Below the pieces are notes generated by a model, which saw nothing but the letters and a program-made list of their open reading frames with translations, searched no databases and was not told where the DNA came from. This document shows, piece by piece, positions 1 through 60,917 of a stretch of DNA of 60,917 bases (within the stretch, counting starts at the first letter, position 1; each line of letters starts with the position of its first letter). Both the position numbers and the translations under genes were made by a program. The stretch is from Pseudobdellovibrionaceae bacterium (GTDB lineage Bacteria; Bdellovibrionota; Bdellovibrionia; Bdellovibrionales; Bdellovibrionaceae): assembly GCA_013359135.1 (NCBI GenBank), contig JABWCN010000024.1:1-60917 (forward strand). Reading direction: 5' to 3'.

Positions 1-210
1 GCGGCAGATATTCTTAATTTACTAAAACCTGACCGTGCTCAAAGTTTATCTGAAAAATATGCTGGATATAAAAGAAAACCGTCCTCTTCATCAAATAATT
101 TGCCCTCTGTGGCCAATGAAAATGTTAGTGAGAGTGGTGGAGATACAAAAAATAAAGCAAAAGTTGAAAATAATAACGACTTAGAAAGTGCTAAAAATGT
201 TAAACCATAA
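1..210 (+). CDS. C-terminal end of a MotE-like / MgtE-N-domain flagellar protein (5' truncated by window)
   Basis: Frame 1 is open from the first base to a TAA at 208-210, giving the last 69 residues of a protein whose start lies outside the window. The segment opens with AADILNLLKPDRAQSLSEKY, a pattern seen in MotE / MgtE-N-domain-like proteins encoded in flagellar operons. It ends in a polar tail rich in Ser, Asn, Lys and Glu. The stop is 14 bases before the fliK start, so the gene is very likely the promoter-proximal neighbour in the same operon. Family assignment from such a short piece is tentative; that it is the end of a real gene is fairly safe. Confidence 0.6.
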   Translation, partial: AADILNLLKPDRAQSLSEKYAGYKRKPSSSSNNLPSVANENVSESGGDTKNKAKVENNNDLESAKNVKP

Positions 211-224
211 CGAAAGGAGAAAGT

Positions 225-2096
225 TTGAATATGCAGGCCATGTCTGCTTCACCCTTTGTGGAAATGTCAGCAAAGACAGTTTCTGCAAATCGAGAAACAG
301 AAAAAAGGGATTCTGCTGGTAGTGAAAAAAATTTTGATCAAGTTTTGAATCAAAAAAGTAGTTCGCGGCCAGTAAAAAAGCCGGAGCTAAAGGTAACTGA
401 TAAGACTAAAAAAGATGTGACTATAAAAAAATTCATGGACTCATTCGAGAGTGAATTTCAAGTGCCTCCCACTCGACTAGTGGAAGCCATAAGTCAATTA
501 TCTCCTGCGGAATTGAATGATTCAGCAGAGAAAACAGCTGAAGCTGTCATCGATCAGTTAAATTTAGATCCAAACGAAAGCGTAAAAGCAAAAAGTCAGT
601 ATTTAGATTTGATTCAAAATTTAAATCAAATTTCTGCTTCTGAACAAACATCAGTTTTTATTCCTGATGAATCGATTGTTGGAGGAGTAGGTATTGGCTT
701 GACTCAACAACGCTTTCAAAAAGCAAAAGTTCAAAAAGAAGGACTACAAAAATCAATAGAACAGATGAACCAAAATTTTTGGCAAGGGCAGGGTTTAGCT
801 AATCCTGTAAAAACTGAATTGAGTACAAGTTATCAGACGGGAACGTTGGGAGCTGAAGACAAAGCATTAAAAGCTTCGTCACAAGATATGACTTCTAAAT
901 TAGGCCTAGAGAATTTAGGTCAGAATTCAGCTGATCAGTTTCAGCCTGTTGATGTTGAGGGATTAATGGGAAGAACACCTTATGAAGTTGCCTCATCAGA
1001 AGATATGCAACAGACTTTTGCAAGTCTTGGAGATTTATCTTCAGATTCTAATAATTTCTATGGGAAATTAACGGAAAACTCGATTAAACCAAAGAGTTAT
1101 ACTGAGCAGACAGAAGGAATGGCAATGACTTCCAAGGAGGTAGAGTCATCTAAGACACAGAAAGAGCTTTTAGGTTTGTCTGCTTTGTCGTCAGCAGCAC
1201 TAGAAAAAAAACAAGAAATTGATTCTGCTAGCTTAGAAAATGAGATGGCTACGCCAGACATTTTAAACTCTACCAAAATCAATAAGGCTAACTTTCAGGT
1301 AGCTTCAGGACCGGGACTTTCAGATGTAGTAGCTGAAGCTAATTTGTTTCATCAAAGTGGTTTCAGAGAAAATCAAAGTGGGACTAATTCTAATGAAAGT
1401 TTTTATAGTAAGTCAGTATCTAAAAACTCAAAAGAGACAAAGTCAAAAGGTGATGATTTAAAGACCTTGTTTGCGGCTCAATTGGGAAATGAGGTTGCAA
1501 AATCAGATTTGAAGTCCCATGAAGCTTTGCCGCTCATACAGCCGAGTAAAGCTGAGATGGATCAAAACATTCAGAAAATGATGAATCAAGCTCAGTACCT
1601 TGTGAAAAAAGGAGGAGGGGAAGTCAAAGTTAAAATGACTCCGGAGGGCTTGGGAGATATTCAACTGAAGGTTGAACTAGTGAATGGAAAAGTACAATTG
1701 CAAATGCTGGCTGATAACAAAGAAACTAAGAAAATCTTAGAGTCAAGTCTAGCTGATTTAAAAGATCATCTTAGTTCGCACAAGTTGTCTGTTGAAAGTA
1801 TTAAGATTGACTCTGTCCAGGGAGCTAGTGTCGATGTCGGTACTCGTAATCAAAATTCGTCAGACATGTCGCAGAACCCTCAGTCGCAAGAGCGACAAAA
1901 TCGTCAATTTTGGAATCAATTTCAAGATCAGTTCGGTAGAGGCTCCCAAAGGGAAGCTTTGTTTGAGAATCCTAATGTAAAAACATACGGACAAAAAACT
2001 CAAACTCCAATGGCTCCTGCTGAGGTTACGAATAAGTCTATTCAGAGTGCTTATGTAGGGACTAGTAAAGGAAAAGGAATTAATTTGATCGCTTAA
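225..2096 (+). CDS. fliK: Flagellar hook-length control protein FliK
   Basis: Secreted molecular ruler that fixes hook length and switches export specificity of the flagellar type III apparatus. The protein is 623 residues. The first ~440 are low-complexity, Ser/Lys/Gln-rich and probably disordered, as is usual for FliK. Residues ~450-535 match the conserved C-terminal Flg_hook domain, with GGGEVKVKMTPEGLGDIQLK followed by a helical segment. A Gln/Asn-rich tail follows. An AGGAGA ribosome site at 215-220 serves either the TTG at 225 or, with better spacing, the ATG at 231. flgD follows 91 bases downstream, consistent with one hook operon. The assignment rests on the C-terminal domain plus context; the N-terminal half is not conserved in the family. 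Confidence 0.85.
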   Translation: MNMQAMSASPFVEMSAKTVSANRETEKRDSAGSEKNFDQVLNQKSSSRPVKKPELKVTDKTKKDVTIKKFMDSFESEFQVPPTRLVEAISQLSPAELNDSAEKTAEAVIDQLNLDPNESVKAKSQYLDLIQNLNQISASEQTSVFIPDESIVGGVGIGLTQQRFQKAKVQKEGLQKSIEQMNQNFWQGQGLANPVKTELSTSYQTGTLGAEDKALKASSQDMTSKLGLENLGQNSADQFQPVDVEGLMGRTPYEVASSEDMQQTFASLGDLSSDSNNFYGKLTENSIKPKSYTEQTEGMAMTSKEVESSKTQKELLGLSALSSAALEKKQEIDSASLENEMATPDILNSTKINKANFQVASGPGLSDVVAEANLFHQSGFRENQSGTNSNESFYSKSVSKNSKETKSKGDDLKTLFAAQLGNEVAKSDLKSHEALPLIQPSKAEMDQNIQKMMNQAQYLVKKGGGEVKVKMTPEGLGDIQLKVELVNGKVQLQMLADNKETKKILESSLADLKDHLSSHKLSVESIKIDSVQGASVDVGTRNQNSSDMSQNPQSQERQNRQFWNQFQDQFGRGSQREALFENPNVKTYGQKTQTPMAPAEVTNKSIQSAYVGTSKGKGINLIA

Positions 2097-2187
2097 ACAG
2101 ATTGGATGAAGGTCCTAACTATACAATTGTTGAGTGAAGGACTTTCGTTTTAAGGTTATACTGGTACTAAAAGAAGGGGAGATTTAC

Positions 2188-3195
2188 ATGACAGTGATGG
2201 GATCAAAACTAGGGACCAAGGCTTTTGGACAAACACAAGCCGCACCGACCTCGCAGAATTCAATGGCAAATAATATGTCAGCAACAGACATGAAAAAACT
2301 TTCTGGTGATGATGTAGGTGATGTATTAAATAAAGTTGCAGATCCAAATTGGGTTGATCCATCCAAAAAAATGCGTGCAGTTGGAAATGATAAAATGGAT
2401 AAGGATGCTTTTTTTAAATTGATGCTAACGCAAATGAAAAATCAAGATCCTATGAATCCAATGCAGTCTCATGAAATGGCAGCTCAGCTAGCTAGTTTTA
2501 CTTCTTTAGAGCAAATGCAAAATATGAATAAAACACTAACAGAAATTAGTAATGCCCAAAAACCCTCAGAGCAATTTCAGGTTTTGCAGTTTTTAGGTAA
2601 ATCTGTTGCCGGTGACTCTTCTAAAATTTTCCGAGCTAAAGGAGATAAAGATCATGATTTGCTATTTGATCTTCCAAATAATGCTAAAGAAGTGGAAATT
2701 AAATTAAAAAATGCTGATGGTGATATTGTTAAAACATACAAGCTCAATAATCTGAAAATGGGATCAAACAGAATCATGTGGAATGGTACAGATGAAAAAG
2801 GAACTGTTGTTCCTGAGGGTGAGTATCAATTTAGTGTTGAGGCTAAGAATGAACAAGACAAAAAAATTGCAATTAAAACTGATTTTGAAGGACAAATAAC
2901 AGGTGTTAATTATACCAAAGAAGGTCCTATCTTAATGGTTGGTAATCAGGCTGTAAGACTACGTGATGTGAAAAAGATTGTGGATACTCAATTGGCCGCT
3001 AAAGCCAAATCAGAGCCAATGTCTGTAGATCCAAAGCTAATGTCGCAAGAATCAAAAGCCGCTGATGTCGTCAATCCTCAAGCGCCTAAAGATACCAAAG
3101 GTGGAGCACCTGAGGCCCCAGCTAAGTCTAAAATTTTAGATCAAGTTGGCTTGTCCTCAGAAATGATGGCAAAAATTGCTAAGGAAACTCAATAA
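2188..3195 (+). CDS. flgD: Flagellar hook cap assembly protein FlgD
   Basis: Scaffold that caps the growing hook and guides polymerisation of FlgE. The conserved N-terminal FlgD motif is clear around residues 65-110: MDKDAFFKLMLTQMKNQDP followed by MNPMQSHEMAAQLASFTSLE. A central FlgD Ig-like domain contains GSNRIMWNGTDEKG and VPEGEYQFSV. A Pro/Ala/Lys-rich C-terminal extension of about 70 residues makes it longer (335 aa) than enterobacterial FlgD. The frame is open further upstream to a GTG at 2134. The ATG at 2188 is preferred because AGAAGGGGAG lies just upstream and the upstream residues do not look like FlgD. Confidence 0.93.
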   Translation: MTVMGSKLGTKAFGQTQAAPTSQNSMANNMSATDMKKLSGDDVGDVLNKVADPNWVDPSKKMRAVGNDKMDKDAFFKLMLTQMKNQDPMNPMQSHEMAAQLASFTSLEQMQNMNKTLTEISNAQKPSEQFQVLQFLGKSVAGDSSKIFRAKGDKDHDLLFDLPNNAKEVEIKLKNADGDIVKTYKLNNLKMGSNRIMWNGTDEKGTVVPEGEYQFSVEAKNEQDKKIAIKTDFEGQITGVNYTKEGPILMVGNQAVRLRDVKKIVDTQLAAKAKSEPMSVDPKLMSQESKAADVVNPQAPKDTKGGAPEAPAKSKILDQVGLSSEMMAKIAKETQ

Positions 3196-3212
3196 ATCTT
3201 AAAGGGAAAGAT

Positions 3213-3686
3213 ATGAATCAGGAAGAATCAAATTGGCGAGAGTGTAGTAGCTGCAAAAAAGGGATTGCCTATAATACAAAGTATTACGAGTGTAGTGTTT
3301 CGACATGCAATGGATTCAGAACCGGTTATGTTTTTTGTTCTGTGCCTTGCTGGGAAAGGCATGTTCCAGGCGCTAAACATAGGGATGCATCAGCTATAGA
3401 AAAGATGTCGCCAAAGAAAGAAAACATCCAAGTTCGAAGAATTGTTGCTGGAGCAGCTTCAACACATACCACTTCCGTAGTTACAGGAGCACAGAAAAAT
3501 GTTGATAACGAAATTCTTGTGGTAGTGTCAAAAGTGAAAGCTTATATAAAATCTCAAGCTGACATGAATGTTTCAGATGAAATCATGGAAACTCTTTCAA
3601 CAAGGATTCGTTTTTTTTGTGATGAGGCAATAAAAAAAGCCAGAAGCGATGGTAGAAAAACCGTTCTAGACCGCGATATGAGGTGA
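3213..3686 (+). CDS. Zinc-finger protein with C-terminal bacterial histone fold
   Basis: 157 residues in two parts. Residues 10-56 hold a metal-binding cluster (C11, C14, C27, C32, C42, C46, H50, H56), arranged like a ZZ/MYND/HIT-type double zinc finger. Residues ~100-157 read as a histone fold: SKVKAYIKSQADMNVSDEI, a long central helix, then the diagnostic DGRKTVLDRDM just before the stop. This resembles the single-histone-fold protein of Bdellovibrio (Bd0055 type), but with a zinc finger and a ~40-residue linker added in front. It starts 17 bases after flgD with an AAAGGGAAAG ribosome site, so it is co-transcribed with hook genes. Expected activity is DNA binding, possibly also protein or nucleic-acid contact through the finger. 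The role in motility is unknown. Confidence 0.8.
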   Translation: MNQEESNWRECSSCKKGIAYNTKYYECSVSTCNGFRTGYVFCSVPCWERHVPGAKHRDASAIEKMSPKKENIQVRRIVAGAASTHTTSVVTGAQKNVDNEILVVVSKVKAYIKSQADMNVSDEIMETLSTRIRFFCDEAIKKARSDGRKTVLDRDMR

Positions 3687-3811
3687 AAAAATAAACCTTT
3701 CATCTGGTTAATTTTTTCCCTTTGTTAAAAAAAAAAGTTACAAAGACTAGAAATAAAAAAAATTGTTAGCAGGACTTGAAATAAGAAATCGAAATAAGGA
3801 AGAATAAGATT

Positions 3812-4267
3812 ATGGAAGTGAAAAAAGTAGGTCAGCTAGATACACTGATGCCAAGTAATTCACTTAATAGCTCAGTTAAAAATGGCGTCAATGGTTTAGG
3901 TCCTAACTTCAGAGACACTTTAGACAAAGCTAAGTTGGAAGCTAACCTAACAGCTAAACAAGTTTCTAGCTTTGGTCTAAAGCAAGAGATTCCAAAGTTA
4001 AGTGATTCTGAAAGTGGAGTGAAGTTTTCAAATCACGCTATTGAAAGGATGAGAACAAGAGGAATTAGTTTTAAGGCTGAAGATATCTCAAGACTTAATG
4101 AGGCTGTTGACAGAGCGGCGAACAAAGGTAGTAAAGACTCTTTAATATTGATGAATGATTCAGCGCTAATAGTGAGTGTGAAAAATAAAACTGTTGTAAC
4201 AGTGATGGATAAAGCAGCTTTGAAAGAGAATGTTTTCACAAATATTGATAGCACGATAGTAATGTAA
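3812..4267 (+). CDS. TIGR02530-type flagellar operon protein
   Basis: 151-residue soluble protein whose C-terminal half (residues ~70-151) contains FSNHAIERMRTRGISF, then a region predicted to alternate helix and strand and ending in VTVMDKAALKENVFT. This is the pattern of the small 'flagellar operon protein' family (TIGR02530) found between flgD and flgE in many bacteria. The N-terminal ~65 residues are variable. It sits exactly in that position here, 123 bases before flgE. Its biochemical role is unproven; an accessory role in hook assembly or its regulation is inferred from synteny. Confidence 0.75.
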   Translation: MEVKKVGQLDTLMPSNSLNSSVKNGVNGLGPNFRDTLDKAKLEANLTAKQVSSFGLKQEIPKLSDSESGVKFSNHAIERMRTRGISFKAEDISRLNEAVDRAANKGSKDSLILMNDSALIVSVKNKTVVTVMDKAALKENVFTNIDSTIVM

Positions 4268-4339
4268 AAAAGAATTTAGTTTTTGAGTTAAGAAGTTAAA
4301 TAAATCAGGGCTGGTCCTCATTGAGGGGGCCCTCCAAAC

Positions 4340-4390
4340 ATAGCTAAAGCATGAAGTTTTTAGCTATAAAAAAAATGACATGGAGGTCAT
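4340..4390 (+). promoter_or_regulatory. flgE leader with two hairpins, the second enclosing the ribosome site
   Basis: A perfect 9-bp inverted repeat ATAGCTAAA (4340-4348) / TTTAGCTAT (4359-4367) is followed by a short 5-bp hairpin ATGAC (4375-4379) / GTCAT (4386-4390). The loop of the second holds most of the GGAGG Shine-Dalgarno sequence, and its 3' arm abuts the flgE ATG. A control of hook-protein translation is possible; stability of the second stem is marginal. Confidence 0.4.
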
Positions 4391-5674
4391 ATGGGTATTC
4401 TTTCGTCTTTGTACACAGGTGTATCAGGCTTAGCAGCACAGGGTGAAGCTCTGGGAGTTATCGGAGATAATATTGCTAATGCCAACACTGTCGGTTTCAA
4501 AGCCTCTCGTGCAGAATTTCAAGACATTATTTCAAAAAATTTAAAAGGTATTCTTGGTGGAAATCAAATTGGTCGAGGTGTTAAGATTGGAGCTGTTAAT
4601 CCTATATTGATCCAAGGTAATGTCGATGCTACAGAAAAAGTTACAGATTTAGCTATTTCGGGTGATGGTTATTTTAAAGTTAAGGGAAGTGATGGAGAGT
4701 CATTTACAAGAGATGGATCTTTCCATTTTGACAGAGAAGGTCATTTGGTAACCAATGACAATCAAAAAGTCCAAGGTTTTATGACCGATGAGAAAGGAAA
4801 TATTCTGAATAAACTTGGAGATATAAAGTTTCCAAGAGCTATGATTCCAGCTAAAGGTACTTCAGAACTAAAACTGGATTTGAATTTAGATTCTCGAGTT
4901 GAACCAACTAAAAAATTCAATATTGAAGACCCTTATTCTACATCCCATTATTCCACTGGAGTGGAAATGTATGATTCGCAAGGTAATAAACATCTAGTTT
5001 CATTCTTTTTTAATAAAGTAGCTGATAGAAAATGGGAGTATAAGGGTTTAGTTGATGGAAAAGAAGTTACTGGAGGAGAAGCGGGTAAATTAGCAGAGGT
5101 TTGCTCTGGTAAGCTAGAGTTTACAGTAGATGGGAAGCTAGACAAGCAAGAGCTAGTTGATTCAAATTTCAATTTTTCTGGAGGAGCTTTACAGAATCAA
5201 AAAATTAAACTTAATTTTGGAGATGCTATCTCTGAAGGTGGAAAAGGTTTAGAAGGTACCAAACAATATGGTAAAGGTTCTGATTTAATTTCATGGAATC
5301 AGAATGGTGCTGCTGCGGGCACTATCACAGGACTGTCATTCAGTGATGAGGGAATTTTAACAGCAGTTTACTCCAATGGACAGGCAGCCGATTTAGCGCA
5401 AATCTCGTTAGCAAAGTTTGAAAACCCTGAGGCTTTGTTTAAAGTTGGGAATAACAGGTTAAAAGAATCAAGAGATTCTGGTGGGCCATCTATGGGGTCT
5501 CCAGGTGCTGCAGGCCGAGGTAAGATCTATGCTAAATCACTTGAAAGATCCACAGTGGATATTGCTACAGAGTTTGTGAATATGATTCAAAATCAAAGAG
5601 GTTTCCAAGCTAATGCAAAAACGATAACGACAACAGATGAATTATTAAATGAAGTGATTCAATTAAAAAGATAA
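4391..5674 (+). CDS. flgE: Flagellar hook protein FlgE
   Basis: Main structural subunit of the flagellar hook. The N-terminal rod/hook domain is unmistakable (SSLYTGVSGLAAQGEALGVI then DNIANANTVGFKASR), as is the C-terminal FlgE/FlgG helix (FVNMIQNQRGFQANAKTITT ending NEVIQLKR). The middle has the hook-basal-body F/G/E D1 strands (LAISGDGYFKV, TRDGSFHFDREG) and a FlaE-like insert. At 427 residues it is a typical length. A strong GGAGG ribosome site lies 4 bases before the ATG. The gene ends the operon; a rho-independent terminator follows. Confidence 0.96.
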   Translation: MGILSSLYTGVSGLAAQGEALGVIGDNIANANTVGFKASRAEFQDIISKNLKGILGGNQIGRGVKIGAVNPILIQGNVDATEKVTDLAISGDGYFKVKGSDGESFTRDGSFHFDREGHLVTNDNQKVQGFMTDEKGNILNKLGDIKFPRAMIPAKGTSELKLDLNLDSRVEPTKKFNIEDPYSTSHYSTGVEMYDSQGNKHLVSFFFNKVADRKWEYKGLVDGKEVTGGEAGKLAEVCSGKLEFTVDGKLDKQELVDSNFNFSGGALQNQKIKLNFGDAISEGGKGLEGTKQYGKGSDLISWNQNGAAAGTITGLSFSDEGILTAVYSNGQAADLAQISLAKFENPEALFKVGNNRLKESRDSGGPSMGSPGAAGRGKIYAKSLERSTVDIATEFVNMIQNQRGFQANAKTITTTDELLNEVIQLKR

Positions 5675-5710
5675 TAGCTGACTTACTATTTAATTTGGAC
5701 AATTTCTTAG

Positions 5711-5750
5711 ACCCCATTACTAAAAATCTCTGGTAATGGGGTTTTCTTTT
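5711..5750 (+). terminator. Rho-independent terminator after flgE
   Basis: Perfect 10-bp stem ACCCCATTAC (5711-5720) / GTAATGGGGT (5733-5742), with a 12-base loop, followed by a T-rich tract. It ends the flagellar hook operon. Confidence 0.9.
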
Positions 5751-5843
5751 ATTATAAGTTTTTACTGATTGCGTCCTAGAGCGAATAAATCCTTAAAATA
5801 TTTACCTGGATCAATTTCTGCAGTAGCGTAGTCATTAAAAAAT

Positions 5844-5879
5844 GAGTTCTCGTTGACTCTCGTCAAAATGAGAACACTC
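5844..5879 (+). promoter_or_regulatory. Hairpin in the leader of the 5900 lipoprotein gene
   Basis: Nested inverted repeats: TTGAC (5853-5857) / GTCAA (5862-5866) around a TCTC loop, flanked by TTCTC (5847-5851) / GAGAA (5870-5874) and GAG / CTC at the base. There is no T tract and the structure ends 20 bases before the ATG, so a leader structure or operator is likelier than a terminator. Confidence 0.35.
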
Positions 5880-5899
5880 CATAAATAAGAAGAGGTTTT

Positions 5900-6529
5900 A
5901 TGAAAAAAATGATACTTGTTCTAACAAGTTTACTATTGTTAACTTCATGTGAAGAGCTAACGGGAACTTTAGAAGTTTTTTCACAATTTAAAGCTAATGT
6001 TAAAAATAAATGTGATTGGAATCCTTTTGTAACCTGTCCAGATATGGCACAGATAGAAGTGTATCCTGGAACTTATCAAGCCGAGATGGAAGTGTTTTCA
6101 AAGTCAGAGTTCAGATTGCACTTAAAAAATAAGAACTTTAAAGAAACTATTATTTTTTCAAAACCAAAATATTTTAATATTCCAGACAATGGTCGTTTTG
6201 AGTTATCTGCTGCTGACATAGATCAAAATTTTTCTCTGCAAGGTGAGGTTAAGACTCATAAATTCGAGTCGGAAAGGCGTTCAGGATATGAATCATGTTA
6301 TTACACTGTAGTTGATACTGTTTGTAACCCTAATCATCAGGGTGGACTTGTTTGTGGTCCAGTTTCTAGGCAAGTTTGGGGACAGCAGTTTGTTGTTTAC
6401 TATGTTTTGACCACGCAAAAAAACATTTTTGCTAATTTCATAAACACAGACAACCAGTATTTAGCTAAACTTAATGGACAACGAGAAGATTCTGAAAAAG
6501 TCTATCTTAGTAGAGGATTTTGCCATTGA
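5900..6529 (+). CDS. Putative lipoprotein of unknown function
   Basis: 209 residues beginning with a lipoprotein signal peptide: MKKMILVLTSLLLLTSC, with lipobox LTSC and predicted lipidated Cys17. The next residues are Glu-Glu, which favours outer-membrane sorting in Gram-negatives. The mature part is soluble and probably beta-rich. It has several cysteines (CDWNPFVTC, a second group near CYYTVVDTVCNPNHQGGLVC, and a final CH) that could form disulfides in the periplasm. It stands alone between two terminators. No family recognised. Confidence 0.75.
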   Translation: MKKMILVLTSLLLLTSCEELTGTLEVFSQFKANVKNKCDWNPFVTCPDMAQIEVYPGTYQAEMEVFSKSEFRLHLKNKNFKETIIFSKPKYFNIPDNGRFELSAADIDQNFSLQGEVKTHKFESERRSGYESCYYTVVDTVCNPNHQGGLVCGPVSRQVWGQQFVVYYVLTTQKNIFANFINTDNQYLAKLNGQREDSEKVYLSRGFCH

Positions 6530-6579
6530 TAATCAAGATATAAAATTGATTGCTATTCTTGAAGGAAAAATAGATATTC

Positions 6580-6609
6580 AGAGAGTTATGAAAACACTCT
6601 CTATTTTAT
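6580..6609 (+). terminator. Probable terminator after the 5900 lipoprotein gene
   Basis: Perfect 7-bp stem AGAGAGT (6580-6586) / ACTCTCT (6596-6602), with a 9-base loop, followed by the T-rich ATTTTATAA. The T tract is imperfect, hence moderate confidence. Confidence 0.5.
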
Positions 6610-6655
6610 AACAATAAAAAATAAATTAAAAAAAATATAAATTTAAGGAGAAATT

Positions 6656-7645
6656 ATGGCAGCAACAAAAGCCCCTATTAGAGTTTCAGTGACAGGTGCC
6701 GCAGGACAGATTGGTTATAGTTTATTATACAGAATTGCTTCAGGTGAAATGCTTGGAAAAGACCAGCCTGTGATTTTACAACTTCTTGAGATCACCCCCG
6801 CAATGCAAGCTTTAAAAGGTGTTATTATGGAGCTTGAGGACTGTGCTTTTCCACTTCTTCATGATGTTGTGGCAACAGATGATGCTAAAGTTGCTTTTAA
6901 AGATACCCAGTATGCTTTATTAGTAGGTGCTCGTCCAAGGTCTAAAGGTATGGAGAGGAAAGATCTACTAGAAGCAAATGCTCAAATTTTTACAGCTCAG
7001 GGTAAGGCTCTTGATGAGGCAGCAAATAGAGATGTAAAAGTATTGGTTGTTGGTAATCCAGCAAATACGAATGCATATATTGCTATGAAAACTGCCAAAT
7101 CATTAAATCATAAAAATTTTACTGCTATGTTAAGACTTGATCATAATAGAGCTTTATCGCAATTAGCGACTAAAACAAAAAAACCAGTGGGTGCTTTTGA
7201 AAAAATGATTGTTTGGGGAAATCATTCGCCAACAATGTATCCTGATTACAGATTTGCAACGGTACAAGGGCAAGCAGTTAAAAGTCTTGTAAACGATGAA
7301 GCTTGGTACAAAGAAACATTTATACCGACAGTTGGAAAAAGGGGAGCTGCAATTATTGAAGCTAGGGGATTATCAAGCGCAGCCTCTGCTGCAAATGCTG
7401 CTATCGATCATATGAGAGATTGGCATTTAGGAACTAATGGAAAATGGGTGACCATGGGAATTCCTTCAGATGGTTCTTATGGAATTCCAGAAGGTATCAT
7501 TTATGGTTATCCTTGTACTTGTGAAAACGGGCAATACAAAATTGTTCAAGGGTTAGAGATTGATTCTTTTTCAAGAGAAAGAATGGATTTAACTTTAAAA
7601 GAATTAACTGAAGAGAGAGATGGTGTTAAGCATCTTCTAGGTTAG
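6656..7645 (+). CDS. mdh: Malate dehydrogenase (cytosolic type)
   Basis: Catalyses NAD(H)-dependent interconversion of malate and oxaloacetate in the TCA cycle. The Rossmann signature [18 protein letters not shown] is at residues ~12-30. The substrate loop [14 protein letters not shown] carries the usual arginines, and LRLDHNRAL and the catalytic His in [13 protein letters not shown] follow. The sequence is of the 326-330-residue 'cytosolic-like' MDH group, not the LDH-like group. AAGGAGAAA stands just before the ATG. It is a single-gene unit with a terminator downstream. Confidence 0.97.
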
Positions 7646-7674
7646 TTTTTAGATACTCTACAAATTATAAAAAT

Positions 7675-7708
7675 AAAAAAGCCGGTATGTAAAAATATCG
7701 GCTTTTTT
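7675..7708 (+). terminator. Rho-independent terminator after mdh
   Basis: Stem GCCGGTAT (7681-7688) / ATATCGGC (7695-7702) with one G-U pair, flanked by AAAAAA on the left and TTTTTT on the right. It can work in both directions, and the - strand use would face the kinase remnant. Confidence 0.85.
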
Positions 7709-7749
7709 ATTTTTAAATATCAACTTAAGTTCACTGTTATTTGTTGATA

Positions 7750-7920
7750 TCAAAGCGTTATTTCAACCAGAATATTTCCAGTATTTAAATCTCCATGGGA
7801 TATGTTTTTATTATGTAAAAAGTTTAATTGATCTTTAATATCTTTCTCTAATTGCTGAAATTGGTTAATAGAAATTTTTTTATCATTTAAAATAAATCTA
7901 AACTGATTTATGAATTTAGT
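7750..7920 (-). pseudogene. Remnant of a kinase / phosphotransferase-fold gene
   Basis: The - strand frame is open for 56 codons between TAA (7921-7923) and TGA (7750-7752) but has no ATG, GTG or TTG start with a ribosome site. Its C-terminal part reads LHNKNISHGDLNTGNILV, the catalytic-loop pattern (HGDxxxxNILV) of aminoglycoside-phosphotransferase and protein-kinase-like enzymes, with a plausible preceding helix. The chain ends 5 residues after NILV, so the metal-binding DxD/DFG segment is missing. It is best explained as a decayed fragment. This accounts for most of the otherwise empty 357-base gap after mdh. Confidence 0.5.
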
Positions 7921-8002
7921 TTATGAGTATTTGCTTTAGTAATTTTTTTTGTATCTTTTATTATCCTAGGTTAAAGTTAAACTCATAAAAAGTAGGAGTC
8001 CT

Positions 8003-8989
8003 ATGAAAAAAAATCTCGAATTAATTTTATTAAGTGTTTTGATAAGTTTAAAAACTTTTGCAGGATTAATTTATGTTCCATCTGATTTTGATGTAAAAAC
8101 AGCAAAGATGGTTGTGGTTATTCATGGCTGTTTGCAAACTGCAGAGTCAATGGCGCTTGGATCAGGTTGGAATAATAAGGCCGACGAAAATAATCTTTTA
8201 ATTTACTATCCTCAAGCAAAAAAAGGTTCAAACAAAAATGATTGTTGGAACTGGTTTGATGTAGAAAATCAAAAAAGAGAATCAGGGCAATTAAAACAAA
8301 TTGTAGATGAAATTAATAAAATCAAAAAAGATTATCATCTACAAAACAATCCTGTTTTTGTGACAGGAATTTCTTCTGGAGGAGCTACTACATCGGGATT
8401 GTTATCATGTTTTCCAGAATATTTTCAGGCTGGTGCTATACATTCTGGTCCAGCGTATGGACTAGCTAAAAACGAAGCTGAAGCCTATCAGTTAATGTCT
8501 AAAGCCGAAGTTGAATCAAATGTTCTCCCCTCTTGTCAGGCAAAAAAATTTAAGGGAGATTTGATGGTGGTTCAAGGTGATCAAGATAAGGTTGTAAATC
8601 CTAAAAATGCCCAAAAAATTATTTCAGAGTTTTTAGGTGATGTGATTCCAGACGAAAAAGATGTAGAAGAGACAAGTGCACTAGATTCGTCGGTTAAGTA
8701 TGTTTACAAAATTTCCAGTTATCCTAATCAGGACAATAGAAATATTAAAGTGTATTTAGTTAAAGGGATGGGACATGTATGGTCAGGATCATTAATTAAT
8801 CTTAGAAATGCAGCGATTCTTAGTTCAAAAAGTCAAATTCCAACTGCTGTGCCTTTTTTCAAAGAGGATGGAATAAGTTCCACTAATATAACATGGGAGT
8901 TTTTCAAAAACTCTAAAAATCGTGAACCTAATAGCGAATCAACTTCTAATAAGTTAAAACTTAATAAGAAAAAAGAAATTAAAAAATAA
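8003..8989 (+). CDS. Secreted PHB-depolymerase / LpqC-type esterase
   Basis: Alpha/beta-hydrolase with a cleavable signal peptide (residues 1-20, MKKNLELILLSVLISLKTFA). The catalytic triad is visible: nucleophile Ser124 in GISSGG, the acid in VVQGDQDKVVNP, and His in VKGMGHVWSG. The early VVVIHGCLQTAESM strand supplies the oxyanion hole. These are features of short-chain poly(3-hydroxyalkanoate) depolymerase / feruloyl-esterase-like family 1 enzymes. The Lys/Asn-rich C-terminal tail is not conserved. A likely periplasmic or extracellular esterase; the true substrate cannot be told from sequence. GTAGGAGT precedes the ATG. Confidence 0.85.
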   Translation: MKKNLELILLSVLISLKTFAGLIYVPSDFDVKTAKMVVVIHGCLQTAESMALGSGWNNKADENNLLIYYPQAKKGSNKNDCWNWFDVENQKRESGQLKQIVDEINKIKKDYHLQNNPVFVTGISSGGATTSGLLSCFPEYFQAGAIHSGPAYGLAKNEAEAYQLMSKAEVESNVLPSCQAKKFKGDLMVVQGDQDKVVNPKNAQKIISEFLGDVIPDEKDVEETSALDSSVKYVYKISSYPNQDNRNIKVYLVKGMGHVWSGSLINLRNAAILSSKSQIPTAVPFFKEDGISSTNITWEFFKNSKNREPNSESTSNKLKLNKKKEIKK

Positions 8990-9060
8990 CGATTATTTGT
9001 TTTGATATTGTTTTTTTGTAAATTTGGATAAATAATTCTTTTAAAGAGAGGGATCTTATC

Positions 9061-9318
9061 ATGAAAAATTTTTTATTTGTTAGTTTGTTTTTAACTTCAA
9101 TAGTAAGTGCTGCAGAAAAAACGTATCAAGTTACAGGACCTGTACTTGAAGTGACTGATTCTAGTGTTGTTGTGCAAAAAGGAAAAGAAAAATGGGAACT
9201 TAAGAAAGATGCTACAACCAAAGTTACAGGTGAGCTAAAAGTTGGTAGTAAAGTTACTGTCGAGTATACGATGATGGCTAAAACAGTTGAAGTAAAAGAA
9301 GAAAAAAAGAAAAAATAG
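9061..9318 (+). CDS. Small secreted beta-rich protein
   Basis: 85 residues with a signal peptide (MKNFLFVSLFLTSIVSAAEK, cleavage after Ala-Ala or near it). A single small beta domain follows (VTGPVLEVTDSSVVVQKGKE, then LKKDATTKVTGELKVGSKV), resembling the DUF5666-like / OB-like metal-stress proteins that bind via repeated strands. It ends in a Lys-rich tail. A GAGAGGGATC ribosome site is present. Function unknown; periplasmic location inferred. Confidence 0.75.
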   Translation: MKNFLFVSLFLTSIVSAAEKTYQVTGPVLEVTDSSVVVQKGKEKWELKKDATTKVTGELKVGSKVTVEYTMMAKTVEVKEEKKKK

Positions 9319-9350
9319 ATCTTAGTTATTTTAAAAATTAAAAAAGAATT

Positions 9351-9393
9351 AAAAAAAGGTCCATTCTTGAAACTCACGAATGGACCTTTTTTT
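9351..9393. terminator. Bidirectional terminator between the 9061 gene and htpG
   Basis: Very strong perfect stem AAAAAAAGGTCCATTC (9351-9366) / GAATGGACCTTTTTTT (9378-9393), 11-base loop. The A tract on one side and T tract on the other let it stop both converging transcripts. Confidence 0.93.
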
Positions 9394-9396
9394 ATA

Positions 9397-11304
9397 TTAC
9401 ATTCTAGCCATCAAATCAGATATTTGCTTTGAGAACCTTGCCGGATCTGGTAGGTCAGAACCTTCGTTTAATAATGCTTGATTATATAAAATTTCAGACC
9501 AAGTTTTTTGTTCTTCTTCATTTTTATTGATCATAGATTCAAACAAAGGATGTTTCAAATTTAACTCAAGAATTCTTTTTGTTCTTGGCATATTAAACTC
9601 ACCACCCATTCTTGACATTAATCTTTCCATGTTAGCAGAAGGGTCGTTAGCAGCACTTACAAGGCAAGCAGGTGTTGAGCTTAAACGGTCTGAAATGACA
9701 ACATCTTTGATGTTTTCATTTAAGAAAGTTTTCATTTTATCAATTAGAGGTAAGAACCTTTCTTTTAAGGATTTATTTTCTTCTTCTTTTTTCTTTTTTT
9801 CTTCCTCAGTGTCTAGGTTTAGATCATTTCTTGTAATTGATTGCAGTTTTTTATCTTTATAAGTGGATAAACTGTTCATTACCCATTCGTCTACAGGATC
9901 GACACATAGTAAAACTTCGTAACCTTTCTCATTTAATTTCTCCATATATGGAGTGTTTTTGATTTGAGTCATGTTTTCGCCAGTTATGAAATAGATATCT
10001 TTTTGTTCTGGTTTCATACGTACGATATATTCATCAAGAGTTGAAAGCTTATCTTGAGTCGAGGTAGTAAATAAAAGTAAATCTTGGATTTTATCTTTAG
10101 CAGTAACATCATTAGCTACTCCTTCTTTCAAAGTGGATCCAAACTCTTTCCAAAATAATTCATACTTATCTCTAGATTGAGTCAGAAGTTCTTTTAAAGA
10201 TGAGTATATTTTATTAACTACATTTTTTTTGATTAATTGGACTTGACGATCTTGTTGTAAAATTTCTCTAGATACATTTAAAGATAAGTCACTGCTATCA
10301 ATCAAACCTTTCACAAAGCGTAGGTGAGGAGGTAATAAGTCTTTGCAGTCGCTCATGATAAAAACTTTTTTAACATATAAACTTAAACCATATTCTGTGT
10401 CGCGATACTGATAGTTCCATGGTTTTTTCTCAGGAACAAATAACAAAGATGTAAATTCAATAGTTCCTTCTGCTTTATAGTGAACCGTTTTGATTGGTTC
10501 GCTCCAGTCGTGGGAAATATGTTTGTAAAATTCACTGTATTCTTCTGGTTTAATTTCGTGAGCAGGTCTTAACCAAAGAGCTTTCATTGAGTTAAGAGTT
10601 TGATCTTCATCTTTATACTGTGGCTCTTTATTTTCTTCAGTAGCTGTTTCTGGAATTGCAACCTTGGTTTTCATAACAACAGGATAAGAAATAAAGTCAG
10701 AATATTTTTTTACTAAAGACTTTAAAGTCCATTCATCAGAAAAGTCAGCGACATGATCTTCTTCTTGAAATTTTTTAAGTTTTAAAGTGATTGTTGTCCC
10801 AACTCCTTCAGGTCTTGGTACTTCATCTATAGAGTAGGTACCATCACCTTGAGATTCCCAAACAACGCCCATATTGGTCCCAGCTTTTTGGGTGTGAAGA
10901 ATAACTTTTTCAGCAACCATAAAAGAAGAGTAAAATCCCACACCAAATTGTCCGATTAATTCTGGTTTATTTTTCATTTCTTGAGAAAGTTGGTGATACT
11001 TTTGAGTACCAGAACGCGCAATAGTTCCTATGTACTCTACCACTTCTTCTTTATTCATACCAATGCCTGAATCGATAATTTTTAAAGTTCCATCAGTTTT
11101 ATTAGGTTCCAGTCTAACTTCATATTTATGATCGGGTCGTACTAATTGGTGATTAGTAAGAACTTCAAATTTAAGTTTATCCATCGCATCTGAAGCGTTG
11201 GAGATCAATTCCCTTAAGAAAATTTCTTTATTGGAATAGAGGGAATGGATCATGAGGTCTAAAAGTTTCTTAATTTCCGCATTAAAAGACTGCGTTTGCT
11301 TCAT
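9397..11304 (-). CDS. htpG: Molecular chaperone HtpG (Hsp90)
   Basis: ATP-dependent homodimeric cytosolic chaperone of 635 residues, normal for the family. The GHKL ATP site is intact: ELISNASDAMDKLKF, DSGIGMNKEEV and GQFGVGFYSSFMVA. The middle domain has the SREILQQ signature (DLSLNVSREILQQDRQVQLI), and the C-terminal dimerisation domain follows. The ATG at 11304 has AAGGAGAA 6-12 bases upstream. The leader contains a hairpin that buries the start codon (see the separate regulatory entry), suggesting temperature control. It lies downstream of the ABC exporter gene but has its own promoter-like sequence. Confidence 0.97.
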   Translation of the reverse strand: MKQTQSFNAEIKKLLDLMIHSLYSNKEIFLRELISNASDAMDKLKFEVLTNHQLVRPDHKYEVRLEPNKTDGTLKIIDSGIGMNKEEVVEYIGTIARSGTQKYHQLSQEMKNKPELIGQFGVGFYSSFMVAEKVILHTQKAGTNMGVVWESQGDGTYSIDEVPRPEGVGTTITLKLKKFQEEDHVADFSDEWTLKSLVKKYSDFISYPVVMKTKVAIPETATEENKEPQYKDEDQTLNSMKALWLRPAHEIKPEEYSEFYKHISHDWSEPIKTVHYKAEGTIEFTSLLFVPEKKPWNYQYRDTEYGLSLYVKKVFIMSDCKDLLPPHLRFVKGLIDSSDLSLNVSREILQQDRQVQLIKKNVVNKIYSSLKELLTQSRDKYELFWKEFGSTLKEGVANDVTAKDKIQDLLLFTTSTQDKLSTLDEYIVRMKPEQKDIYFITGENMTQIKNTPYMEKLNEKGYEVLLCVDPVDEWVMNSLSTYKDKKLQSITRNDLNLDTEEEKKKKEEENKSLKERFLPLIDKMKTFLNENIKDVVISDRLSSTPACLVSAANDPSANMERLMSRMGGEFNMPRTKRILELNLKHPLFESMINKNEEEQKTWSEILYNQALLNEGSDLPDPARFSKQISDLMARM

Positions 11305-11344
11305 ATTGATTTCTCCTTGATTATAAGACTACAGATCAATATGA
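11301..11344 (-). promoter_or_regulatory. Possible RNA thermometer in the htpG leader
   Basis: In the htpG mRNA a perfect 10-base inverted repeat, UCAUAUUGAU (11344-11335) and AUCAAUAUGA (11310-11301), encloses a 24-base loop. The 3' arm contains the AUG start codon (11304-11302) and the loop holds the AAGGAGA ribosome site. An A/U-rich stem that masks the start codon of a heat-shock chaperone gene is what a fourU/ROSE-like thermosensor does, though this one is neither family by sequence. Confidence 0.5.
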
Positions 11345-11371
11345 GTTGGCGTAGGACTTTGTCAATGCCAA

Positions 11372-11401
11372 ATTATACAGCATTTAAAACGAAGAAGTCT
11401 A
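11372..11401 (-). promoter_or_regulatory. Putative promoter for htpG
   Basis: A perfect -10 TATAAT (reverse strand of 11372-11377) is preceded at 18 bases by TAGACT (11396-11401), four of six matches to TTGACA. The predicted start near 11365 gives a leader of about 60 bases containing the whole hairpin. Confidence 0.45.
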
Positions 11402-11404
11402 TGG

Positions 11405-13126
11405 TTACTGTTTTTGTAGTAATTTGAAATATATTCCAGTGGTGTCTTTTGAAAGGGTATCGTGGTGACCTGTTTGGACAATCTGCCCTTTATCTACAAC
11501 TAGAATTTCATCGGAGTTAATTATTGTGGAAATTCTATGAGCAATAACTATACTAGTACGGCCCTGCATCAAGCGAAAGAGTGCTTCTTGAACTAAGGAT
11601 TCGCTTTCAGTATCCAAGCTAGAAGTGGCTTCATCAAGAATTAAAATTTTAGGATTTTTTAAGATAGCTCTGGCAATGGCAACACGTTGTTTTTGGCCAC
11701 CGGAAAGTTGGAGTCCTCGTTCTCCGACCCGAGTTTCAAAGCCGTCAGGGAATTGAGAAATAAATTGAAAAGCGTTTGCTGCTTTGGCAGCAGCGATAAC
11801 GTCTTCGTGACTAGCATTTTGTTTTCCATATCTGATATTTTCTTCAATTGTAGAGGAAATCAAAATGGGTTCTTGAGATACCATCCCAATTTGACTGCGC
11901 AGCCAAGAAACATTGAGTTCATTTATATCGTTATCATCAACTTTAATATAGCCTTTATTTATTGGGTAATAATTAGGAATTAAACTAGCAATCGTACTTT
12001 TCCCAGCTCCTGAAGAGCCTACGATCGCAATTTTTCTACCAGGCTCAATTGAGAAACTCATATTATTAATAACGCTAATATTGGGTCTTGATGGGTAGCA
12101 AAAAGAAACATTTTTAAACTCAATGCGACCTTGAATGTTGTCTGGAATTAGTCCATTGTTTTTGTCTTTTGATTGCTTTTCTAGGAGTTCAAAGATTCTT
12201 TCGCTGGCTCCAACTCCTGATGTGATGTCTCCCCAAAGTGTACCCAACATTCCACCTCCCATAGCAACGAAGAGAAGATAGAGTAGGAATTGAGTTAGGT
12301 CGCCTATTGACAGATGGTCATTAACAACTTGGTATCCTCCATACATTAAAACAATACAAACTGCACTAAGACCAACGACCATCGCTACAAGAATGAAAAT
12401 AGAAATGGTTGAAATTCTAGATTTCACTAGTTGCAACGCATCTTCTAGTTGAAACGTGTATCGTTGACTTTCGAAGTCTTCCTTCACAAAGGACTTTACC
12501 GTTTTAATTCCTGATAATGTTTCTTCTGCTATCACACTGGATTGTGCTATAGACTCCTGCAATTTTTTTGAATGGCTTTTGATTTTTTTACCATAAATAG
12601 CTGTAAAAATACTCATTGGAGGTAATAGTACAAGCATGACAAGCGTTAGTTTCCAAGAAGTGTAAAACATAAATCCTAGGCCACCGATAACCTGTCCTAA
12701 GTTTCTTAAACCCATTGAAATATTAACACTGACTGTATTTTGAAGGGTTGTGCAGTCAGAGGCAAGACGACTCAAAAGCTCACCAGTTCTGTGTTCATCG
12801 AAGAAGCTCACTTCTTGATACATGATGTTTTTAAATAGATTTTGACGTAGCTTTAAAACAATTCTTTCCCCGCTTAATGAGAAAAAATAGTATCTTAAGC
12901 TGGATGTGATTCCTTGAAGGATAAAAAGCAAAAAAAGAAAACCAACAGCGGTCCATAAGAGATCAATTCTTTTAGTTTGTAATACATTATCAACAAACCA
13001 TCGTATTGCTTGTGGGAAGATCAGTGAAGAACCACTAGAGATAATCAAAAAAAATAAGCCTAAACTTAGGGTTTTTAATTCAGGCTTCGCTATCAAAAAT
13101 AGGCGATTTAGAGTCTTGTTCTTCAT
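11405..13126 (-). CDS. ABC exporter, MsbA/LmrA-like half-transporter
   Basis: 573-residue fusion of a six-helix ABC-type exporter membrane domain (residues ~1-310, including FFDEHRTGELLSRLASDCTT) and an ATPase domain. The ATPase shows Walker A GSSGAGKST, Q-loop GMVSQEPIL, signature LSGGQKQRVAIARAIL, Walker B ILILDEATSSLD and switch His IVIAHRIST. It should act as a homodimer in the inner membrane, exporting a lipid or lipophilic molecule. MsbA-type lipid A flipping is possible but not proven by sequence. The gene lies between the response regulator and htpG on the same strand. Confidence 0.9.
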   Translation of the reverse strand: MKNKTLNRLFLIAKPELKTLSLGLFFLIISSGSSLIFPQAIRWFVDNVLQTKRIDLLWTAVGFLFLLFILQGITSSLRYYFFSLSGERIVLKLRQNLFKNIMYQEVSFFDEHRTGELLSRLASDCTTLQNTVSVNISMGLRNLGQVIGGLGFMFYTSWKLTLVMLVLLPPMSIFTAIYGKKIKSHSKKLQESIAQSSVIAEETLSGIKTVKSFVKEDFESQRYTFQLEDALQLVKSRISTISIFILVAMVVGLSAVCIVLMYGGYQVVNDHLSIGDLTQFLLYLLFVAMGGGMLGTLWGDITSGVGASERIFELLEKQSKDKNNGLIPDNIQGRIEFKNVSFCYPSRPNISVINNMSFSIEPGRKIAIVGSSGAGKSTIASLIPNYYPINKGYIKVDDNDINELNVSWLRSQIGMVSQEPILISSTIEENIRYGKQNASHEDVIAAAKAANAFQFISQFPDGFETRVGERGLQLSGGQKQRVAIARAILKNPKILILDEATSSLDTESESLVQEALFRLMQGRTSIVIAHRISTIINSDEILVVDKGQIVQTGHHDTLSKDTTGIYFKLLQKQ

Positions 13127-13169
13127 AGGACCTTTATTTTGAAAATCCAGTGTAGCTAAATTTAAAAAA

Positions 13170-14576
13170 TTACACTTCCATTATAGGGCCTGTGCCATAG
13201 GGTTTTAGTCCTTTTTTCTTAATTTTTTCAACGAGCGTGGTTCTGTTTAGTCTTAAAAGAGCTGCTGCTTGATTGCGATTCCACCCCGTTTTTTCTAAAG
13301 CTTTCAGAATGAGTGCGTTTTCGTAGGCATCCACAGCCGTATTAAAATCAATTCCGTCAGCAGGAATGTCATCAAAGTGAATTTCTTCACTATTTTTTTC
13401 AACAACAGTTTGATATTTTGTTGGCAGATCTTGGACTTCAATTTGCCCCTCACCTTTTAGAATACAGATTCTTTCGACAAGATTTTCAAGTTCACGGATG
13501 TTACCAGGCCAGGTGTAAGCAGAAAGACTTTGCAAAGCCAGATCACTAAATCCAGAAAGTTTTCTGTTTTTATTATAGTTTTTTAAAAAATGATTAAGCA
13601 ATAGTGGTATATCTGTTTTTCTTTCAGCAAGGGAAGGCAAGGCTATAGGAATTACATTAAGTCGGTAATAGAGGTCTTCTCTAAATCTTCCTTCAGTAAC
13701 AGCTTTTTCAAGGTTGATATTTGTGGCTGCGATTAATCTTACATTCACGTTGATAGTTTTCATGCCACCAACAGGTTCAAATGATTTCTCTTGCAAAGCA
13801 CGTAAGATTTTAACTTGGAGACTTGGTTCTAAATCACCAATTTCGTCGAGGAATAAAGTTCCCCCATCAGCTAGCTCAAATCTTCCCATTCGATTGGAAA
13901 TAGCTCCAGTAAACGCCCCTTTGACATGTCCGAAGAGTTCGCTTTCAAGTAGTTCGGAAGGAATAGCACCACAATTAATTGGTATAAAGGGGCCATTTGA
14001 TCTAGAAGAATTGTAATGAATAGCTTTAGCGATCAGTTCTTTTCCTGTACCACTATTTCCTGTGATCAAGACTGTAGCCTCGGAATCAGCTACACGTTCG
14101 ACTAAGCTTAAAACTTTTTGAATTTCTTCACTTTGTCCAATAATTTGATCAAACTTATATTTCTTATCGATTACTTTTTTAAGTTGCTGGTTTTCAATTT
14201 GTAAGTGTTTATGCTCTAATGCTTTATCAACCAGGCTAAGTAATTCATCCAAGTTAAAAGGCTTAGTAATGAAATGAAATGCCCCTTTTTGAGTAGCTTT
14301 AACAGCATTTTCTATGGATCCAAAACCTGTCAAAATAATGACTTCAATTTGAGGGTAAAGATCTTTCAAAATAGACATAAACTCAAGGCCATTACCATCA
14401 GGTAGACTCATATCTACAATAGCTAAATCAAGAGGTTGGTCTCCTTGAATTAAAACTTTGGCCTCTTCAATACTTGAGGAGGTTATCACATTGAGATTTT
14501 TTTTTGTTAAAACTCTAAAAAGAGAGGCTCTTAAGCTTGAGTCGTCATCTAATATAAGAACTTTATGATTCTTCAT
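13170..14576 (-). CDS. Sigma54-dependent response regulator (NtrC family)
   Basis: 468 residues with all three NtrC modules. The receiver domain has phospho-acceptor Asp55 in LAIVDMSLPDG and Lys in FITKPFN. The AAA+ sigma54-interaction domain has Walker A GNSGTGKELIAKAIH, the GAFTGA sigma54 loop and Walker B GGTLFLDEIGD. The Fis-type helix-turn-helix is NRNQAAALLRLNRTTLVEKI. It should activate sigma54 promoters when phosphorylated. The ATG at 14576 is chosen because GGAAGGAAGG lies just upstream; the frame runs open to 14639. Its partner is most likely the sensor kinase encoded next to it (14791-16632). FleR/FlrC-like flagellar control is one possibility but is not shown. Confidence 0.93.
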   Translation of the reverse strand: MKNHKVLILDDDSSLRASLFRVLTKKNLNVITSSSIEEAKVLIQGDQPLDLAIVDMSLPDGNGLEFMSILKDLYPQIEVIILTGFGSIENAVKATQKGAFHFITKPFNLDELLSLVDKALEHKHLQIENQQLKKVIDKKYKFDQIIGQSEEIQKVLSLVERVADSEATVLITGNSGTGKELIAKAIHYNSSRSNGPFIPINCGAIPSELLESELFGHVKGAFTGAISNRMGRFELADGGTLFLDEIGDLEPSLQVKILRALQEKSFEPVGGMKTINVNVRLIAATNINLEKAVTEGRFREDLYYRLNVIPIALPSLAERKTDIPLLLNHFLKNYNKNRKLSGFSDLALQSLSAYTWPGNIRELENLVERICILKGEGQIEVQDLPTKYQTVVEKNSEEIHFDDIPADGIDFNTAVDAYENALILKALEKTGWNRNQAAALLRLNRTTLVEKIKKKGLKPYGTGPIMEV

Positions 14577-14625
14577 TGACCTTCCTTCCTGGTAGGTAAT
14601 TAAGATAATAAACTTATCTATCATA

Positions 14626-14656
14626 ATATTATTATACATTTGACGGGACTGTCAAA
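14626..14656 (-). promoter_or_regulatory. Putative promoter with overlapping palindrome before the response regulator
   Basis: Reading on the - strand, TTGACA (14655-14650) and TAATAT (14631-14626) are spaced 18 bases apart. The -35 overlaps a perfect 6-bp inverted repeat TTTGAC / GTCAAA (14639-14644 and 14651-14656), a candidate operator. It would give the regulator a promoter separate from the upstream kinase gene. Confidence 0.35.
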
Positions 14657-14790
14657 AAATCCACACAAAACTTGACGTGAGTTCGGTCTAGAAACTGTAT
14701 CAGCTATCGTAGAGAAGGTATTTCCTGAACTTAGGGCGTATGTAAAGAATTCAAATAAAGTGAGTTCTAGACTAAAGATTGGAGAAATTT

Positions 14791-16632
14791 CTAGGCATTC
14801 TGATTCTCCTTAAAATTAACTGCATCTAATTGAAAGTAAATTAAAAGTTGATGTGAGTTTGTGACGTCACATTTAAGGTGATACTTAGTAAAAAGGCTCT
14901 GAATTTCATAAGGAAAGTCACTAGCAGAAGGTATTTTTTCAATGCTAGGTGAAGATTTTTCTTGTGAGGAGACTGTGAGGGTCAACTTTAGAGTTAGACT
15001 CATTTCATCTGAGTTTTGTTGGGTAATGTGAATTTTATCAATTTGAAAATTTTTGAGAGCAATAAACAAATCAAGAAAAAATTGAATAATCAGGATAGAG
15101 TAATCAAATAAAAAAATATCTTTTCTCAGATCGTAAATTAATTCCATGTCTCGATTATTTTTTTGTAATTGGAACAGCTGCATCGCCTTTTCAACCATTG
15201 AAAAAAGATTAACTTTTTTGGGTTGGTCAGCATCTTTATTTCTAGAAAAAATGAGTAAATTATCAATGATATCTCTGGCTCTTTTCGCCGCAGATTCAAT
15301 ATCTTTTAAATCTTGATAGATAGGATCAGATGACGTAACATCCATCAGCATCAATTGTGCAAAGGATAATAAACCAGCTAGTGGATTATTCATTTCATGA
15401 GCTAAACTACTACTTAAAATCCCAAGTTCAGCCTCAGGTGCCATTAGTAAAATTTTTGACTCCATTTTTAACTTCTCATTAACATTATGGTAATAATTAA
15501 TAAATAAGGTTTGTTTTTCATGGGTGAAGGTTTGGCTTAGAACTTCAAAGTGGTTTTGTTTATGATCTAATTTAAAACTTTGCCCCTTGCCACAATTTCT
15601 GCAAGGACTATCAAGGTCAAATAGTACTTGATAACATTTTTTCTTTTTTATGTCCATACTTGCTTTTTCAGTTTTAACTTCATTAATAGCAGAGGTATTA
15701 CTTTGGATGATATCGAAGCTTTCATTAATAATTAATATAGGCTCTTTAATCGCATTGAAAGTAGCTTCCCAATGATTTTTAATAACCGACATTTTATAGA
15801 TTTTTTCTATTCTTTCTAAGGAAAGACTTACTGCTTCTGTAAGCCGTCCTAGAAAATCAGCTTCTTCTTTATGAAAGGGTTTATTTTTAGCGCGCATAAA
15901 AAAGCTTGAGCCAATTTCCGTATTTTGTCGCAGAATTGGAAATTTTAAGAAGTCGTAATCAAGTTTTTCTTCTAATTCTTTGTTAAAGTAATGATCTTCA
16001 GGATGGTAAAAAACTTTTACCCATTGAATTTCAAAGGTTTTTAAGAGTTCTTGATTTAGATTTTCTTCTAGTTCTTGGATGTCTTTTGATTTGTAGATTG
16101 CGGTGAGCGTTTTGCGAAAAGTTTCAATTCTAAAATTCGTTAAAAATAATTTTCTTCTGGATTCTACTAGGAATTTAGTTCTTTTTTCAATTTTATCGTC
16201 AAGTTCAGATTTTAATTTAATTAATGACTTGTTTTGTTCTTCCAACAGAGTTTTGTAGCTCTCGATTTGTTTTTCAAAATAAGCTTGTTCTAAAGTCAGG
16301 TAAAGTTCAGTTTCAATTTCTTGATCATGATAAGTATAAAAAATCTTATTGAAAGAAAATTCGTTAATTAATTGGATAAGTTGTTTGTGTGAAAATTCTT
16401 TAGGAATAACAGCTACAATTTGAAGATAGGGATTTATAATCTTCCAACTTTGATAGTAGTCGACGAATTTTTTTTCTAAAAGACTTGTAAGATTAAGTCC
16501 TAAAACATCATAAGAGGATCTTTCGAAGTGGTAGTTTGCCTCATAAAGATCTTTGACGATGGTGGATCCAATTTCTTGTAATTTGGAATTCCAGGGGCCT
16601 ACTAGTAAAAATTTATTAATCAAAGTCGACAT
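14791..16632 (-). CDS. Soluble sensor histidine kinase with pseudo-receiver, GAF and PAS domains and a degenerate ATPase domain
   Basis: 613 residues without membrane segments. Residues ~7-110 look like a receiver fold lacking the acidic pair and phospho-Asp. Residues ~115-165 form a coiled coil, ~175-280 are GAF-like, and ~285-385 are a PAS domain with Cys333, Cys344 and Cys347. A HisKA helix carries His412 in SSLAHEMNNPLAGLLSF. The C-terminal region that should be HATPase_c has no recognisable N box or glycine-rich G1/G2 boxes. It is likely the partner of the NtrC-type regulator downstream. It may act as a phosphatase, scaffold or heteromeric kinase instead of a normal autokinase. Its start overlaps the HAD gene end by 13 bases. 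Confidence 0.8.
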   Translation of the reverse strand: MSTLINKFLLVGPWNSKLQEIGSTIVKDLYEANYHFERSSYDVLGLNLTSLLEKKFVDYYQSWKIINPYLQIVAVIPKEFSHKQLIQLINEFSFNKIFYTYHDQEIETELYLTLEQAYFEKQIESYKTLLEEQNKSLIKLKSELDDKIEKRTKFLVESRRKLFLTNFRIETFRKTLTAIYKSKDIQELEENLNQELLKTFEIQWVKVFYHPEDHYFNKELEEKLDYDFLKFPILRQNTEIGSSFFMRAKNKPFHKEEADFLGRLTEAVSLSLERIEKIYKMSVIKNHWEATFNAIKEPILIINESFDIIQSNTSAINEVKTEKASMDIKKKKCYQVLFDLDSPCRNCGKGQSFKLDHKQNHFEVLSQTFTHEKQTLFINYYHNVNEKLKMESKILLMAPEAELGILSSSLAHEMNNPLAGLLSFAQLMLMDVTSSDPIYQDLKDIESAAKRARDIIDNLLIFSRNKDADQPKKVNLFSMVEKAMQLFQLQKNNRDMELIYDLRKDIFLFDYSILIIQFFLDLFIALKNFQIDKIHITQQNSDEMSLTLKLTLTVSSQEKSSPSIEKIPSASDFPYEIQSLFTKYHLKCDVTNSHQLLIYFQLDAVNFKENQNA

Positions 16633-17345
16633 ACGCTGATTAACTCTTGTTGTTGGGTTATGGTGTAATCAGGAACTTCAAATTGATCAGTGGGTATATC
16701 TGAAGCATGTTCCCCAAAGCGAAAATAACAGGTCATAGCTCCAATTTCCTTGGCCATGCGTATTTCCTGAGAAAGACGATTGCCAATAGCAAGAAGTGCT
16801 GTTGGGGGTATATTTGATTGTTGTAAAATATGTTGGAAGGCTTGACGTTTATTTTTAAAATCTAAGCCATCTATAATTAAGTGATGGCTTGGAGGTATCC
16901 ATTGGCTTAGATGTAAAGACTTAATTTTTTGTTTTTGAGTTTCCGTTTCTCCAGATGTGACTAAATATAAAGTATATTTAGTGGACAAAAAGTCTAAGTT
17001 TTCTTTAGCTCCAGGAATTAAAGGTAAATCCATAGGAATTGGGGGTTGGTAAAAACAGCGGACAAGAAGTTCATAAAGTGAGGTTTCTTCTGTTGCCAGT
17101 TGGACACTTGGTAATGTTTTATTCGCCACAGTTAACTGTGGTTCTGAGGTCACAAGGGACTTAAAAAATTCTCTGTGTGATTTAGAACCAACAAATTCAA
17201 GCCTTTTGTTGTTAAATTCCAGAAAGGACTCTTTATAACCTCTTTGCTGTAGAACGGAATAGACCTCTTTGATTGCTAAAGGTATTAAAATATCCGTTGT
17301 ATTCAGAAGAGTATCATCAAGGTCAAAGGCAATAACTTTTGTCAT
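16620..17345 (-). CDS. HAD-superfamily hydrolase
   Basis: 241 residues. The HAD nucleophile motif FDLDDTLLNTTD lies at residues ~7-18, motif II is Thr/Ser in LYLVTSGE, a lysine follows in KIKSLHLSQW, and the end motif is LLAIGNRLSQEIRMAKEIG, where GNR replaces the common GDS. A helical cap is inserted after motif I, as in class I phosphoglycolate-phosphatase-like enzymes. Probable small-molecule phosphatase of unknown substrate. It is the first gene of the HAD-kinase-regulator string and overlaps the kinase by 13 bases, so translation may be coupled. Confidence 0.85.
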   Translation of the reverse strand: MTKVIAFDLDDTLLNTTDILIPLAIKEVYSVLQQRGYKESFLEFNNKRLEFVGSKSHREFFKSLVTSEPQLTVANKTLPSVQLATEETSLYELLVRCFYQPPIPMDLPLIPGAKENLDFLSTKYTLYLVTSGETETQKQKIKSLHLSQWIPPSHHLIIDGLDFKNKRQAFQHILQQSNIPPTALLAIGNRLSQEIRMAKEIGAMTCYFRFGEHASDIPTDQFEVPDYTITQQQELISVCRL

Positions 17346-17414
17346 ATATGGCTAATAGTACACACTAGATTTAGATTTTTGTAGAAGTAATTTTCTCTTG
17401 CGATGTGACTCGTT

Positions 17415-18824
17415 ATGAATTTATATGTTGGTATGGAAAAAACGCCAAATCAAACGACAAATATTAAAAGAAATGTTACCGCTATCATACTTGCCGCTGG
17501 TAAAGGCACTAGAATGAAATCGCCCTTGCCAAAAGTGCTCCACCCAGTGGCAGGACAGCCAATGATTGCTAGAATCATTGATGCCTGTAGAAAAGCAGAA
17601 ATTCAAGATCTAAGAATTGTGGTTGGCCATGGAGCTGCCCTGGTAAAAACAGTTCTAGAAAACAAAACAGTTTTCTTTTATGAACAAAAAGAACAATTTG
17701 GGACAGCTGATGCGGTTCGTTCTGCCGACGTAGAATCTCTTGAGGATGATGTGATTATTTTAAACGGGGATCACCCTTTGATTGAGTCCGAAGATTTGGC
17801 AAATTTTGTTCGTGAATTTAGAGATGAAAAATTAGATATTGGGCTTGTGACGACAAAACTCCCAGAGCCAGGTAGTTTTGGAAGAATTGTTAGAAATGCA
17901 GGAGAACTGTATGCCATTGTTGAGGCGAAAGATGCTTCGGCAGAAACTTTAAAAATCAACGAGATAAATACTGGAATATATGTGCTTAAAGCTCAGGTAC
18001 TAAAAGAGCTTTTACCTCAGATTAAAAATGAAAATGCTCAAAAAGAGTTTTATTTGACGGATATTATTTCACTAGCCATAGAAAATAAGAAAAAAGTGAA
18101 AACTATCCCTGGAAATAAGCGAGTCGCGTCTGGAGTAAATAGTCAGAAAGAACTAGCTCAGGCTTCAACCCATGTATTTAGAGCTCGAGCTGAAAAACTG
18201 ATGGAACAAGGGGTTGTGATTATAGATTCTAATAATGTTTACATCGAAGAAACAGTTCATGTAGGACCAGGCTCTGTTATTTACCCTGGAGTTTATCTCA
18301 AAGGGAAAACAGCTATCGGCAGTTTTTGTCTTGTGGAGCCTCATTGTTTTATTCAAGATTGTGTGATTGGTGATAGTGTTCAAATCAAAGCAGGATCTTA
18401 TCTAGAATCTTCTGTTGTTCAGAGTAAATGTTCACTTGGCCCCTATGCCAGATTACGTCCAGATACAGAACTAGCAGAAGAAGTTCATATTGGAAATTTT
18501 GTTGAAGTAAAAAAATCAAAACTGGGTAAGAAAACCAAAGCGGCGCACTTGGCTTATATTGGCGATGCTGAGATTGGAGAAGAGTGCAACATAGGTTGTG
18601 GAACTATTTTTGTGAATTACTTACCAAATAAATCAAAACACAAAACTAAAGTTGGTAATCATGCATTTATTGGTAGTGATGTCCAGCTGGTAGCTCCGCT
18701 TGAGGTTGGATCTAATGCCACTATTGGAGCTGGATCAGTTATTACTAAAGACGTTCCAGATGGTGCCTTGGCGGTAACAAGGGCGAGTCAAGTGATCAAA
18801 GAAAATTACAAACCAAAAAGGTAG
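17415..18824 (+). CDS. glmU: Bifunctional GlmU: GlcN-1-P acetyltransferase / GlcNAc-1-P uridylyltransferase
   Basis: Makes UDP-GlcNAc, the precursor of peptidoglycan and lipid A. The N-terminal nucleotidyltransferase is marked by ILAAGKGTRMKSPLPKVLHP and DVIILNGDHPLI. The C-terminal left-handed beta helix (hexapeptide repeats from about residue 260) ends with the acetyltransferase site motifs RLRPDTELAEEVHIGNFVEV and AAHLAYIGDAEIGEECNIG. At 469 residues it is full length. Neither the ATG at 17415 nor that at 17433 has a clear ribosome site; the domain start fits both. It is followed after 6 bases by glmS, forming an amino-sugar operon. Confidence 0.96.
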   Translation: MNLYVGMEKTPNQTTNIKRNVTAIILAAGKGTRMKSPLPKVLHPVAGQPMIARIIDACRKAEIQDLRIVVGHGAALVKTVLENKTVFFYEQKEQFGTADAVRSADVESLEDDVIILNGDHPLIESEDLANFVREFRDEKLDIGLVTTKLPEPGSFGRIVRNAGELYAIVEAKDASAETLKINEINTGIYVLKAQVLKELLPQIKNENAQKEFYLTDIISLAIENKKKVKTIPGNKRVASGVNSQKELAQASTHVFRARAEKLMEQGVVIIDSNNVYIEETVHVGPGSVIYPGVYLKGKTAIGSFCLVEPHCFIQDCVIGDSVQIKAGSYLESSVVQSKCSLGPYARLRPDTELAEEVHIGNFVEVKKSKLGKKTKAAHLAYIGDAEIGEECNIGCGTIFVNYLPNKSKHKTKVGNHAFIGSDVQLVAPLEVGSNATIGAGSVITKDVPDGALAVTRASQVIKENYKPKR

Positions 18825-18830
18825 AAAAAT

Positions 18831-20711
18831 ATGTGTGGAATTGTTGGTTATTTAGGGAATTTAAATCCCAAAGATGTGATTATAAGTGGTTTAAAAAAAT
18901 TAGAGTATCGCGGATACGACAGTGCTGGGTTAGCTATTTTACATAATGGTGAAACTAAACTCATACGAGCTCTTGGGAAATTGAAATCGTTGGAAGAGAA
19001 AATCACCTCAGAACAATTCAATGGGCATATTGGTATTGGGCACACTCGCTGGGCTACCCATGGGGTTCCTTCGGAACGAAATGCTCATCCTCACAAGGTA
19101 AGAGGCATTAGTTTAGTTCATAATGGAATTATTGAAAACTATCTTGATATTAAAGAAGAGTTAGTAAAGCAAGGTGCTAAAATTAATTCAGATACAGATT
19201 CTGAACTTGTGGCTCATTTGATCGCTAACGAAGTTGAAATTACTAAGGACTTGAAAAAGGCAGTAGAAAATATCTTAGATAAATTAAAAGGAGCCTTTTC
19301 TATTGTTGTAATGTGGGAGAAAAACCCGAATGAATTGATTGCCTTTAAGGACGGACCTCCTCTTGTTGTTGGCTTGGGAAAAAGTGAGAATTTTGTTGCC
19401 AGTGATGTGCAGGCGTTGATTTCATATACTAATCAGTTTATTTATCTTAACGACAGAGAAGTCGTTCAATTATCACAAGAAAAGGTCAGATTATTCTCCT
19501 CTCAAGGCGTTGCTATCGAAAGAAAACCAATCGTGTTAAATTGGAGTCCTGAACTTGTAGAAAAACAGGGTTTTTCTCACTTTATGTTGAAAGAAATCTA
19601 TGAGCAGCCAAGAGCTGTTGCTATGGCAATGGAGCCACATATTCTTAACCATCGAGTGGTGCTAAAAAATGTAGGTTTTCATGAAAAAGACTTACATCAT
19701 TTAGATCAAATAGATCCTTTAAAAGATTGGGAAACTACTCAAAAAGAATTTAGTAAAATTGAAAGAATCTTTATAATTGCCTGTGGAACTAGTTTTTATG
19801 CAGGGCAAATAGGTAAGTATTTAATTGAAAATTTATCGCAAATTCCTGTGGAAACTGATATTGCAAGTGAGTTCAGGTACCGCCAGCCGATTATTCCAAA
19901 AAATAGTCTTGTGCTGACAATTTCTCAAAGTGGTGAAACAGCAGATACTTTGGCAGCTATTCGATTGGCAAAAGAAAAAGGCGCTCTCACATTGTCGTTG
20001 TGTAATGTAAAAAACTCCTCCATTGATAGAGAGGCTCATGGGCATCTTTATATGAACGCCGGTCCAGAAATTGGTGTTGCTAGTACAAAAGCTTTTACGA
20101 CAACTCTAGTGGTTTTAAATCTTTTAGCTATCACTTTTGGAAAAGTAAAAAAGCTAATTTCTGAAGAGCAAGAATTAACTTTAGTTCAAGAATTGTTATC
20201 TATTCCAAGTAAAATGGAAGTAGTCTTGTCGTATGATAAATATTTTCAAACAGCAGCAGAGAATTTGAAAAAATTTAAAGGCTTTTTGTTTATGGGGCGC
20301 GGAGTGAGCTACCCGATTGCGATGGAAGGCGCCTTGAAACTCAAGGAGCTTGCTTATCTTCATGCAGAAGGTTATGCAGCTGGAGAAATGAAACACGGTC
20401 CCTTAGCTTTGATTGACGAGCGGATGGCTATTGTTATGATTGTTCCTCATGATGCTAACTTTGAAAAAACTGTGAGCAATTTGGAAGAGGCTAAAGCTAG
20501 GGGTGGACAAATCATTACTCTTGGCTCAGGAGAAAATGAAAGACTTAAATCCATCAGCTTGACATATCTTCCGGTACCTAAAGCGGAGTGGAATCTGAAT
20601 CCTATCCTCTATGTGGTTCCTATGCAGCTCATGGCGTTTCACTTAGCATGTATTCTTGGTTACGATGTAGATCAGCCAAGAAATTTAGCAAAATCTGTAA
20701 CGGTTGAATAA
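18831..20711 (+). CDS. glmS: Glutamine-fructose-6-phosphate aminotransferase GlmS
   Basis: Converts fructose-6-phosphate and glutamine into glucosamine-6-phosphate, the step feeding GlmU. It starts MCGIVGYLG with the catalytic Cys2 of the class II glutaminase domain, followed by GHTRWATHG and the SDTDSELVAH region. Two SIS sugar-isomerase domains follow (ISQSGETADTLAA; GRGVSYPIAMEGALKLKELA). The C-terminus ends DQPRNLAKSVTVE as expected. At 626 residues it is slightly longer than the common 608-610. Gap of 6 bases from glmU; no glmS ribozyme leader is possible in that spacing. Confidence 0.97.
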   Translation: MCGIVGYLGNLNPKDVIISGLKKLEYRGYDSAGLAILHNGETKLIRALGKLKSLEEKITSEQFNGHIGIGHTRWATHGVPSERNAHPHKVRGISLVHNGIIENYLDIKEELVKQGAKINSDTDSELVAHLIANEVEITKDLKKAVENILDKLKGAFSIVVMWEKNPNELIAFKDGPPLVVGLGKSENFVASDVQALISYTNQFIYLNDREVVQLSQEKVRLFSSQGVAIERKPIVLNWSPELVEKQGFSHFMLKEIYEQPRAVAMAMEPHILNHRVVLKNVGFHEKDLHHLDQIDPLKDWETTQKEFSKIERIFIIACGTSFYAGQIGKYLIENLSQIPVETDIASEFRYRQPIIPKNSLVLTISQSGETADTLAAIRLAKEKGALTLSLCNVKNSSIDREAHGHLYMNAGPEIGVASTKAFTTTLVVLNLLAITFGKVKKLISEEQELTLVQELLSIPSKMEVVLSYDKYFQTAAENLKKFKGFLFMGRGVSYPIAMEGALKLKELAYLHAEGYAAGEMKHGPLALIDERMAIVMIVPHDANFEKTVSNLEEAKARGGQIITLGSGENERLKSISLTYLPVPKAEWNLNPILYVVPMQLMAFHLACILGYDVDQPRNLAKSVTVE

Positions 20712-20716
20712 AGTTT

Positions 20717-22309
20717 ATGATTAGTACTTCGAATGTGAGTCTTAGATTTGGTGGCAGAAAATTGTTTGAGGATGTAAATGTTAAATTTACTCCTGGTAAC
20801 TGCTATGGTGTTATCGGTGCCAATGGAGCTGGAAAGTCTACTCTGTTGAAGGTTCTTTCTAAAGAAATTGAACCAAATACAGGTGAGGTAATTTTGCCTC
20901 CTAAAAAACGTATTTCTGTTTTGAAACAGGATCATTTTGCTTATGATGAGTTTTCTGTTTTAAGAACGGTTATGATGGGAAATGCTCGACTTTTAGAGAT
21001 CATCGAAGAAAAAGAAAAAATATATGCCAAAGAAGACTTTTCTGAAGCAGATGGTTTAAGAGCTTCTGAATTGGAAAGTGAGTTTGCAGAGCTTAATGGT
21101 TGGGAGGCGGAGTCTGAGGCAAGTGTTATGCTCTCTGAGCTGGGAATTCCTAATGAAAAGCACGATGTGCTGATGAAAGATCTTGAATCTAGTGAAAAAG
21201 TGAAAGTGCTTTTAGCTCAGGCTCTTTTTGGTAAACCAGATGTTTTGTTAATGGATGAGCCGACAAATCATTTGGATATGTATGCTATCACTTGGTTGGA
21301 GGAGTTTTTATATCAGTTTGAAAACACTGTTATTGTAGTTTCGCATGATCGTCACTTTTTAAATAAAGTCTGTACTCATATTGTTGATGTCGATTTTGGT
21401 AAGGTCACTGTCTATACAGGTAATTACGAGTTTTGGAAGCAGGCATCTGAGTTAAATATGAGATTAAAGTCAGATCAGAATAAAAAGAATCAGGAAAAAG
21501 CAGATGAGCTTAAGAGTTTTATTCAAAGGTTTAGTGCCAATGCCTCGAAGTCCCGTCAGGCATCTTCGCGACAAAAACAATTAGAAAAGTTAGATCTAGC
21601 TGACTTGCCAGTATCTTCAAGACGACAACCTTTCGTTGGATTTGATCCTAAGCGTGAGGCTGGGAATGATATTCTTACTGTTAAAAATCTTTCGAAGACC
21701 GTCAATGGTCAAGAAATTCTAAAAAATGTACATTTCACAGTTAATAAAAACGATAAAATTGCTCTTGTTGGCAAGAATGATTTGGCTAAGACGACTCTTC
21801 TCGAAATTTTAGCTGGAGATTTAACTCCAGATACGGGAGAAATTAGCTGGGGGATTACCACAACAAAGAGTTATTTCCCTGCTGATAATTCTAAGTATTT
21901 CAACACAGAAGCCAATACCTTGGTGGATTGGCTCCGTGAATATTCAGAGGAAAAAGACGAGAGTTTTTTACGCGGATTTCTTGGAAAGATGTTATTTAGT
22001 GGCGAGGAAGCTTTAAAGAAACCTAAAGTTCTTTCCGGCGGAGAAAAAGTTAGGTGTATGTTTTCCAAAATGATGCTTTCTGGAGCCAATGTTCTGTTGC
22101 TTGATGGTCCAACAGCTCATCTTGATCTAGAAAGTATTACGTCAGTGAATGAAGGAATTAAAAGATTTAAAGGAACCGTTATTTTTAGTTCTCAAGACCA
22201 TGAGTTTGTACAAACTGTAGCTAACCGAATTATCGAACTTGATGTGACCGTTGTGGAAGATTTAAAAATTACCTTTGATGAATATTTATCAATCAAAATG
22301 AAAGTCTAA
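20717..22309 (+). CDS. ABC-F family ATPase (YbiT/YkpA-like)
   Basis: Soluble tandem ATPase of 530 residues with no membrane domain, of the ABC-F class that acts at the ribosome. The first cassette has Walker A GANGAGKSTLL and Walker B VLLMDEPTNHLD. The second has an atypical Walker A region, GKNDLAKTTLL, a typical LSGGEKVRCMFSKMML signature, and LLLDGPTAHLD where the catalytic Glu of DEP is Gly. The modified loop around residue 160 (LESSEKVKVLLAQALF) and the second Walker A resemble the YbiT/YkpA subgroup. The gene follows glmS by 5 bases and its last bases overlap the convergent gene at 22306. Confidence 0.9.
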   Translation: MISTSNVSLRFGGRKLFEDVNVKFTPGNCYGVIGANGAGKSTLLKVLSKEIEPNTGEVILPPKKRISVLKQDHFAYDEFSVLRTVMMGNARLLEIIEEKEKIYAKEDFSEADGLRASELESEFAELNGWEAESEASVMLSELGIPNEKHDVLMKDLESSEKVKVLLAQALFGKPDVLLMDEPTNHLDMYAITWLEEFLYQFENTVIVVSHDRHFLNKVCTHIVDVDFGKVTVYTGNYEFWKQASELNMRLKSDQNKKNQEKADELKSFIQRFSANASKSRQASSRQKQLEKLDLADLPVSSRRQPFVGFDPKREAGNDILTVKNLSKTVNGQEILKNVHFTVNKNDKIALVGKNDLAKTTLLEILAGDLTPDTGEISWGITTTKSYFPADNSKYFNTEANTLVDWLREYSEEKDESFLRGFLGKMLFSGEEALKKPKVLSGGEKVRCMFSKMMLSGANVLLLDGPTAHLDLESITSVNEGIKRFKGTVIFSSQDHEFVQTVANRIIELDVTVVEDLKITFDEYLSIKMKV

Positions 22310-23748
22310 CCAAACTGCGATTGAATTAAATAGTGATAATAGACTTTAACACGTTCTACGAAGTCTATGGTTTCATAGCCACGAGCTTCGCCGAATTGAG
22401 TGTCTTTAAAGTATTTTTCTTCTGTCAGTTTAGGTAGCGTTTGGCGAAGTTGGTGCCACTGGTAAGGATTTTTACCTTCAGAAATTGCAATTTTAAAGGC
22501 ATCATTTAGGTGACCAATTCCAATGTTATAGGCAGCCAAAGCTAAAATAACTTTATCACTTGAGTTCAGGTGGGGAGGCATTTGTTGAATAAGTTGTTTT
22601 AAGTATTTGGCTCCACCCATGATGTTTTCCTCAACATTATGAATATCTATAATTCCCAAATCTTTTGCTGTCTTTTTGGTGATCTGCATGAATCCTTCAA
22701 CACCAGTAAAACTTTTGGCATGAGGAATCCACTTTGACTCTTGGTAGGCGACTGCAGCAATGAGTTCCCAAGGTAATTCATGTATTTTCCCTGCCTGTTT
22801 AAAAAAAGTTACGAAATCTGGTAGTGTTTCTTTTGTATTCTTAATAAATTGATTGATATCTCTTTTGTCGACATTTTCACTTATAAGTCGATAACGGTCT
22901 AAAATTTTTATGATCGAGCCATCTCTTGAGGCTGCTTGGAACCAGGCTTTTAAAAGAGGATTTAAATAGTCTAAATCTTTTTGAATCATCCAATTCAAAG
23001 AGAAATAATCTTTTAGCTTCATTTTAAACTCAACATTGGGGAACTGTTTTTGAAAGAAAAGTCCCTCTGAGTGAAGGGCAATAAGACAATCATTTCTTTG
23101 TACTTGAACTTCTTTAAAAGCACGTAAACTGGAGCCATTAACCCAGAGATCAATTTTCATGAGAGGGTTTTCTTTAAGCAAATTTTGATAAGAAAGAACC
23201 TGATTGTATCTTTCAAAAGTAATGACTTTTTTCTGAGTTAAATCGGCAACGCCATTAATTTCTATATTTCTATGGCAGAATAAGGAGAGTGAAGCCGCTT
23301 CATAGTCGGGGCCTGAGTTAAAGCCAAGGGAGGTGATATAGCTTTTAGGAAAACGACCAGCGGCAATATGTCCATGTCCTTTTTGGAACTGCCCGATCAA
23401 ATCAGATTCATTATTAAAGGGAATAAACTTGATCTTTTTTCCATAAAAATTAGCAAACTCACTCAAAAGATCAAAATCAAGTCCTTTGCTTAGACTAACT
23501 CCTGCCTGAGTTGAACCTTTGGCTGTGAAAGATAAGGGCTGATTTAAAATAAGTACTTCTATGATATCTTGGCTTTGTAGAGAGCTTAATTGTTGTTCAG
23601 AATAATAATGTGGTCCTTCGCAATTGCTTGTTAGGATAAAAAATCCCAGAAGCCAAATTTTGAGCAACCGAGAAGATTTAAGTTTGTTCCAGTTTATTTG
23701 TCTGTCTAATTTCATGAGGTCGCCGTGATAATCTAGCCGGAGGGACAT
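22306..23748 (-). CDS. MltF-like lytic transglycosylase lipoprotein
   Basis: Membrane-bound peptidoglycan lyase with the two-part architecture of MltF. A periplasmic solute-binding-like domain covers residues ~60-280 (VLILNQPLSFTAKG to the DYFSLNWMIQKD region). A C-terminal SLT goose-lysozyme domain has catalytic Glu in ELIAAVAYQESKW, GVEGFMQITKKTAKDLG, and AAYNIGIGHLNDA. A signal peptide ending FFILTSNC|E provides the lipobox. Translation may begin at 23748 or at the ATG at 23715, where the typical Lys-rich n-region starts; neither has a strong ribosome site. It cleaves glycan strands to 1,6-anhydro ends, in wall turnover or, in a predator, prey-wall entry. Confidence 0.9.
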   Translation of the reverse strand: MSLRLDYHGDLMKLDRQINWNKLKSSRLLKIWLLGFFILTSNCEGPHYYSEQQLSSLQSQDIIEVLILNQPLSFTAKGSTQAGVSLSKGLDFDLLSEFANFYGKKIKFIPFNNESDLIGQFQKGHGHIAAGRFPKSYITSLGFNSGPDYEAASLSLFCHRNIEINGVADLTQKKVITFERYNQVLSYQNLLKENPLMKIDLWVNGSSLRAFKEVQVQRNDCLIALHSEGLFFQKQFPNVEFKMKLKDYFSLNWMIQKDLDYLNPLLKAWFQAASRDGSIIKILDRYRLISENVDKRDINQFIKNTKETLPDFVTFFKQAGKIHELPWELIAAVAYQESKWIPHAKSFTGVEGFMQITKKTAKDLGIIDIHNVEENIMGGAKYLKQLIQQMPPHLNSSDKVILALAAYNIGIGHLNDAFKIAISEGKNPYQWHQLRQTLPKLTEEKYFKDTQFGEARGYETIDFVERVKVYYHYLIQSQFG

Positions 23749-23847
23749 AGCAAGACATGCTCCGGCAATTTCCTACCAGCTCTAATATATGGACAGCTTA
23801 GTGATTGCGTCATAGAAAATATGTGAAATTCTAGTTTTTTTAGTCAA

Positions 23848-23873
23848 TACTCCTCTTCCGTTTTAGAGGGGTA
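23848..23873 (+). promoter_or_regulatory. Ribosome-site-masking hairpin before tdk
   Basis: TACTCCTCT (23848-23856) pairs with AGAGGGGTA (23865-23873) through 9 bp with one G-U, leaving an 8-base loop. The 3' arm is the Shine-Dalgarno sequence itself and ends 3 bases before the tdk ATG at 23877, so the stem could repress translation. Confidence 0.4.
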
Positions 23874-23876
23874 CTC

Positions 23877-24458
23877 ATGTCTGAATTTTCTTATTTTCAA
23901 ACTCGTGGTTGGATTGAAGTGATTGTTGGTTCTATGTTTAGTGGTAAAACAGAAGAGCTAATTCGTCGTACTCGTCGTGCTGAATTTGCCAAACTTAAAG
24001 TTCAGGTATTTAAACCTGTTATTGATAACAGATATAAAGAAAAAGAAGTCACATCACACAATTTGAATACTGTGGATGCAATCCCTTTGAACCATATTGA
24101 GGAAATATGGGACCATTTGAGTCCTAAAACCAGAGTCGTAGGTATTGATGAGGGACAGTTTTTCGATCCTTCGATAGTTCAGGTGGTTCAAGACCTTGCT
24201 GATAGAGGGCTTAGGGTAATTATTGCAGGTCTCGATACTGATTGGAAAGGACGTCCCTTTGAGCCTATGCCCACCTTAATGGCGATTGCTGAAAACGTAA
24301 CTAAACAACACGCTGTCTGTATGGTTTGTGGAGCTCCAGCCAGTAGGACTCAAAAAACTTCTGGAGGAGATTCGCAAATTGAAGTTGGAGCTGCAGAATC
24401 CTACGAGGCGCGATGTCGGGAACACTTTGTTGCTAAGGTAGATCAGAGAACTGTGTAA
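23877..24458 (+). CDS. tdk: Thymidine kinase (type II)
   Basis: Phosphorylates thymidine with ATP in the nucleoside salvage pathway. At 193 residues it is a normal length for type II TK. The P-loop GSMFSGKT is at residues 18-25, the catalytic Glu in [11 protein letters not shown], the lasso region in [16 protein letters not shown], and the structural zinc ligands in CMVCGA plus the C-terminal Cys/His (CREHF). Salvage of nucleosides suits an organism feeding on other cells' DNA. It is a single gene divergent from the MltF-like gene. Confidence 0.96.
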
Positions 24459-24617
24459 AAAAAGTTCATGGTTCTTTATTACTTTGAACTGAGTCTCTTT
24501 TGTTTGCCGTTAAGCTGAAAATCAATTGAAATCAACTAGAGCCTGTTTACTGTAGCTTAAGACTATGAAAGTCATAATGATTTTTTATTCTCTATGAAAA
24601 TTCTACTGAATAGTAAC

Positions 24618-24648
24618 TTGACATTTCAAACGGTCTTTTTTTTTTAAT
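24618..24648 (+). promoter_or_regulatory. Putative promoter for the 24701-28133 pair
   Basis: A consensus -35 TTGACA at 24618-24623 precedes TTTTAA/TTTAAT at 18-19 bases. The rest of the 242-base tdk-24701 gap shows no gene or strong hairpin. Confidence 0.4.
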
Positions 24649-24700
24649 AGTACATTCTTCTAAAGTACGATATAGCTTCCCGAGTGATAGGGGTGTTCAA

Positions 24701-25873
24701 ATGAGGGTAATAAAAACGGGGTTAATACTTTTAATAACAACTTCCTTGTGGGCTCAGGATGTGACAACCAAACTGCCAGTAAATAATGCCAGTGTGTTAA
24801 CTCATCCTATTCCGCAAACCAAAGAATCATCTGTGACTTATTCTGGTGGCATTAAAGTCACTACATTAGGTAGAAGTGTTTCTGATAATAACTTAAAATC
24901 TAGTGTTGGTTGGTCTTTTGTTGAAGTAGGCGTAGATTCAAAATATTTTGATTGGTTGTCTTTTAGTTTTAATATTGCAGGTGTTTTAGGAGAAGGTGCA
25001 GCTCAGAATTACCTATCTGATGATGGGGCTCCAGCTAATGTTGTTATTATTGATTCAATTGGCTTAGAAGTGAAACCATTTAAAGAACTTTCTTTAAAAG
25101 CAGGGGTTATTGGTTACAAAATAAATCCAATATTAACAACAATGACTCCTGGAACGAGTCTAGGGGCAGAACAAAAACTTGAGTTCACAACTAATAACGA
25201 AGCATTTAAGTTAGCTTTTATAGGTAATGAAGCTATTCCTTCTGTAGGCATGGTTAAAGGAAAAGTAGATGAAGGTAAAGATCCTTTTTTCTTGGCAGGT
25301 ACTGTCCAGGTGGATCTTAAATTAGAGCCATTAAAAACGACGCTTAAGGGAGCAGCGACTCAATTTAAATTTGGAAATTTACCTGATAGCACAGCTAAAA
25401 CTTCTTTGACTGGTGGGAATTCAATCAACTCAGTGGCTGGAACAGGTGATCAAATGCATTATCTTATTGGGTTTGCAGGTATAGAGAATGCCGGATTGTT
25501 AGAGACAGAATGGACTTCAAAATTTTCTACAACACTCAAAGCTGCTGTCATTGAAAACACACAAGCTGCGACTTTAAATAAAGGAAATTTGGCAGTTTTA
25601 AGTGCTAAGTGGAAATTAGGGAATGTAATTTTAAAACCAGCATATACATTATTTGAAATTCAAGCTGATACAACACCTTCTTCATATTCTATATTAACAA
25701 ATAGATACAACAACAGAACGGGATCAAAGGTTGCTTTCGATGTTGAGCTTGAAAAACAAAAATTAGTTTTCTTTGGTAATTATACGAAAGCTGATGTTTT
25801 GGATAATAGTCCGTTTATTTTTGATAGGGAAATTTATAATTTAGGGGTGGAGGTTAATTATGACTTATTTTAA
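24701..25873 (+). CDS. Putative outer-membrane beta-barrel protein
   Basis: 390 residues. The signal peptide is MRVIKTGLILLITTSLWAQ, followed by a chain of alternating amphipathic strands (SVGWSFVEVGVDSKYFDWLS, LKTTLKGAATQFKFG, VAFDVELEKQKLVFFGNY). The end, LGVEVNYDLF, has the C-terminal phenylalanine typical of proteins folded by the BAM complex. No named family is recognised. It overlaps the following lipoprotein gene by 14 bases, so the two are probably a functional outer-membrane pair. Confidence 0.7.
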   Translation: MRVIKTGLILLITTSLWAQDVTTKLPVNNASVLTHPIPQTKESSVTYSGGIKVTTLGRSVSDNNLKSSVGWSFVEVGVDSKYFDWLSFSFNIAGVLGEGAAQNYLSDDGAPANVVIIDSIGLEVKPFKELSLKAGVIGYKINPILTTMTPGTSLGAEQKLEFTTNNEAFKLAFIGNEAIPSVGMVKGKVDEGKDPFFLAGTVQVDLKLEPLKTTLKGAATQFKFGNLPDSTAKTSLTGGNSINSVAGTGDQMHYLIGFAGIENAGLLETEWTSKFSTTLKAAVIENTQAATLNKGNLAVLSAKWKLGNVILKPAYTLFEIQADTTPSSYSILTNRYNNRTGSKVAFDVELEKQKLVFFGNYTKADVLDNSPFIFDREIYNLGVEVNYDLF

Positions 25874-28133
25874 TAGTGCGAAACTAGCTGCTTTTTCTAA
25901 AGTCGTTAGTTTGATGATAGTGTCAGGGCTATTCCTTGGCTGTTCAGATAAAAAAAGTCCTTCAGTTAAAAATGGAAATAATTCAACTTTTTACGTTGAA
26001 TCAGTTACACAAGTTGGTGGGTTTACCATTGTTGGTGAACCCGTTGCTGGTCAATATAATCAAAAGCTTTTGACCTTAGAAGCTTGCGTTAAGGATGTTG
26101 CAGGAACAAACTCTGTTTCTGATTTAAAATTTAATGTGACTGCAGGTAACGTAACTTCAAGCAAAATAACCGATGCCAAGGGTTGTTTTCAGTGGAGCGA
26201 GCTTATTGAATTCGATTTTAATGAAAGAGCAAAAAATGTTTTTATGGAGCGAACTATTGAGGCTGTTGAAAAACACTCAGGTAAAGAATCTGTAGGTATC
26301 TCAGTTAATCCATGGGATGATAAGTTTGCTTTTAATAAACTTAACTCTGTATCTCGAGCTCAGGTAGCTACTTTGCAACAGGGACCAGTTGCCTATAAGA
26401 CCAAAGAATTAGCGGCCAAGGCTAACATTAATTATAACTATGATTTGTATGTTCAAATCAGTGATAACTTGGGTAATGGAATTTTTAGTCCTCCTAAAAC
26501 ACAAACTGAAATAGATACAATTAAACTCAATTACAATACAGCCGATTATTATAATTTGAAGTTGGATAAATCTTTAAATATAACTTTGCCTTATTTTTTT
26601 ACTACTGAATTTAGTATAGATATTCTCAAGCAAACTCTTGGTGATGTTACTACTGAAAAAGTTAAAATGGGAAACTTTAAGTTTTATTTATTGTTTTTAA
26701 AAGAGTCTCAAGAAATTTCTAATCCTCAGCCGACTGATGTCGTTGCGGCTGTTCAGTTTTCCGGTAGGCCTTACGGTAAGGAAAGAACTATTAAAGAAAC
26801 TATTAAGGTTGAGTTTAATAATATAGCTGCATTAACAAATAGAATGAGGGTTCTTTTAACTATTGCTTCTGCAGACGAACCTAGTTTGTTCCTTGATCAA
26901 AATTATCATGGTGTTGTTAACACAGTAACTACTAATAATAACCTTGAAATCAAGTTAAGTAAATCCTCACTTGTAGCTAAGTCTTTACTTGAAAATTATC
27001 TTTTGGCTAAAGAAGAAAATGATAAAACAGCAGAAGATGTAAAGTCATTGCTTCGCGTTCAGGGGATGAAAGAACTAAAAAAGCTATCAGTTAATTTTAA
27101 AAGAAATGATGCTTGGTATTCAAAGATAGATCCTGCAAATTGGCATAAGTCTTCAAATATATCTTTGGATTTATCATCTACTTTAGCTGGATTGACTGAT
27201 AAAAGTACATTGTTAGACGATGAAAAAAAAGCACTTTGTGCTTTATTTTTTAATGAAATTAAAGATTTTGAAAATAAATCGTTTTTCAAGAGTTGTGTTG
27301 TAGATCCAAGTAGTTATTTAAAGGCCTCTCTAAAAGAAACTATTCTAACTAATCCGAAAATTGTTGGAGCTCCTATCGCTAGCAGGCATCAAGCTCTAAA
27401 ATACACAGCAACGATGGAATATACTACATCAGATGTTGTAAACAGTGGTCACTCTTATGGAGGAAGTATTGATGGTTCTGTGGCGGCAGGAACTAGTAAA
27501 AATAAGCCTTTTAATTTGTCTGTTCCTTTTGTGCCAGTTAAGTTTCCAGCACTTAACATTTCAAGTACTTTGAACGTTGGTATGAATGGTAAAATTTATG
27601 CTTTGAATAGCTTTGAAAAGAATCAAAAAGGGAGTGAAGGTGTAACTTCTGAGGTAGCAGAGGAATTGAGTATTACTTCGTTTGGGATTTCTTTTAGTGC
27701 TAAAGTTCAAAAGTGTCTTTTGATAACTCCTGTAGAAGATAAAATTTCATTATATAAAGATTATTTCCAGTATTCCAATTTAGAAGTTCCGAATGGAAGT
27801 TTTTATTGTTTAAATCCAGAAAACAGAGATGTTGTTAGAACAGAAAATTATTACTTAATTAATAAGACAGTAATGAAGGAGTCCAATTCCTTTTTTGATA
27901 TTTATTCTTCCGCTATAAATCCGATACGTTTTGTAGTCAGAGGACAAAAATCATTCTCAATGATTAAGAATCTTTTAGCTGCACAAGATGGATATAAAAT
28001 TAAGTTTATTCCGTTTAGCAATCCATTTACAAAGAATTTACCTCAGTCTAAGTTGATAGAGGATCCTTCATTATATATGAGCCAAGATGATTATAGATTT
28101 ATTTCTGTAAGCAATATAGATCTTTTGAACTAA
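25860..28133 (+). CDS. Large lipoprotein of unknown function
   Basis: 757 residues starting with a long lipoprotein signal (LMIVSGLFLGC, lipobox LFLGC, lipidated Cys at ~29) followed by SDKK. The mature part is mostly beta and Asn/Lys-rich, without recognisable motifs. A middle helical region (LAKEENDKTAEDVKSLLRVQ) and cysteines near residues 457-480 and 620-660 may form disulfides. The ATG lies inside the end of the upstream barrel gene, which points to translational coupling. A strong terminator follows. Likely at the cell surface or in the periplasm; role unknown. Confidence 0.7.
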   Translation: MTYFNSAKLAAFSKVVSLMIVSGLFLGCSDKKSPSVKNGNNSTFYVESVTQVGGFTIVGEPVAGQYNQKLLTLEACVKDVAGTNSVSDLKFNVTAGNVTSSKITDAKGCFQWSELIEFDFNERAKNVFMERTIEAVEKHSGKESVGISVNPWDDKFAFNKLNSVSRAQVATLQQGPVAYKTKELAAKANINYNYDLYVQISDNLGNGIFSPPKTQTEIDTIKLNYNTADYYNLKLDKSLNITLPYFFTTEFSIDILKQTLGDVTTEKVKMGNFKFYLLFLKESQEISNPQPTDVVAAVQFSGRPYGKERTIKETIKVEFNNIAALTNRMRVLLTIASADEPSLFLDQNYHGVVNTVTTNNNLEIKLSKSSLVAKSLLENYLLAKEENDKTAEDVKSLLRVQGMKELKKLSVNFKRNDAWYSKIDPANWHKSSNISLDLSSTLAGLTDKSTLLDDEKKALCALFFNEIKDFENKSFFKSCVVDPSSYLKASLKETILTNPKIVGAPIASRHQALKYTATMEYTTSDVVNSGHSYGGSIDGSVAAGTSKNKPFNLSVPFVPVKFPALNISSTLNVGMNGKIYALNSFEKNQKGSEGVTSEVAEELSITSFGISFSAKVQKCLLITPVEDKISLYKDYFQYSNLEVPNGSFYCLNPENRDVVRTENYYLINKTVMKESNSFFDIYSSAINPIRFVVRGQKSFSMIKNLLAAQDGYKIKFIPFSNPFTKNLPQSKLIEDPSLYMSQDDYRFISVSNIDLLN

Positions 28134-28157
28134 AGATTTATAATTATAGTGGCTACA

Positions 28158-28193
28158 AAAAAGCTCAATCGATTTTAGATTGAGCTTTTTTTT
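28158..28193 (+). terminator. Rho-independent terminator after the 25860 lipoprotein gene
   Basis: Perfect stem AAAAAGCTCAATC (28158-28170) / GATTGAGCTTTTT (28178-28190), with a 7-base loop and T tract. Confidence 0.92.
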
Positions 28194-28278
28194 GCAGAAA
28201 AAATGAAATAGCTCAAAAAGTAGTTAGGATGCAATCTTGCTTTCTTTGGTACTAATGCTTGTGTAGTAATTCTGATAG

Positions 28279-29826
28279 TTAGGCAACTGATACGAGTTTT
28301 CTTTCAATAGGCAAAGCACCGTAGACTTCGATGGGGTTATCAAAACCTCTTATTTTTTGAGTTCCAAGACTTACAAATTTAAGTTTGTACTGGTTTGAAA
28401 GACATTCAATGACAATAGAGCTTGCTACTACGCCAACTTGAAAGTCTTTGCAAAGGGCCTCAAGTCTTGAGGCCATATTAACAGGGTCACCGATAATAGT
28501 GTGTTGTTTACGGTTCAAGCCACCAATTGATCCAACGACTACTTTTCCTTTATGTAAAGAAATTCCTACCTTTAACTTTGGTAAGTTTTTTTCTTTGAGT
28601 TTCAAATTGGTTTGATTAATTTTGTGATGCATTTGAAATGCAACTTTGGTGATTTTTTCTAATTCTGTGGTTTGATTTTCTTTTTCTAATGGAAGGTAGG
28701 CAAGGATACCATCACCAATGAACTTATCCAAAACTACTCCATGTTCAGAGAAAATTTCAAGCATGTCCGTAAAATAAGTGTTTAGTAAATCGACTATTTC
28801 TTCTGGTTTTAGATGGCTTGAAAGTTGAGTGAAATCTCTTATGTCGGCCATAAGAATTGCTACCTCTTTTTTGGTTCCATTTGGAGCTTTAATATCTGGA
28901 TTTAAAATTTCTTGAGCAACTGATTCAGAGACAAAGGCAGAAAAACCTTTTAATAGACGACTTTTTTTAAGAAGGGTATTAGCTAAGTTATTTACTAGAG
29001 AAAAAATTAATTTATAGAAACCTGTTGGTGAAATAGATTTTTTTAAATTAAATTCTTGCTTAGATATTTGCTCTAAATGGAAGGAAATTTCTGAACTAAG
29101 TAAATAGCTACGGTAAAACTCAAAAAAATACATCATAAAATGCCATGATATAAGTCCCACAGCTATATAAAAAAAATGAGTTTTTCCATTTTTTAAAATT
29201 TGAAATAAATCTTCGTTGTTTTCTAAACTTTCTAAAAATAGAAGTGTATAGCAAGTGAAAAAAACGAAAACTCCTAGTAAAGGAATTAAGTGAAACTTTT
29301 GTTCATCAAACCAAAGTTTTATAAGAGAAAATGGTTTCTTTTCAGAAAACTCATTTATAGTAACTAAATTTAGTTGAGATTCAACAATCATGATTTGAAC
29401 TTGTAACCATTTCCATGTCGCTACTGTGACTAAGGAAAAAGCAATACTAAGGAACAAAATTACTTCTTTGGAATGAGGACTCACTTCGGCAATATTGTTT
29501 TGGTAAGGAATCGAAAAAAAATAAAATGTGGTAGTGTGAAAAACTAAATTTACCTCAGGCAGTAATGCAATAAGTTTCTTTCGATAATTTCTATTTTTGG
29601 GTGATATGCTTCTAGATAAAACCAAGTAGGCTATCGATAAAAATAGTATTTCAGAAAAAATAATTTTCAAAACAAGTTTACTAGATTCTTGGCAACCAAA
29701 CCAGAAGCCAGATTCCTTCAAAAGAGAACAAATATTTAAGCCAAAAAAAGAGAGTAAGGGGATAAGAACTAGGTGAGCTGTAATGATAAGTAAAATACTT
29801 ATAAAAGTAAAGTTCCTAGTCTTCAT
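28279..29826 (-). CDS. Membrane-bound class III adenylate/guanylate cyclase
   Basis: 515 residues. The first ~260 contain about six hydrophobic segments (e.g. SILLIITAHLVLIPLLSFFG, SIAYLVL, FYIAVGLISWHFMMYFF), forming a membrane sensor. From about residue 320 a cyclase catalytic domain follows, with metal Asp in ILMADIRDFTQ, the second Asp and lysine in LDKFIGDGILAYLP, and IIGDPVNMASRLEAL. All of the metal-binding residues are present, so it should be active. Adenylate cyclase is favoured over guanylate cyclase by the Lys and the Thr in HTIIGD, but this is not decisive. It stands alone, with a terminator from the opposite strand downstream. Confidence 0.9.
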   Translation of the reverse strand: MKTRNFTFISILLIITAHLVLIPLLSFFGLNICSLLKESGFWFGCQESSKLVLKIIFSEILFLSIAYLVLSRSISPKNRNYRKKLIALLPEVNLVFHTTTFYFFSIPYQNNIAEVSPHSKEVILFLSIAFSLVTVATWKWLQVQIMIVESQLNLVTINEFSEKKPFSLIKLWFDEQKFHLIPLLGVFVFFTCYTLLFLESLENNEDLFQILKNGKTHFFYIAVGLISWHFMMYFFEFYRSYLLSSEISFHLEQISKQEFNLKKSISPTGFYKLIFSLVNNLANTLLKKSRLLKGFSAFVSESVAQEILNPDIKAPNGTKKEVAILMADIRDFTQLSSHLKPEEIVDLLNTYFTDMLEIFSEHGVVLDKFIGDGILAYLPLEKENQTTELEKITKVAFQMHHKINQTNLKLKEKNLPKLKVGISLHKGKVVVGSIGGLNRKQHTIIGDPVNMASRLEALCKDFQVGVVASSIVIECLSNQYKLKFVSLGTQKIRGFDNPIEVYGALPIERKLVSVA

Positions 29827-29958
29827 GCTGAACCTATCGGATGTCTATTTCAAAATTCTATGCTTCGAAAGTAAAAATTTAATTTTTTTAAAAACACAGA
29901 GATGACTCAAGTTGAGCCAACCCTCTTTTTTGTAAGAAGAACAGATATTTTAGCAATT

Positions 29959-31281
29959 TCAGATCATTTGATGAGTACTAATCCAAGAGTTGAAATGATT
30001 TTGGGCCTTTTGAATTTGAGCTTCTTTTTTCAGTTTCTTATCCCTGAAACCCTCTATATTCGGTAAAAGACCGAAATTGATGTTTGTCGGCTGAAAGTGT
30101 TTTATCTTAGTTTCATCTGTAATAGCTTCTAGGAGCGATCCTAAGGCTGTCTCTCTGTAAGGCGGTAAGAAAGATCTATCTGAAAGTTTTTGATCTATAA
30201 AATGAGCTACAAGCAAGCCCATGCTAGTTGACTCAAAATAGCCTTCAACGCCAGTTATTTGTCCGGCAAAGAATAGCCAAGGATCTTTCTTGCTTGATAA
30301 GTCTTTGTTTAATAACTTGGGAGTATTAAGAAAAAGATTGCGATGAATACTGCCAAGTTTTAAAAACTCTGCATTTTCCAGTCCCGGAATTTGTCTAAAG
30401 ACTCTAACTTGTTCTGAATAACTCATACGTGTTTGAAATCCTACCATATTGTAAGCTGTGCCCTCTTTATTATCTTGGCGAAGTTGAACAATCGCGTATT
30501 CATCTTTTCCTGTTTTAGGATTAGGTAAACCGACAGGTTTCATGGGGCCAAAACGCAGAGTATGAGGTCCTCTTTCAACCATGACTTCAATAGGCATGCA
30601 GCCCTCAAAAAAAGGAGTTTTTTCAAAATCCTTAGGTTCAATTTTTTTTGCTGCAGATACTTCTTTAATAAAGTTAAAATATTGTTCTTTATTTAAAGGA
30701 CAGTTGAAGTAATCATCACTACCTTTTCCGTAACGATCGGCTTTCCAAACAATATCTGTATTGATTGAATCCGTATCAATTATTGGAGCAATAGCATCAA
30801 AAAAGTAGAGAAATGATCCATCGAAATGCTCTTTCAATGATTGAGCTAGGGCTTCATCAGTCAAAGGTCCGGTAGCAATAACTAAGGGTCTTGGAATCTG
30901 GTCTATCGAGGTAATAAGTTTTTTATGAAGAGTTATGTTTGGATGAGAAGTGATTCGTTTTGAGATGGCTTCAGAAAATCTTTCTCTGTCAACGCTGAGT
31001 GCTTGGCCTGCGGGGACAGCATGGTTTTTAGCTTCTTCAAGAATTAGCGAGTTAAGTTTCTCAGCCTCCCATTTCAGTTGATGGGGAGCGCTACCTGGAC
31101 TTTGAGAGCCGAAAGAATTAGAACAAACGATTTCTGCCAGTTGACCGGTTTTATGAGCCGGAGTTGATTTTTCTGGCCTCATCTCATAAAGGTGAACTTT
31201 ATATCCACGTTGAGCTAGTTGAAAGCTACACTCACTGCCAGCAAGGCCGGCGCCAACTACATGAATTTCTTTGTTTTTCAT
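29959..31281 (-). CDS. trmFO: tRNA (uracil-5-)-methyltransferase TrmFO (folate-dependent)
   Basis: Flavoprotein that methylates U54 of tRNA using methylenetetrahydrofolate. FAD motif GAGLAG is at residues 10-15, then YEMRPEKSTPAHKTGQLAEI and the family hallmark CSNSFGS. The mid-chain FEGCMPIEVMVERG holds the reactive cysteine, followed by LRFGPMKPVGL and the C-terminal FAGQITGVEGYFEST. At 440 residues it is full length. FolD at 50168 in the same window makes a methylene-THF-related product, though the genes are not linked in an operon. Confidence 0.96.
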   Translation of the reverse strand: MKNKEIHVVGAGLAGSECSFQLAQRGYKVHLYEMRPEKSTPAHKTGQLAEIVCSNSFGSQSPGSAPHQLKWEAEKLNSLILEEAKNHAVPAGQALSVDRERFSEAISKRITSHPNITLHKKLITSIDQIPRPLVIATGPLTDEALAQSLKEHFDGSFLYFFDAIAPIIDTDSINTDIVWKADRYGKGSDDYFNCPLNKEQYFNFIKEVSAAKKIEPKDFEKTPFFEGCMPIEVMVERGPHTLRFGPMKPVGLPNPKTGKDEYAIVQLRQDNKEGTAYNMVGFQTRMSYSEQVRVFRQIPGLENAEFLKLGSIHRNLFLNTPKLLNKDLSSKKDPWLFFAGQITGVEGYFESTSMGLLVAHFIDQKLSDRSFLPPYRETALGSLLEAITDETKIKHFQPTNINFGLLPNIEGFRDKKLKKEAQIQKAQNHFNSWISTHQMI

Positions 31282-31378
31282 TAGGTTTCCTAACTTAGTT
31301 ATTATGAACTTAGGCTTCTTAATTTATTATAGATAAAAGTCAATTGCCAAATCGGAATGGGAAATATAAACATAACGT

Positions 31379-31774
31379 ATGGATGAAATGGATTTTAAGA
31401 CTAAGTTTAAAATTAGTGGGCAAGTCTTACAGAACTTGTTTGAGGGGGGAAACTCGCCACTCTCTGAGCACTTTTTACGCTGGAAACTGTGGTCTAAGTG
31501 GAGAGACCTAATGGGGACTTCTATTGCTGACATGAGTGAACCAGTTGGATACTCTGATAAGAAATTATATGTCTATGTAAAAAACCCAACGATGATGCAC
31601 CATATGTACTTCTTAAAAAATAATATGGTTCGTAAAATTCAGAAAGATTTTCATCCCCATTTTATTAATGATATTGTTTTTACTTTAGATCGAAAAAAAG
31701 TTCCTTCCTCTGAAATTGAAAAAGATAAAATTAAAGACAGTCTTAGTAGTATTCTAAATAAAGATAGAGATTAA
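31379..31774 (+). CDS. DUF721 / DciA-like protein
   Basis: 131 residues. The core LSEHFLRWKLWSKWRDLMG, then ADMSEPVGYSDKKLYVYV and HHMYFLKNNMVRKIQKDF, follows the DUF721 pattern (a W-x-x-[IVL]-[VM]-G helix followed by a KH-like beta domain). Members include DciA, a loader of the DnaB replicative helicase in bacteria lacking DnaC; that role here is inference from the family. The C-terminal 20 residues are charged. It is divergent from trmFO and followed closely by the isomerase gene. Confidence 0.75.
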   Translation: MDEMDFKTKFKISGQVLQNLFEGGNSPLSEHFLRWKLWSKWRDLMGTSIADMSEPVGYSDKKLYVYVKNPTMMHHMYFLKNNMVRKIQKDFHPHFINDIVFTLDRKKVPSSEIEKDKIKDSLSSILNKDRD

Positions 31775-31800
31775 TTTACTTATTGCATTTTAAAATAAAA

Positions 31801-34140
31801 ATGTTTGAATTAAACATGAAAAAAATATTTTTTTTGTTCTTAATTTCATTCTTATTTATAAGAAATACTGTGGCTAAAGCTGACGAAAAATTGTCAACTA
31901 AACAGAATTTAGACAGCGACTATTATCAACGAAACGTTAAACCTATTTTTGAATCACGGTGTATGGCTTGTCATAGCTGTTACAATGCCCCCTGCCAGTT
32001 AAATCTACAAACGTATGAAGGGTTTGAGCGAGGAGGAGTTAATAAAAATATTTATGATGGACTTCGTTTGAAAAGTGTTGATCCTACGAGAATGTTTATT
32101 GACGCTAAAAATACTGAGGAGTGGAGGAAAAAAGGATTTCATTCTGTGAACAACTCTACTAAAAGTTCAGAAAATATTTTGATGGAAGTGTTACGTATTA
32201 GAAGAGATAAGCCTGACTATAAAATGTTATCTAGTATTGAGGGCGCAACTACTTGTCCAAAAGAAATCGAGGATACTAAAATTTTAGGAATTAAAAATCC
32301 AGAATTAGGAATGCCCTTTGGTTTTCCACCTCTTAACGATCGTGAATTTAAAATAATCGAAGAATGGATTGAAAAAGGAGCTCCACATTCTGTAGTAAAA
32401 CTAGATTTAGACCAAGAAATATTAGCTGAAAAAACTCGGTGGGAAGAATTTCTTAATCAGGACAATTTGAAGCAAAAATTAGTTTCTAGATATTTATATG
32501 AGCATCTTTTTCTGGCACATTTGTACTTTCCTAAAAATCATCAACAGTTTTTTACATTAGTAAGATCAAAAAATAAGTGTAATAAAACTATTGATGAGAT
32601 TGCATCTCGACGGCCCAACGATTCTCCCGGGGGAAATCCTTTCTACTATTGTCTAAAAAGCATTGATCATCCTGTTGTATATAAAACTCATATGCCTTTT
32701 GAACTTAATAATAAAAAATTGGAATTTTGGAGAGAGTTATTTTTTGCGAGTGAGAAGTGGGATATTGATAAGTTACCTGATTACTCTCCAGAGGTTGCCC
32801 AAAATCCATTTGTTGCTTATGCAGCTATACCAGGAAAAATCAAGTATCAGTTTCTTTTGAGCGATGCTCAGTTTCATATTATGACTTTTATCAAGGGACC
32901 TGTTTGCAATGGGACCAATGCTGTAAATTCAATTCAAGAGCAATTTTATACTTTCTTCTTAGCGCCGAATTCAGATCCTATGAGCGATCACAAACATCAG
33001 TTAGAGTCTCAAACATTACTTACCTTGCCAGGTTCATATGGAAGCGATGTCGAGGTAACATCTATTCCCAGCATCTCTAGTAAGATAACCGAGCTAAGGG
33101 AAGAGTATAGAAAGCTTCGATTAGCATGGTTAAAACAGCACAAACCAAAGGGACTTGGACTTGAAGATATATGGGATGGGGACAAGATTAATGATAATGC
33201 AGTTTTGACTATTTTTCGTCACAATGACAATGCTGTGGTCATGAAAGGTGCCGTCGGTAATCTTTCAAAAACGCTATTTGTACTAGATTATTCTTTATTT
33301 GAGCGTCTTGTTTATAATTTAGTTGTTAATTTTGATGTTTTTGGAAATGTCGGACACCAGCTTTTGACTAGAGTTTATATGGATTTTATCAGAATGGAAG
33401 CCGAAGAAAACTTTTTACTTTTTATTTCTCCAGAAAAAAGGCAGCACTATCGTCAGTCTTGGTACCAAGGGGTTTTTACTGAAGCTAAAATGAAATATAT
33501 TTTTCCAGAGATTTCTAAAGGGGAAGCAACTTCTATGAAATATAAAGGTTCCGAGCAGCTTAAAACTCAATTTGTTAATCAAGTTTTATCTGGATTTACT
33601 GATAAAGTTAGAGGTGAGGGGGATAGTCTTAACTGGAGAAACGTCAAGCCAGAAGGCATAAAAATGGCGAGTTTATCTGATGATGAAAAACTGTTAAAAA
33701 AAATTACTTCTATAAAAAGTATGGGTAAACTTCCTTTTGCGAGGTATTTTCCAGAGACATCTTATCTAATTTTAAGAAAAGAAAATAAAATTAAGGAGGT
33801 GTATTCCTTAATTCATAATCGTGAGTTTCAGAATATCTCTTGGATTATTGCTGAAAAGTTTCGACGGGCTCCCCACGAAGACACATTGACGTTGAAAAAA
33901 GGTTTTTGGATTTCATATCCAGAATTAATTTTTGATATAGATGAAAAAAAGTTAAGTCAGTTTGTCGAAGACATTAGAGAAATTGAAAATATTTTTGATT
34001 ATCCAAAATTTGAAGATAAATACAAAGTTTCGGCCAATGATCCAAAGTTTTGGCAAGTTTGGGACGATCTTCATCAGCATATGCGGACCCATAGTGAACT
34101 AGAATTTGGTTTTTTAGATTTAACAAGGTATTTGAGGTAA
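31801..34140 (+). CDS. cti: Fatty acid cis/trans isomerase (Cti), periplasmic c-type haem protein
   Basis: Converts cis- to trans-unsaturated fatty acids in membrane phospholipids, a rapid solvent and heat stress response. A signal peptide (MKKIFFLFLISFLF...AKA) is followed by DYYQRNVKPIFESRCMACHS, a CxxCH haem site (Cys54, Cys57, His58 counting from 31801), in a cysteine-rich cytochrome-like stretch. The later GMPFGFPPLNDREFKIIEEW is also cytochrome-c-like, and the long C-terminal body matches Cti in order and length (~775 aa). Start choice is uncertain: TTG 31783, ATG 31801 and ATG 31816 are in frame and none has a clear ribosome site. Confidence 0.85.
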   Translation: MFELNMKKIFFLFLISFLFIRNTVAKADEKLSTKQNLDSDYYQRNVKPIFESRCMACHSCYNAPCQLNLQTYEGFERGGVNKNIYDGLRLKSVDPTRMFIDAKNTEEWRKKGFHSVNNSTKSSENILMEVLRIRRDKPDYKMLSSIEGATTCPKEIEDTKILGIKNPELGMPFGFPPLNDREFKIIEEWIEKGAPHSVVKLDLDQEILAEKTRWEEFLNQDNLKQKLVSRYLYEHLFLAHLYFPKNHQQFFTLVRSKNKCNKTIDEIASRRPNDSPGGNPFYYCLKSIDHPVVYKTHMPFELNNKKLEFWRELFFASEKWDIDKLPDYSPEVAQNPFVAYAAIPGKIKYQFLLSDAQFHIMTFIKGPVCNGTNAVNSIQEQFYTFFLAPNSDPMSDHKHQLESQTLLTLPGSYGSDVEVTSIPSISSKITELREEYRKLRLAWLKQHKPKGLGLEDIWDGDKINDNAVLTIFRHNDNAVVMKGAVGNLSKTLFVLDYSLFERLVYNLVVNFDVFGNVGHQLLTRVYMDFIRMEAEENFLLFISPEKRQHYRQSWYQGVFTEAKMKYIFPEISKGEATSMKYKGSEQLKTQFVNQVLSGFTDKVRGEGDSLNWRNVKPEGIKMASLSDDEKLLKKITSIKSMGKLPFARYFPETSYLILRKENKIKEVYSLIHNREFQNISWIIAEKFRRAPHEDTLTLKKGFWISYPELIFDIDEKKLSQFVEDIREIENIFDYPKFEDKYKVSANDPKFWQVWDDLHQHMRTHSELEFGFLDLTRYLR

Positions 34141-34156
34141 AAAATCTGATTTTTAT

Positions 34157-35011
34157 TTAAGATTCAATTTGAGCTCCAATAGGATACTGTCCTAGAACTC
34201 TGAGGTGTGAACACTTTGACTTTGCTTCTTCTAGACACAGCTTCATAGCCATAGATTCAGGGTTTGATAACACATCAATATAAAAGCGGTACTCCCAATC
34301 TGTACTTGGGATGGGTCGACTTTCTATTTTTGTTAAAGAAAGTCCTTGGTTTGCGAATAAAGTTAGAAATTCAGATAAGCTTCCAGATCGATGTGATATT
34401 TCAAATTGAAGTGAAGTCCTATATTGAGATGCTGATCCAGGTGATGAATCTTGCTGCTTTGATTTTAATGGCGTTTTGGAAAGTAGGAAAAAACGAGTAA
34501 AATTCTTTGGATTATCATGAATATTCTCTTTTATTATTTTTAATCCATTGATTTGTGCAGCTTTTCGACTACAAGCAGCTGCAAAAATTCTTTTTTTTGT
34601 TTCCGCAACCATTTGTGCAGCACCAGCTGTATCGAAATATTCGACTATTTTTAAATTGGGGTGCTCAGCTAAAAAATTAACGATTTGTCCCAGGCCCGCT
34701 GCGTGACTGTATACCTCGGTTATTTCAGAGAGGAGTGATTCTTTGATTGCCGCAAGATGAAAATTCACTTTGATAAACACTTCGCCAATGACATGAAATG
34801 GGTAGTTAGTTAACCAAGTATAATTTTCAATTATTGAACCAATAGTGCTATTTTCTATAGGAACAACAGCAAAATCAGCAACCTCTTGGGCTAAAGATGC
34901 AAAGGTCGATTTAAAGTCTGTATTACATATTAATTGAAGATCAGGGAAAAAATGTTCAGCGGCAATATGAGAAAAAGAACCTGGCATTCCTTGAATACTA
35001 ACTTTGATCAT
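34157..35011 (-). CDS. pheA: Prephenate dehydratase
   Basis: Converts prephenate to phenylpyruvate in phenylalanine synthesis. The prephenate dehydratase domain (residues ~1-180) begins KVSIQGMPGSFSHIAAEHFF and contains FAVVPIENSTIGSI and the NFTRFFLLS active-site motif. A C-terminal ACT regulatory domain reads LQFEISHRSGSLSEFLTLFA with the ESRPIP phenylalanine-binding motif. No chorismate mutase domain is fused. The ATG at 35011 is preferred over the GTG at 35017 because GGGGTGAG, which overlaps the stop of the sigma-factor gene, then has proper spacing. It is the third gene of a compact operon. Confidence 0.95.
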   Translation of the reverse strand: MIKVSIQGMPGSFSHIAAEHFFPDLQLICNTDFKSTFASLAQEVADFAVVPIENSTIGSIIENYTWLTNYPFHVIGEVFIKVNFHLAAIKESLLSEITEVYSHAAGLGQIVNFLAEHPNLKIVEYFDTAGAAQMVAETKKRIFAAACSRKAAQINGLKIIKENIHDNPKNFTRFFLLSKTPLKSKQQDSSPGSASQYRTSLQFEISHRSGSLSEFLTLFANQGLSLTKIESRPIPSTDWEYRFYIDVLSNPESMAMKLCLEEAKSKCSHLRVLGQYPIGAQIES

Positions 35012-35017
35012 AAGCAC

Positions 35018-36172
35018 TCACCCCAAATTCATTTTTTCTTTGATTTTTTTTAATAGTCTAGACTCCATTTGTCTAACAGCTTCTCGGGTAATCCCATGTT
35101 TCTCTCCAATTTCTTGAAGAGTCAGAGGTTCCTCATTAAGAAGCCTTTCATGTAAAATGATTTTTTCTCTTTCAGAAAGTTCTGGCTCTAATTCTGAAAC
35201 TTTTTCTTTGAGAATTGATAAAAGCTCTTCTCTCGCTAAAAGTTCATCAATATTCTCTTCGGTTGTGGCTTTTTGAAAGTCATTTAGACTTGTTGGACTG
35301 TCCTCATCAAGTGGACGATCCAAGCTAATATCCCTTCCAGACATCCGCTGAGCCATGATTCTAACTTCTTCTTCAGGAATGTCTAATTTTTTTGCTATTT
35401 CCGAAAGACTTTGCTCATTACCTAGGGCATCCAAATTAGCTTTTTCTTTTTGTAACTGATAAAAAAGTTTTCTTTGATTTTGAGTTGTACCAATTCTAAC
35501 CATTGAATACTGTCGCATCAAATACTCTTGTATGTAGCCTCTAATCCACCAAACTGCATATGTGATAAGTTTGGCTCCTTTGTAGGGATTGAATTCACGA
35601 ACAGCATGCATAAGTCCGACATTACCTTCTTGGATTAGATCAATTAATTTGGCCCCGAATTTAGAATACTCAGCTGCAATTTTGACAACAAAGCGCAAGT
35701 TACTACGAACCAGCTGTTGAGCAGAATCTGGATCTTTCGTTTCATAGTATTTTTTTGCTAAAGCAAATTCTTGTTCTCTAGTCAAGAGAGGGTATTTTCT
35801 AATTTCATTCAAATACAATAATAAAGGATCTGATGTTGTAAGAGCTGAACTTTCTTTAATAGCTAAAGACTTACTTTCGATTGGAAGTCCAGAATCGGAG
35901 ATATCATTTTCAATATCGTCTTCTTCATATCCATCATGTTCTTCGTAAGCTGATTCGGCTTTTTTTGCGGCTAACTCCAAAGGAGATTCTTCAATAGAGT
36001 CATTACCATCGATAACATTTACATCTTTAAAATGGTTTTTTTTACTTTCAACAATTTCAGCAATAACAGGTTTAGCTTTAGTAACAGGAGTCTTCTTTGT
36101 CTTTCGAGACAGAGAGGATTTTTTTTCTGATGTTTTTTTTGTAGATGTTTTCGCCGCTTTTTTTAGCGCCAT
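35018..36172 (-). CDS. RpoH/sigma-32-type RNA polymerase sigma factor with lysine-rich N-terminal tail
   Basis: 384 residues. Region 1.2 starts DPLLLYLNEIRKYPLLTREQE. Region 2 is complete, with LVRSNLRFVVKIA, KLIDLIQEGNVGLMHAV and ITYAVWWIRGYIQEYLM. A sigma-32-like box TTQNQRKLFYQLQ follows, and region 4 ends with the helix-turn-helix TLQEIGEKHGITREAVRQME. This fits the sigma-32 heat-shock group more than RpoD (no region 1.1). The first ~45 residues are a Lys/Ala/Ser/Thr-rich basic tail like histone H1, followed by ~60 very acidic residues. It might control htpG in this window; that link is inference. Middle gene of a three-gene operon. Confidence 0.9.
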   Translation of the reverse strand: MALKKAAKTSTKKTSEKKSSLSRKTKKTPVTKAKPVIAEIVESKKNHFKDVNVIDGNDSIEESPLELAAKKAESAYEEHDGYEEDDIENDISDSGLPIESKSLAIKESSALTTSDPLLLYLNEIRKYPLLTREQEFALAKKYYETKDPDSAQQLVRSNLRFVVKIAAEYSKFGAKLIDLIQEGNVGLMHAVREFNPYKGAKLITYAVWWIRGYIQEYLMRQYSMVRIGTTQNQRKLFYQLQKEKANLDALGNEQSLSEIAKKLDIPEEEVRIMAQRMSGRDISLDRPLDEDSPTSLNDFQKATTEENIDELLAREELLSILKEKVSELEPELSEREKIILHERLLNEEPLTLQEIGEKHGITREAVRQMESRLLKKIKEKMNLG

Positions 36173-36174
36173 GT

Positions 36175-36480
36175 TTACCCCAAATGTTTTTTTAACATTT
36201 TTGTAAGTTCGTCCTGAACTTTTCCTTTAAATGGAGACAGCAGTAAAGGAAGGTCAACGATGACATTAACTTTGCTACCAGCTGTGGCTGTTTGTATGTT
36301 CACATCTGCTTTAAATTGTGAACCTTTAATATGACAAGTTTGAGTGGCATCATTAAAAGTACATTCAACCTTAGGATCAAACTTCTTCATTTCATTGGTT
36401 TTAGTGAAAAAGTCTTTGAGTTTAACGAAAGTATCCTGGGGATTAGAGTTGCTTTGGTGTTCAACGGTAAATTTTGGCAT
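36175..36480 (-). CDS. Polyhydroxyalkanoic-acid-system (PHA_gran_rgn) family-like small protein
   Basis: 101 residues, cytosolic. The pattern MPKFTVEHQSNSNPQDTFVK, then a central alternating beta strand series (CHIKGSQFKADVNIQTATAG) and a C-terminal VDLPLLLSPFKGKVQDELTK with a final amphipathic helix, agrees with the small PHA-system / SRPBCC-like proteins encoded near PHA granule genes. No other PHA granule gene is adjacent. It begins the operon with the sigma factor (2-base gap) and pheA. Family call is moderate; function in this organism unknown. Confidence 0.55.
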   Translation of the reverse strand: MPKFTVEHQSNSNPQDTFVKLKDFFTKTNEMKKFDPKVECTFNDATQTCHIKGSQFKADVNIQTATAGSKVNVIVDLPLLLSPFKGKVQDELTKMLKKHLG

Positions 36481-36653
36481 TCCTATTCCTTGTTTTAGAG
36501 AGTTTATACTTAGAGTCTCGTTTCAACTGATCTCGGAATATTCTAGATTAATTCAAAAAAAAAAGAACTACTTTTTGACCACAGCACTGAGATGTGTCAC
36601 CATGAAAATCTCTGTTAATATCGAATTCTTTATCAAAAATAGGAAATTTGCTT

Positions 36654-38492
36654 ATGGAAACTACAAAAAATAAGTTTGTGTTAAACATCAAAAGAACCCA
36701 TTATTGTGGACAATTAAATAAAACCCATACTGGACAAAAAGTGGTTTTAATGGGGTGGGTAGATACTCGTCGTGATCATGGAAGCCTTGTGTTTATTGAT
36801 CTACGTGACAGAGAAGGTTTAGTTCAGGTAGTTTTGGATCCCAAAAAAGCAGCGACGGCAGTGGCTAAAGATCTTAGAGGTGAGTTTGTGTTAGCTTTAG
36901 AGGGATTTGTTAAGTTAAGACCTGAAGGGATGAAAAACTCTAAACTAAAGTCTGGTGAAATTGAAGTGGAGGCCCTTTCTTGTGAAATTTTAAATGAGGC
37001 ATCAACTCCACCATTTCAGATTGATGATGAAAATGTTAATGAAATGTTAAGATTAAAATATCGTTATTTGGATTTGAGATCACCGCGTTTGCAAAATCAT
37101 CTGATTGTACGTCATAGAGTAGCTCAATTAGTGAGAAGATTTTTGTCAGATAGTGGTTTTTTAGAAGTAGAAACACCTATTTTATATAAATCAACCCCAG
37201 AGGGGGCTCGTGATTATTTAGTTCCATCAAGGGTTAATCCTGGCCACTTTTATGCTTTACCTCAATCGCCACAGACTTTGAAGCAGTTGTTAATGATTTC
37301 AGGTTATGATCGTTATTTTCAGTTAGCTCGATGTTTTAGAGATGAAGACTTAAGAGCTGATCGTCAACCAGAGTTTTCACAAATCGATATTGAAATGTCA
37401 TTCATTGATGTAGAAGACATTATTGAAGTTAATGAAAAAATGTTAAAGTATATCTGGAAAGAGATTAAGGGAGTAGAGGTAGAAAAAATCCCACGCATGT
37501 CTTTTCAAGAAGCGATGGATCGTTTTGGCTCAGACAAGCCGGATATACGTTTTGGTATGGAAATCAAAGATCTTGCTAAAACTCTTGGAAGTCAGACTGG
37601 ATTTAAAGTGTTTGATGATGTCCTAGCGCGAGGAGGAATTGTCAGAGGTATCCCAGTTCCTAAGGGTGGAATTTACTCGCGAGGGCAGTTTGATAAGCTA
37701 ACTGACATTGCCAAAAAAGCAGGTGCAAAGGGTTTAGTTTGGATTAAATCTGAAGCCGATGGATCATATACCTCGGCTGCATCTAAGTTTTTTACACCAG
37801 AAAAATTGAAAGAGATTTTTTCAGCGACGGGTGCGACTTCTGGTGATTGTTGTTTGATTGTGGCTGATGACTACGATATCGCATGTAGTGCATTAAACTC
37901 TTTACGGTTACATTTGGGAAGAGAATTGAATTTAATTGATCACTCGAAAGATTATTTCTTATGGGTTATTGATTTTCCTTTATTGGAATATTCTCCTGAT
38001 GAAAAAAGATGGGTTGCTAGACATCATCCATTCACATCTCCTAAAGATGAGTCTTTTGATGATCTAATGAATAACAATGAAAAAGCTTATGGCAAAATTT
38101 TAGCGAAAGCCTACGATCTTGTTTGTAATGGTTATGAACTTGGTGGCGGAAGCATTAGAATATACCGTAATGAGATACAACAAGCTATGTTCCGTTTATT
38201 AGGCTTAACCGAAGAAGATACCAAAGTTAAATTTGGTTATTTTTTAGAAGCTTTAAAATATGGAACTCCTCCTCATGGTGGTATTGCATGGGGAATGGAT
38301 CGATTAATTATGCTTTTGTGTGAAACAGATGCGATTAGAGATGTGATTGCATTTCCAAAGACAGCAAAAGCAACTGATTTAATGAGTGAGGCTCCGACTG
38401 CTGTTAATCGAGATCAGTTGGTTGAAGTAGGTATTAGGTTAACGCCTCAAGCAGAAAAATTTATAGAAGAGGGTAAAAAGAATTTGTCGTAG
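36654..38492 (+). CDS. aspS: Aspartyl-tRNA synthetase
   Basis: Charges tRNA-Asp (and tRNA-Asn if non-discriminating). The OB anticodon-binding domain includes [20 protein letters not shown]. Class II motif 2 is seen in [20 protein letters not shown] and motif 3 in [16 protein letters not shown] bacterial GAD insertion domain lies between about residues 290 and 420. Length ~612 is typical for the bacterial enzyme. The ATG at 36654 is preferred to the in-frame TTG at 36648, as AGGAAA lies at suitable spacing. A strong terminator follows. Confidence 0.97.
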
Positions 38493-38522
38493 AAAAAACC
38501 CAGACTTGATCTGGGTTTTTTT
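38493..38522 (+). terminator. Rho-independent terminator after aspS
   Basis: Perfect stem AAAAAACCCAGA (38493-38504) / TCTGGGTTTTTT (38510-38521), with a 5-base loop, immediately behind the stop codon. Confidence 0.93.
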
Positions 38523-38562
38523 GTCAAAAGTCTAGTTTTACGCTATAGCTATTTAGCTTTCC

Positions 38563-38581
38563 ATGTCTCAAGCCGAGACAT
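38563..38581 (+). repeat. Short inverted repeat ahead of the 38628 gene
   Basis: Perfect 7-bp inverted repeat ATGTCTC (38563-38569) / GAGACAT (38575-38581) around a 5-base loop, without a T tract, lying 46 bases before the ATG. Could be an operator or leader hairpin. Confidence 0.4.
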
Positions 38582-38627
38582 TATTATATTAACAGGATTG
38601 TTGATAGTAAAATCACAGGAGGTGATT

Positions 38628-39119
38628 ATGGAAAAAATAAGTGGAATCATTCCTAGAAATGCAAGGAACTCAACTGCAGACTTATCAAAATCTCAGCCCG
38701 TAAGGCCTGGTGCACCTAGTTTCGGAAGAGCTATTGGTAAAGTTTCAACTAAATCAGCATTAGATAATTTACAGGGTTTATCACAGAAAGAACAAAAGCT
38801 TTCAGGTAATTCTCTTCCTGAGGTGGGGGATAAAATCAGCTTAAGTGAAGACTTCCAAGAAATGAGTGATGTAAAAAATATTTTCAAAGATACAGAAAGT
38901 AAGATTTTAGATGGAGCTAGCAATGAAGATAAATTTTTTGTAAAGAATGAAAATAAAGTAAAAAAAGATTTATCCGTCAAAAATAATGGAACAAATCAAA
39001 ATCAAGAATTGACCGAAGACGAAGAAGTAACTCCGAAAGCTTATAATAAAAAAGGAGAAGCTGAAAAAGTAATGGCGGTCGATGAAATCACTAGAAAATT
39101 TAATCGTTGGGAAGTTTAG
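38628..39119 (+). CDS. Hypothetical charged cytosolic protein
   Basis: 163 residues with no signal peptide, membrane segment or recognised domain. The N-terminus MEKISGIIPRNARNSTADL, with a Pro/Arg-rich QPVRPGAPSFGR just after, looks like a short conserved motif. The remainder is charged and probably disordered, ending in KFNRWEV. The start is fixed by an excellent AGGAGGTGAT ribosome site 3-12 bases before the ATG at 38628. It is a single gene between the aspS terminator and the convergent pilus gene. High ribosome-site strength suggests good expression; function unknown. Confidence 0.7.
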   Translation: MEKISGIIPRNARNSTADLSKSQPVRPGAPSFGRAIGKVSTKSALDNLQGLSQKEQKLSGNSLPEVGDKISLSEDFQEMSDVKNIFKDTESKILDGASNEDKFFVKNENKVKKDLSVKNNGTNQNQELTEDEEVTPKAYNKKGEAEKVMAVDEITRKFNRWEV

Positions 39120-39205
39120 ATGTGTTGTTGTTTTTTTTTTGATATTATTTGATCAAAAAAAAGTGCCTAATTCGATATCAAATGTATGAGTACTTAGTTG
39201 AGAAA

Positions 39206-40327
39206 TTAAAACTTTCTTTCAATTAGAAAACCATGTTCTTCAAGGGAATTAAGCTCAAAAGCTCCCTTGAATTTTCTTTTACCAGAATCGTCTTTACCCA
39301 CAACAATAATGTAATTTAAACTGAGAGCAATTAATCTTCTAATTGCTAAAAGATTCCATTGAGGAGCACCGATTTGAATCAGCATTTCAAGACGAATTAA
39401 GGCTTGATGAGGATCACTGGCATGTAAAGTTGCAAAACTTCCAAGATGTCCGGTAGATAAAGCCATTAGAAAATCTTTTGCCTCTGAGCTTCTGATTTCT
39501 CCCATGATAATACGATCTGGTCTAAGACGAAGAGCTCTTCGAACTAAATCATTTTGAGTGATTTCTTTTTGAATTCCATGAGGATCATGTTTTGTCAGTA
39601 GTTTTATAGATGCATCGTTGGGAAGTATTATTTCAGAAGTATCTTCAATGATCAAACTTCTTTCTGTTGCAGCTGTTAACTGTAAACACGAATTTAATAC
39701 TGATGTTTTTCCAGAACCAGTTGGTCCTATAATAAGAAAGTTTTTGTTATCATCGATTAAGCTTTTAAAATTGTAGTAAACTTCTTTACTACACCAGTCT
39801 GATAAAATTAATTTTTCAAAATCCCACGAGTGAATAGGGTGTTTTCTAAAATTTACAGAGGTATGGTCTTTGGTAATAGATTTGTCGACAAGAGAGACAC
39901 GAAAATTTGCGAACGAACCATCACAGAAAGGTTGTTCAAGACTTAGGCTTAAGTTTATTTTATCAGATATTCTTTGTATGAAAAGATCAAAAGTAAAATC
40001 GCTATAAAAGCTATCTTCATGTTTATTCAGTTTTCCATTTTCTTCAAAAAAAATTTTATTTGGAGAGTTTACAATAATTTCAGTAACATTTGTTTTTTGA
40101 AAAAGATCTTCTAAAGGGCCTAGTCCATGGAATTCATTTGCTATACGATTTTTTTCATGAGTACTTAGATGGGAAGTTTCTTCATTTATTATTTGATCTA
40201 AACGATTTTGCATTCTTTTTTGGTGATCCGTATTACCGAGAGCAAACTCTTCATAGGAAAGTGCATTGATTTTTCCTATGATTTGTTGAGTAATAAAAGC
40301 TTTATCTATTTCAAGAGTGTCATTCAT
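39206..40327 (-). CDS. cpaF: Tad/Flp pilus secretion ATPase CpaF (TadA)
   Basis: Cytosolic hexameric ATPase that powers Flp/Tad pilus assembly (GspE superfamily, CpaF branch). 373 residues. The N-terminal domain has LGPLEDLFQKTNVTEIIVN. Walker A GPTGSGKTSV is at residues 201-210, the Asp box in SLIIEDTSEI, Walker B in DRIIMGEIRSSEA, and the His box in GSFATLHASDPHQAL. It lies 13 bases behind the secretin gene. It belongs with the second Tad block at 46539-49626, from which it is now separated by about 5 kb. Confidence 0.93.
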   Translation of the reverse strand: MNDTLEIDKAFITQQIIGKINALSYEEFALGNTDHQKRMQNRLDQIINEETSHLSTHEKNRIANEFHGLGPLEDLFQKTNVTEIIVNSPNKIFFEENGKLNKHEDSFYSDFTFDLFIQRISDKINLSLSLEQPFCDGSFANFRVSLVDKSITKDHTSVNFRKHPIHSWDFEKLILSDWCSKEVYYNFKSLIDDNKNFLIIGPTGSGKTSVLNSCLQLTAATERSLIIEDTSEIILPNDASIKLLTKHDPHGIQKEITQNDLVRRALRLRPDRIIMGEIRSSEAKDFLMALSTGHLGSFATLHASDPHQALIRLEMLIQIGAPQWNLLAIRRLIALSLNYIIVVGKDDSGKRKFKGAFELNSLEEHGFLIERKF

Positions 40328-40340
40328 AAGTCATTTCCTT

Positions 40341-41642
40341 TTAAAAAGTTATTAAATGTTTTGGTTTTTCTTTTCCAGCTTTATACTCTTTGTTAAATCT
40401 CATGATTGATGGTTTCACAAAGATAACCAATTCAGTTTTTTTTGTTAGAAAATCATTACTTGAAAAAAGAGTGCCAATAATTGGTAATCTTGAAAGAACT
40501 GGTAATCCACTGTAGTTTTCTCCTTGGACATCTGTTAATAATCCAGAAAGTGCAATAACTCGTGATTCAGTTAAATCGAAATAGCTTGAAACTTTATTAG
40601 TTGTAATTCCTGGTATTCCATCAGAGCTCATGCTTTTGTCAATGTTGGAAACCTCACTCTCGATACCTAAACTGATACGTCCTAAAGAATCTGCTAGAGG
40701 TTTAACTTTTAGTAGAACTCCGTATTTTTTCCAAACCACTTGTGCATTTTTTCTATTGCTTGTTTTAATTGGAAATTCTCCTCCAGCTAAAAATTCAGCT
40801 TCTTTTCCACTTTTGCAAATAATGTTAGGACTTGCTAAAATTTTTCCATTGCCTGAAGATTCAAGAAAATGAATTTTTGCCTCAAAATCTTTTAATTTGG
40901 TAACTGGGAGTAATTCAGCAGTATAAGATTCAGAGAAGTCGACGCCATAGTTTTGTGCAAAACCACGATTTATTTCTACTACAGTTATTTGCACTTTAAT
41001 TACTGGTTCTAAAGTTAAGGAGGTATTATCTTTAATTATCTGTATGCCATAGGGTTTTAATAACTTCTGATACTCATAAAAGTGAGGATCTTTGTGATTT
41101 AGTCTAATTAGGGGAAACTTAGACAGTTGAACTGATTGTTCCGGAAGTCCATGGTCTAAGAAGAGCTGATTAAGAAAAGAGTTAGCATCATCTCTAACTT
41201 TGTCACTCAAAAAAGCTTGGAAAATATATGATTCTTCTGGTGACACAAGCTTAGCAATTTCTATCCAATCTGAGAGTTTATATAGGTTTCCAGTGATCAC
41301 AATAGCGCCAGATTTTGTTTCTACTTTTAAACCTAATTTTTTTGATAAAAGGCTATGAATTTTTTGATAAAATGAGATATTCTGAGGCTCTACTACCTGA
41401 ATTTTATATAACTCCCCGTTAAGTTTTAGGTAGCTCGATCCAATTCCATTGCTAGTTACTTGTAAGAATTTTCCTTTAATTTCACCCCTAATAACTGATT
41501 TTTTTTCTATCCAAATAGTAGGAGTTTTTATTATGAACTTTTGAGATTCTCCTAGAGATAATATAAGTTCTTTGCTGTTTGCAATCCCCGCAAAAAGTAA
41601 CAATCTAAAAATGCAATGAATAAGGAAGTATTTTTTTTCCAT
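40341..41642 (-). CDS. cpaC: Tad pilus secretin CpaC (RcpA)-like
   Basis: Outer-membrane secretin channel for the Flp pilus. A signal peptide starts at the ATG at 41642 (MEKKYFLIHCIFRLLLFAG); the frame also runs to a TTG at 41672. An N-terminal N0-like region (LILSLGESQKFIIKTPTIWI) and a BON-like segment follow. The secretin core has VQITVVEINRGFAQNYGVDF, LASPNIICKSGKEAEFLAGG, and the end motif GLPVLSRLPIIGTLFSS, then TELVIFVKPSI. The order secretin-ATPase matches Tad loci. Confidence 0.9.
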   Translation of the reverse strand: MEKKYFLIHCIFRLLLFAGIANSKELILSLGESQKFIIKTPTIWIEKKSVIRGEIKGKFLQVTSNGIGSSYLKLNGELYKIQVVEPQNISFYQKIHSLLSKKLGLKVETKSGAIVITGNLYKLSDWIEIAKLVSPEESYIFQAFLSDKVRDDANSFLNQLFLDHGLPEQSVQLSKFPLIRLNHKDPHFYEYQKLLKPYGIQIIKDNTSLTLEPVIKVQITVVEINRGFAQNYGVDFSESYTAELLPVTKLKDFEAKIHFLESSGNGKILASPNIICKSGKEAEFLAGGEFPIKTSNRKNAQVVWKKYGVLLKVKPLADSLGRISLGIESEVSNIDKSMSSDGIPGITTNKVSSYFDLTESRVIALSGLLTDVQGENYSGLPVLSRLPIIGTLFSSNDFLTKKTELVIFVKPSIMRFNKEYKAGKEKPKHLITF

Positions 41643-41771
41643 AAGACGATTTAATGCAATCTTTGATACCAAGATAGATTATTTTTAAATGAGAATAAGT
41701 TCACAATACGGAACTTATTTTTCTAGTTAGAAGTGACTGTGTGCTTTTTTTTAAAAGAAGTTAATTAATTA

Positions 41772-42881
41772 CTAAACCAAAGGGAAATAAAATGCTACAC
41801 TGACACCGTCATCGGTATTTTTGATATTAAGATTACTTCCGTGTAGTTTTAATAGTTTATCACAAATACTAAGTCCAAGTCCAATTCCGATAGAATGGTT
41901 CATCACATTTTCTTCAAGATAAAAAGGTTGAAAGATCTTTTTCAATGCGGCTTCTGGAATTGTGGGTCCTTTATTTTGTATTTTAAATTCATAAAAAGAG
42001 GCAACTTTAGAGCCTTTAATGTCGATTGTTGAATTTGCTAATCCGAATTTCATAGCATTGTTAACAATACGATTTAAAATTTGAAAAAATAATCTTTTGT
42101 CTGCTTTAAAGTCCAGGGGCTCTAAATTTTCATGAATTTGTTGGTTTTTAGATTGCAGAAGTTTTTTATTTTCTTCACTGAGATAGTTTTCTACAGAGCT
42201 AACTAGTAATGACTGAGGGTCTAGTTGCAGCTGATTTAACTCAGCTCTGGTAATGATTAAAACATCTTCGATAATATGTTTTAGTTTCTCAGCGCTTTTT
42301 TGCATTCTATCTGTATAGAGCTTTTGTTCCTCATCAAGTTTTGATTCTTGCAGTAAATGTAGGAAGTTTATAATAGAAGTGAGCGGAGTTTTTAGCTCGT
42401 GATTGACCAGAATCATAAATTTAGACTTTGCCTCATCAAGTGTTTTTAATTCTTTGTAAGCAATTTCAAGCTCGTTAGTTTTTATTGAAAGTTCGTGATT
42501 TAGATGAAATCTTTCGACAGCTCTATCGACCGTATTTGAAAGATCAACGGGATCCCATGGCTTGGTTATGTAACGATAGATTTGTCCTTTATTAACTGCT
42601 TGAATGACAGACTCAAGTTCCGTAAAACCAGTGATAAGAATTCTTATCATTTCTGGCTCATGTTTAATTATTTCTTCAAGTAATTCCACACCAGACATTT
42701 TTGGCATTCTTTGATCAGTGAGAACAAGTGATATTTGATTTTTATTTTCAGCAATGATCTTAAGTGCATTAACTCCAGAATCAGCCTTTAGGACATCATA
42801 TTTTTTTCTAAAAAGTCTTTCGAGAGCGTCTAAGTTATCTACTTCATCGTCTACACATAATATTTTAGGCTTAATCGTCAT
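41772..42881 (-). CDS. Receiver-histidine kinase hybrid protein
   Basis: 369 residues with the receiver first: LCVDDEVDNLDALERLF, phospho-Asp56 in LVLTDQRMPKMSG, and Lys in RYITKPWDPVDL. A coiled helix follows, then HisKA with His161 in LVNHELKTPLTS, and a complete ATPase domain (NRIVNNAMKFG N box; IGIGLGLSICDKLL G2 box). There is no input domain or membrane segment, so the receiver itself is the input and the kinase the output of a phosphorelay. It lies upstream of the secretin gene on the same strand, and divergent from the Gly-rich protein gene. Confidence 0.92.
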   Translation of the reverse strand: MTIKPKILCVDDEVDNLDALERLFRKKYDVLKADSGVNALKIIAENKNQISLVLTDQRMPKMSGVELLEEIIKHEPEMIRILITGFTELESVIQAVNKGQIYRYITKPWDPVDLSNTVDRAVERFHLNHELSIKTNELEIAYKELKTLDEAKSKFMILVNHELKTPLTSIINFLHLLQESKLDEEQKLYTDRMQKSAEKLKHIIEDVLIITRAELNQLQLDPQSLLVSSVENYLSEENKKLLQSKNQQIHENLEPLDFKADKRLFFQILNRIVNNAMKFGLANSTIDIKGSKVASFYEFKIQNKGPTIPEAALKKIFQPFYLEENVMNHSIGIGLGLSICDKLLKLHGSNLNIKNTDDGVSVAFYFPLV

Positions 42882-42922
42882 TGTCTCATATTAATCATAT
42901 TTAGCAGAGTATAGAAGACTTG

Positions 42923-42969
42923 TTAGACTGGTCCATGGTCTAAATTTTGAAATATTTAGTCTAGCGGAT
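42923..42969. promoter_or_regulatory. Possible operator repeats in the 41772/43042 divergent region
   Basis: Inverted repeat TTAGAC (42923-42928) / GTCTAA (42938-42943) followed by a related TTAGTCTA at about 42956-42963, in the 160-base gap between two divergent genes. Spacing and similarity suggest a binding site, but no regulator is identified. Confidence 0.25.
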
Positions 42970-43041
42970 TAATTTGAATCAAGTTTTCTACAGGGTTAGA
43001 CGATAATATGAAAGAATAAGTACCTGATTCAAGGAGAAATT

Positions 43042-45084
43042 ATGAAGTCCTCTTTCATACTGATACTCATGCTTTTACCCGCTTCTTTGCTGGCGCAAGG
43101 ATACTGGGGCTATGGCTTAAATGGGGGATTGCAAGGTTGTGGCTATGATACTGAAGTTGGCTCTGAAGCTCAAAGCTACAAAGATGAAATTGAAGAGTTA
43201 AGAAAAAGTATAACTGAAAATGAAAAGTTAAAGAATAAGAAAAAGCAGGAGTTAAATAAGGCTAAAGCTAATCTTAGAAAATATGAAAAAGGATTAAGAA
43301 CTTCTTTCAGTGCTGACGGATATACTTTTCTAAAAAATCACTTTGACTCTTCAAATAGATGTTCAACTTACCAAGGATTTGAAGCAGTAGCTCAAGCTGT
43401 TGAAGAAGCAGAATCTGAAGTTCCAGTCAGGGCAAATCCTACAGCTCCAGATTCTAATGAACAACCTGGAACGTCTCCGCGTAATAATAAAGTTGAACCA
43501 GCTCCAAAGCGACCTAGAGGAGCTAGCAATGAATATAGTTTAACTGGAAATTCAAGACTACCAGCAGCTGAAGATGACAAGAGTAGCACCACATCTCTTA
43601 AGATTGAAAATAAATACTTAAAGAAAGAGTGGGGAAGTGTTTGTGATTTTTCTAACAACCCAGCTGGAAAGCTAAAGGCAGATGTTTGTACTAAGCGCTA
43701 CTTATGGATTTCTGAAAATGCCAAGGTGAACCAAGCAGAGTGTCAGACATCAGTTTTGAACTATCCAGCGGAAAAAGCTAAAGTTGACTTATTGACCAAC
43801 GAGGTTGATTCACTAACTGAAGCAATCAAAGCGGCAAAAGATAGTATCAAGGATAATGTTAAATCGTATAATGATGAACTCAAAGAGGCTCGTAGACAGC
43901 AAATAGAGGAAATAAAAGAAGGTGGAGTATGTCTGAGCTGTCTTGGAAATACCTCTGGAACTTTTATGACTGGTGAGCCAAATCTTGGAGGACTTTTTGG
44001 AAACACTCTTATGGCTTTAGCCATGTACGGTGGTACAAGACAAGTCTATGGAGACATTTCTTCTGGAAATGCACGTCTAGGTCATGCGACTCCGATGCCT
44101 ATGGGTAGTCCCTTAATGGCTGCAGCACCATTTATGATGGGTGCTATTGGTGCAGGACTAGGAATAGGCAGTTTTGGCTGTGCGGGAATGGCCGGTGGAC
44201 TTGGGGGTATGGGTGGAGGTCTTTTTGGACCCTACGCAGCTCTTGGGGGAATGGGCCAAATTGGAGGAGCTTTTGGTACCCCTCTTTGGGCCCTTGGTTC
44301 ACAAATGGGTGGTGGAGCTTATTTAAATGGAATGACTCCGTGGGGATTGAATGGACCATGGGGATTGAACGCTGCCGGAATGTTACCCCAACTGATGATG
44401 GGCGGAAATGCCGGTCTTGGATTGGGATTACCAGGATTGTATGGAGGTCTTAATGGATTGGGAACACTCAATGGAATGAATCCACTAGCATTAGCTGCAC
44501 TTGGCGGTGGAGGTGGTTTGGGATTGATGAATCCATATTCTCAATTAGGTGGTTTCCCCTACGGAGCTGTTGGTGGTGCAGGGGGACTTCTCGGGGGCCT
44601 TGGCGGAGGTTTAGGTGGCGGGCTTGGAGGCTTGGCTGGCTTAGGTGGTATCCCAGGGGTCATGGGACTCGGAGGTTTAGGCGGTCTTGGTGGTTTAGGT
44701 GGGCTTGATTCGTTATCAGGTCTCGGAGGTTTAGGCGGCCTTGGCGGTTTAGGCGGACTAAGTGGATTGGGAGGACTTTCTGGCCTTGGTGGTTTAGGTG
44801 GTTCTAATATGCAGCTACAGCTTCAACAGCAACAAATGCTTTTACAGCAACAGATGAGATACTACGAAAATGCAATGCAAAAACAAAGAGCGATGTCAGG
44901 ATTACAAACAGAGCTTGTTGGTTTGCTTCAACGATATCAGCAAGTCCAATACGGGCTTGGCACTGGGACAACAGGAATATTGGGAACAGGTACAACTATT
45001 GGTCTTCCTGGAATGACTACATTTGGAGGTTTACCAGGTACTTCAACAACATTGGGTGTTTCTCCATTGAATGGAAGAAGGTAG
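43042..45084 (+). CDS. Large secreted glycine/leucine-rich repeat protein with coiled coils
   Basis: 680 residues. The signal peptide is MKSSFILILMLLPASLLAQG. Residues ~40-75 and ~235-295 are charged coiled coils; between them lies a Pro/Ser-rich linker with several cysteines. From ~310 to ~588 the chain is a Gly/Leu/Ala/Met-rich low-complexity region, with many GGLGGL-type units at ~515-586. A Gln-rich amphipathic helix (QLQLQQQQMLLQQQM) and a Gly/Thr-rich tail follow. No family is recognised. The composition suggests a surface fibre, adhesin or structural protein. An AAGGAGAAA ribosome site precedes the ATG. The repetitive DNA is prone to length variation. Confidence 0.75.
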   Translation: MKSSFILILMLLPASLLAQGYWGYGLNGGLQGCGYDTEVGSEAQSYKDEIEELRKSITENEKLKNKKKQELNKAKANLRKYEKGLRTSFSADGYTFLKNHFDSSNRCSTYQGFEAVAQAVEEAESEVPVRANPTAPDSNEQPGTSPRNNKVEPAPKRPRGASNEYSLTGNSRLPAAEDDKSSTTSLKIENKYLKKEWGSVCDFSNNPAGKLKADVCTKRYLWISENAKVNQAECQTSVLNYPAEKAKVDLLTNEVDSLTEAIKAAKDSIKDNVKSYNDELKEARRQQIEEIKEGGVCLSCLGNTSGTFMTGEPNLGGLFGNTLMALAMYGGTRQVYGDISSGNARLGHATPMPMGSPLMAAAPFMMGAIGAGLGIGSFGCAGMAGGLGGMGGGLFGPYAALGGMGQIGGAFGTPLWALGSQMGGGAYLNGMTPWGLNGPWGLNAAGMLPQLMMGGNAGLGLGLPGLYGGLNGLGTLNGMNPLALAALGGGGGLGLMNPYSQLGGFPYGAVGGAGGLLGGLGGGLGGGLGGLAGLGGIPGVMGLGGLGGLGGLGGLDSLSGLGGLGGLGGLGGLSGLGGLSGLGGLGGSNMQLQLQQQQMLLQQQMRYYENAMQKQRAMSGLQTELVGLLQRYQQVQYGLGTGTTGILGTGTTIGLPGMTTFGGLPGTSTTLGVSPLNGRR

Positions 45085-45153
45085 TTGTTTTTCATATCGA
45101 TAAAAATAGTAAGATTGACTTAAATAAATATGTTCTTTTAATGTAGGTTTAGT

Positions 45154-45178
45154 AAAGATAATCTTTTGATTATCTTTT
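45154..45178 (+). terminator. Probable terminator after the Gly-rich protein gene
   Basis: Perfect 10-bp stem AAAGATAATC (45154-45163) / GATTATCTTT (45168-45177) with a TTTT loop. The stem is AT-rich and the following T run short, so efficiency may be modest. Confidence 0.5.
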
Positions 45179-45202
45179 AATAATCAAAAAAGTATAGAGT
45201 CA

Positions 45203-46534
45203 ATGATCAAACCATTTTATCAATTGCATGAGTTACCTGAGAATACAAAGCTTACCAGCGTCTACGATAGTCATGTTCATTGGCTTATGACGGGTGAGAA
45301 AAATTCTTATATAAATCTAAAAAATTTTGGATATTTATCAGATATCAAGTTAACTGATGTAGCTGAGACTAGTTTTCGTGGTGAATGGTTATTTGGTTTT
45401 GGCTGGAACGATGAGCAGTTTAAAACATTAAATAAAAAAGAAGAATTAGATAGGATAACAACTGAATTTCCCATTTGTTTTATCAAAAGGGATGCTCATA
45501 GTTGTGTGTTAAACTCACGCGCATTAGATATTTTTTGTAAATCATTTTCCTTTCAAAAAGATTTAATGAATTTCTTAGAGACAGACATTAACGAAGAATT
45601 CACTGGAGTGTTAAAGGAAACTGCTTACTATGCTATATACTCTTTGATACCTGATTTAGATAAAAATTTAATAAAAGAATATCTACTTAAAGGGCAAAAA
45701 TATTTTCTAGATCAAGGCGTTACTCACATACGTGATATGACATGTTCCAAAGCTCAATGGGAGTGCTTAGAGGAATTATTTCTAGAAAAAAAAATAAAAA
45801 TTTATAGTGAAATTAACTTTCATATAGATAACTATCAGCACTTAGTAAGTAATATATTGAATTTAGCTATAAAGGCTAAAGAAAAAAGTACAGATAATCC
45901 ATTTGTTAAAGTTCTAGGAATAAAATTATTTTATGATGGTTCACTAGGATCTGAAACAGCTTTATTATCCAAACCTTATTTGGGAGGAGAAACAACAGGA
46001 CAGCAGCTGTGGACGAACCAAGAGTGTAAAGAAGCCATTAAATTAGTTTGGAGTCATGGATTACAAATTAGTATTCATACTCTTGGAGATCAGGCAGTGA
46101 CTAATATTGTTGAAATTTGTAGGCAACTACAAAGAGAAAAAATAAATGGAATTTTAAATCTAGAGCATGTTCAGCTAATAAAGCCTGAGACTATTCAGAA
46201 TATGAAGGGGTTACATGTCAGGTGTCATATGCAACCTACTCATTGGTTAAGCGATAAATTTTGGTTAAAAGAAAAATTAGCTCCCGAACTTTATCAACAA
46301 TTATTTTCATGGGAAGCCTTAAGAAAAGCAAAAATTCCGGTATTTTTTGGATCAGATTCTCCTATTGAAGAAGTTTCCTTAGCTAAAATCATAGAAGCAT
46401 TAAATGATAGTGCTAAAAATGGAATTCCAAGTCTGCAATTAAAAACTTTAGATCTTTTTTCACACCCAACCAAAAAAAATGGGGAAACTTTAATTTCAAA
46501 AGGAAAAGTTATCAAAGCTGAGCTAATTAACTAA
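45203..46534 (+). CDS. YtcJ-like amidohydrolase family protein
   Basis: 443 residues of the metal-dependent amidohydrolase superfamily. VYDSHVHWLMTG carries the HxH metal motif; GFGWNDEQF and CFIKRDAHSCVLNSRAL are characteristic of the YtcJ/LAF3 group. IHTLGDQAV, LEHVQLI and FFGSDSPIEEV supply the further His and Asp ligands. It lacks a signal peptide. It probably hydrolyses an amide or imide of unknown identity. It is somewhat shorter than typical YtcJ (~520 aa), missing the extended N-terminal beta domain. It is convergent with the Tad-region gene 4 bases away. Confidence 0.85.
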   Translation: MIKPFYQLHELPENTKLTSVYDSHVHWLMTGEKNSYINLKNFGYLSDIKLTDVAETSFRGEWLFGFGWNDEQFKTLNKKEELDRITTEFPICFIKRDAHSCVLNSRALDIFCKSFSFQKDLMNFLETDINEEFTGVLKETAYYAIYSLIPDLDKNLIKEYLLKGQKYFLDQGVTHIRDMTCSKAQWECLEELFLEKKIKIYSEINFHIDNYQHLVSNILNLAIKAKEKSTDNPFVKVLGIKLFYDGSLGSETALLSKPYLGGETTGQQLWTNQECKEAIKLVWSHGLQISIHTLGDQAVTNIVEICRQLQREKINGILNLEHVQLIKPETIQNMKGLHVRCHMQPTHWLSDKFWLKEKLAPELYQQLFSWEALRKAKIPVFFGSDSPIEEVSLAKIIEALNDSAKNGIPSLQLKTLDLFSHPTKKNGETLISKGKVIKAELIN

Positions 46535-46538
46535 TCTT

Positions 46539-47489
46539 TTAAAAACTAAACAAGGAATAATTTTTTGTTAAGTTTGAGATAGAATCAAAGGAAATACTTT
46601 TATCTTTCAAATATTCGTAACTAGCAAAAATTAGGATAAGTGAGGTCAGGATAGTGTATTTATTATCGTAAATAGTTTGTTTGGTTCGTTTCCAAAAATT
46701 ATTTTTGGCAATTGTTTTCACGCATTGATCGTTAAAATATACAGAATAATTTTTTAATTCATCAGCTAGATTAGTTTTGAAATCATCACAGTTTCCTTCA
46801 ATATAAAAATCAACTTCTTTGATTTGGTTATTATTTGCTAATTCACTGACGTTTCCAAAAAAATCAATTGTTACAGCTTTGTCAGAAATAATTCTTATTT
46901 TTTGAGGAATCTCATTGTAGTTAATTGTAAAGTCATTTTTTAAATCTATTAGATTGCCATCGGTAACAAGAAATCGATAATTATTAGATAAATTTAAAAG
47001 ATTTTTTTTTGTTATTTGATTAAAACGACAATAGTCTAGGAAGTGAGGATTTTCTTGTTGAATTTGTGAGTCATTAGAAAAAATCCAACAAAGTAGAGTT
47101 ACATACTGTTGGTTTTCATTCTGAGAAAGTTCTTGGGATATTTTTTTTTCAAAAAGATGAAACATAAGCTTTTTTTCATCTGTTGTGAAAAAGTGATTTT
47201 TTTGAATGTCAGTAATTTTATCTCTCAACTCTTTAGAGTTGTTGTTGACGTTCAAATAAGATTCAGAGATTTGTAACAGATGATTATATACTCCACTAGA
47301 TTTTGTAATTTCATTTAATTGAAATTCACTAAATGAAATGCTATCAGATTTTTCTAAATAATTTAAAAAATCAGCAACATTCGAGTTTTTTTCTAGTAAA
47401 ATAACATTCGCAAAACTTGGACGTGAAAAATATAAAATAATAAAAAAAATGCGAACTATGTAAATTAAAGAGTTCATACTTATCCTCAA
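46539..47489 (-). CDS. Hypothetical membrane-anchored protein in the Tad locus
   Basis: 316 residues. The N-terminal hydrophobic segment (LIYIVRIFFIILYFSRPSFA) is a signal peptide or anchor, and a second one near the C-terminus (YTILTSLILIFASYEYL) leaves a ~250-residue extracytoplasmic, mostly helical domain. No motif was recognised. Its start overlaps the CpaB-like gene by 4 bases (ATGA-type junction), so it is the last gene of the Flp/Tad block and probably an accessory pilus factor. AT content and codon use match its neighbours. Confidence 0.65.
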   Translation of the reverse strand: MRISMNSLIYIVRIFFIILYFSRPSFANVILLEKNSNVADFLNYLEKSDSISFSEFQLNEITKSSGVYNHLLQISESYLNVNNNSKELRDKITDIQKNHFFTTDEKKLMFHLFEKKISQELSQNENQQYVTLLCWIFSNDSQIQQENPHFLDYCRFNQITKKNLLNLSNNYRFLVTDGNLIDLKNDFTINYNEIPQKIRIISDKAVTIDFFGNVSELANNNQIKEVDFYIEGNCDDFKTNLADELKNYSVYFNDQCVKTIAKNNFWKRTKQTIYDNKYTILTSLILIFASYEYLKDKSISFDSISNLTKNYSLFSF

Positions 47490-47971
47490 TTCTGGTAATT
47501 AATAGTGATTTTTTTTGCTCCATCTGTGAAGATTTCCGAACTTTTTTGCTTTGGATTTTGGACAATAGCAAAAAAAGGTCCTTGAGCTTGAACAATTTTC
47601 TGACTTAAAGTTTCTTTTAAAAGAACTGCAAAAGAATCATTCTGATCAGTCGCTTGAACTATTTTAACCCTAGAAGCAACTAATTTTGTTTTTCTTCCAT
47701 TTTCAGTTGAAAATAAATCAACTATGCCAGTTTGTCCCATCAAGCTAGATAGCGAAGCCCCATTAATTACATCAATAGGAATAAGAACATAGCCATTTGG
47801 AATTGTAGCATCTATATTAAACTTTGAATATTGTATGGGGTCTTTGTTGTTGACCCAGTTTAAAGAAAAAATAATAAATAGGCCAAACAAAAAAAATATA
47901 ATAATCTTTTTATTTTGATTTAATCGGACTTTTAAAAAATATTTTTTAATAAGCTGATTTCTTTCTTCCAT
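47486..47971 (-). CDS. CpaB/RcpC-like pilus assembly protein
   Basis: 161 residues: a basic cytosolic N-terminus, one membrane helix (KIIIFFLFGLFIIFSLNWV) and a periplasmic beta domain. This has TIPNGYVLIPIDVINGASLS, QTGIVDLF and a KLVASRVKIVQATD strand, resembling the CpaB C-terminal domain (vpxDVxNxxxVxxxxxPGDxVDVL, then VLA). The canonical SAF domain and the first half are shorter than in CpaB (~250 aa). It is thought to bridge secretin and inner-membrane platform. Its stop lies 3 bases from the previous gene. Confidence 0.6.
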   Translation of the reverse strand: MEERNQLIKKYFLKVRLNQNKKIIIFFLFGLFIIFSLNWVNNKDPIQYSKFNIDATIPNGYVLIPIDVINGASLSSLMGQTGIVDLFSTENGRKTKLVASRVKIVQATDQNDSFAVLLKETLSQKIVQAQGPFFAIVQNPKQKSSEIFTDGAKKITINYQN

Positions 47972-47974
47972 ATA

Positions 47975-48208
47975 TTACCTACTTTTTAAAGTTTCATTAT
48001 TTTTGAAAGTGATTTTGTATTTTTTTGATGCCATAGTTGATAGTGAAATAAGAGAGATACAGAATAAAAGAATAACGAAAAATTCAATGATTATCTGACC
48101 TGAGCAGGATGTTTTAATGCAAGATATTTTAGTTAATATATTTTGGAGAAAATTTTTTAGATGTTTAGTTAGGTTTCCAATTGAAACTTTTTTAGTATAT
48201 AAAGACAT
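47975..48208 (-). CDS. TadE-like pseudopilin (short)
   Basis: 77 residues with a long basic leader (~36 residues) before GQIIIEFFVILLFCISLISL, the G-Q-x-x-x-E plus hydrophobic helix typical of TadE/Flp prepilins cleaved by a TadV-type peptidase. Little is left after the helix. The short length and long leader are unusual; it may be a minor pseudopilin. It is 3 bases before the CpaB-like gene. Confidence 0.55.
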   Translation of the reverse strand: MSLYTKKVSIGNLTKHLKNFLQNILTKISCIKTSCSGQIIIEFFVILLFCISLISLSTMASKKYKITFKNNETLKSR

Positions 48209-48314
48209 TTTATATATCCTCGGTTTTTATAATGTTATCACTTCACTTTTTCGTCCTATTTCAAATTAAGCTGTACTTATTTAAAGTTCAAAATACGGAA
48301 ATAGTTTTGAAACA

Positions 48315-49019
48315 CTACCAAGAGTTAGATGATAAAATATTCTTTTTATCGTAAATTATTTTTAGTTCACCATTCTTTTCCTCTAATGTTGCGCTACAGA
48401 TTTTCCAGGAGCTAAAATCAGAAAAAAGAATAGTGTTTTTTGATTTTGCAAAAACTTTGGTCAAGATCTTAAATCTTTGTTCATTTTTAAAATCATTCTT
48501 CTTTTCGTAAGGAGGGAATATATAGTTAAACTTTTTTTGTATAGCCAGATCATTGATAAAAGGTGGCAGTATGATAAAATTATAGTCATAATTTTTCATA
48601 ATTTTTTTTTTAATTTCTTTATTTACATCAATTAAATCTTTGTAAATAAGTAATTTCTTTGAAGATAGGTGTATATTGGCTGTTTTGATAATTACATTCT
48701 GAACTTTTTCAAAATTTTCTCTTATTTTTAGAAGTTGAGTATAGATTTCTGCAACTGATGGATGCCAAATAAAAGGTAGAAGTATATTTTGCATAGTATT
48801 TAGTGATATTGCTAGAGAATTTAATGAAAAAATTTTTTCAGTCATATTCTTTGTAGCATTAAATAATCTATTTTGATTTTCTCTACAGATTTTATCTGTT
48901 TTCATTTCATGATACAATTTTAGATTGAAAGAAAATGTTACAAAAATAAAGCTTATGATAAGTAACAGACTTATTGAAAAATATAAACTTACCCATCCTC
49001 TTTTACAAATTATTGCCAT
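48315..49019 (-). CDS. TadG/TadE-like pilus-associated membrane protein
   Basis: 234 residues. The N-terminal CKRGWVSLYFSISLLLIISF is a short basic leader followed by one helix, as in TadE/TadG-type proteins. A helical extracytoplasmic part then has few motifs (KNMTEKIFSLNSLAISLNTM, FIILPPFINDLAIQKKF). It overlaps the upstream TadE-like gene by 10 bases. The call is based on position and the N-terminal pattern only. Confidence 0.5.
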   Translation of the reverse strand: MAIICKRGWVSLYFSISLLLIISFIFVTFSFNLKLYHEMKTDKICRENQNRLFNATKNMTEKIFSLNSLAISLNTMQNILLPFIWHPSVAEIYTQLLKIRENFEKVQNVIIKTANIHLSSKKLLIYKDLIDVNKEIKKKIMKNYDYNFIILPPFINDLAIQKKFNYIFPPYEKKNDFKNEQRFKILTKVFAKSKNTILFSDFSSWKICSATLEEKNGELKIIYDKKNILSSNSW

Positions 49020-49369
49020 TTTGTTTTCTGTGCTTCTTTACTTACTTCAATTGAGGATTTAGTAGTATTTAATAAGTTAATATTAATAGGTAACTTAACT
49101 TTCAACTTGACCATAAATTTGAGTTTAGTTTCTTCAAAGGTTATTGAGTTTACAGGAATAAATGCCACTAAACGCAGATTATTTTCCAAAATTTTTCTGC
49201 AATGACTTTGAGTATAACTTAGTTGGCAGAAGGCAGCTTCATGGATCTGATAATTTAAAAAAAAGTATGAAAATGAATAGAAAAACAAAGAGATGATAAA
49301 TGTAGTGATTAAAAGAATAAGAGGCAATATAATCACTGTTTCAACAATAGCTTGCCCCTTGATATTCAT
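49010..49369 (-). CDS. TadE-like pseudopilin
   Basis: 119 residues, beginning MNIKGQAIVETVIILPLILL: the RxG-Q-A-x-x-E motif and hydrophobic helix of TadE. A periplasmic part follows with a Cys pair (AAFCQLSYTQSHCRKIL) and beta strands (TFEETKLKFMVKLKVKL). It overlaps the preceding pilin gene by one base and the following gene by 10. A minor pseudopilin that supports Flp pilus assembly. Confidence 0.75.
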   Translation of the reverse strand: MNIKGQAIVETVIILPLILLITTFIISLFFYSFSYFFLNYQIHEAAFCQLSYTQSHCRKILENNLRLVAFIPVNSITFEETKLKFMVKLKVKLPININLLNTTKSSIEVSKEAQKTKWQ

Positions 49370-49626
49370 TATTTAGAACCTTCCCAAAAGTTATTAAAAT
49401 CTTTTTGTTCATGCATTGATTTTCTTATAACCGCTTTTTCTGGTCTGTCACCATCGACTCTAGATCCCAAGGCCTCCGCGACATGAGTATAATGAACTCT
49501 GATGTTTTGACTTATAACCTTTACAATGCCAATGGCACCAACTGCAACTAGGGCAAGGATAACTAAATATTCTACTAGTCCTTGTCCTTTGTTACTAATT
49601 TTAGGAAATTTCTCTTTTAATTTCAT
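49369..49626 (-). CDS. flp: Flp-type IVb pilin subunit
   Basis: 85 residues with leader MKLKEKFPKISNKG|QGLVEYLVILALVAVGAI. The Gly before the mature Gln, the Glu at +5 and the following Tyr are the Flp signature; a TadV-type prepilin peptidase should cut after Gly14. The mature pilin has a longer polar tail than most (to ~71 aa). The ATG at 49626 with GGGAG upstream is preferred to the TTG at 49638. First gene of the Tad block, after a 170-base AT-rich gap that probably holds the promoter. Confidence 0.85.
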   Translation of the reverse strand: MKLKEKFPKISNKGQGLVEYLVILALVAVGAIGIVKVISQNIRVHYTHVAEALGSRVDGDRPEKAVIRKSMHEQKDFNNFWEGSK

Positions 49627-49809
49627 AATGGCTCCCAAATAGTTGAAAATTTAAATGTGAATAACATAAAGTAAATTCACAAATTTATTTTGAAACTATG
49701 GAAAAACAATGCCAGATGAATATTTGTAAAAATTGAAAATTAAATTCTAAATTCGGACAAATTAAGTGACTAAATAATTAGTTAAATTGAAAGTAAATTA
49801 AAAAACAGA

Positions 49810-50067
49810 TTATTTTTTTTTCTTTTGATCTTTTTTATCTTCAGCAGCTTGTAGCTTCTTATCTTGAGATTTTTTAGCTTTTCTTTGAACAATAATGCGG
49901 TCTAGAATTTCATAGGCTTCTTTTTGTAGGTCGTTTTCAAAAATGAAACGGTAAAAACCCTCAATTTCAGGACTTTGGCGGAATTTTTTTAGAGAGGTTG
50001 GGATACTTTCAGATTGAACAAAGTCGATAGAACTACCATCTTTAGATAATTTCACCTTATCAGCCAT
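49810..50067 (-). CDS. Hypothetical small Lys-rich protein
   Basis: 85 residues, cytosolic. The central SPEIEGFYRFIFENDLQKEA followed by YEILDRIIVQRK looks like a conserved helical module, and the C-terminal third is a Lys/Gln/Asp-rich tail ending in four lysines. No family is recognised. Nucleic-acid or ribosome association is plausible but inferred only from charge. It is divergent from folD and has the ribosome site AGGAGT on its strand. Confidence 0.65.
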   Translation of the reverse strand: MADKVKLSKDGSSIDFVQSESIPTSLKKFRQSPEIEGFYRFIFENDLQKEAYEILDRIIVQRKAKKSQDKKLQAAEDKKDQKKKK

Positions 50068-50167
50068 CTGAAACTCCTTGTTGATCCATTTAAAAGATTC
50101 TATTATGTGGCTAAATTAATGAAAAGTTCGTGATTGGTCAATTGTATAATTTGGAAAAGAGGGATTT

Positions 50168-51022
50168 ATGCTTATTTTAGACGGTAAAAAAGTCTCTGAA
50201 CATCTCAAAAATCAGTTAAAAACACGAGTAGAGGATTTTAAAAAGCAATATGGCACACCTCCTCTATTAAAAGTAATTATTGTCGGGCAGGATAAGGCTA
50301 GTCAGGTCTATGTCAAAAATAAGCATTTAGCCTGTGAAAAAGTTGGAATGAAGTCAGAGATTCTAGAGCTCCCAGCATCTTTGACTGAAGAACAATTAAT
50401 TCAAGAGATTGATAAGTTAAATAAAGATCCACGAGTAGATGGGATTCTAGTTCAATTACCAGTTCCTAAGACTATTTCAACAGAAGCTATTTTTAAGAGC
50501 ATAAACTCTGAAAAAGATGCTGATGGGATTACTTTTTTTTCTACGGGATTACTTTGGTCCGGTGTTGATCATGTGTTTCCTTGTACTCCGAGCGGTGTTA
50601 TCAAAATTTTAAAGTATTATAACATTCCAATAAAAGGTCAACGTGCTACAGTTATAGGTAGAAGTCAAATTGTTGGTAAACCGATGGCGGCTATGTTGTT
50701 AAATGAGAATGCAACGGTCACGATTGCTCACAGTGGAACAGCAGATTTACAAGAGATAACGAAAGGCAGCGATATTGTTGTGGTTGCAGCTGGAAAGCCG
50801 AATTTTTTTGGAGCGGAATATTTTTCTGAGAAATCGGTTGTAGTTGACGTAGGAATACATGGAACTGGTTCTGGTAAACTTTGTGGAGATGTGAATTTTG
50901 CTGAGGTCAACGGTAAAGTTTCAGCAATTACACCTGTTCCTGGTGGTGTTGGGCCAATGACTATCGCATGTTTACTTGAGAATACATTGGATTTAGCACT
51001 AAAAAGAAAACGGCAAAGTTAA
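50168..51022 (+). CDS. folD: Methylenetetrahydrofolate dehydrogenase / cyclohydrolase FolD
   Basis: Interconverts 5,10-methylene-THF, methenyl-THF and 10-formyl-THF for one-carbon metabolism. 284 residues. The substrate motif VYVKNKHLACEKVG includes the catalytic Lys in YVKNK. DGILVQLPVP, the NAD(P) motif VIGRSQIVGKPMAAMLL, and the C-terminal PVPGGVGPMTIACLLEN are all present. It starts a three-gene + strand unit (folD, phytase-like, methyltransferase). Confidence 0.97.
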   Translation: MLILDGKKVSEHLKNQLKTRVEDFKKQYGTPPLLKVIIVGQDKASQVYVKNKHLACEKVGMKSEILELPASLTEEQLIQEIDKLNKDPRVDGILVQLPVPKTISTEAIFKSINSEKDADGITFFSTGLLWSGVDHVFPCTPSGVIKILKYYNIPIKGQRATVIGRSQIVGKPMAAMLLNENATVTIAHSGTADLQEITKGSDIVVVAAGKPNFFGAEYFSEKSVVVDVGIHGTGSGKLCGDVNFAEVNGKVSAITPVPGGVGPMTIACLLENTLDLALKRKRQS

Positions 51023-51028
51023 ATTTGT

Positions 51029-52240
51029 ATGATATCTCTGGCTACAATAAGTTTTATATATAAAGTATCTTTGCGAAATTTTTTTTTTAAAGTTTGTGTC
51101 AGTGTTTTTATAATCGCCTATTTATGCTGTTTAAATAGTTCATTTGGAGCTGAGTCTTCAGTTTTACAAACTAGAAAATCTTTGCAGGTTTCAGAGCTAA
51201 AAATCCAATTGATGGATAGATATATTTTAAGTTCGAAAATGAAATGGAAAAACACTGTCATTGGCGGATTGTCAGGGTTACTTTATAAAGATTTATCCTT
51301 ATTTGCTGTTTCAGATGATAGAGGTAGGTATGGTCCACCAAGAATGTATCAGTTTGATTTTGAAATTAATAATGGGCAACGATTGAAGGTCATCCCTAAA
51401 GAGGTATTTGAACTTGCTCCTAGAAAAGTGAGAAAAAATTCTAAACAATTTGATTTAGAAGCATTATTATTTTTTAAAAATAGGTGGATTTTTAGTAGCG
51501 AGGGAAATTTAAACACCAAACCAAGAACTCAGCCTGAAATTCTGTATGGTTCAGAAGTTTATAGAGAGCCATTTCGGTTAAATTTAGAAAGTTTTTTACT
51601 TCTTCCTGAGAAGTTTCTTGCAAATGAAAGTGGAGTTTTAAAAAAGGGATTGAATAATAATATGGCTTTTGAAGGTATGACTTCAAAAGATGAAGTTATT
51701 TACTTTTTGACTGAATCTAATTTGATCCAAGACTCTCTTGATAAATTAAATTCAACAAAAAAAAATCAGATAGATTCTTATTTAATTTTGTACGATTTTA
51801 AGAGTAAAAAATGGAAGAATGAGTATCATCTTCAGTTTGAAAATAACAATAAGAATTTTTTATATTTTGGAGCAAGTGAGATAACTTATTGGAAAGAAAA
51901 TAAATTTTTTATCATAACTAGAGGTATAAAATTTTCAGCAGACTTGAGTTATGATTGTCAACTATGGTTATTAGATTTAGCTCAGTCGGCTTCAACTGAG
52001 GATAAAGGACTTCTATATCCTCAGCTTTTGTTAAATTTGACAGAAAAAGATGCCAAAGAAAACTATGAAGGAATGGCAGTTCTTACAAGAGAGCAGATCA
52101 AAAAAAATATTTCTAAATTTGGTTTCAAAGAAGGGCAGAATGTAAATAATGATTATTTAATTCTAGTGAGTGATGATAACTTTAACAAGCATGAAAAAAA
52201 CGAATTTTTACTTTTCAAAATTAATGAATTTGAAATGTAA
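51029..52240 (+). CDS. Secreted phytase-esterase-like beta-propeller protein
   Basis: 403 residues. A hydrophobic segment (VCVSVFIIAYLCCLNSSFGA) serves as signal peptide. The fold and motifs IGGLSGLLYKDLSLFAVSDDRGRYGPP, FDLEALLFFKNRWIFSSEG, AFEGMTS and ENYEGMAVLT match the 'esterase-like activity of phytase' family (PF13449), in which acidic residues line a propeller. The substrate is unknown; a phosphoester or ester is likely. It follows folD by 6 bases and abuts the methyltransferase gene. Confidence 0.75.
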   Translation: MISLATISFIYKVSLRNFFFKVCVSVFIIAYLCCLNSSFGAESSVLQTRKSLQVSELKIQLMDRYILSSKMKWKNTVIGGLSGLLYKDLSLFAVSDDRGRYGPPRMYQFDFEINNGQRLKVIPKEVFELAPRKVRKNSKQFDLEALLFFKNRWIFSSEGNLNTKPRTQPEILYGSEVYREPFRLNLESFLLLPEKFLANESGVLKKGLNNNMAFEGMTSKDEVIYFLTESNLIQDSLDKLNSTKKNQIDSYLILYDFKSKKWKNEYHLQFENNNKNFLYFGASEITYWKENKFFIITRGIKFSADLSYDCQLWLLDLAQSASTEDKGLLYPQLLLNLTEKDAKENYEGMAVLTREQIKKNISKFGFKEGQNVNNDYLILVSDDNFNKHEKNEFLLFKINEFEM

Positions 52241-52264
52241 TTGGATAAACGAAAGTGTGTAGAA

Positions 52265-53587
52265 ATGGTTATTTTAAAATTGAAAGCAAATAAAGAGTTT
52301 AATTATAAAATGCATCATCCTTGGGGTAATAAAGATGATTTTGAAAAACTCAGTGATAATTTCTTTACTAATGACATTGTTGAAGTTCGGGATTCTAAAA
52401 ATGCATTTATTTCTAGAGGATATATTAATCCAAAATCTTTAATTTTTTACAGAGCTTTGACATTTGATTCTAGGGAGAAACTAGAAAACAAACAAAGTTT
52501 TTTAGTTCAACGACTTTTACAGTGTTGGCTAGAAAGAAGGTTGAGTGGATACAGCACAAGTTGTCGTCTTTGTTTTAGTGAGAATGATTTTCTTCCAGGA
52601 TTGATTGTTGATTATTTTAAAACTTCTCATGGGCAGGTCTTTGTTTTGCAAATTCTATCATTAGGAATGCATAATTTAGTATCTAATCCATTGGCATTAA
52701 TGGAAGATCTTGTTAGTCGAGCTAAAGTTGAAAAACTAGGCGATGTTGACTGGGAAAATACTGCTGTAGTAATTAGAAATGACTCTAAAATTAGAGAGAA
52801 AGAAGGACTTACAGTTAGTGTTCCTGTGGTGTTGAAAAAATCACCAGTTATTAATTTAGAGGATTGTCAGATACTAATGACACATTTTTATTTACAGGAA
52901 CCTTTTGTGATGAATGCAAATCTTGAAGGAGGCCAGAAAACTGGTTTTTTTCTTGATCAAAACTATAACCTTCAAAGAACCGCTGAAATATTAACTCAAG
53001 CAATAAAATATAAACAGAGTTGTGGTATTCCTATTGGAACAGTAAAGATATTAGATATTTGCTGTTATCTTGGGCAGTGGTCACTTTACTTTGGTTTACT
53101 ATTAAAAAAGCTTGGAGTTTCCGCTGAGTTTGTCCTTTTGGATGTTTCGGAGGAGGCTATTAACAAAGCTAAAGCTAATTTAGATCGATACGATATAAAT
53201 TACACATCATTAATTATGGATGTTGTTGAGCAAGATTTTAGATTTGAGGAAAATAGTTTTGATTTAGTGATAGTTGATCCACCAGCTTTTATTAAAAACA
53301 AAAAAAGTATTCCAACCGGTAAACATGCATATCAAAAATTGAACTCGAAAGCCTTACCTTTTATTAAGAACAATGGTTTCATGGTTTCTTGTTCTTGCTC
53401 AGGATTACTGTCTTTGAATGATTTTAAAGAGTGCTTGCAAAAAACTTTCTCAAGAAACCTTGTTAGGGCTAAGTGTTTAGCACAAGGAGGCCATGCTCCA
53501 GACCATCCCTTTTTGGTAAGTTTTCCTGAAGGATATTATTTGAAGATGTTATTACATATAGTAAATAATAAAATTAGCCTCAATTAA
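52265..53587 (+). CDS. RlmI-like class I SAM-dependent RNA methyltransferase
   Basis: ~440 residues. The N-terminal PUA-like domain (MVILKLKANKEFNYKMHHPW, then FISRGYINPKSLI) and an EEHUD-like beta domain (LCFSENDFLPGLIVDYF) precede a Rossmann methyltransferase: motif I ILDICCYLGQWSLYFG, Asp in VLLDVSEEAI, motif IV VIVDPPAFIKNKKS. This is the architecture of RlmI/YccW, which makes m5C1962 in 23S rRNA; motif IV is DPPAF as in that family. Start at the ATG at 52265 fits the PUA domain; the frame is open to a TTG at 52241. Convergent with the coiled-coil gene, overlapping by 8 bases. Confidence 0.9.
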   Translation: MVILKLKANKEFNYKMHHPWGNKDDFEKLSDNFFTNDIVEVRDSKNAFISRGYINPKSLIFYRALTFDSREKLENKQSFLVQRLLQCWLERRLSGYSTSCRLCFSENDFLPGLIVDYFKTSHGQVFVLQILSLGMHNLVSNPLALMEDLVSRAKVEKLGDVDWENTAVVIRNDSKIREKEGLTVSVPVVLKKSPVINLEDCQILMTHFYLQEPFVMNANLEGGQKTGFFLDQNYNLQRTAEILTQAIKYKQSCGIPIGTVKILDICCYLGQWSLYFGLLLKKLGVSAEFVLLDVSEEAINKAKANLDRYDINYTSLIMDVVEQDFRFEENSFDLVIVDPPAFIKNKKSIPTGKHAYQKLNSKALPFIKNNGFMVSCSCSGLLSLNDFKECLQKTFSRNLVRAKCLAQGGHAPDHPFLVSFPEGYYLKMLLHIVNNKISLN

Positions 53588-54566
53588 TTATTGAGGCTTG
53601 GATTGTGTTTGGAGTGTTTGAAGTTGTACTAGCAGCAGGTGTTCCAGTATTTGTCTGTAGAGCTAAATTAGATGATTGTTGGGTCTGTTGCTGCTGCTGA
53701 ATTTGCTGCAAATAAATATTCACTTTAGTGATATATTCTTTCAGGTTTTGATTTTCCTGCTTAAGTAGATTCTGTTGACTCATAGATTGTTGAAGGTGTT
53801 GATAATAATCTTGAGATTCGATACATTTTTTATCGTAGGCTAATTTTAATTCTACAATTTTATTCTCTGCGACAGTCATTAAATTTTTCATGGCTTCACT
53901 TTGATTATTAGCAGCTAATTCAATTTCGTTTAAAGACTGAGACATAGACTCAATTTGCTTATTTAGTTCTTCGATTTGAGAGTCTTTAGCTGAATTTTTC
54001 TGGTCCCATTCTGCTAATGAAGTGCTAAAGTTTTCCTTCTCTCTGATCCAATCTTCCTTTTCAATTATAAATTGATTCTTGGCTTTAGCCAGTTCAAGTG
54101 TGATTTCTTCTTTAAGGGCTTGGCTCAACTCAAGATCTCTTTGAATTAATTTTATTTTTTCTTGTAGGCTATAAGAGTATTTTTTCTCTTCACTTTGCAT
54201 TTGCATAGCTCTAGACTTTAGTCCTTGAATTTCGAGTTGCAGTTGCAATGAGATCTCATGGGCTTTCACTAAATCTGCATTTAGTTTTGTGTTGACGTTT
54301 CTTTCTGCCTGAAGCTGCTCAGTCAAAAGCTTAAACTGCTGATTAATCTCTGAGTTAGAAACTTGAACATTTTCAAGAGACTTAATCTTCTGCCTAAATT
54401 CATCTTGAGTGTCTTGCAGCTCATTGTGGAATTTTTTAATTTGAGTCTGCATTTTTTCTATCTTTGAGGATTGAGGAGCAATGTTATCCTCACGATGAGA
54501 TAGCTCGTTGAGTTTATTACAAATTTCATCAAAAAGTTTTTCGTGTTCATTAGTTGAATTAGACAT
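53580..54566 (-). CDS. Long coiled-coil protein
   Basis: About 328 residues, nearly all heptad-like helix rich in Gln, Glu, Lys and Leu (residues ~30-285), with a C-terminal Gln/Thr/Ala/Asn low-complexity tail. There is no signal or membrane segment, so it is cytosolic. The ATG at 54566 (MSNSTNEHEKLF) is preferred to the TTG at 54581. No enzyme motif. A structural or scaffold role (polarity, cell shape) is possible. It is divergent from the MFS gene. Confidence 0.75.
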   Translation of the reverse strand: MSNSTNEHEKLFDEICNKLNELSHREDNIAPQSSKIEKMQTQIKKFHNELQDTQDEFRQKIKSLENVQVSNSEINQQFKLLTEQLQAERNVNTKLNADLVKAHEISLQLQLEIQGLKSRAMQMQSEEKKYSYSLQEKIKLIQRDLELSQALKEEITLELAKAKNQFIIEKEDWIREKENFSTSLAEWDQKNSAKDSQIEELNKQIESMSQSLNEIELAANNQSEAMKNLMTVAENKIVELKLAYDKKCIESQDYYQHLQQSMSQQNLLKQENQNLKEYITKVNIYLQQIQQQQQTQQSSNLALQTNTGTPAASTTSNTPNTIQASIIN

Positions 54567-54644
54567 AAACCAAGAGTACAATCAGGAGGAAAGTCCGTCA
54601 CACAATTTTTTTAAATACTTTGGTAATAAGATTTAGGTCTAGAT

Positions 54645-55934
54645 ATGAAATGGAAAAATATTAAGTATTCGTTATTGGAGTTTTCTTTGAATGGGATAGA
54701 AGTTTTTTTAAGACTTTATCTTATTCTTTATTATACAGAGCGAGTTGGATTAGAGTCGTATCTGGTTGGATTGGCACTAGGTTTTTCAATCTTTATTGAT
54801 GCATTTTTAGATCCATTAATTGGTTCTTATGTTGATAACTTCAAAGCTAAAAACAAGCAGAGATTCTCATTATTAAAGTCTGGTGGAATATTTTATTGTT
54901 TCAGTTTTTTTGCCCTACTTTCACCTCCTCAATTTTCAAATGAGTATTTTGATTTTTTTTATTTATTAATAGTATCAATATTATTTAATATTTCGACTTC
55001 ATGTTTAACAATTCCTTACAACTCGGCTGTTGGTGACATTACTTCTGGAACTTTAGAGAGGACCAATTTAATAGGGTGGAAGAATGCAGTTGGAAATTTA
55101 GGAGCTTTTATAGGTATTGGAATTCCAGGTATTTTTTTAGTTTTAGATTCTTCAACGGCTTATTTTAATGTAAAATTGGTCTTTTCTGCTATTTTATTGT
55201 TTACGATAATTGTAGCCTATATGACGATTAAAAAGTTTAATATAAACCAAGAGTCAACCCCAGCCGAGAAGATTACGTTTGAAAGAATTTTTAAAAATAC
55301 AACTAATCCATTTTTAGTTCTATTCTTAAGTGCATACTTTATAGCCTATCTTGGATTAACTATTAATTCTTCATTAGCTATTTACTACTATCGACTAAGG
55401 TTAAAATTAAGCGAGGATGAAATACAAATTGTTTTGGGAAGTTTCCTATTGTTTACTTCTTTGTTTGTTCCTTTTTGGAGTTTTCTTTCTCGGAAGATTA
55501 ATAAATTGAAATTGTCTTTGACTGTTCTTTTTCTTATGGGAATATCGAATTGTTTTATTTATATTTTTCTACCACCTCGAAGCTTATTTTTAACAGTATT
55601 TTTTGCTTCCTTTTTGGGTGGTTTTTTTATTAGCGTTAATTTTCTTCTTGAGTCTATTTTGACTGATTTTGTGATTTATAAAGAAAAAATGGATAAGGCT
55701 GAAAAGATGGGGTTTTATTATAGCTTGTGGAAGATGAGCCAAAAAATTTCACGAGGCTTAGCCTTAGTTTTTAGTGGTTTTATGCTGAGTTATGTTGGTA
55801 TTAATGGGACAGATGGTGCGTATAACTCATACTATAAACTAGCTTATGCTTTCGGACCTGGAGTAGGAATCTTTTTTATTCTTGCGTGTCTTATACTTCT
55901 TCTGTTACCAAGAAAGTATGAAAACGGATATTGA
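54645..55934 (+). CDS. MFS transporter, GPH / MFS_2-like symporter
   Basis: 429 residues with 12 predicted membrane helices. The N-terminal YYTERVGLESYLVGLALG and FIDAFLDPLIGSYVDN contain the D-x(n)-D motif of the glycoside-pentoside-hexuronide family, and YNSAVGDITS follows. Sugar-cation symport is the usual activity, but lipid or lysophospholipid transport occurs in the wider group. The end overlaps the cysteine-cluster gene by 17 bases. Confidence 0.8.
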   Translation: MKWKNIKYSLLEFSLNGIEVFLRLYLILYYTERVGLESYLVGLALGFSIFIDAFLDPLIGSYVDNFKAKNKQRFSLLKSGGIFYCFSFFALLSPPQFSNEYFDFFYLLIVSILFNISTSCLTIPYNSAVGDITSGTLERTNLIGWKNAVGNLGAFIGIGIPGIFLVLDSSTAYFNVKLVFSAILLFTIIVAYMTIKKFNINQESTPAEKITFERIFKNTTNPFLVLFLSAYFIAYLGLTINSSLAIYYYRLRLKLSEDEIQIVLGSFLLFTSLFVPFWSFLSRKINKLKLSLTVLFLMGISNCFIYIFLPPRSLFLTVFFASFLGGFFISVNFLLESILTDFVIYKEKMDKAEKMGFYYSLWKMSQKISRGLALVFSGFMLSYVGINGTDGAYNSYYKLAYAFGPGVGIFFILACLILLLLPRKYENGY

Positions 55935-56304
55935 TAGGCCATCAACATGGAAAAAGTATAGTTCAGAGCAAATGTGCCATGGCTGTTATGCTGGTTGCTG
56001 TACTATGCCTGTTGAAATTACTTTGACTGATTTGATTAGACTTGGATTGACCGATGAAGATGAGATTGAAAATAGTGGAGCAAAAAAAGTCACAAAAAGA
56101 TTAGTTAAAGAAAAGAAAATTACCTCTTTTCGAGAAGCTACAGGACTATTTACCTTAGTTCAAAAAAGTAATAGAGATTGTCTTTATTTAGATCAAAGAA
56201 CTAGATTGTGTAGTGTTTATGAAAAAAGACCAGATGTATGTAGGAAGTTTCCTAACATAGGTCCAAGACCAGGTTATTGTCCAGCAATGCAAAATTTGAA
56301 ATAA
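55918..56304 (+). CDS. YkgJ-type cysteine-cluster protein
   Basis: 128 residues. The cluster QMCHGCYAGCCTMPVEITL at residues ~18-36, followed by CLYLDQRTRLCSVYEKRPD, VCRKFP and YCPA, is the YkgJ family (PF03692) pattern, a presumed Zn or Fe-S binding protein of unknown role. ATG 55918 is favoured over upstream in-frame positions within the MFS gene. It overlaps that gene by 17 bases, and translational coupling is likely. Confidence 0.85.
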   Translation: MKTDIDRPSTWKKYSSEQMCHGCYAGCCTMPVEITLTDLIRLGLTDEDEIENSGAKKVTKRLVKEKKITSFREATGLFTLVQKSNRDCLYLDQRTRLCSVYEKRPDVCRKFPNIGPRPGYCPAMQNLK

Positions 56305-56338
56305 ATTTATCGACTTAATTATAGAAGTATTGTTGATT

Positions 56339-56363
56339 TACAGTACATCGAAAACTTACTGTA
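56339..56363. repeat. Inverted repeat between the YkgJ-like and lspA genes
   Basis: Perfect 7-bp inverted repeat TACAGTA (56339-56345) / TACTGTA (56357-56363) with an 11-base loop, in the 63-base convergent gap. No T tract, so a weak terminator or an mRNA 3' hairpin. Confidence 0.3.
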
Positions 56364-56367
56364 TGTG

Positions 56368-57306
56368 TTATGATTGAATTTTATTATCTTCCATTTTCGC
56401 AATATCTTCTAATGTTTTTTCTTTCATTTTAAGAAGCTGAGCTTTGATTTCAAGAGAAAGATCCTCGAGATGTTTAAACTCATCTCCTGCTCTAAGTTTT
56501 AAATTTGTATTTTTTCCGGCTAGTGTGTCTTCTAAAAATCTTTCAAAAGCATAGAGCGGTCCTGCAATTCTGTGAGAAATAATTTTCCCTACTGTAAATA
56601 AAATTCCACAAAAACCAACAGAAATAATCAAAAAAGTAATAACATAGGGAGAAATGAATTTGTTGATTAAAAAAGCATTGCCACCAACTAATTCTGAAAT
56701 AGAAACTCTAAGGTAAGTATAGGAGAAAACCAGACTAATTAATGTCAATCCAATTCCTACTCCTAGAAGAACAAAACAGTATTTAATTTGGAAGCTTGGG
56801 TTTACCCAGTACTTTCTTCTTGAGTTTTTTTCAGGCCAAAGAATTTCACCTTCCTTTATAATAGCAAAAACTATCATAGCATAACCAATCCATTGAACTG
56901 CATCAGCTACATTGAATGCAGGACTTGAAAGTTTAGGTGTTCCTATCACAATAAAATCTACGACATAGCCCCATATAATTCGGTCAGCCACATTTCCAAG
57001 AATCCCACCAATCAAAATAGATAATCCAGAGCGAAGAATTAATGATTTGATTGGTAGTAAATACTGAATGATAACATAGATACAAAGGAGGAAGGCTCCA
57101 CCCGTTGATAAAGAAACTACTCTTAGGACTTTAGGTAGATCTGAAAAAAGCCCTAACATAGCCCCGTGGTTATGATGAAGAATAAAGTTTAAGTATCCAA
57201 AAGAAATCAATCCTTCTAGGTCATTTGCCCAAATTTTTGTGACACGGTCCAGGGTCCAACAAATGAGAAGAGGAACTAGTACAATTAGCCATTCATGTTT
57301 TTTCAT
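56368..57306 (-). CDS. lspA: Lipoprotein signal peptidase LspA fused to a membrane-HAMP segment
   Basis: 312 residues, about twice the usual LspA length. Residues 1-155 are a complete signal peptidase II: four membrane helices, Asn in LHHNHGAMLG, and the catalytic aspartates Asp117 (GYVVDFIVIG) and Asp135 (FNVADAVQWIG), 18 residues apart as in E. coli. Residues ~175-245 add two more membrane helices around a ~25-residue loop. Residues ~245-312 resemble a HAMP linker (ISHRIAGPLYAFERFLEDTL, GDEFKHLEDLSLEIKAQL). No kinase or methyl-accepting output domain follows. The many lipoproteins in this window are expected substrates. It is divergent from dacB. Confidence 0.88.
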   Translation of the reverse strand: MKKHEWLIVLVPLLICWTLDRVTKIWANDLEGLISFGYLNFILHHNHGAMLGLFSDLPKVLRVVSLSTGGAFLLCIYVIIQYLLPIKSLILRSGLSILIGGILGNVADRIIWGYVVDFIVIGTPKLSSPAFNVADAVQWIGYAMIVFAIIKEGEILWPEKNSRRKYWVNPSFQIKYCFVLLGVGIGLTLISLVFSYTYLRVSISELVGGNAFLINKFISPYVITFLIISVGFCGILFTVGKIISHRIAGPLYAFERFLEDTLAGKNTNLKLRAGDEFKHLEDLSLEIKAQLLKMKEKTLEDIAKMEDNKIQS

Positions 57307-57393
57307 AAAAATAGTCTACGTTTAGGTAAAGTCTTGATCAAAGAACAAATTATTTTTTTGCGAAAAGTCCTGTTTGATAGTTTAATTGAGCTT

Positions 57394-58779
57394 ATGAAAA
57401 CAATATTATTAATACTGACTTTGGTCCAAATGGGATTAGCTTTTGAAGCTAACAAAACAGAAAAAATTAAAGATTATCTTCATAAGCAAAAAATTTCTAA
57501 TCAGGAGATAGGTTTAATTATAACCAAAGGAGAGAATAAGATAATTTTTGAGTTAAACTCAGATAAAATTATGATCCCAGCTTCTATATCAAAACTTATT
57601 ACTTCAGCAGCTGTATTAGAGAATGTGTCATCAGGATATAAATTTAAGACACAATTGCTGTTAGATAAAAACTATAAAATTGAAGGTGGTATTTATAAAG
57701 GCACTCTTTATTTAAAGGGAGGAGGAGATCCTTCGTTTGTTTCAGAAAACTTGTGGTACTTAGTGAATGTTTTTTCAAGGTTAAAAATTCAAAAAATTGA
57801 GGGTGATATTGTTGTTGATGATAGTTTGTTTGATAAAGTACGTTTTGATGAAAGTCGTCAAGATGTTAGAGTTGATAGAGCATATGATGCACCTGTTGGT
57901 GCCATGTCATTTAATTGGAATTCTGTAAATATTTATGTGAGGCCTGGAGATCTAGGAAAAAAGACGTTAGTTTTTATTGATCCAGCTGTAGAGTTATTCG
58001 AAGTCGAAAACAAATCATCAACTGTTAGTGGTGCGGCCAATAATATTTCTATCGAGAAAAAGGGAAATGTAGTTAGTGTTCACGGTAGCCTAGGTAAAGA
58101 TTTAAAAGAGGTTGCTATTTATAAAAACATTAGTGATCCAGATATTTGGAGTGCAGAAAATTTGAAATTGTTTTTAACCCAGAGAAATATTCAAGTGACA
58201 GGTAAAGTAATTAATCGAAAAACTCCATCAGAGGCACAAGTAGTTGCAGAGTATGAGAGTAAACCTATTGAACATATTCTTGCAGATATGAATAAATTTT
58301 CAAATAACTATGTTGCAGAGATGCTTACTAAAAATCTTTCTTTACAAAAGAATTCTATTGGGTCGTTAACTGAAGGTGTTAAGATTATAAATGAGTTCTT
58401 AAAAAAATTAAATTTAGATAAAAACTCTTATGAATTTTACAATCCTTCAGGTCTTACTAGAGACAATAAGATTTCAGCTAAATCTATGGTTAAGATTTTA
58501 AACTACGTGCATGCTGATTTTACGATTTTTCCAGAGTTTTTGATTTCACTCCCAATAGCAGGAGTAGATGGAACTTTAAAAAAAAGAATGAAAGGTCAAC
58601 CAACGGAGAGATGGGTTAGGGCTAAAACTGGCTATTTGACGGGTGTAGTTTCTTTAGCTGGATATGCTGGACTAAGAGATGGAGAAATCTGCCAATTCGC
58701 TTTTATTTTTAATGGGAAAACAGACGAGTCCAAAATTAAAAACATTTTTGATAATATTTTGAAAATTCTGCTAGAATAG
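57394..58779 (+). CDS. dacB: D-alanyl-D-alanine carboxypeptidase / endopeptidase DacB (PBP4, S13)
   Basis: Periplasmic penicillin-binding protein that trims or cross-cuts peptide stems. 461 residues from the ATG at 57394 (the frame is open to 57295 but the signal peptide MKTILLILTLVQMGLAFEA begins there). Active-site motifs: SISK with Ser64 and Lys67, SNN in KFSNNYVAEML, and KTG in AKTGYLTGVVSLAG. DacB-type domains II and III lie between SxxK and SxN. In Bdellovibrio, two DacB enzymes round up prey by cutting prey wall cross-links; a similar role here is an inference. It is followed by an MltD-like gene after 4 bases. Confidence 0.93.
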   Translation: MKTILLILTLVQMGLAFEANKTEKIKDYLHKQKISNQEIGLIITKGENKIIFELNSDKIMIPASISKLITSAAVLENVSSGYKFKTQLLLDKNYKIEGGIYKGTLYLKGGGDPSFVSENLWYLVNVFSRLKIQKIEGDIVVDDSLFDKVRFDESRQDVRVDRAYDAPVGAMSFNWNSVNIYVRPGDLGKKTLVFIDPAVELFEVENKSSTVSGAANNISIEKKGNVVSVHGSLGKDLKEVAIYKNISDPDIWSAENLKLFLTQRNIQVTGKVINRKTPSEAQVVAEYESKPIEHILADMNKFSNNYVAEMLTKNLSLQKNSIGSLTEGVKIINEFLKKLNLDKNSYEFYNPSGLTRDNKISAKSMVKILNYVHADFTIFPEFLISLPIAGVDGTLKKRMKGQPTERWVRAKTGYLTGVVSLAGYAGLRDGEICQFAFIFNGKTDESKIKNIFDNILKILLE

Positions 58780-58783
58780 AGGA

Positions 58784-60064
58784 ATGAGAAATAAAATTAT
58801 TCAATCAATTTTTTGTAGCTGTTTCTTCTTTTTATCTTTTTCAATTTTAGCACATGCTGAAGAGGAAACCCCTGTAACTCATGAGAAACTCGCTGGGTTA
58901 AATGAGCATACAGAGTCTAGATCTTGGCGAGCACCTTCTTATGATTACGGTATTAAACCTTTGGGCTATACGAATGATTCATTCTCTGTTCCTAAGGGAT
59001 TTGAAGACAGAGTTGAGTTTTGGAAGAAAATCTACACTCAATATTCTTCTTCTCAGGGAGTTATTCATGATTCTGAAGATGTAAAGCGAATATACAAAGT
59101 AGTTGATTTTAGTGATTTGAATGAAAATACGGACTTATTGCCAAGAAAAAGAGACAAGTCAAAGCAAAAGAGGGTTGAAGAGTTTAAAAAACAAATTGTT
59201 TTCGAAAATCCAGGATTAAAAATATCCGATTTGCGTTTTCAATTAGGCCAAAAAGATAGAATTCAAGAAGCTATTTTTATTTCAGGGAGATATATGGAAG
59301 ACTTTGAAGAGGTCTTTCGTCAGTATAATTTACCATTAGAGTTAATTAGATTAGTTTTTGTTGAGAGCTCTTTCAATGTTTTAGCAAGATCGAAGGTCGG
59401 AGCCAGTGGTTTATGGCAAATAATGCCTTCAAATGCCAAACCTTATCGAATGATTTCTTCAACCGTAGATAAGAGAAATCATCCTTTAGAGGCAACCAAA
59501 CTTGCGGCTAAAATCTTAAAAAACAACTATAATATGTTGGGTGATTGGTCTTTGGCGGTGACAGGGTATAATCATGGGCCAACAGGCGTTTTAAAGATGA
59601 CACAAAAGTATAAGACCAGAAGCCTTTCTGAACTAGTTGATAATGTTAATTCTAGAAAGAGCTTCGGATTTGCTTCAAAAAACTTCTATGCCAGTTTTTT
59701 AGCTATTCTAGAGGTTGAAAAGAATGCTGATCAGTATTTCAAAGGAATAAAATGGTCAAAAAGATTAGATGCTGAGAATTTGAAAATGAAACATTCGGTT
59801 AAGTATCAAACACTATTAAAATGGTTTGATAATAATAACTCCAAATTGCAGTTATACAATCCTCATCTTACTAGGAATGTGATTGTAAAAAAGATGGAAA
59901 TACCTTCAGGAACCTGGTTAATGGTTCCTGAAAAAAACTACTTAAGGGCCTTAGCTGATGTTGCAAGTATTAAGCGTTCGATTTCATCAACTGACGCTCT
60001 GAATGAAAAATGGAGAGTCAGTCTAAGAGAGCGTGAAAAAAGAAGTTCAAAAACAAAAAACTAA
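58784..60064 (+). CDS. MltD-like lytic transglycosylase
   Basis: 426 residues. The signal peptide ends near SILAHA|EE. The central SLT domain has catalytic Glu194 in LIRLVFVESSFNVLARSKVG, ASGLWQIMPSNAKPY, and AVTGYNHGPTGV, of the MltD/family 1D kind. The C-terminal part (LYNPHLTRNVIVKKMEIPSG) is MltD-like but lacks clear LysM repeats. It acts on glycan strands in the periplasm. It is 4 bases after dacB, so the two wall enzymes are co-produced. Confidence 0.9.
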   Translation: MRNKIIQSIFCSCFFFLSFSILAHAEEETPVTHEKLAGLNEHTESRSWRAPSYDYGIKPLGYTNDSFSVPKGFEDRVEFWKKIYTQYSSSQGVIHDSEDVKRIYKVVDFSDLNENTDLLPRKRDKSKQKRVEEFKKQIVFENPGLKISDLRFQLGQKDRIQEAIFISGRYMEDFEEVFRQYNLPLELIRLVFVESSFNVLARSKVGASGLWQIMPSNAKPYRMISSTVDKRNHPLEATKLAAKILKNNYNMLGDWSLAVTGYNHGPTGVLKMTQKYKTRSLSELVDNVNSRKSFGFASKNFYASFLAILEVEKNADQYFKGIKWSKRLDAENLKMKHSVKYQTLLKWFDNNNSKLQLYNPHLTRNVIVKKMEIPSGTWLMVPEKNYLRALADVASIKRSISSTDALNEKWRVSLREREKRSSKTKN

Positions 60065-60065
60065 G

Positions 60066-60740
60066 TTAAATAAACTGCGAGTACAAACTAATTACATAGT
60101 TCAGATAATCTTTTTCATCTGAAATCTTTTTGTTTTGTTGGATTAAATTTTGAATCAATCCCAAAAAACTTGAAACAAAAATATTAATTTTAACTTCAGA
60201 TATTTGTTCATTGTCAGTTGATAAAAAAGTTGAAATATTTTTAACGAAGAATTGAATGTATTGGTTTATCCATGTTGGCTCTAGCAGATAATTTTGTATA
60301 GGAAGCATCTTAGTTTTTAGTTCTAAATCGTTTTCAAAAATCTCAATCAGAGTTTTTACAACATAAGTTTTCTTATTTTTTTCTTGCCCCAGTGAAAACT
60401 CTTTTATTTTATTTTCGAAAAGTTGCATATCTCCTTCGAGAGCGTGCTGAATTACTGCAGAAACAACAGATTCCTTATTGCCAAAAAATTGGTATAAAGA
60501 GCCAATACTTATACCTGCTGATTTGGCTACCTTATCCGTAGTAACTCCAAAAAACCCTTCTTTTCTCAAGAGATCAGTACAACTTTGAATAAGAGTATTT
60601 ACTGTCTGCTTAGAGCGTTCTTGAGTTGGAGCTTTTAATTGCAACTTTTGCTTAGTTTTTTTCTCTTTTTGATTGGTAGTAACGGTTTTTGAGGAAATTT
60701 CATTTTCGGTTCTCGATACGACATCATTTAAAGGTAACAT
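60066..60740 (-). CDS. TetR family transcriptional regulator
   Basis: 224 residues. The N-terminal ~45 residues are a polar, Lys/Thr-rich extension. The TetR DNA-binding helix-turn-helix follows (RSKQTVNTLIQSCTDLLRKE, then GVTTDKVAKSAGISIGSLYQ and FFGNKESVVSAV). A helical ligand/dimer domain makes up the rest. The ATG at 60740 is chosen since GGAGAGG sits at its correct distance; a TTG at 60752 overlaps that site. It is convergent with the mltD-like gene (1-base gap). The target is unknown. Confidence 0.93.
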   Translation of the reverse strand: MLPLNDVVSRTENEISSKTVTTNQKEKKTKQKLQLKAPTQERSKQTVNTLIQSCTDLLRKEGFFGVTTDKVAKSAGISIGSLYQFFGNKESVVSAVIQHALEGDMQLFENKIKEFSLGQEKNKKTYVVKTLIEIFENDLELKTKMLPIQNYLLEPTWINQYIQFFVKNISTFLSTDNEQISEVKINIFVSSFLGLIQNLIQQNKKISDEKDYLNYVISLYSQFI

Positions 60741-60917
60741 AACCCTCTCCAATGCCGCACAAATTGTTTCGCCTCAAAACCATTATAACTATGAAGCTTC
60801 ATTTAAATCAATAAATTTCAGAACTATTCTCACAATACTGTACTGCTGTGATTCTATTATGAGGCAATCTCATGTTTTTGGCTAATTTGAGGAATTCACT
60901 TTGCTTTCTCAGATTTT

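Follow-up and report, generated by a model that had tools for sequence, protein, structure and literature searches.

The window, by which we mean the whole stretch of 60,917 nucleotides analysed here, carries near its start a run of flagellar hook genes on the forward strand, and within this run lies a gene for a histone with an N-terminal zinc finger. The features to which we refer below are the following.

225..2096, + strand: fliK-like hook-length gene, named by its position and conserved synteny
2134..3195, + strand: flgD, hook cap, with FlgD and FlgD_ig Pfam matches (2134 is the first GTG listed; the true start may be further in)
3213..3686, + strand: ZZ-histone gene, 157 aa, ATG start, stop included, encoding finger, linker and HBb-like histone fold
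3243..3380, + strand: codons of residues 11-56, zinc-finger domain, predicted cross-brace treble clef with ZZ, then MYND/HIT, as nearest folds
3429..3506, + strand: disordered linker, residues 73-98 (pLDDT < 50)
3510..3683, + strand: histone fold of the bacterial-dimer (HBb) type, residues 100-157, with an RKTxxxxD motif at 148-155
3812..4267, + strand: gene for a TIGR02530-family flagellar protein (E 4e-39)
4391..5674, + strand: flgE, hook protein, downstream of the TIGR02530 gene
5709..5744, + strand: terminator-like hairpin, 3' of flgE

As the initial annotation had read it, a 157-residue protein is encoded between flgD and the TIGR02530 gene, its open reading frame beginning 17 bp after the flgD stop codon and ending 125 bp before TIGR02530; in the congeners, fliK and other flagellar genes also lie upstream. 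This open reading frame is a real gene and not a chance one. Its product keeps 68-77% identity in five congeners, and the dN/dS ratios of pairs with an estimable dS (approximately 0.03-0.09, in a comparison where most dS values are saturated) indicate purifying selection comparable to that on flgD. A terminator-like hairpin was looked for on the forward strand from flgD to flgE and none was found. We considered and discarded a promoter specific to the histone gene, since promoter-like matches reached only the level of shuffled sequence, and a strict sigma-54 pattern had zero matches in the first 6 kb of the window. The spacer ahead of TIGR02530 (3687-3811) exceeds the 9-18 bp that usually follow flgD in most other loci.

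The C-terminal part of the protein had been annotated as a histone fold akin to that of Bd0055, the HBb histone of Bdellovibrio, and both the fold and the kinship are borne out. In a phmmer search against solved structures HBb ranks first (8cmp/8fvx, E 4e-10, residues 100-156), followed by the Leptospira HLp and then by an archaeal histone. With the Pfam histone model, whose cut-off is 21.4 bits, the whole protein scores 19 and the C-terminal piece alone 21.4; hence the family library on its own would leave the histone assignment ambiguous, the profile upholding it at the cut-off for the isolated piece and not for the entire protein. The AlphaFold2 model of the whole protein (monomer, built on 19 homologues; pLDDT 73 on average and mostly 78-90 in the histone blocks; pTM 0.40) returns a histone fold with helices at residues 105-116 and 122-145 and a very short third helix. 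Bacterial and archaeal histones rank first for this fold with both Foldseek, where HBb heads the matches (E 4e-4), and VIA-align, where histone matches reach Z scores of about 6 over 56-57 residues.

Similarity to HBb extends to the surface that contacts DNA. With the residue numbers of HBb mapped to the window protein through an offset of 97, taken from the HBb sequence alignment, nine of the ten residues that PMC11317129 gives as contacting DNA are identical: S106, K107, K109, K113, N119, S121, K149, T150 and R154 (S9, K10, K12, K16, N22, S24, K52, T53 and R57 in HBb). The sole exception is V105, which corresponds to HBb T8, and the RD clamp is kept (R148-D155 for HBb R51-D58). S106, R148, T150 and D155 are invariant across 83 sequences. 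It might be supposed that the protein no longer binds DNA and that its histone fold has no other task than to dimerise the zinc finger, in line with a mean column identity of 60% in the finger as opposed to 35% in the whole protein (linker included), but the near-complete set of HBb contact residues and the four invariant positions speak against this idea, which we regard as unlikely. Over the histone fold, HBb (Bd0055; PDB 8CMP, 8FVX, 9EZZ, 9F0E) is 46-50% identical to the window protein. HBb has neither zinc finger nor linker, and it is because the window protein combines both in 157 aa, unlike the single-domain HBb, that we class it as a ZZ histone. The same genome also carries an HBb orthologue on another contig (L002).

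The N-terminal eight-ligand Cys/His cluster that the initial annotation proposed is likewise well conserved. Its putative metal ligands are C11, C14, C27, C32, C42, C46, H50 and H56, spaced as C-x2-C, C-x4-C, C-x3-C and H-x5-H, and they make up the N-terminal C4 plus C2H2 set of ZZ histones. The full set (CCCCCCHH) is found in 80 of 83 homologues; one of the remaining three has an alignment row that is short through the chosen start, and the other two (L088:9977-10501 and L099:1712-2317) carry Asp at the position of the fifth Cys, C42. In a Foldseek search with a model of the finger (residues 1-72, 81 sequences, pLDDT 82.5, pTM 0.66), the ZZ domain of p62 comes out on top (probability 0.98, E 0.046), and the ZZ domains of p62, HERC2 and PRT1 stand mostly ahead of MYND, all matches having E values of at least 0.046. 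HIT, MYND and TRASH folds also turn up in the structural comparisons. VIA-align returns mixed folds, with every listed chain at Z < 5, a range that we did not use to rule out any fold. The eukaryotic ZZ domains of p62, HERC2 and p300 would have the predicted cross-brace two-zinc fold in common with the window finger but show no significant sequence similarity to it, and the residues of their H3-tail pocket are not conserved in ZZ histones (PMC11390915).

The ZZ label for the finger is thus one taken from the literature (PMC11390915), and a plausible one, yet the sequence signature of the domain raises a modest question as to whether it merits the name. Independently of how the rest of the protein is read, the finger could be another cross-brace treble clef, of the HIT/MYND/FCS type, and not a strict ZZ. 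The C-x3-C-x3-H-x5-H spacing and the FCS motif (3243-3380) resemble fingers of that type, and the weak Pfam matches, all below cut-off, are to zf-FLZ (25 members), VATC (21), zf-FCS (20) and zf-HIT (6), with no ZZ model among the 25 matches listed of 32. On the other hand, none of these sequence matches reaches its cut-off, Foldseek favours the ZZ domains over MYND, the VIA-align matches at Z < 5 are of mixed folds, and the domain has been published as ZZ; we regard this possibility as less likely than not. Searched as a profile, the finger matched no PDB sequence. The published description places the fourth C4 ligand at profile C43, possibly a misprint, for the invariant Cys in the window protein is residue 46, which the offset puts at profile position 45. 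The linker that follows is otherwise variable, with a conserved basic RRIV patch in many ZZ histones of the Bdellovibrionota.

We know of no function for ZZ histones. The window protein is a member of this published family and not a new kind of histone: Schwab et al. (2024, Nat Commun, PMC11390915) named the ZZ histones, described the same architecture, and reported one in B. bacteriovorus, with low expression in HD100. Only the place of the gene is unusual, for in one genus it follows flgD within the hook operon; the main text of that paper mentions flagella zero times, and a literature search combining histone and flagellar hook found nothing relevant. Hocher et al. (2023, PMC10627809) give Bd0055 and Bd3044 as the two histones of B. 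bacteriovorus HD100, the second being a longer and less abundant histone-fold protein, and in the passages considered here report deletion attempts for bd0055 only. By elimination, Bd3044 would be the ZZ histone of HD100. A review (PMC11318664) calls Bd3044 essential, a statement that needs checking against the deletion reports of PMC10627809.

The ZZ histone is present in all six genomes of the genus and in every one of them sits directly behind flgD, on the same strand and after a gap of approximately 8-48 bp; the six sequences form a single clade (SH-aLRT 100). In two of these genomes (G002 and G005) a PF10136 gene lies directly 3' of the histone gene and before TIGR02530-flgE, so that the histone gene remains next to flgD although the hook operon is interrupted further downstream. 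Two more (G001 and G004) probably have the same histone-PF10136-TIGR02530-flgE order, the contig stopping behind the histone gene and PF10136 lying a few kb from an flgE-type match on another contig. The PF10136 gene is located elsewhere in the window genome and in G003. In G002 and G005 the PF10136 genes, annotated as site-specific recombinases, are at L036:8621-10579 and L033:6702-8648.

The position is confined to this genus. Outside it, 25 flgD loci from the remaining genera of the family were read, and in every one TIGR02530 comes immediately after flgD, at approximately 9-198 bp, with no ZZ gene in between; of the order flgD-histone-TIGR02530-flgE put forward in the initial annotation, the flgD-histone step therefore stands throughout the genus and fails at 25 of 25 loci beyond it. 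Among 80 named ZZ-histone loci, with scanned flanks of approximately 1.5 to 10 kb, shorter where a contig ends, FliK, FlgD, TIGR02530 or FlgE lies near four, all from the same genus (Bdellovibrionaceae MAG-402, UBA2351 and UBA2316, and Bdellovibrio sp. 28-41-41). For the other 76, no hook-operon gene of the tested set was detected in the vicinity, and a wider hook-operon probe set returned the same four loci and hit none of the remaining ZZ loci among the relatives. Two complete genomes from a different genus of the family (G010 and G035) have their ZZ gene near a ClpB-type ATPase gene and a PGA_cap gene and not near hook genes. A conserved non-flagellar partner was considered as well and rejected, the largest neighbour cluster comprising six of the 80 named loci at scattered distances. 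No gene neighbour is thus fixed across the ZZ family, which argues against most operon-based guesses at its function.

Of 60 genomes, comprising that of the window and those of its relatives, 29 carry a ZZ histone, a few of these matches being split or fragmentary, and 59 carry flagellar genes; a genome can therefore have flagellar genes without a ZZ histone. Among 20 ZZ-bearing genomes at a greater distance, represented by bins of uncertain completeness, 16 have flagellar rod/hook proteins and four gave no match. A general flagellar role as the function of the whole ZZ family is rejected, given that the synteny does not extend beyond one genus. Within that genus, the protein could conceivably be a DNA-binding, motility-linked regulator, made together with FlgD, through which nucleoid state or flagellar expression would be coupled to hook assembly. 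Such a regulator would suit the unbroken placement behind flgD in six of six genomes, the lack of a detected terminator between the two genes and the purifying selection, but the adjacency ends with the genus, ZZ histones elsewhere have other neighbours than hook genes, one in two of the flagellated relatives has none, the four genomes of other groups (with the same caveat on bin completeness) bear one with no rod/hook match, and in G002 and G005 other genes come between the histone and TIGR02530-flgE. We consider this regulator improbable. It is similarly doubtful that the hook operon of this genus captured a chromatin protein and now makes DNA bending depend on how far the flagellum has been assembled, which would make it the first histone under flagellar control, and long odds of the same order apply to a genus-specific motility role. 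The coupling to motility or the predatory cycle suggested in the initial annotation consequently finds no support beyond probable co-transcription in the genus, because the flgD-histone synteny goes no further.

The explanation we favour, with a probability of roughly 0.82, is that the ZZ histone is a DNA-bending dimer whose finger contacts a second partner, and that its gene was inserted a single time behind flgD, with which it is probably co-transcribed. The analysis shows the similarity of fold, the conservation of the ligands and of the residues that contact DNA, and the limitation of the position to the genus, whereas dimerisation, DNA bending, zinc binding, the partner of the finger, the single insertion and co-transcription are inferred. 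Like HBb, the histone fold at the C-terminus most likely forms a dimer that bends DNA through the backbone, irrespective of sequence, and the finger, presumably with zinc bound and held on a linker that is flexible and basic, is most likely in contact with the second partner, be it protein or DNA, a contact that would recruit or restrict the DNA-bending dimer. Since the adjacency is confined to one genus of the Bdellovibrionaceae, the simplest reading of its origin is a single insertion between flgD and TIGR02530 in the ancestor of that genus. The ZZ histone would then be a general, minor DNA-bending protein whose gene occupies a borrowed place: the family is an ordinary one, and the address unusual. 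A specific role in hook synthesis is not needed to explain the data. What counts against the favoured explanation is the pTM of 0.40 of the whole-protein model, a monomer, together with the finger falling short of every Pfam cut-off. A further point is that the gene has stayed behind flgD in all six genomes despite divergence to 68% identity, a persistence that selection for co-expression would account for no less than simple inheritance does. In either case, a genus with a ZZ histone behind a gene of well-known expression time offers a natural handle on when the histone is made.

Transfer of the gene from afar was rejected on the basis of the tree, which puts the clade of the genus among Bdellovibrionota sequences; its deep branches are open, so that transfer within the group is possible. 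ZZ histones are found also in bins labelled Binatota, Planctomycetota and Desulforapulum (L087, L104 and L107), through possible transfer or misbinning.
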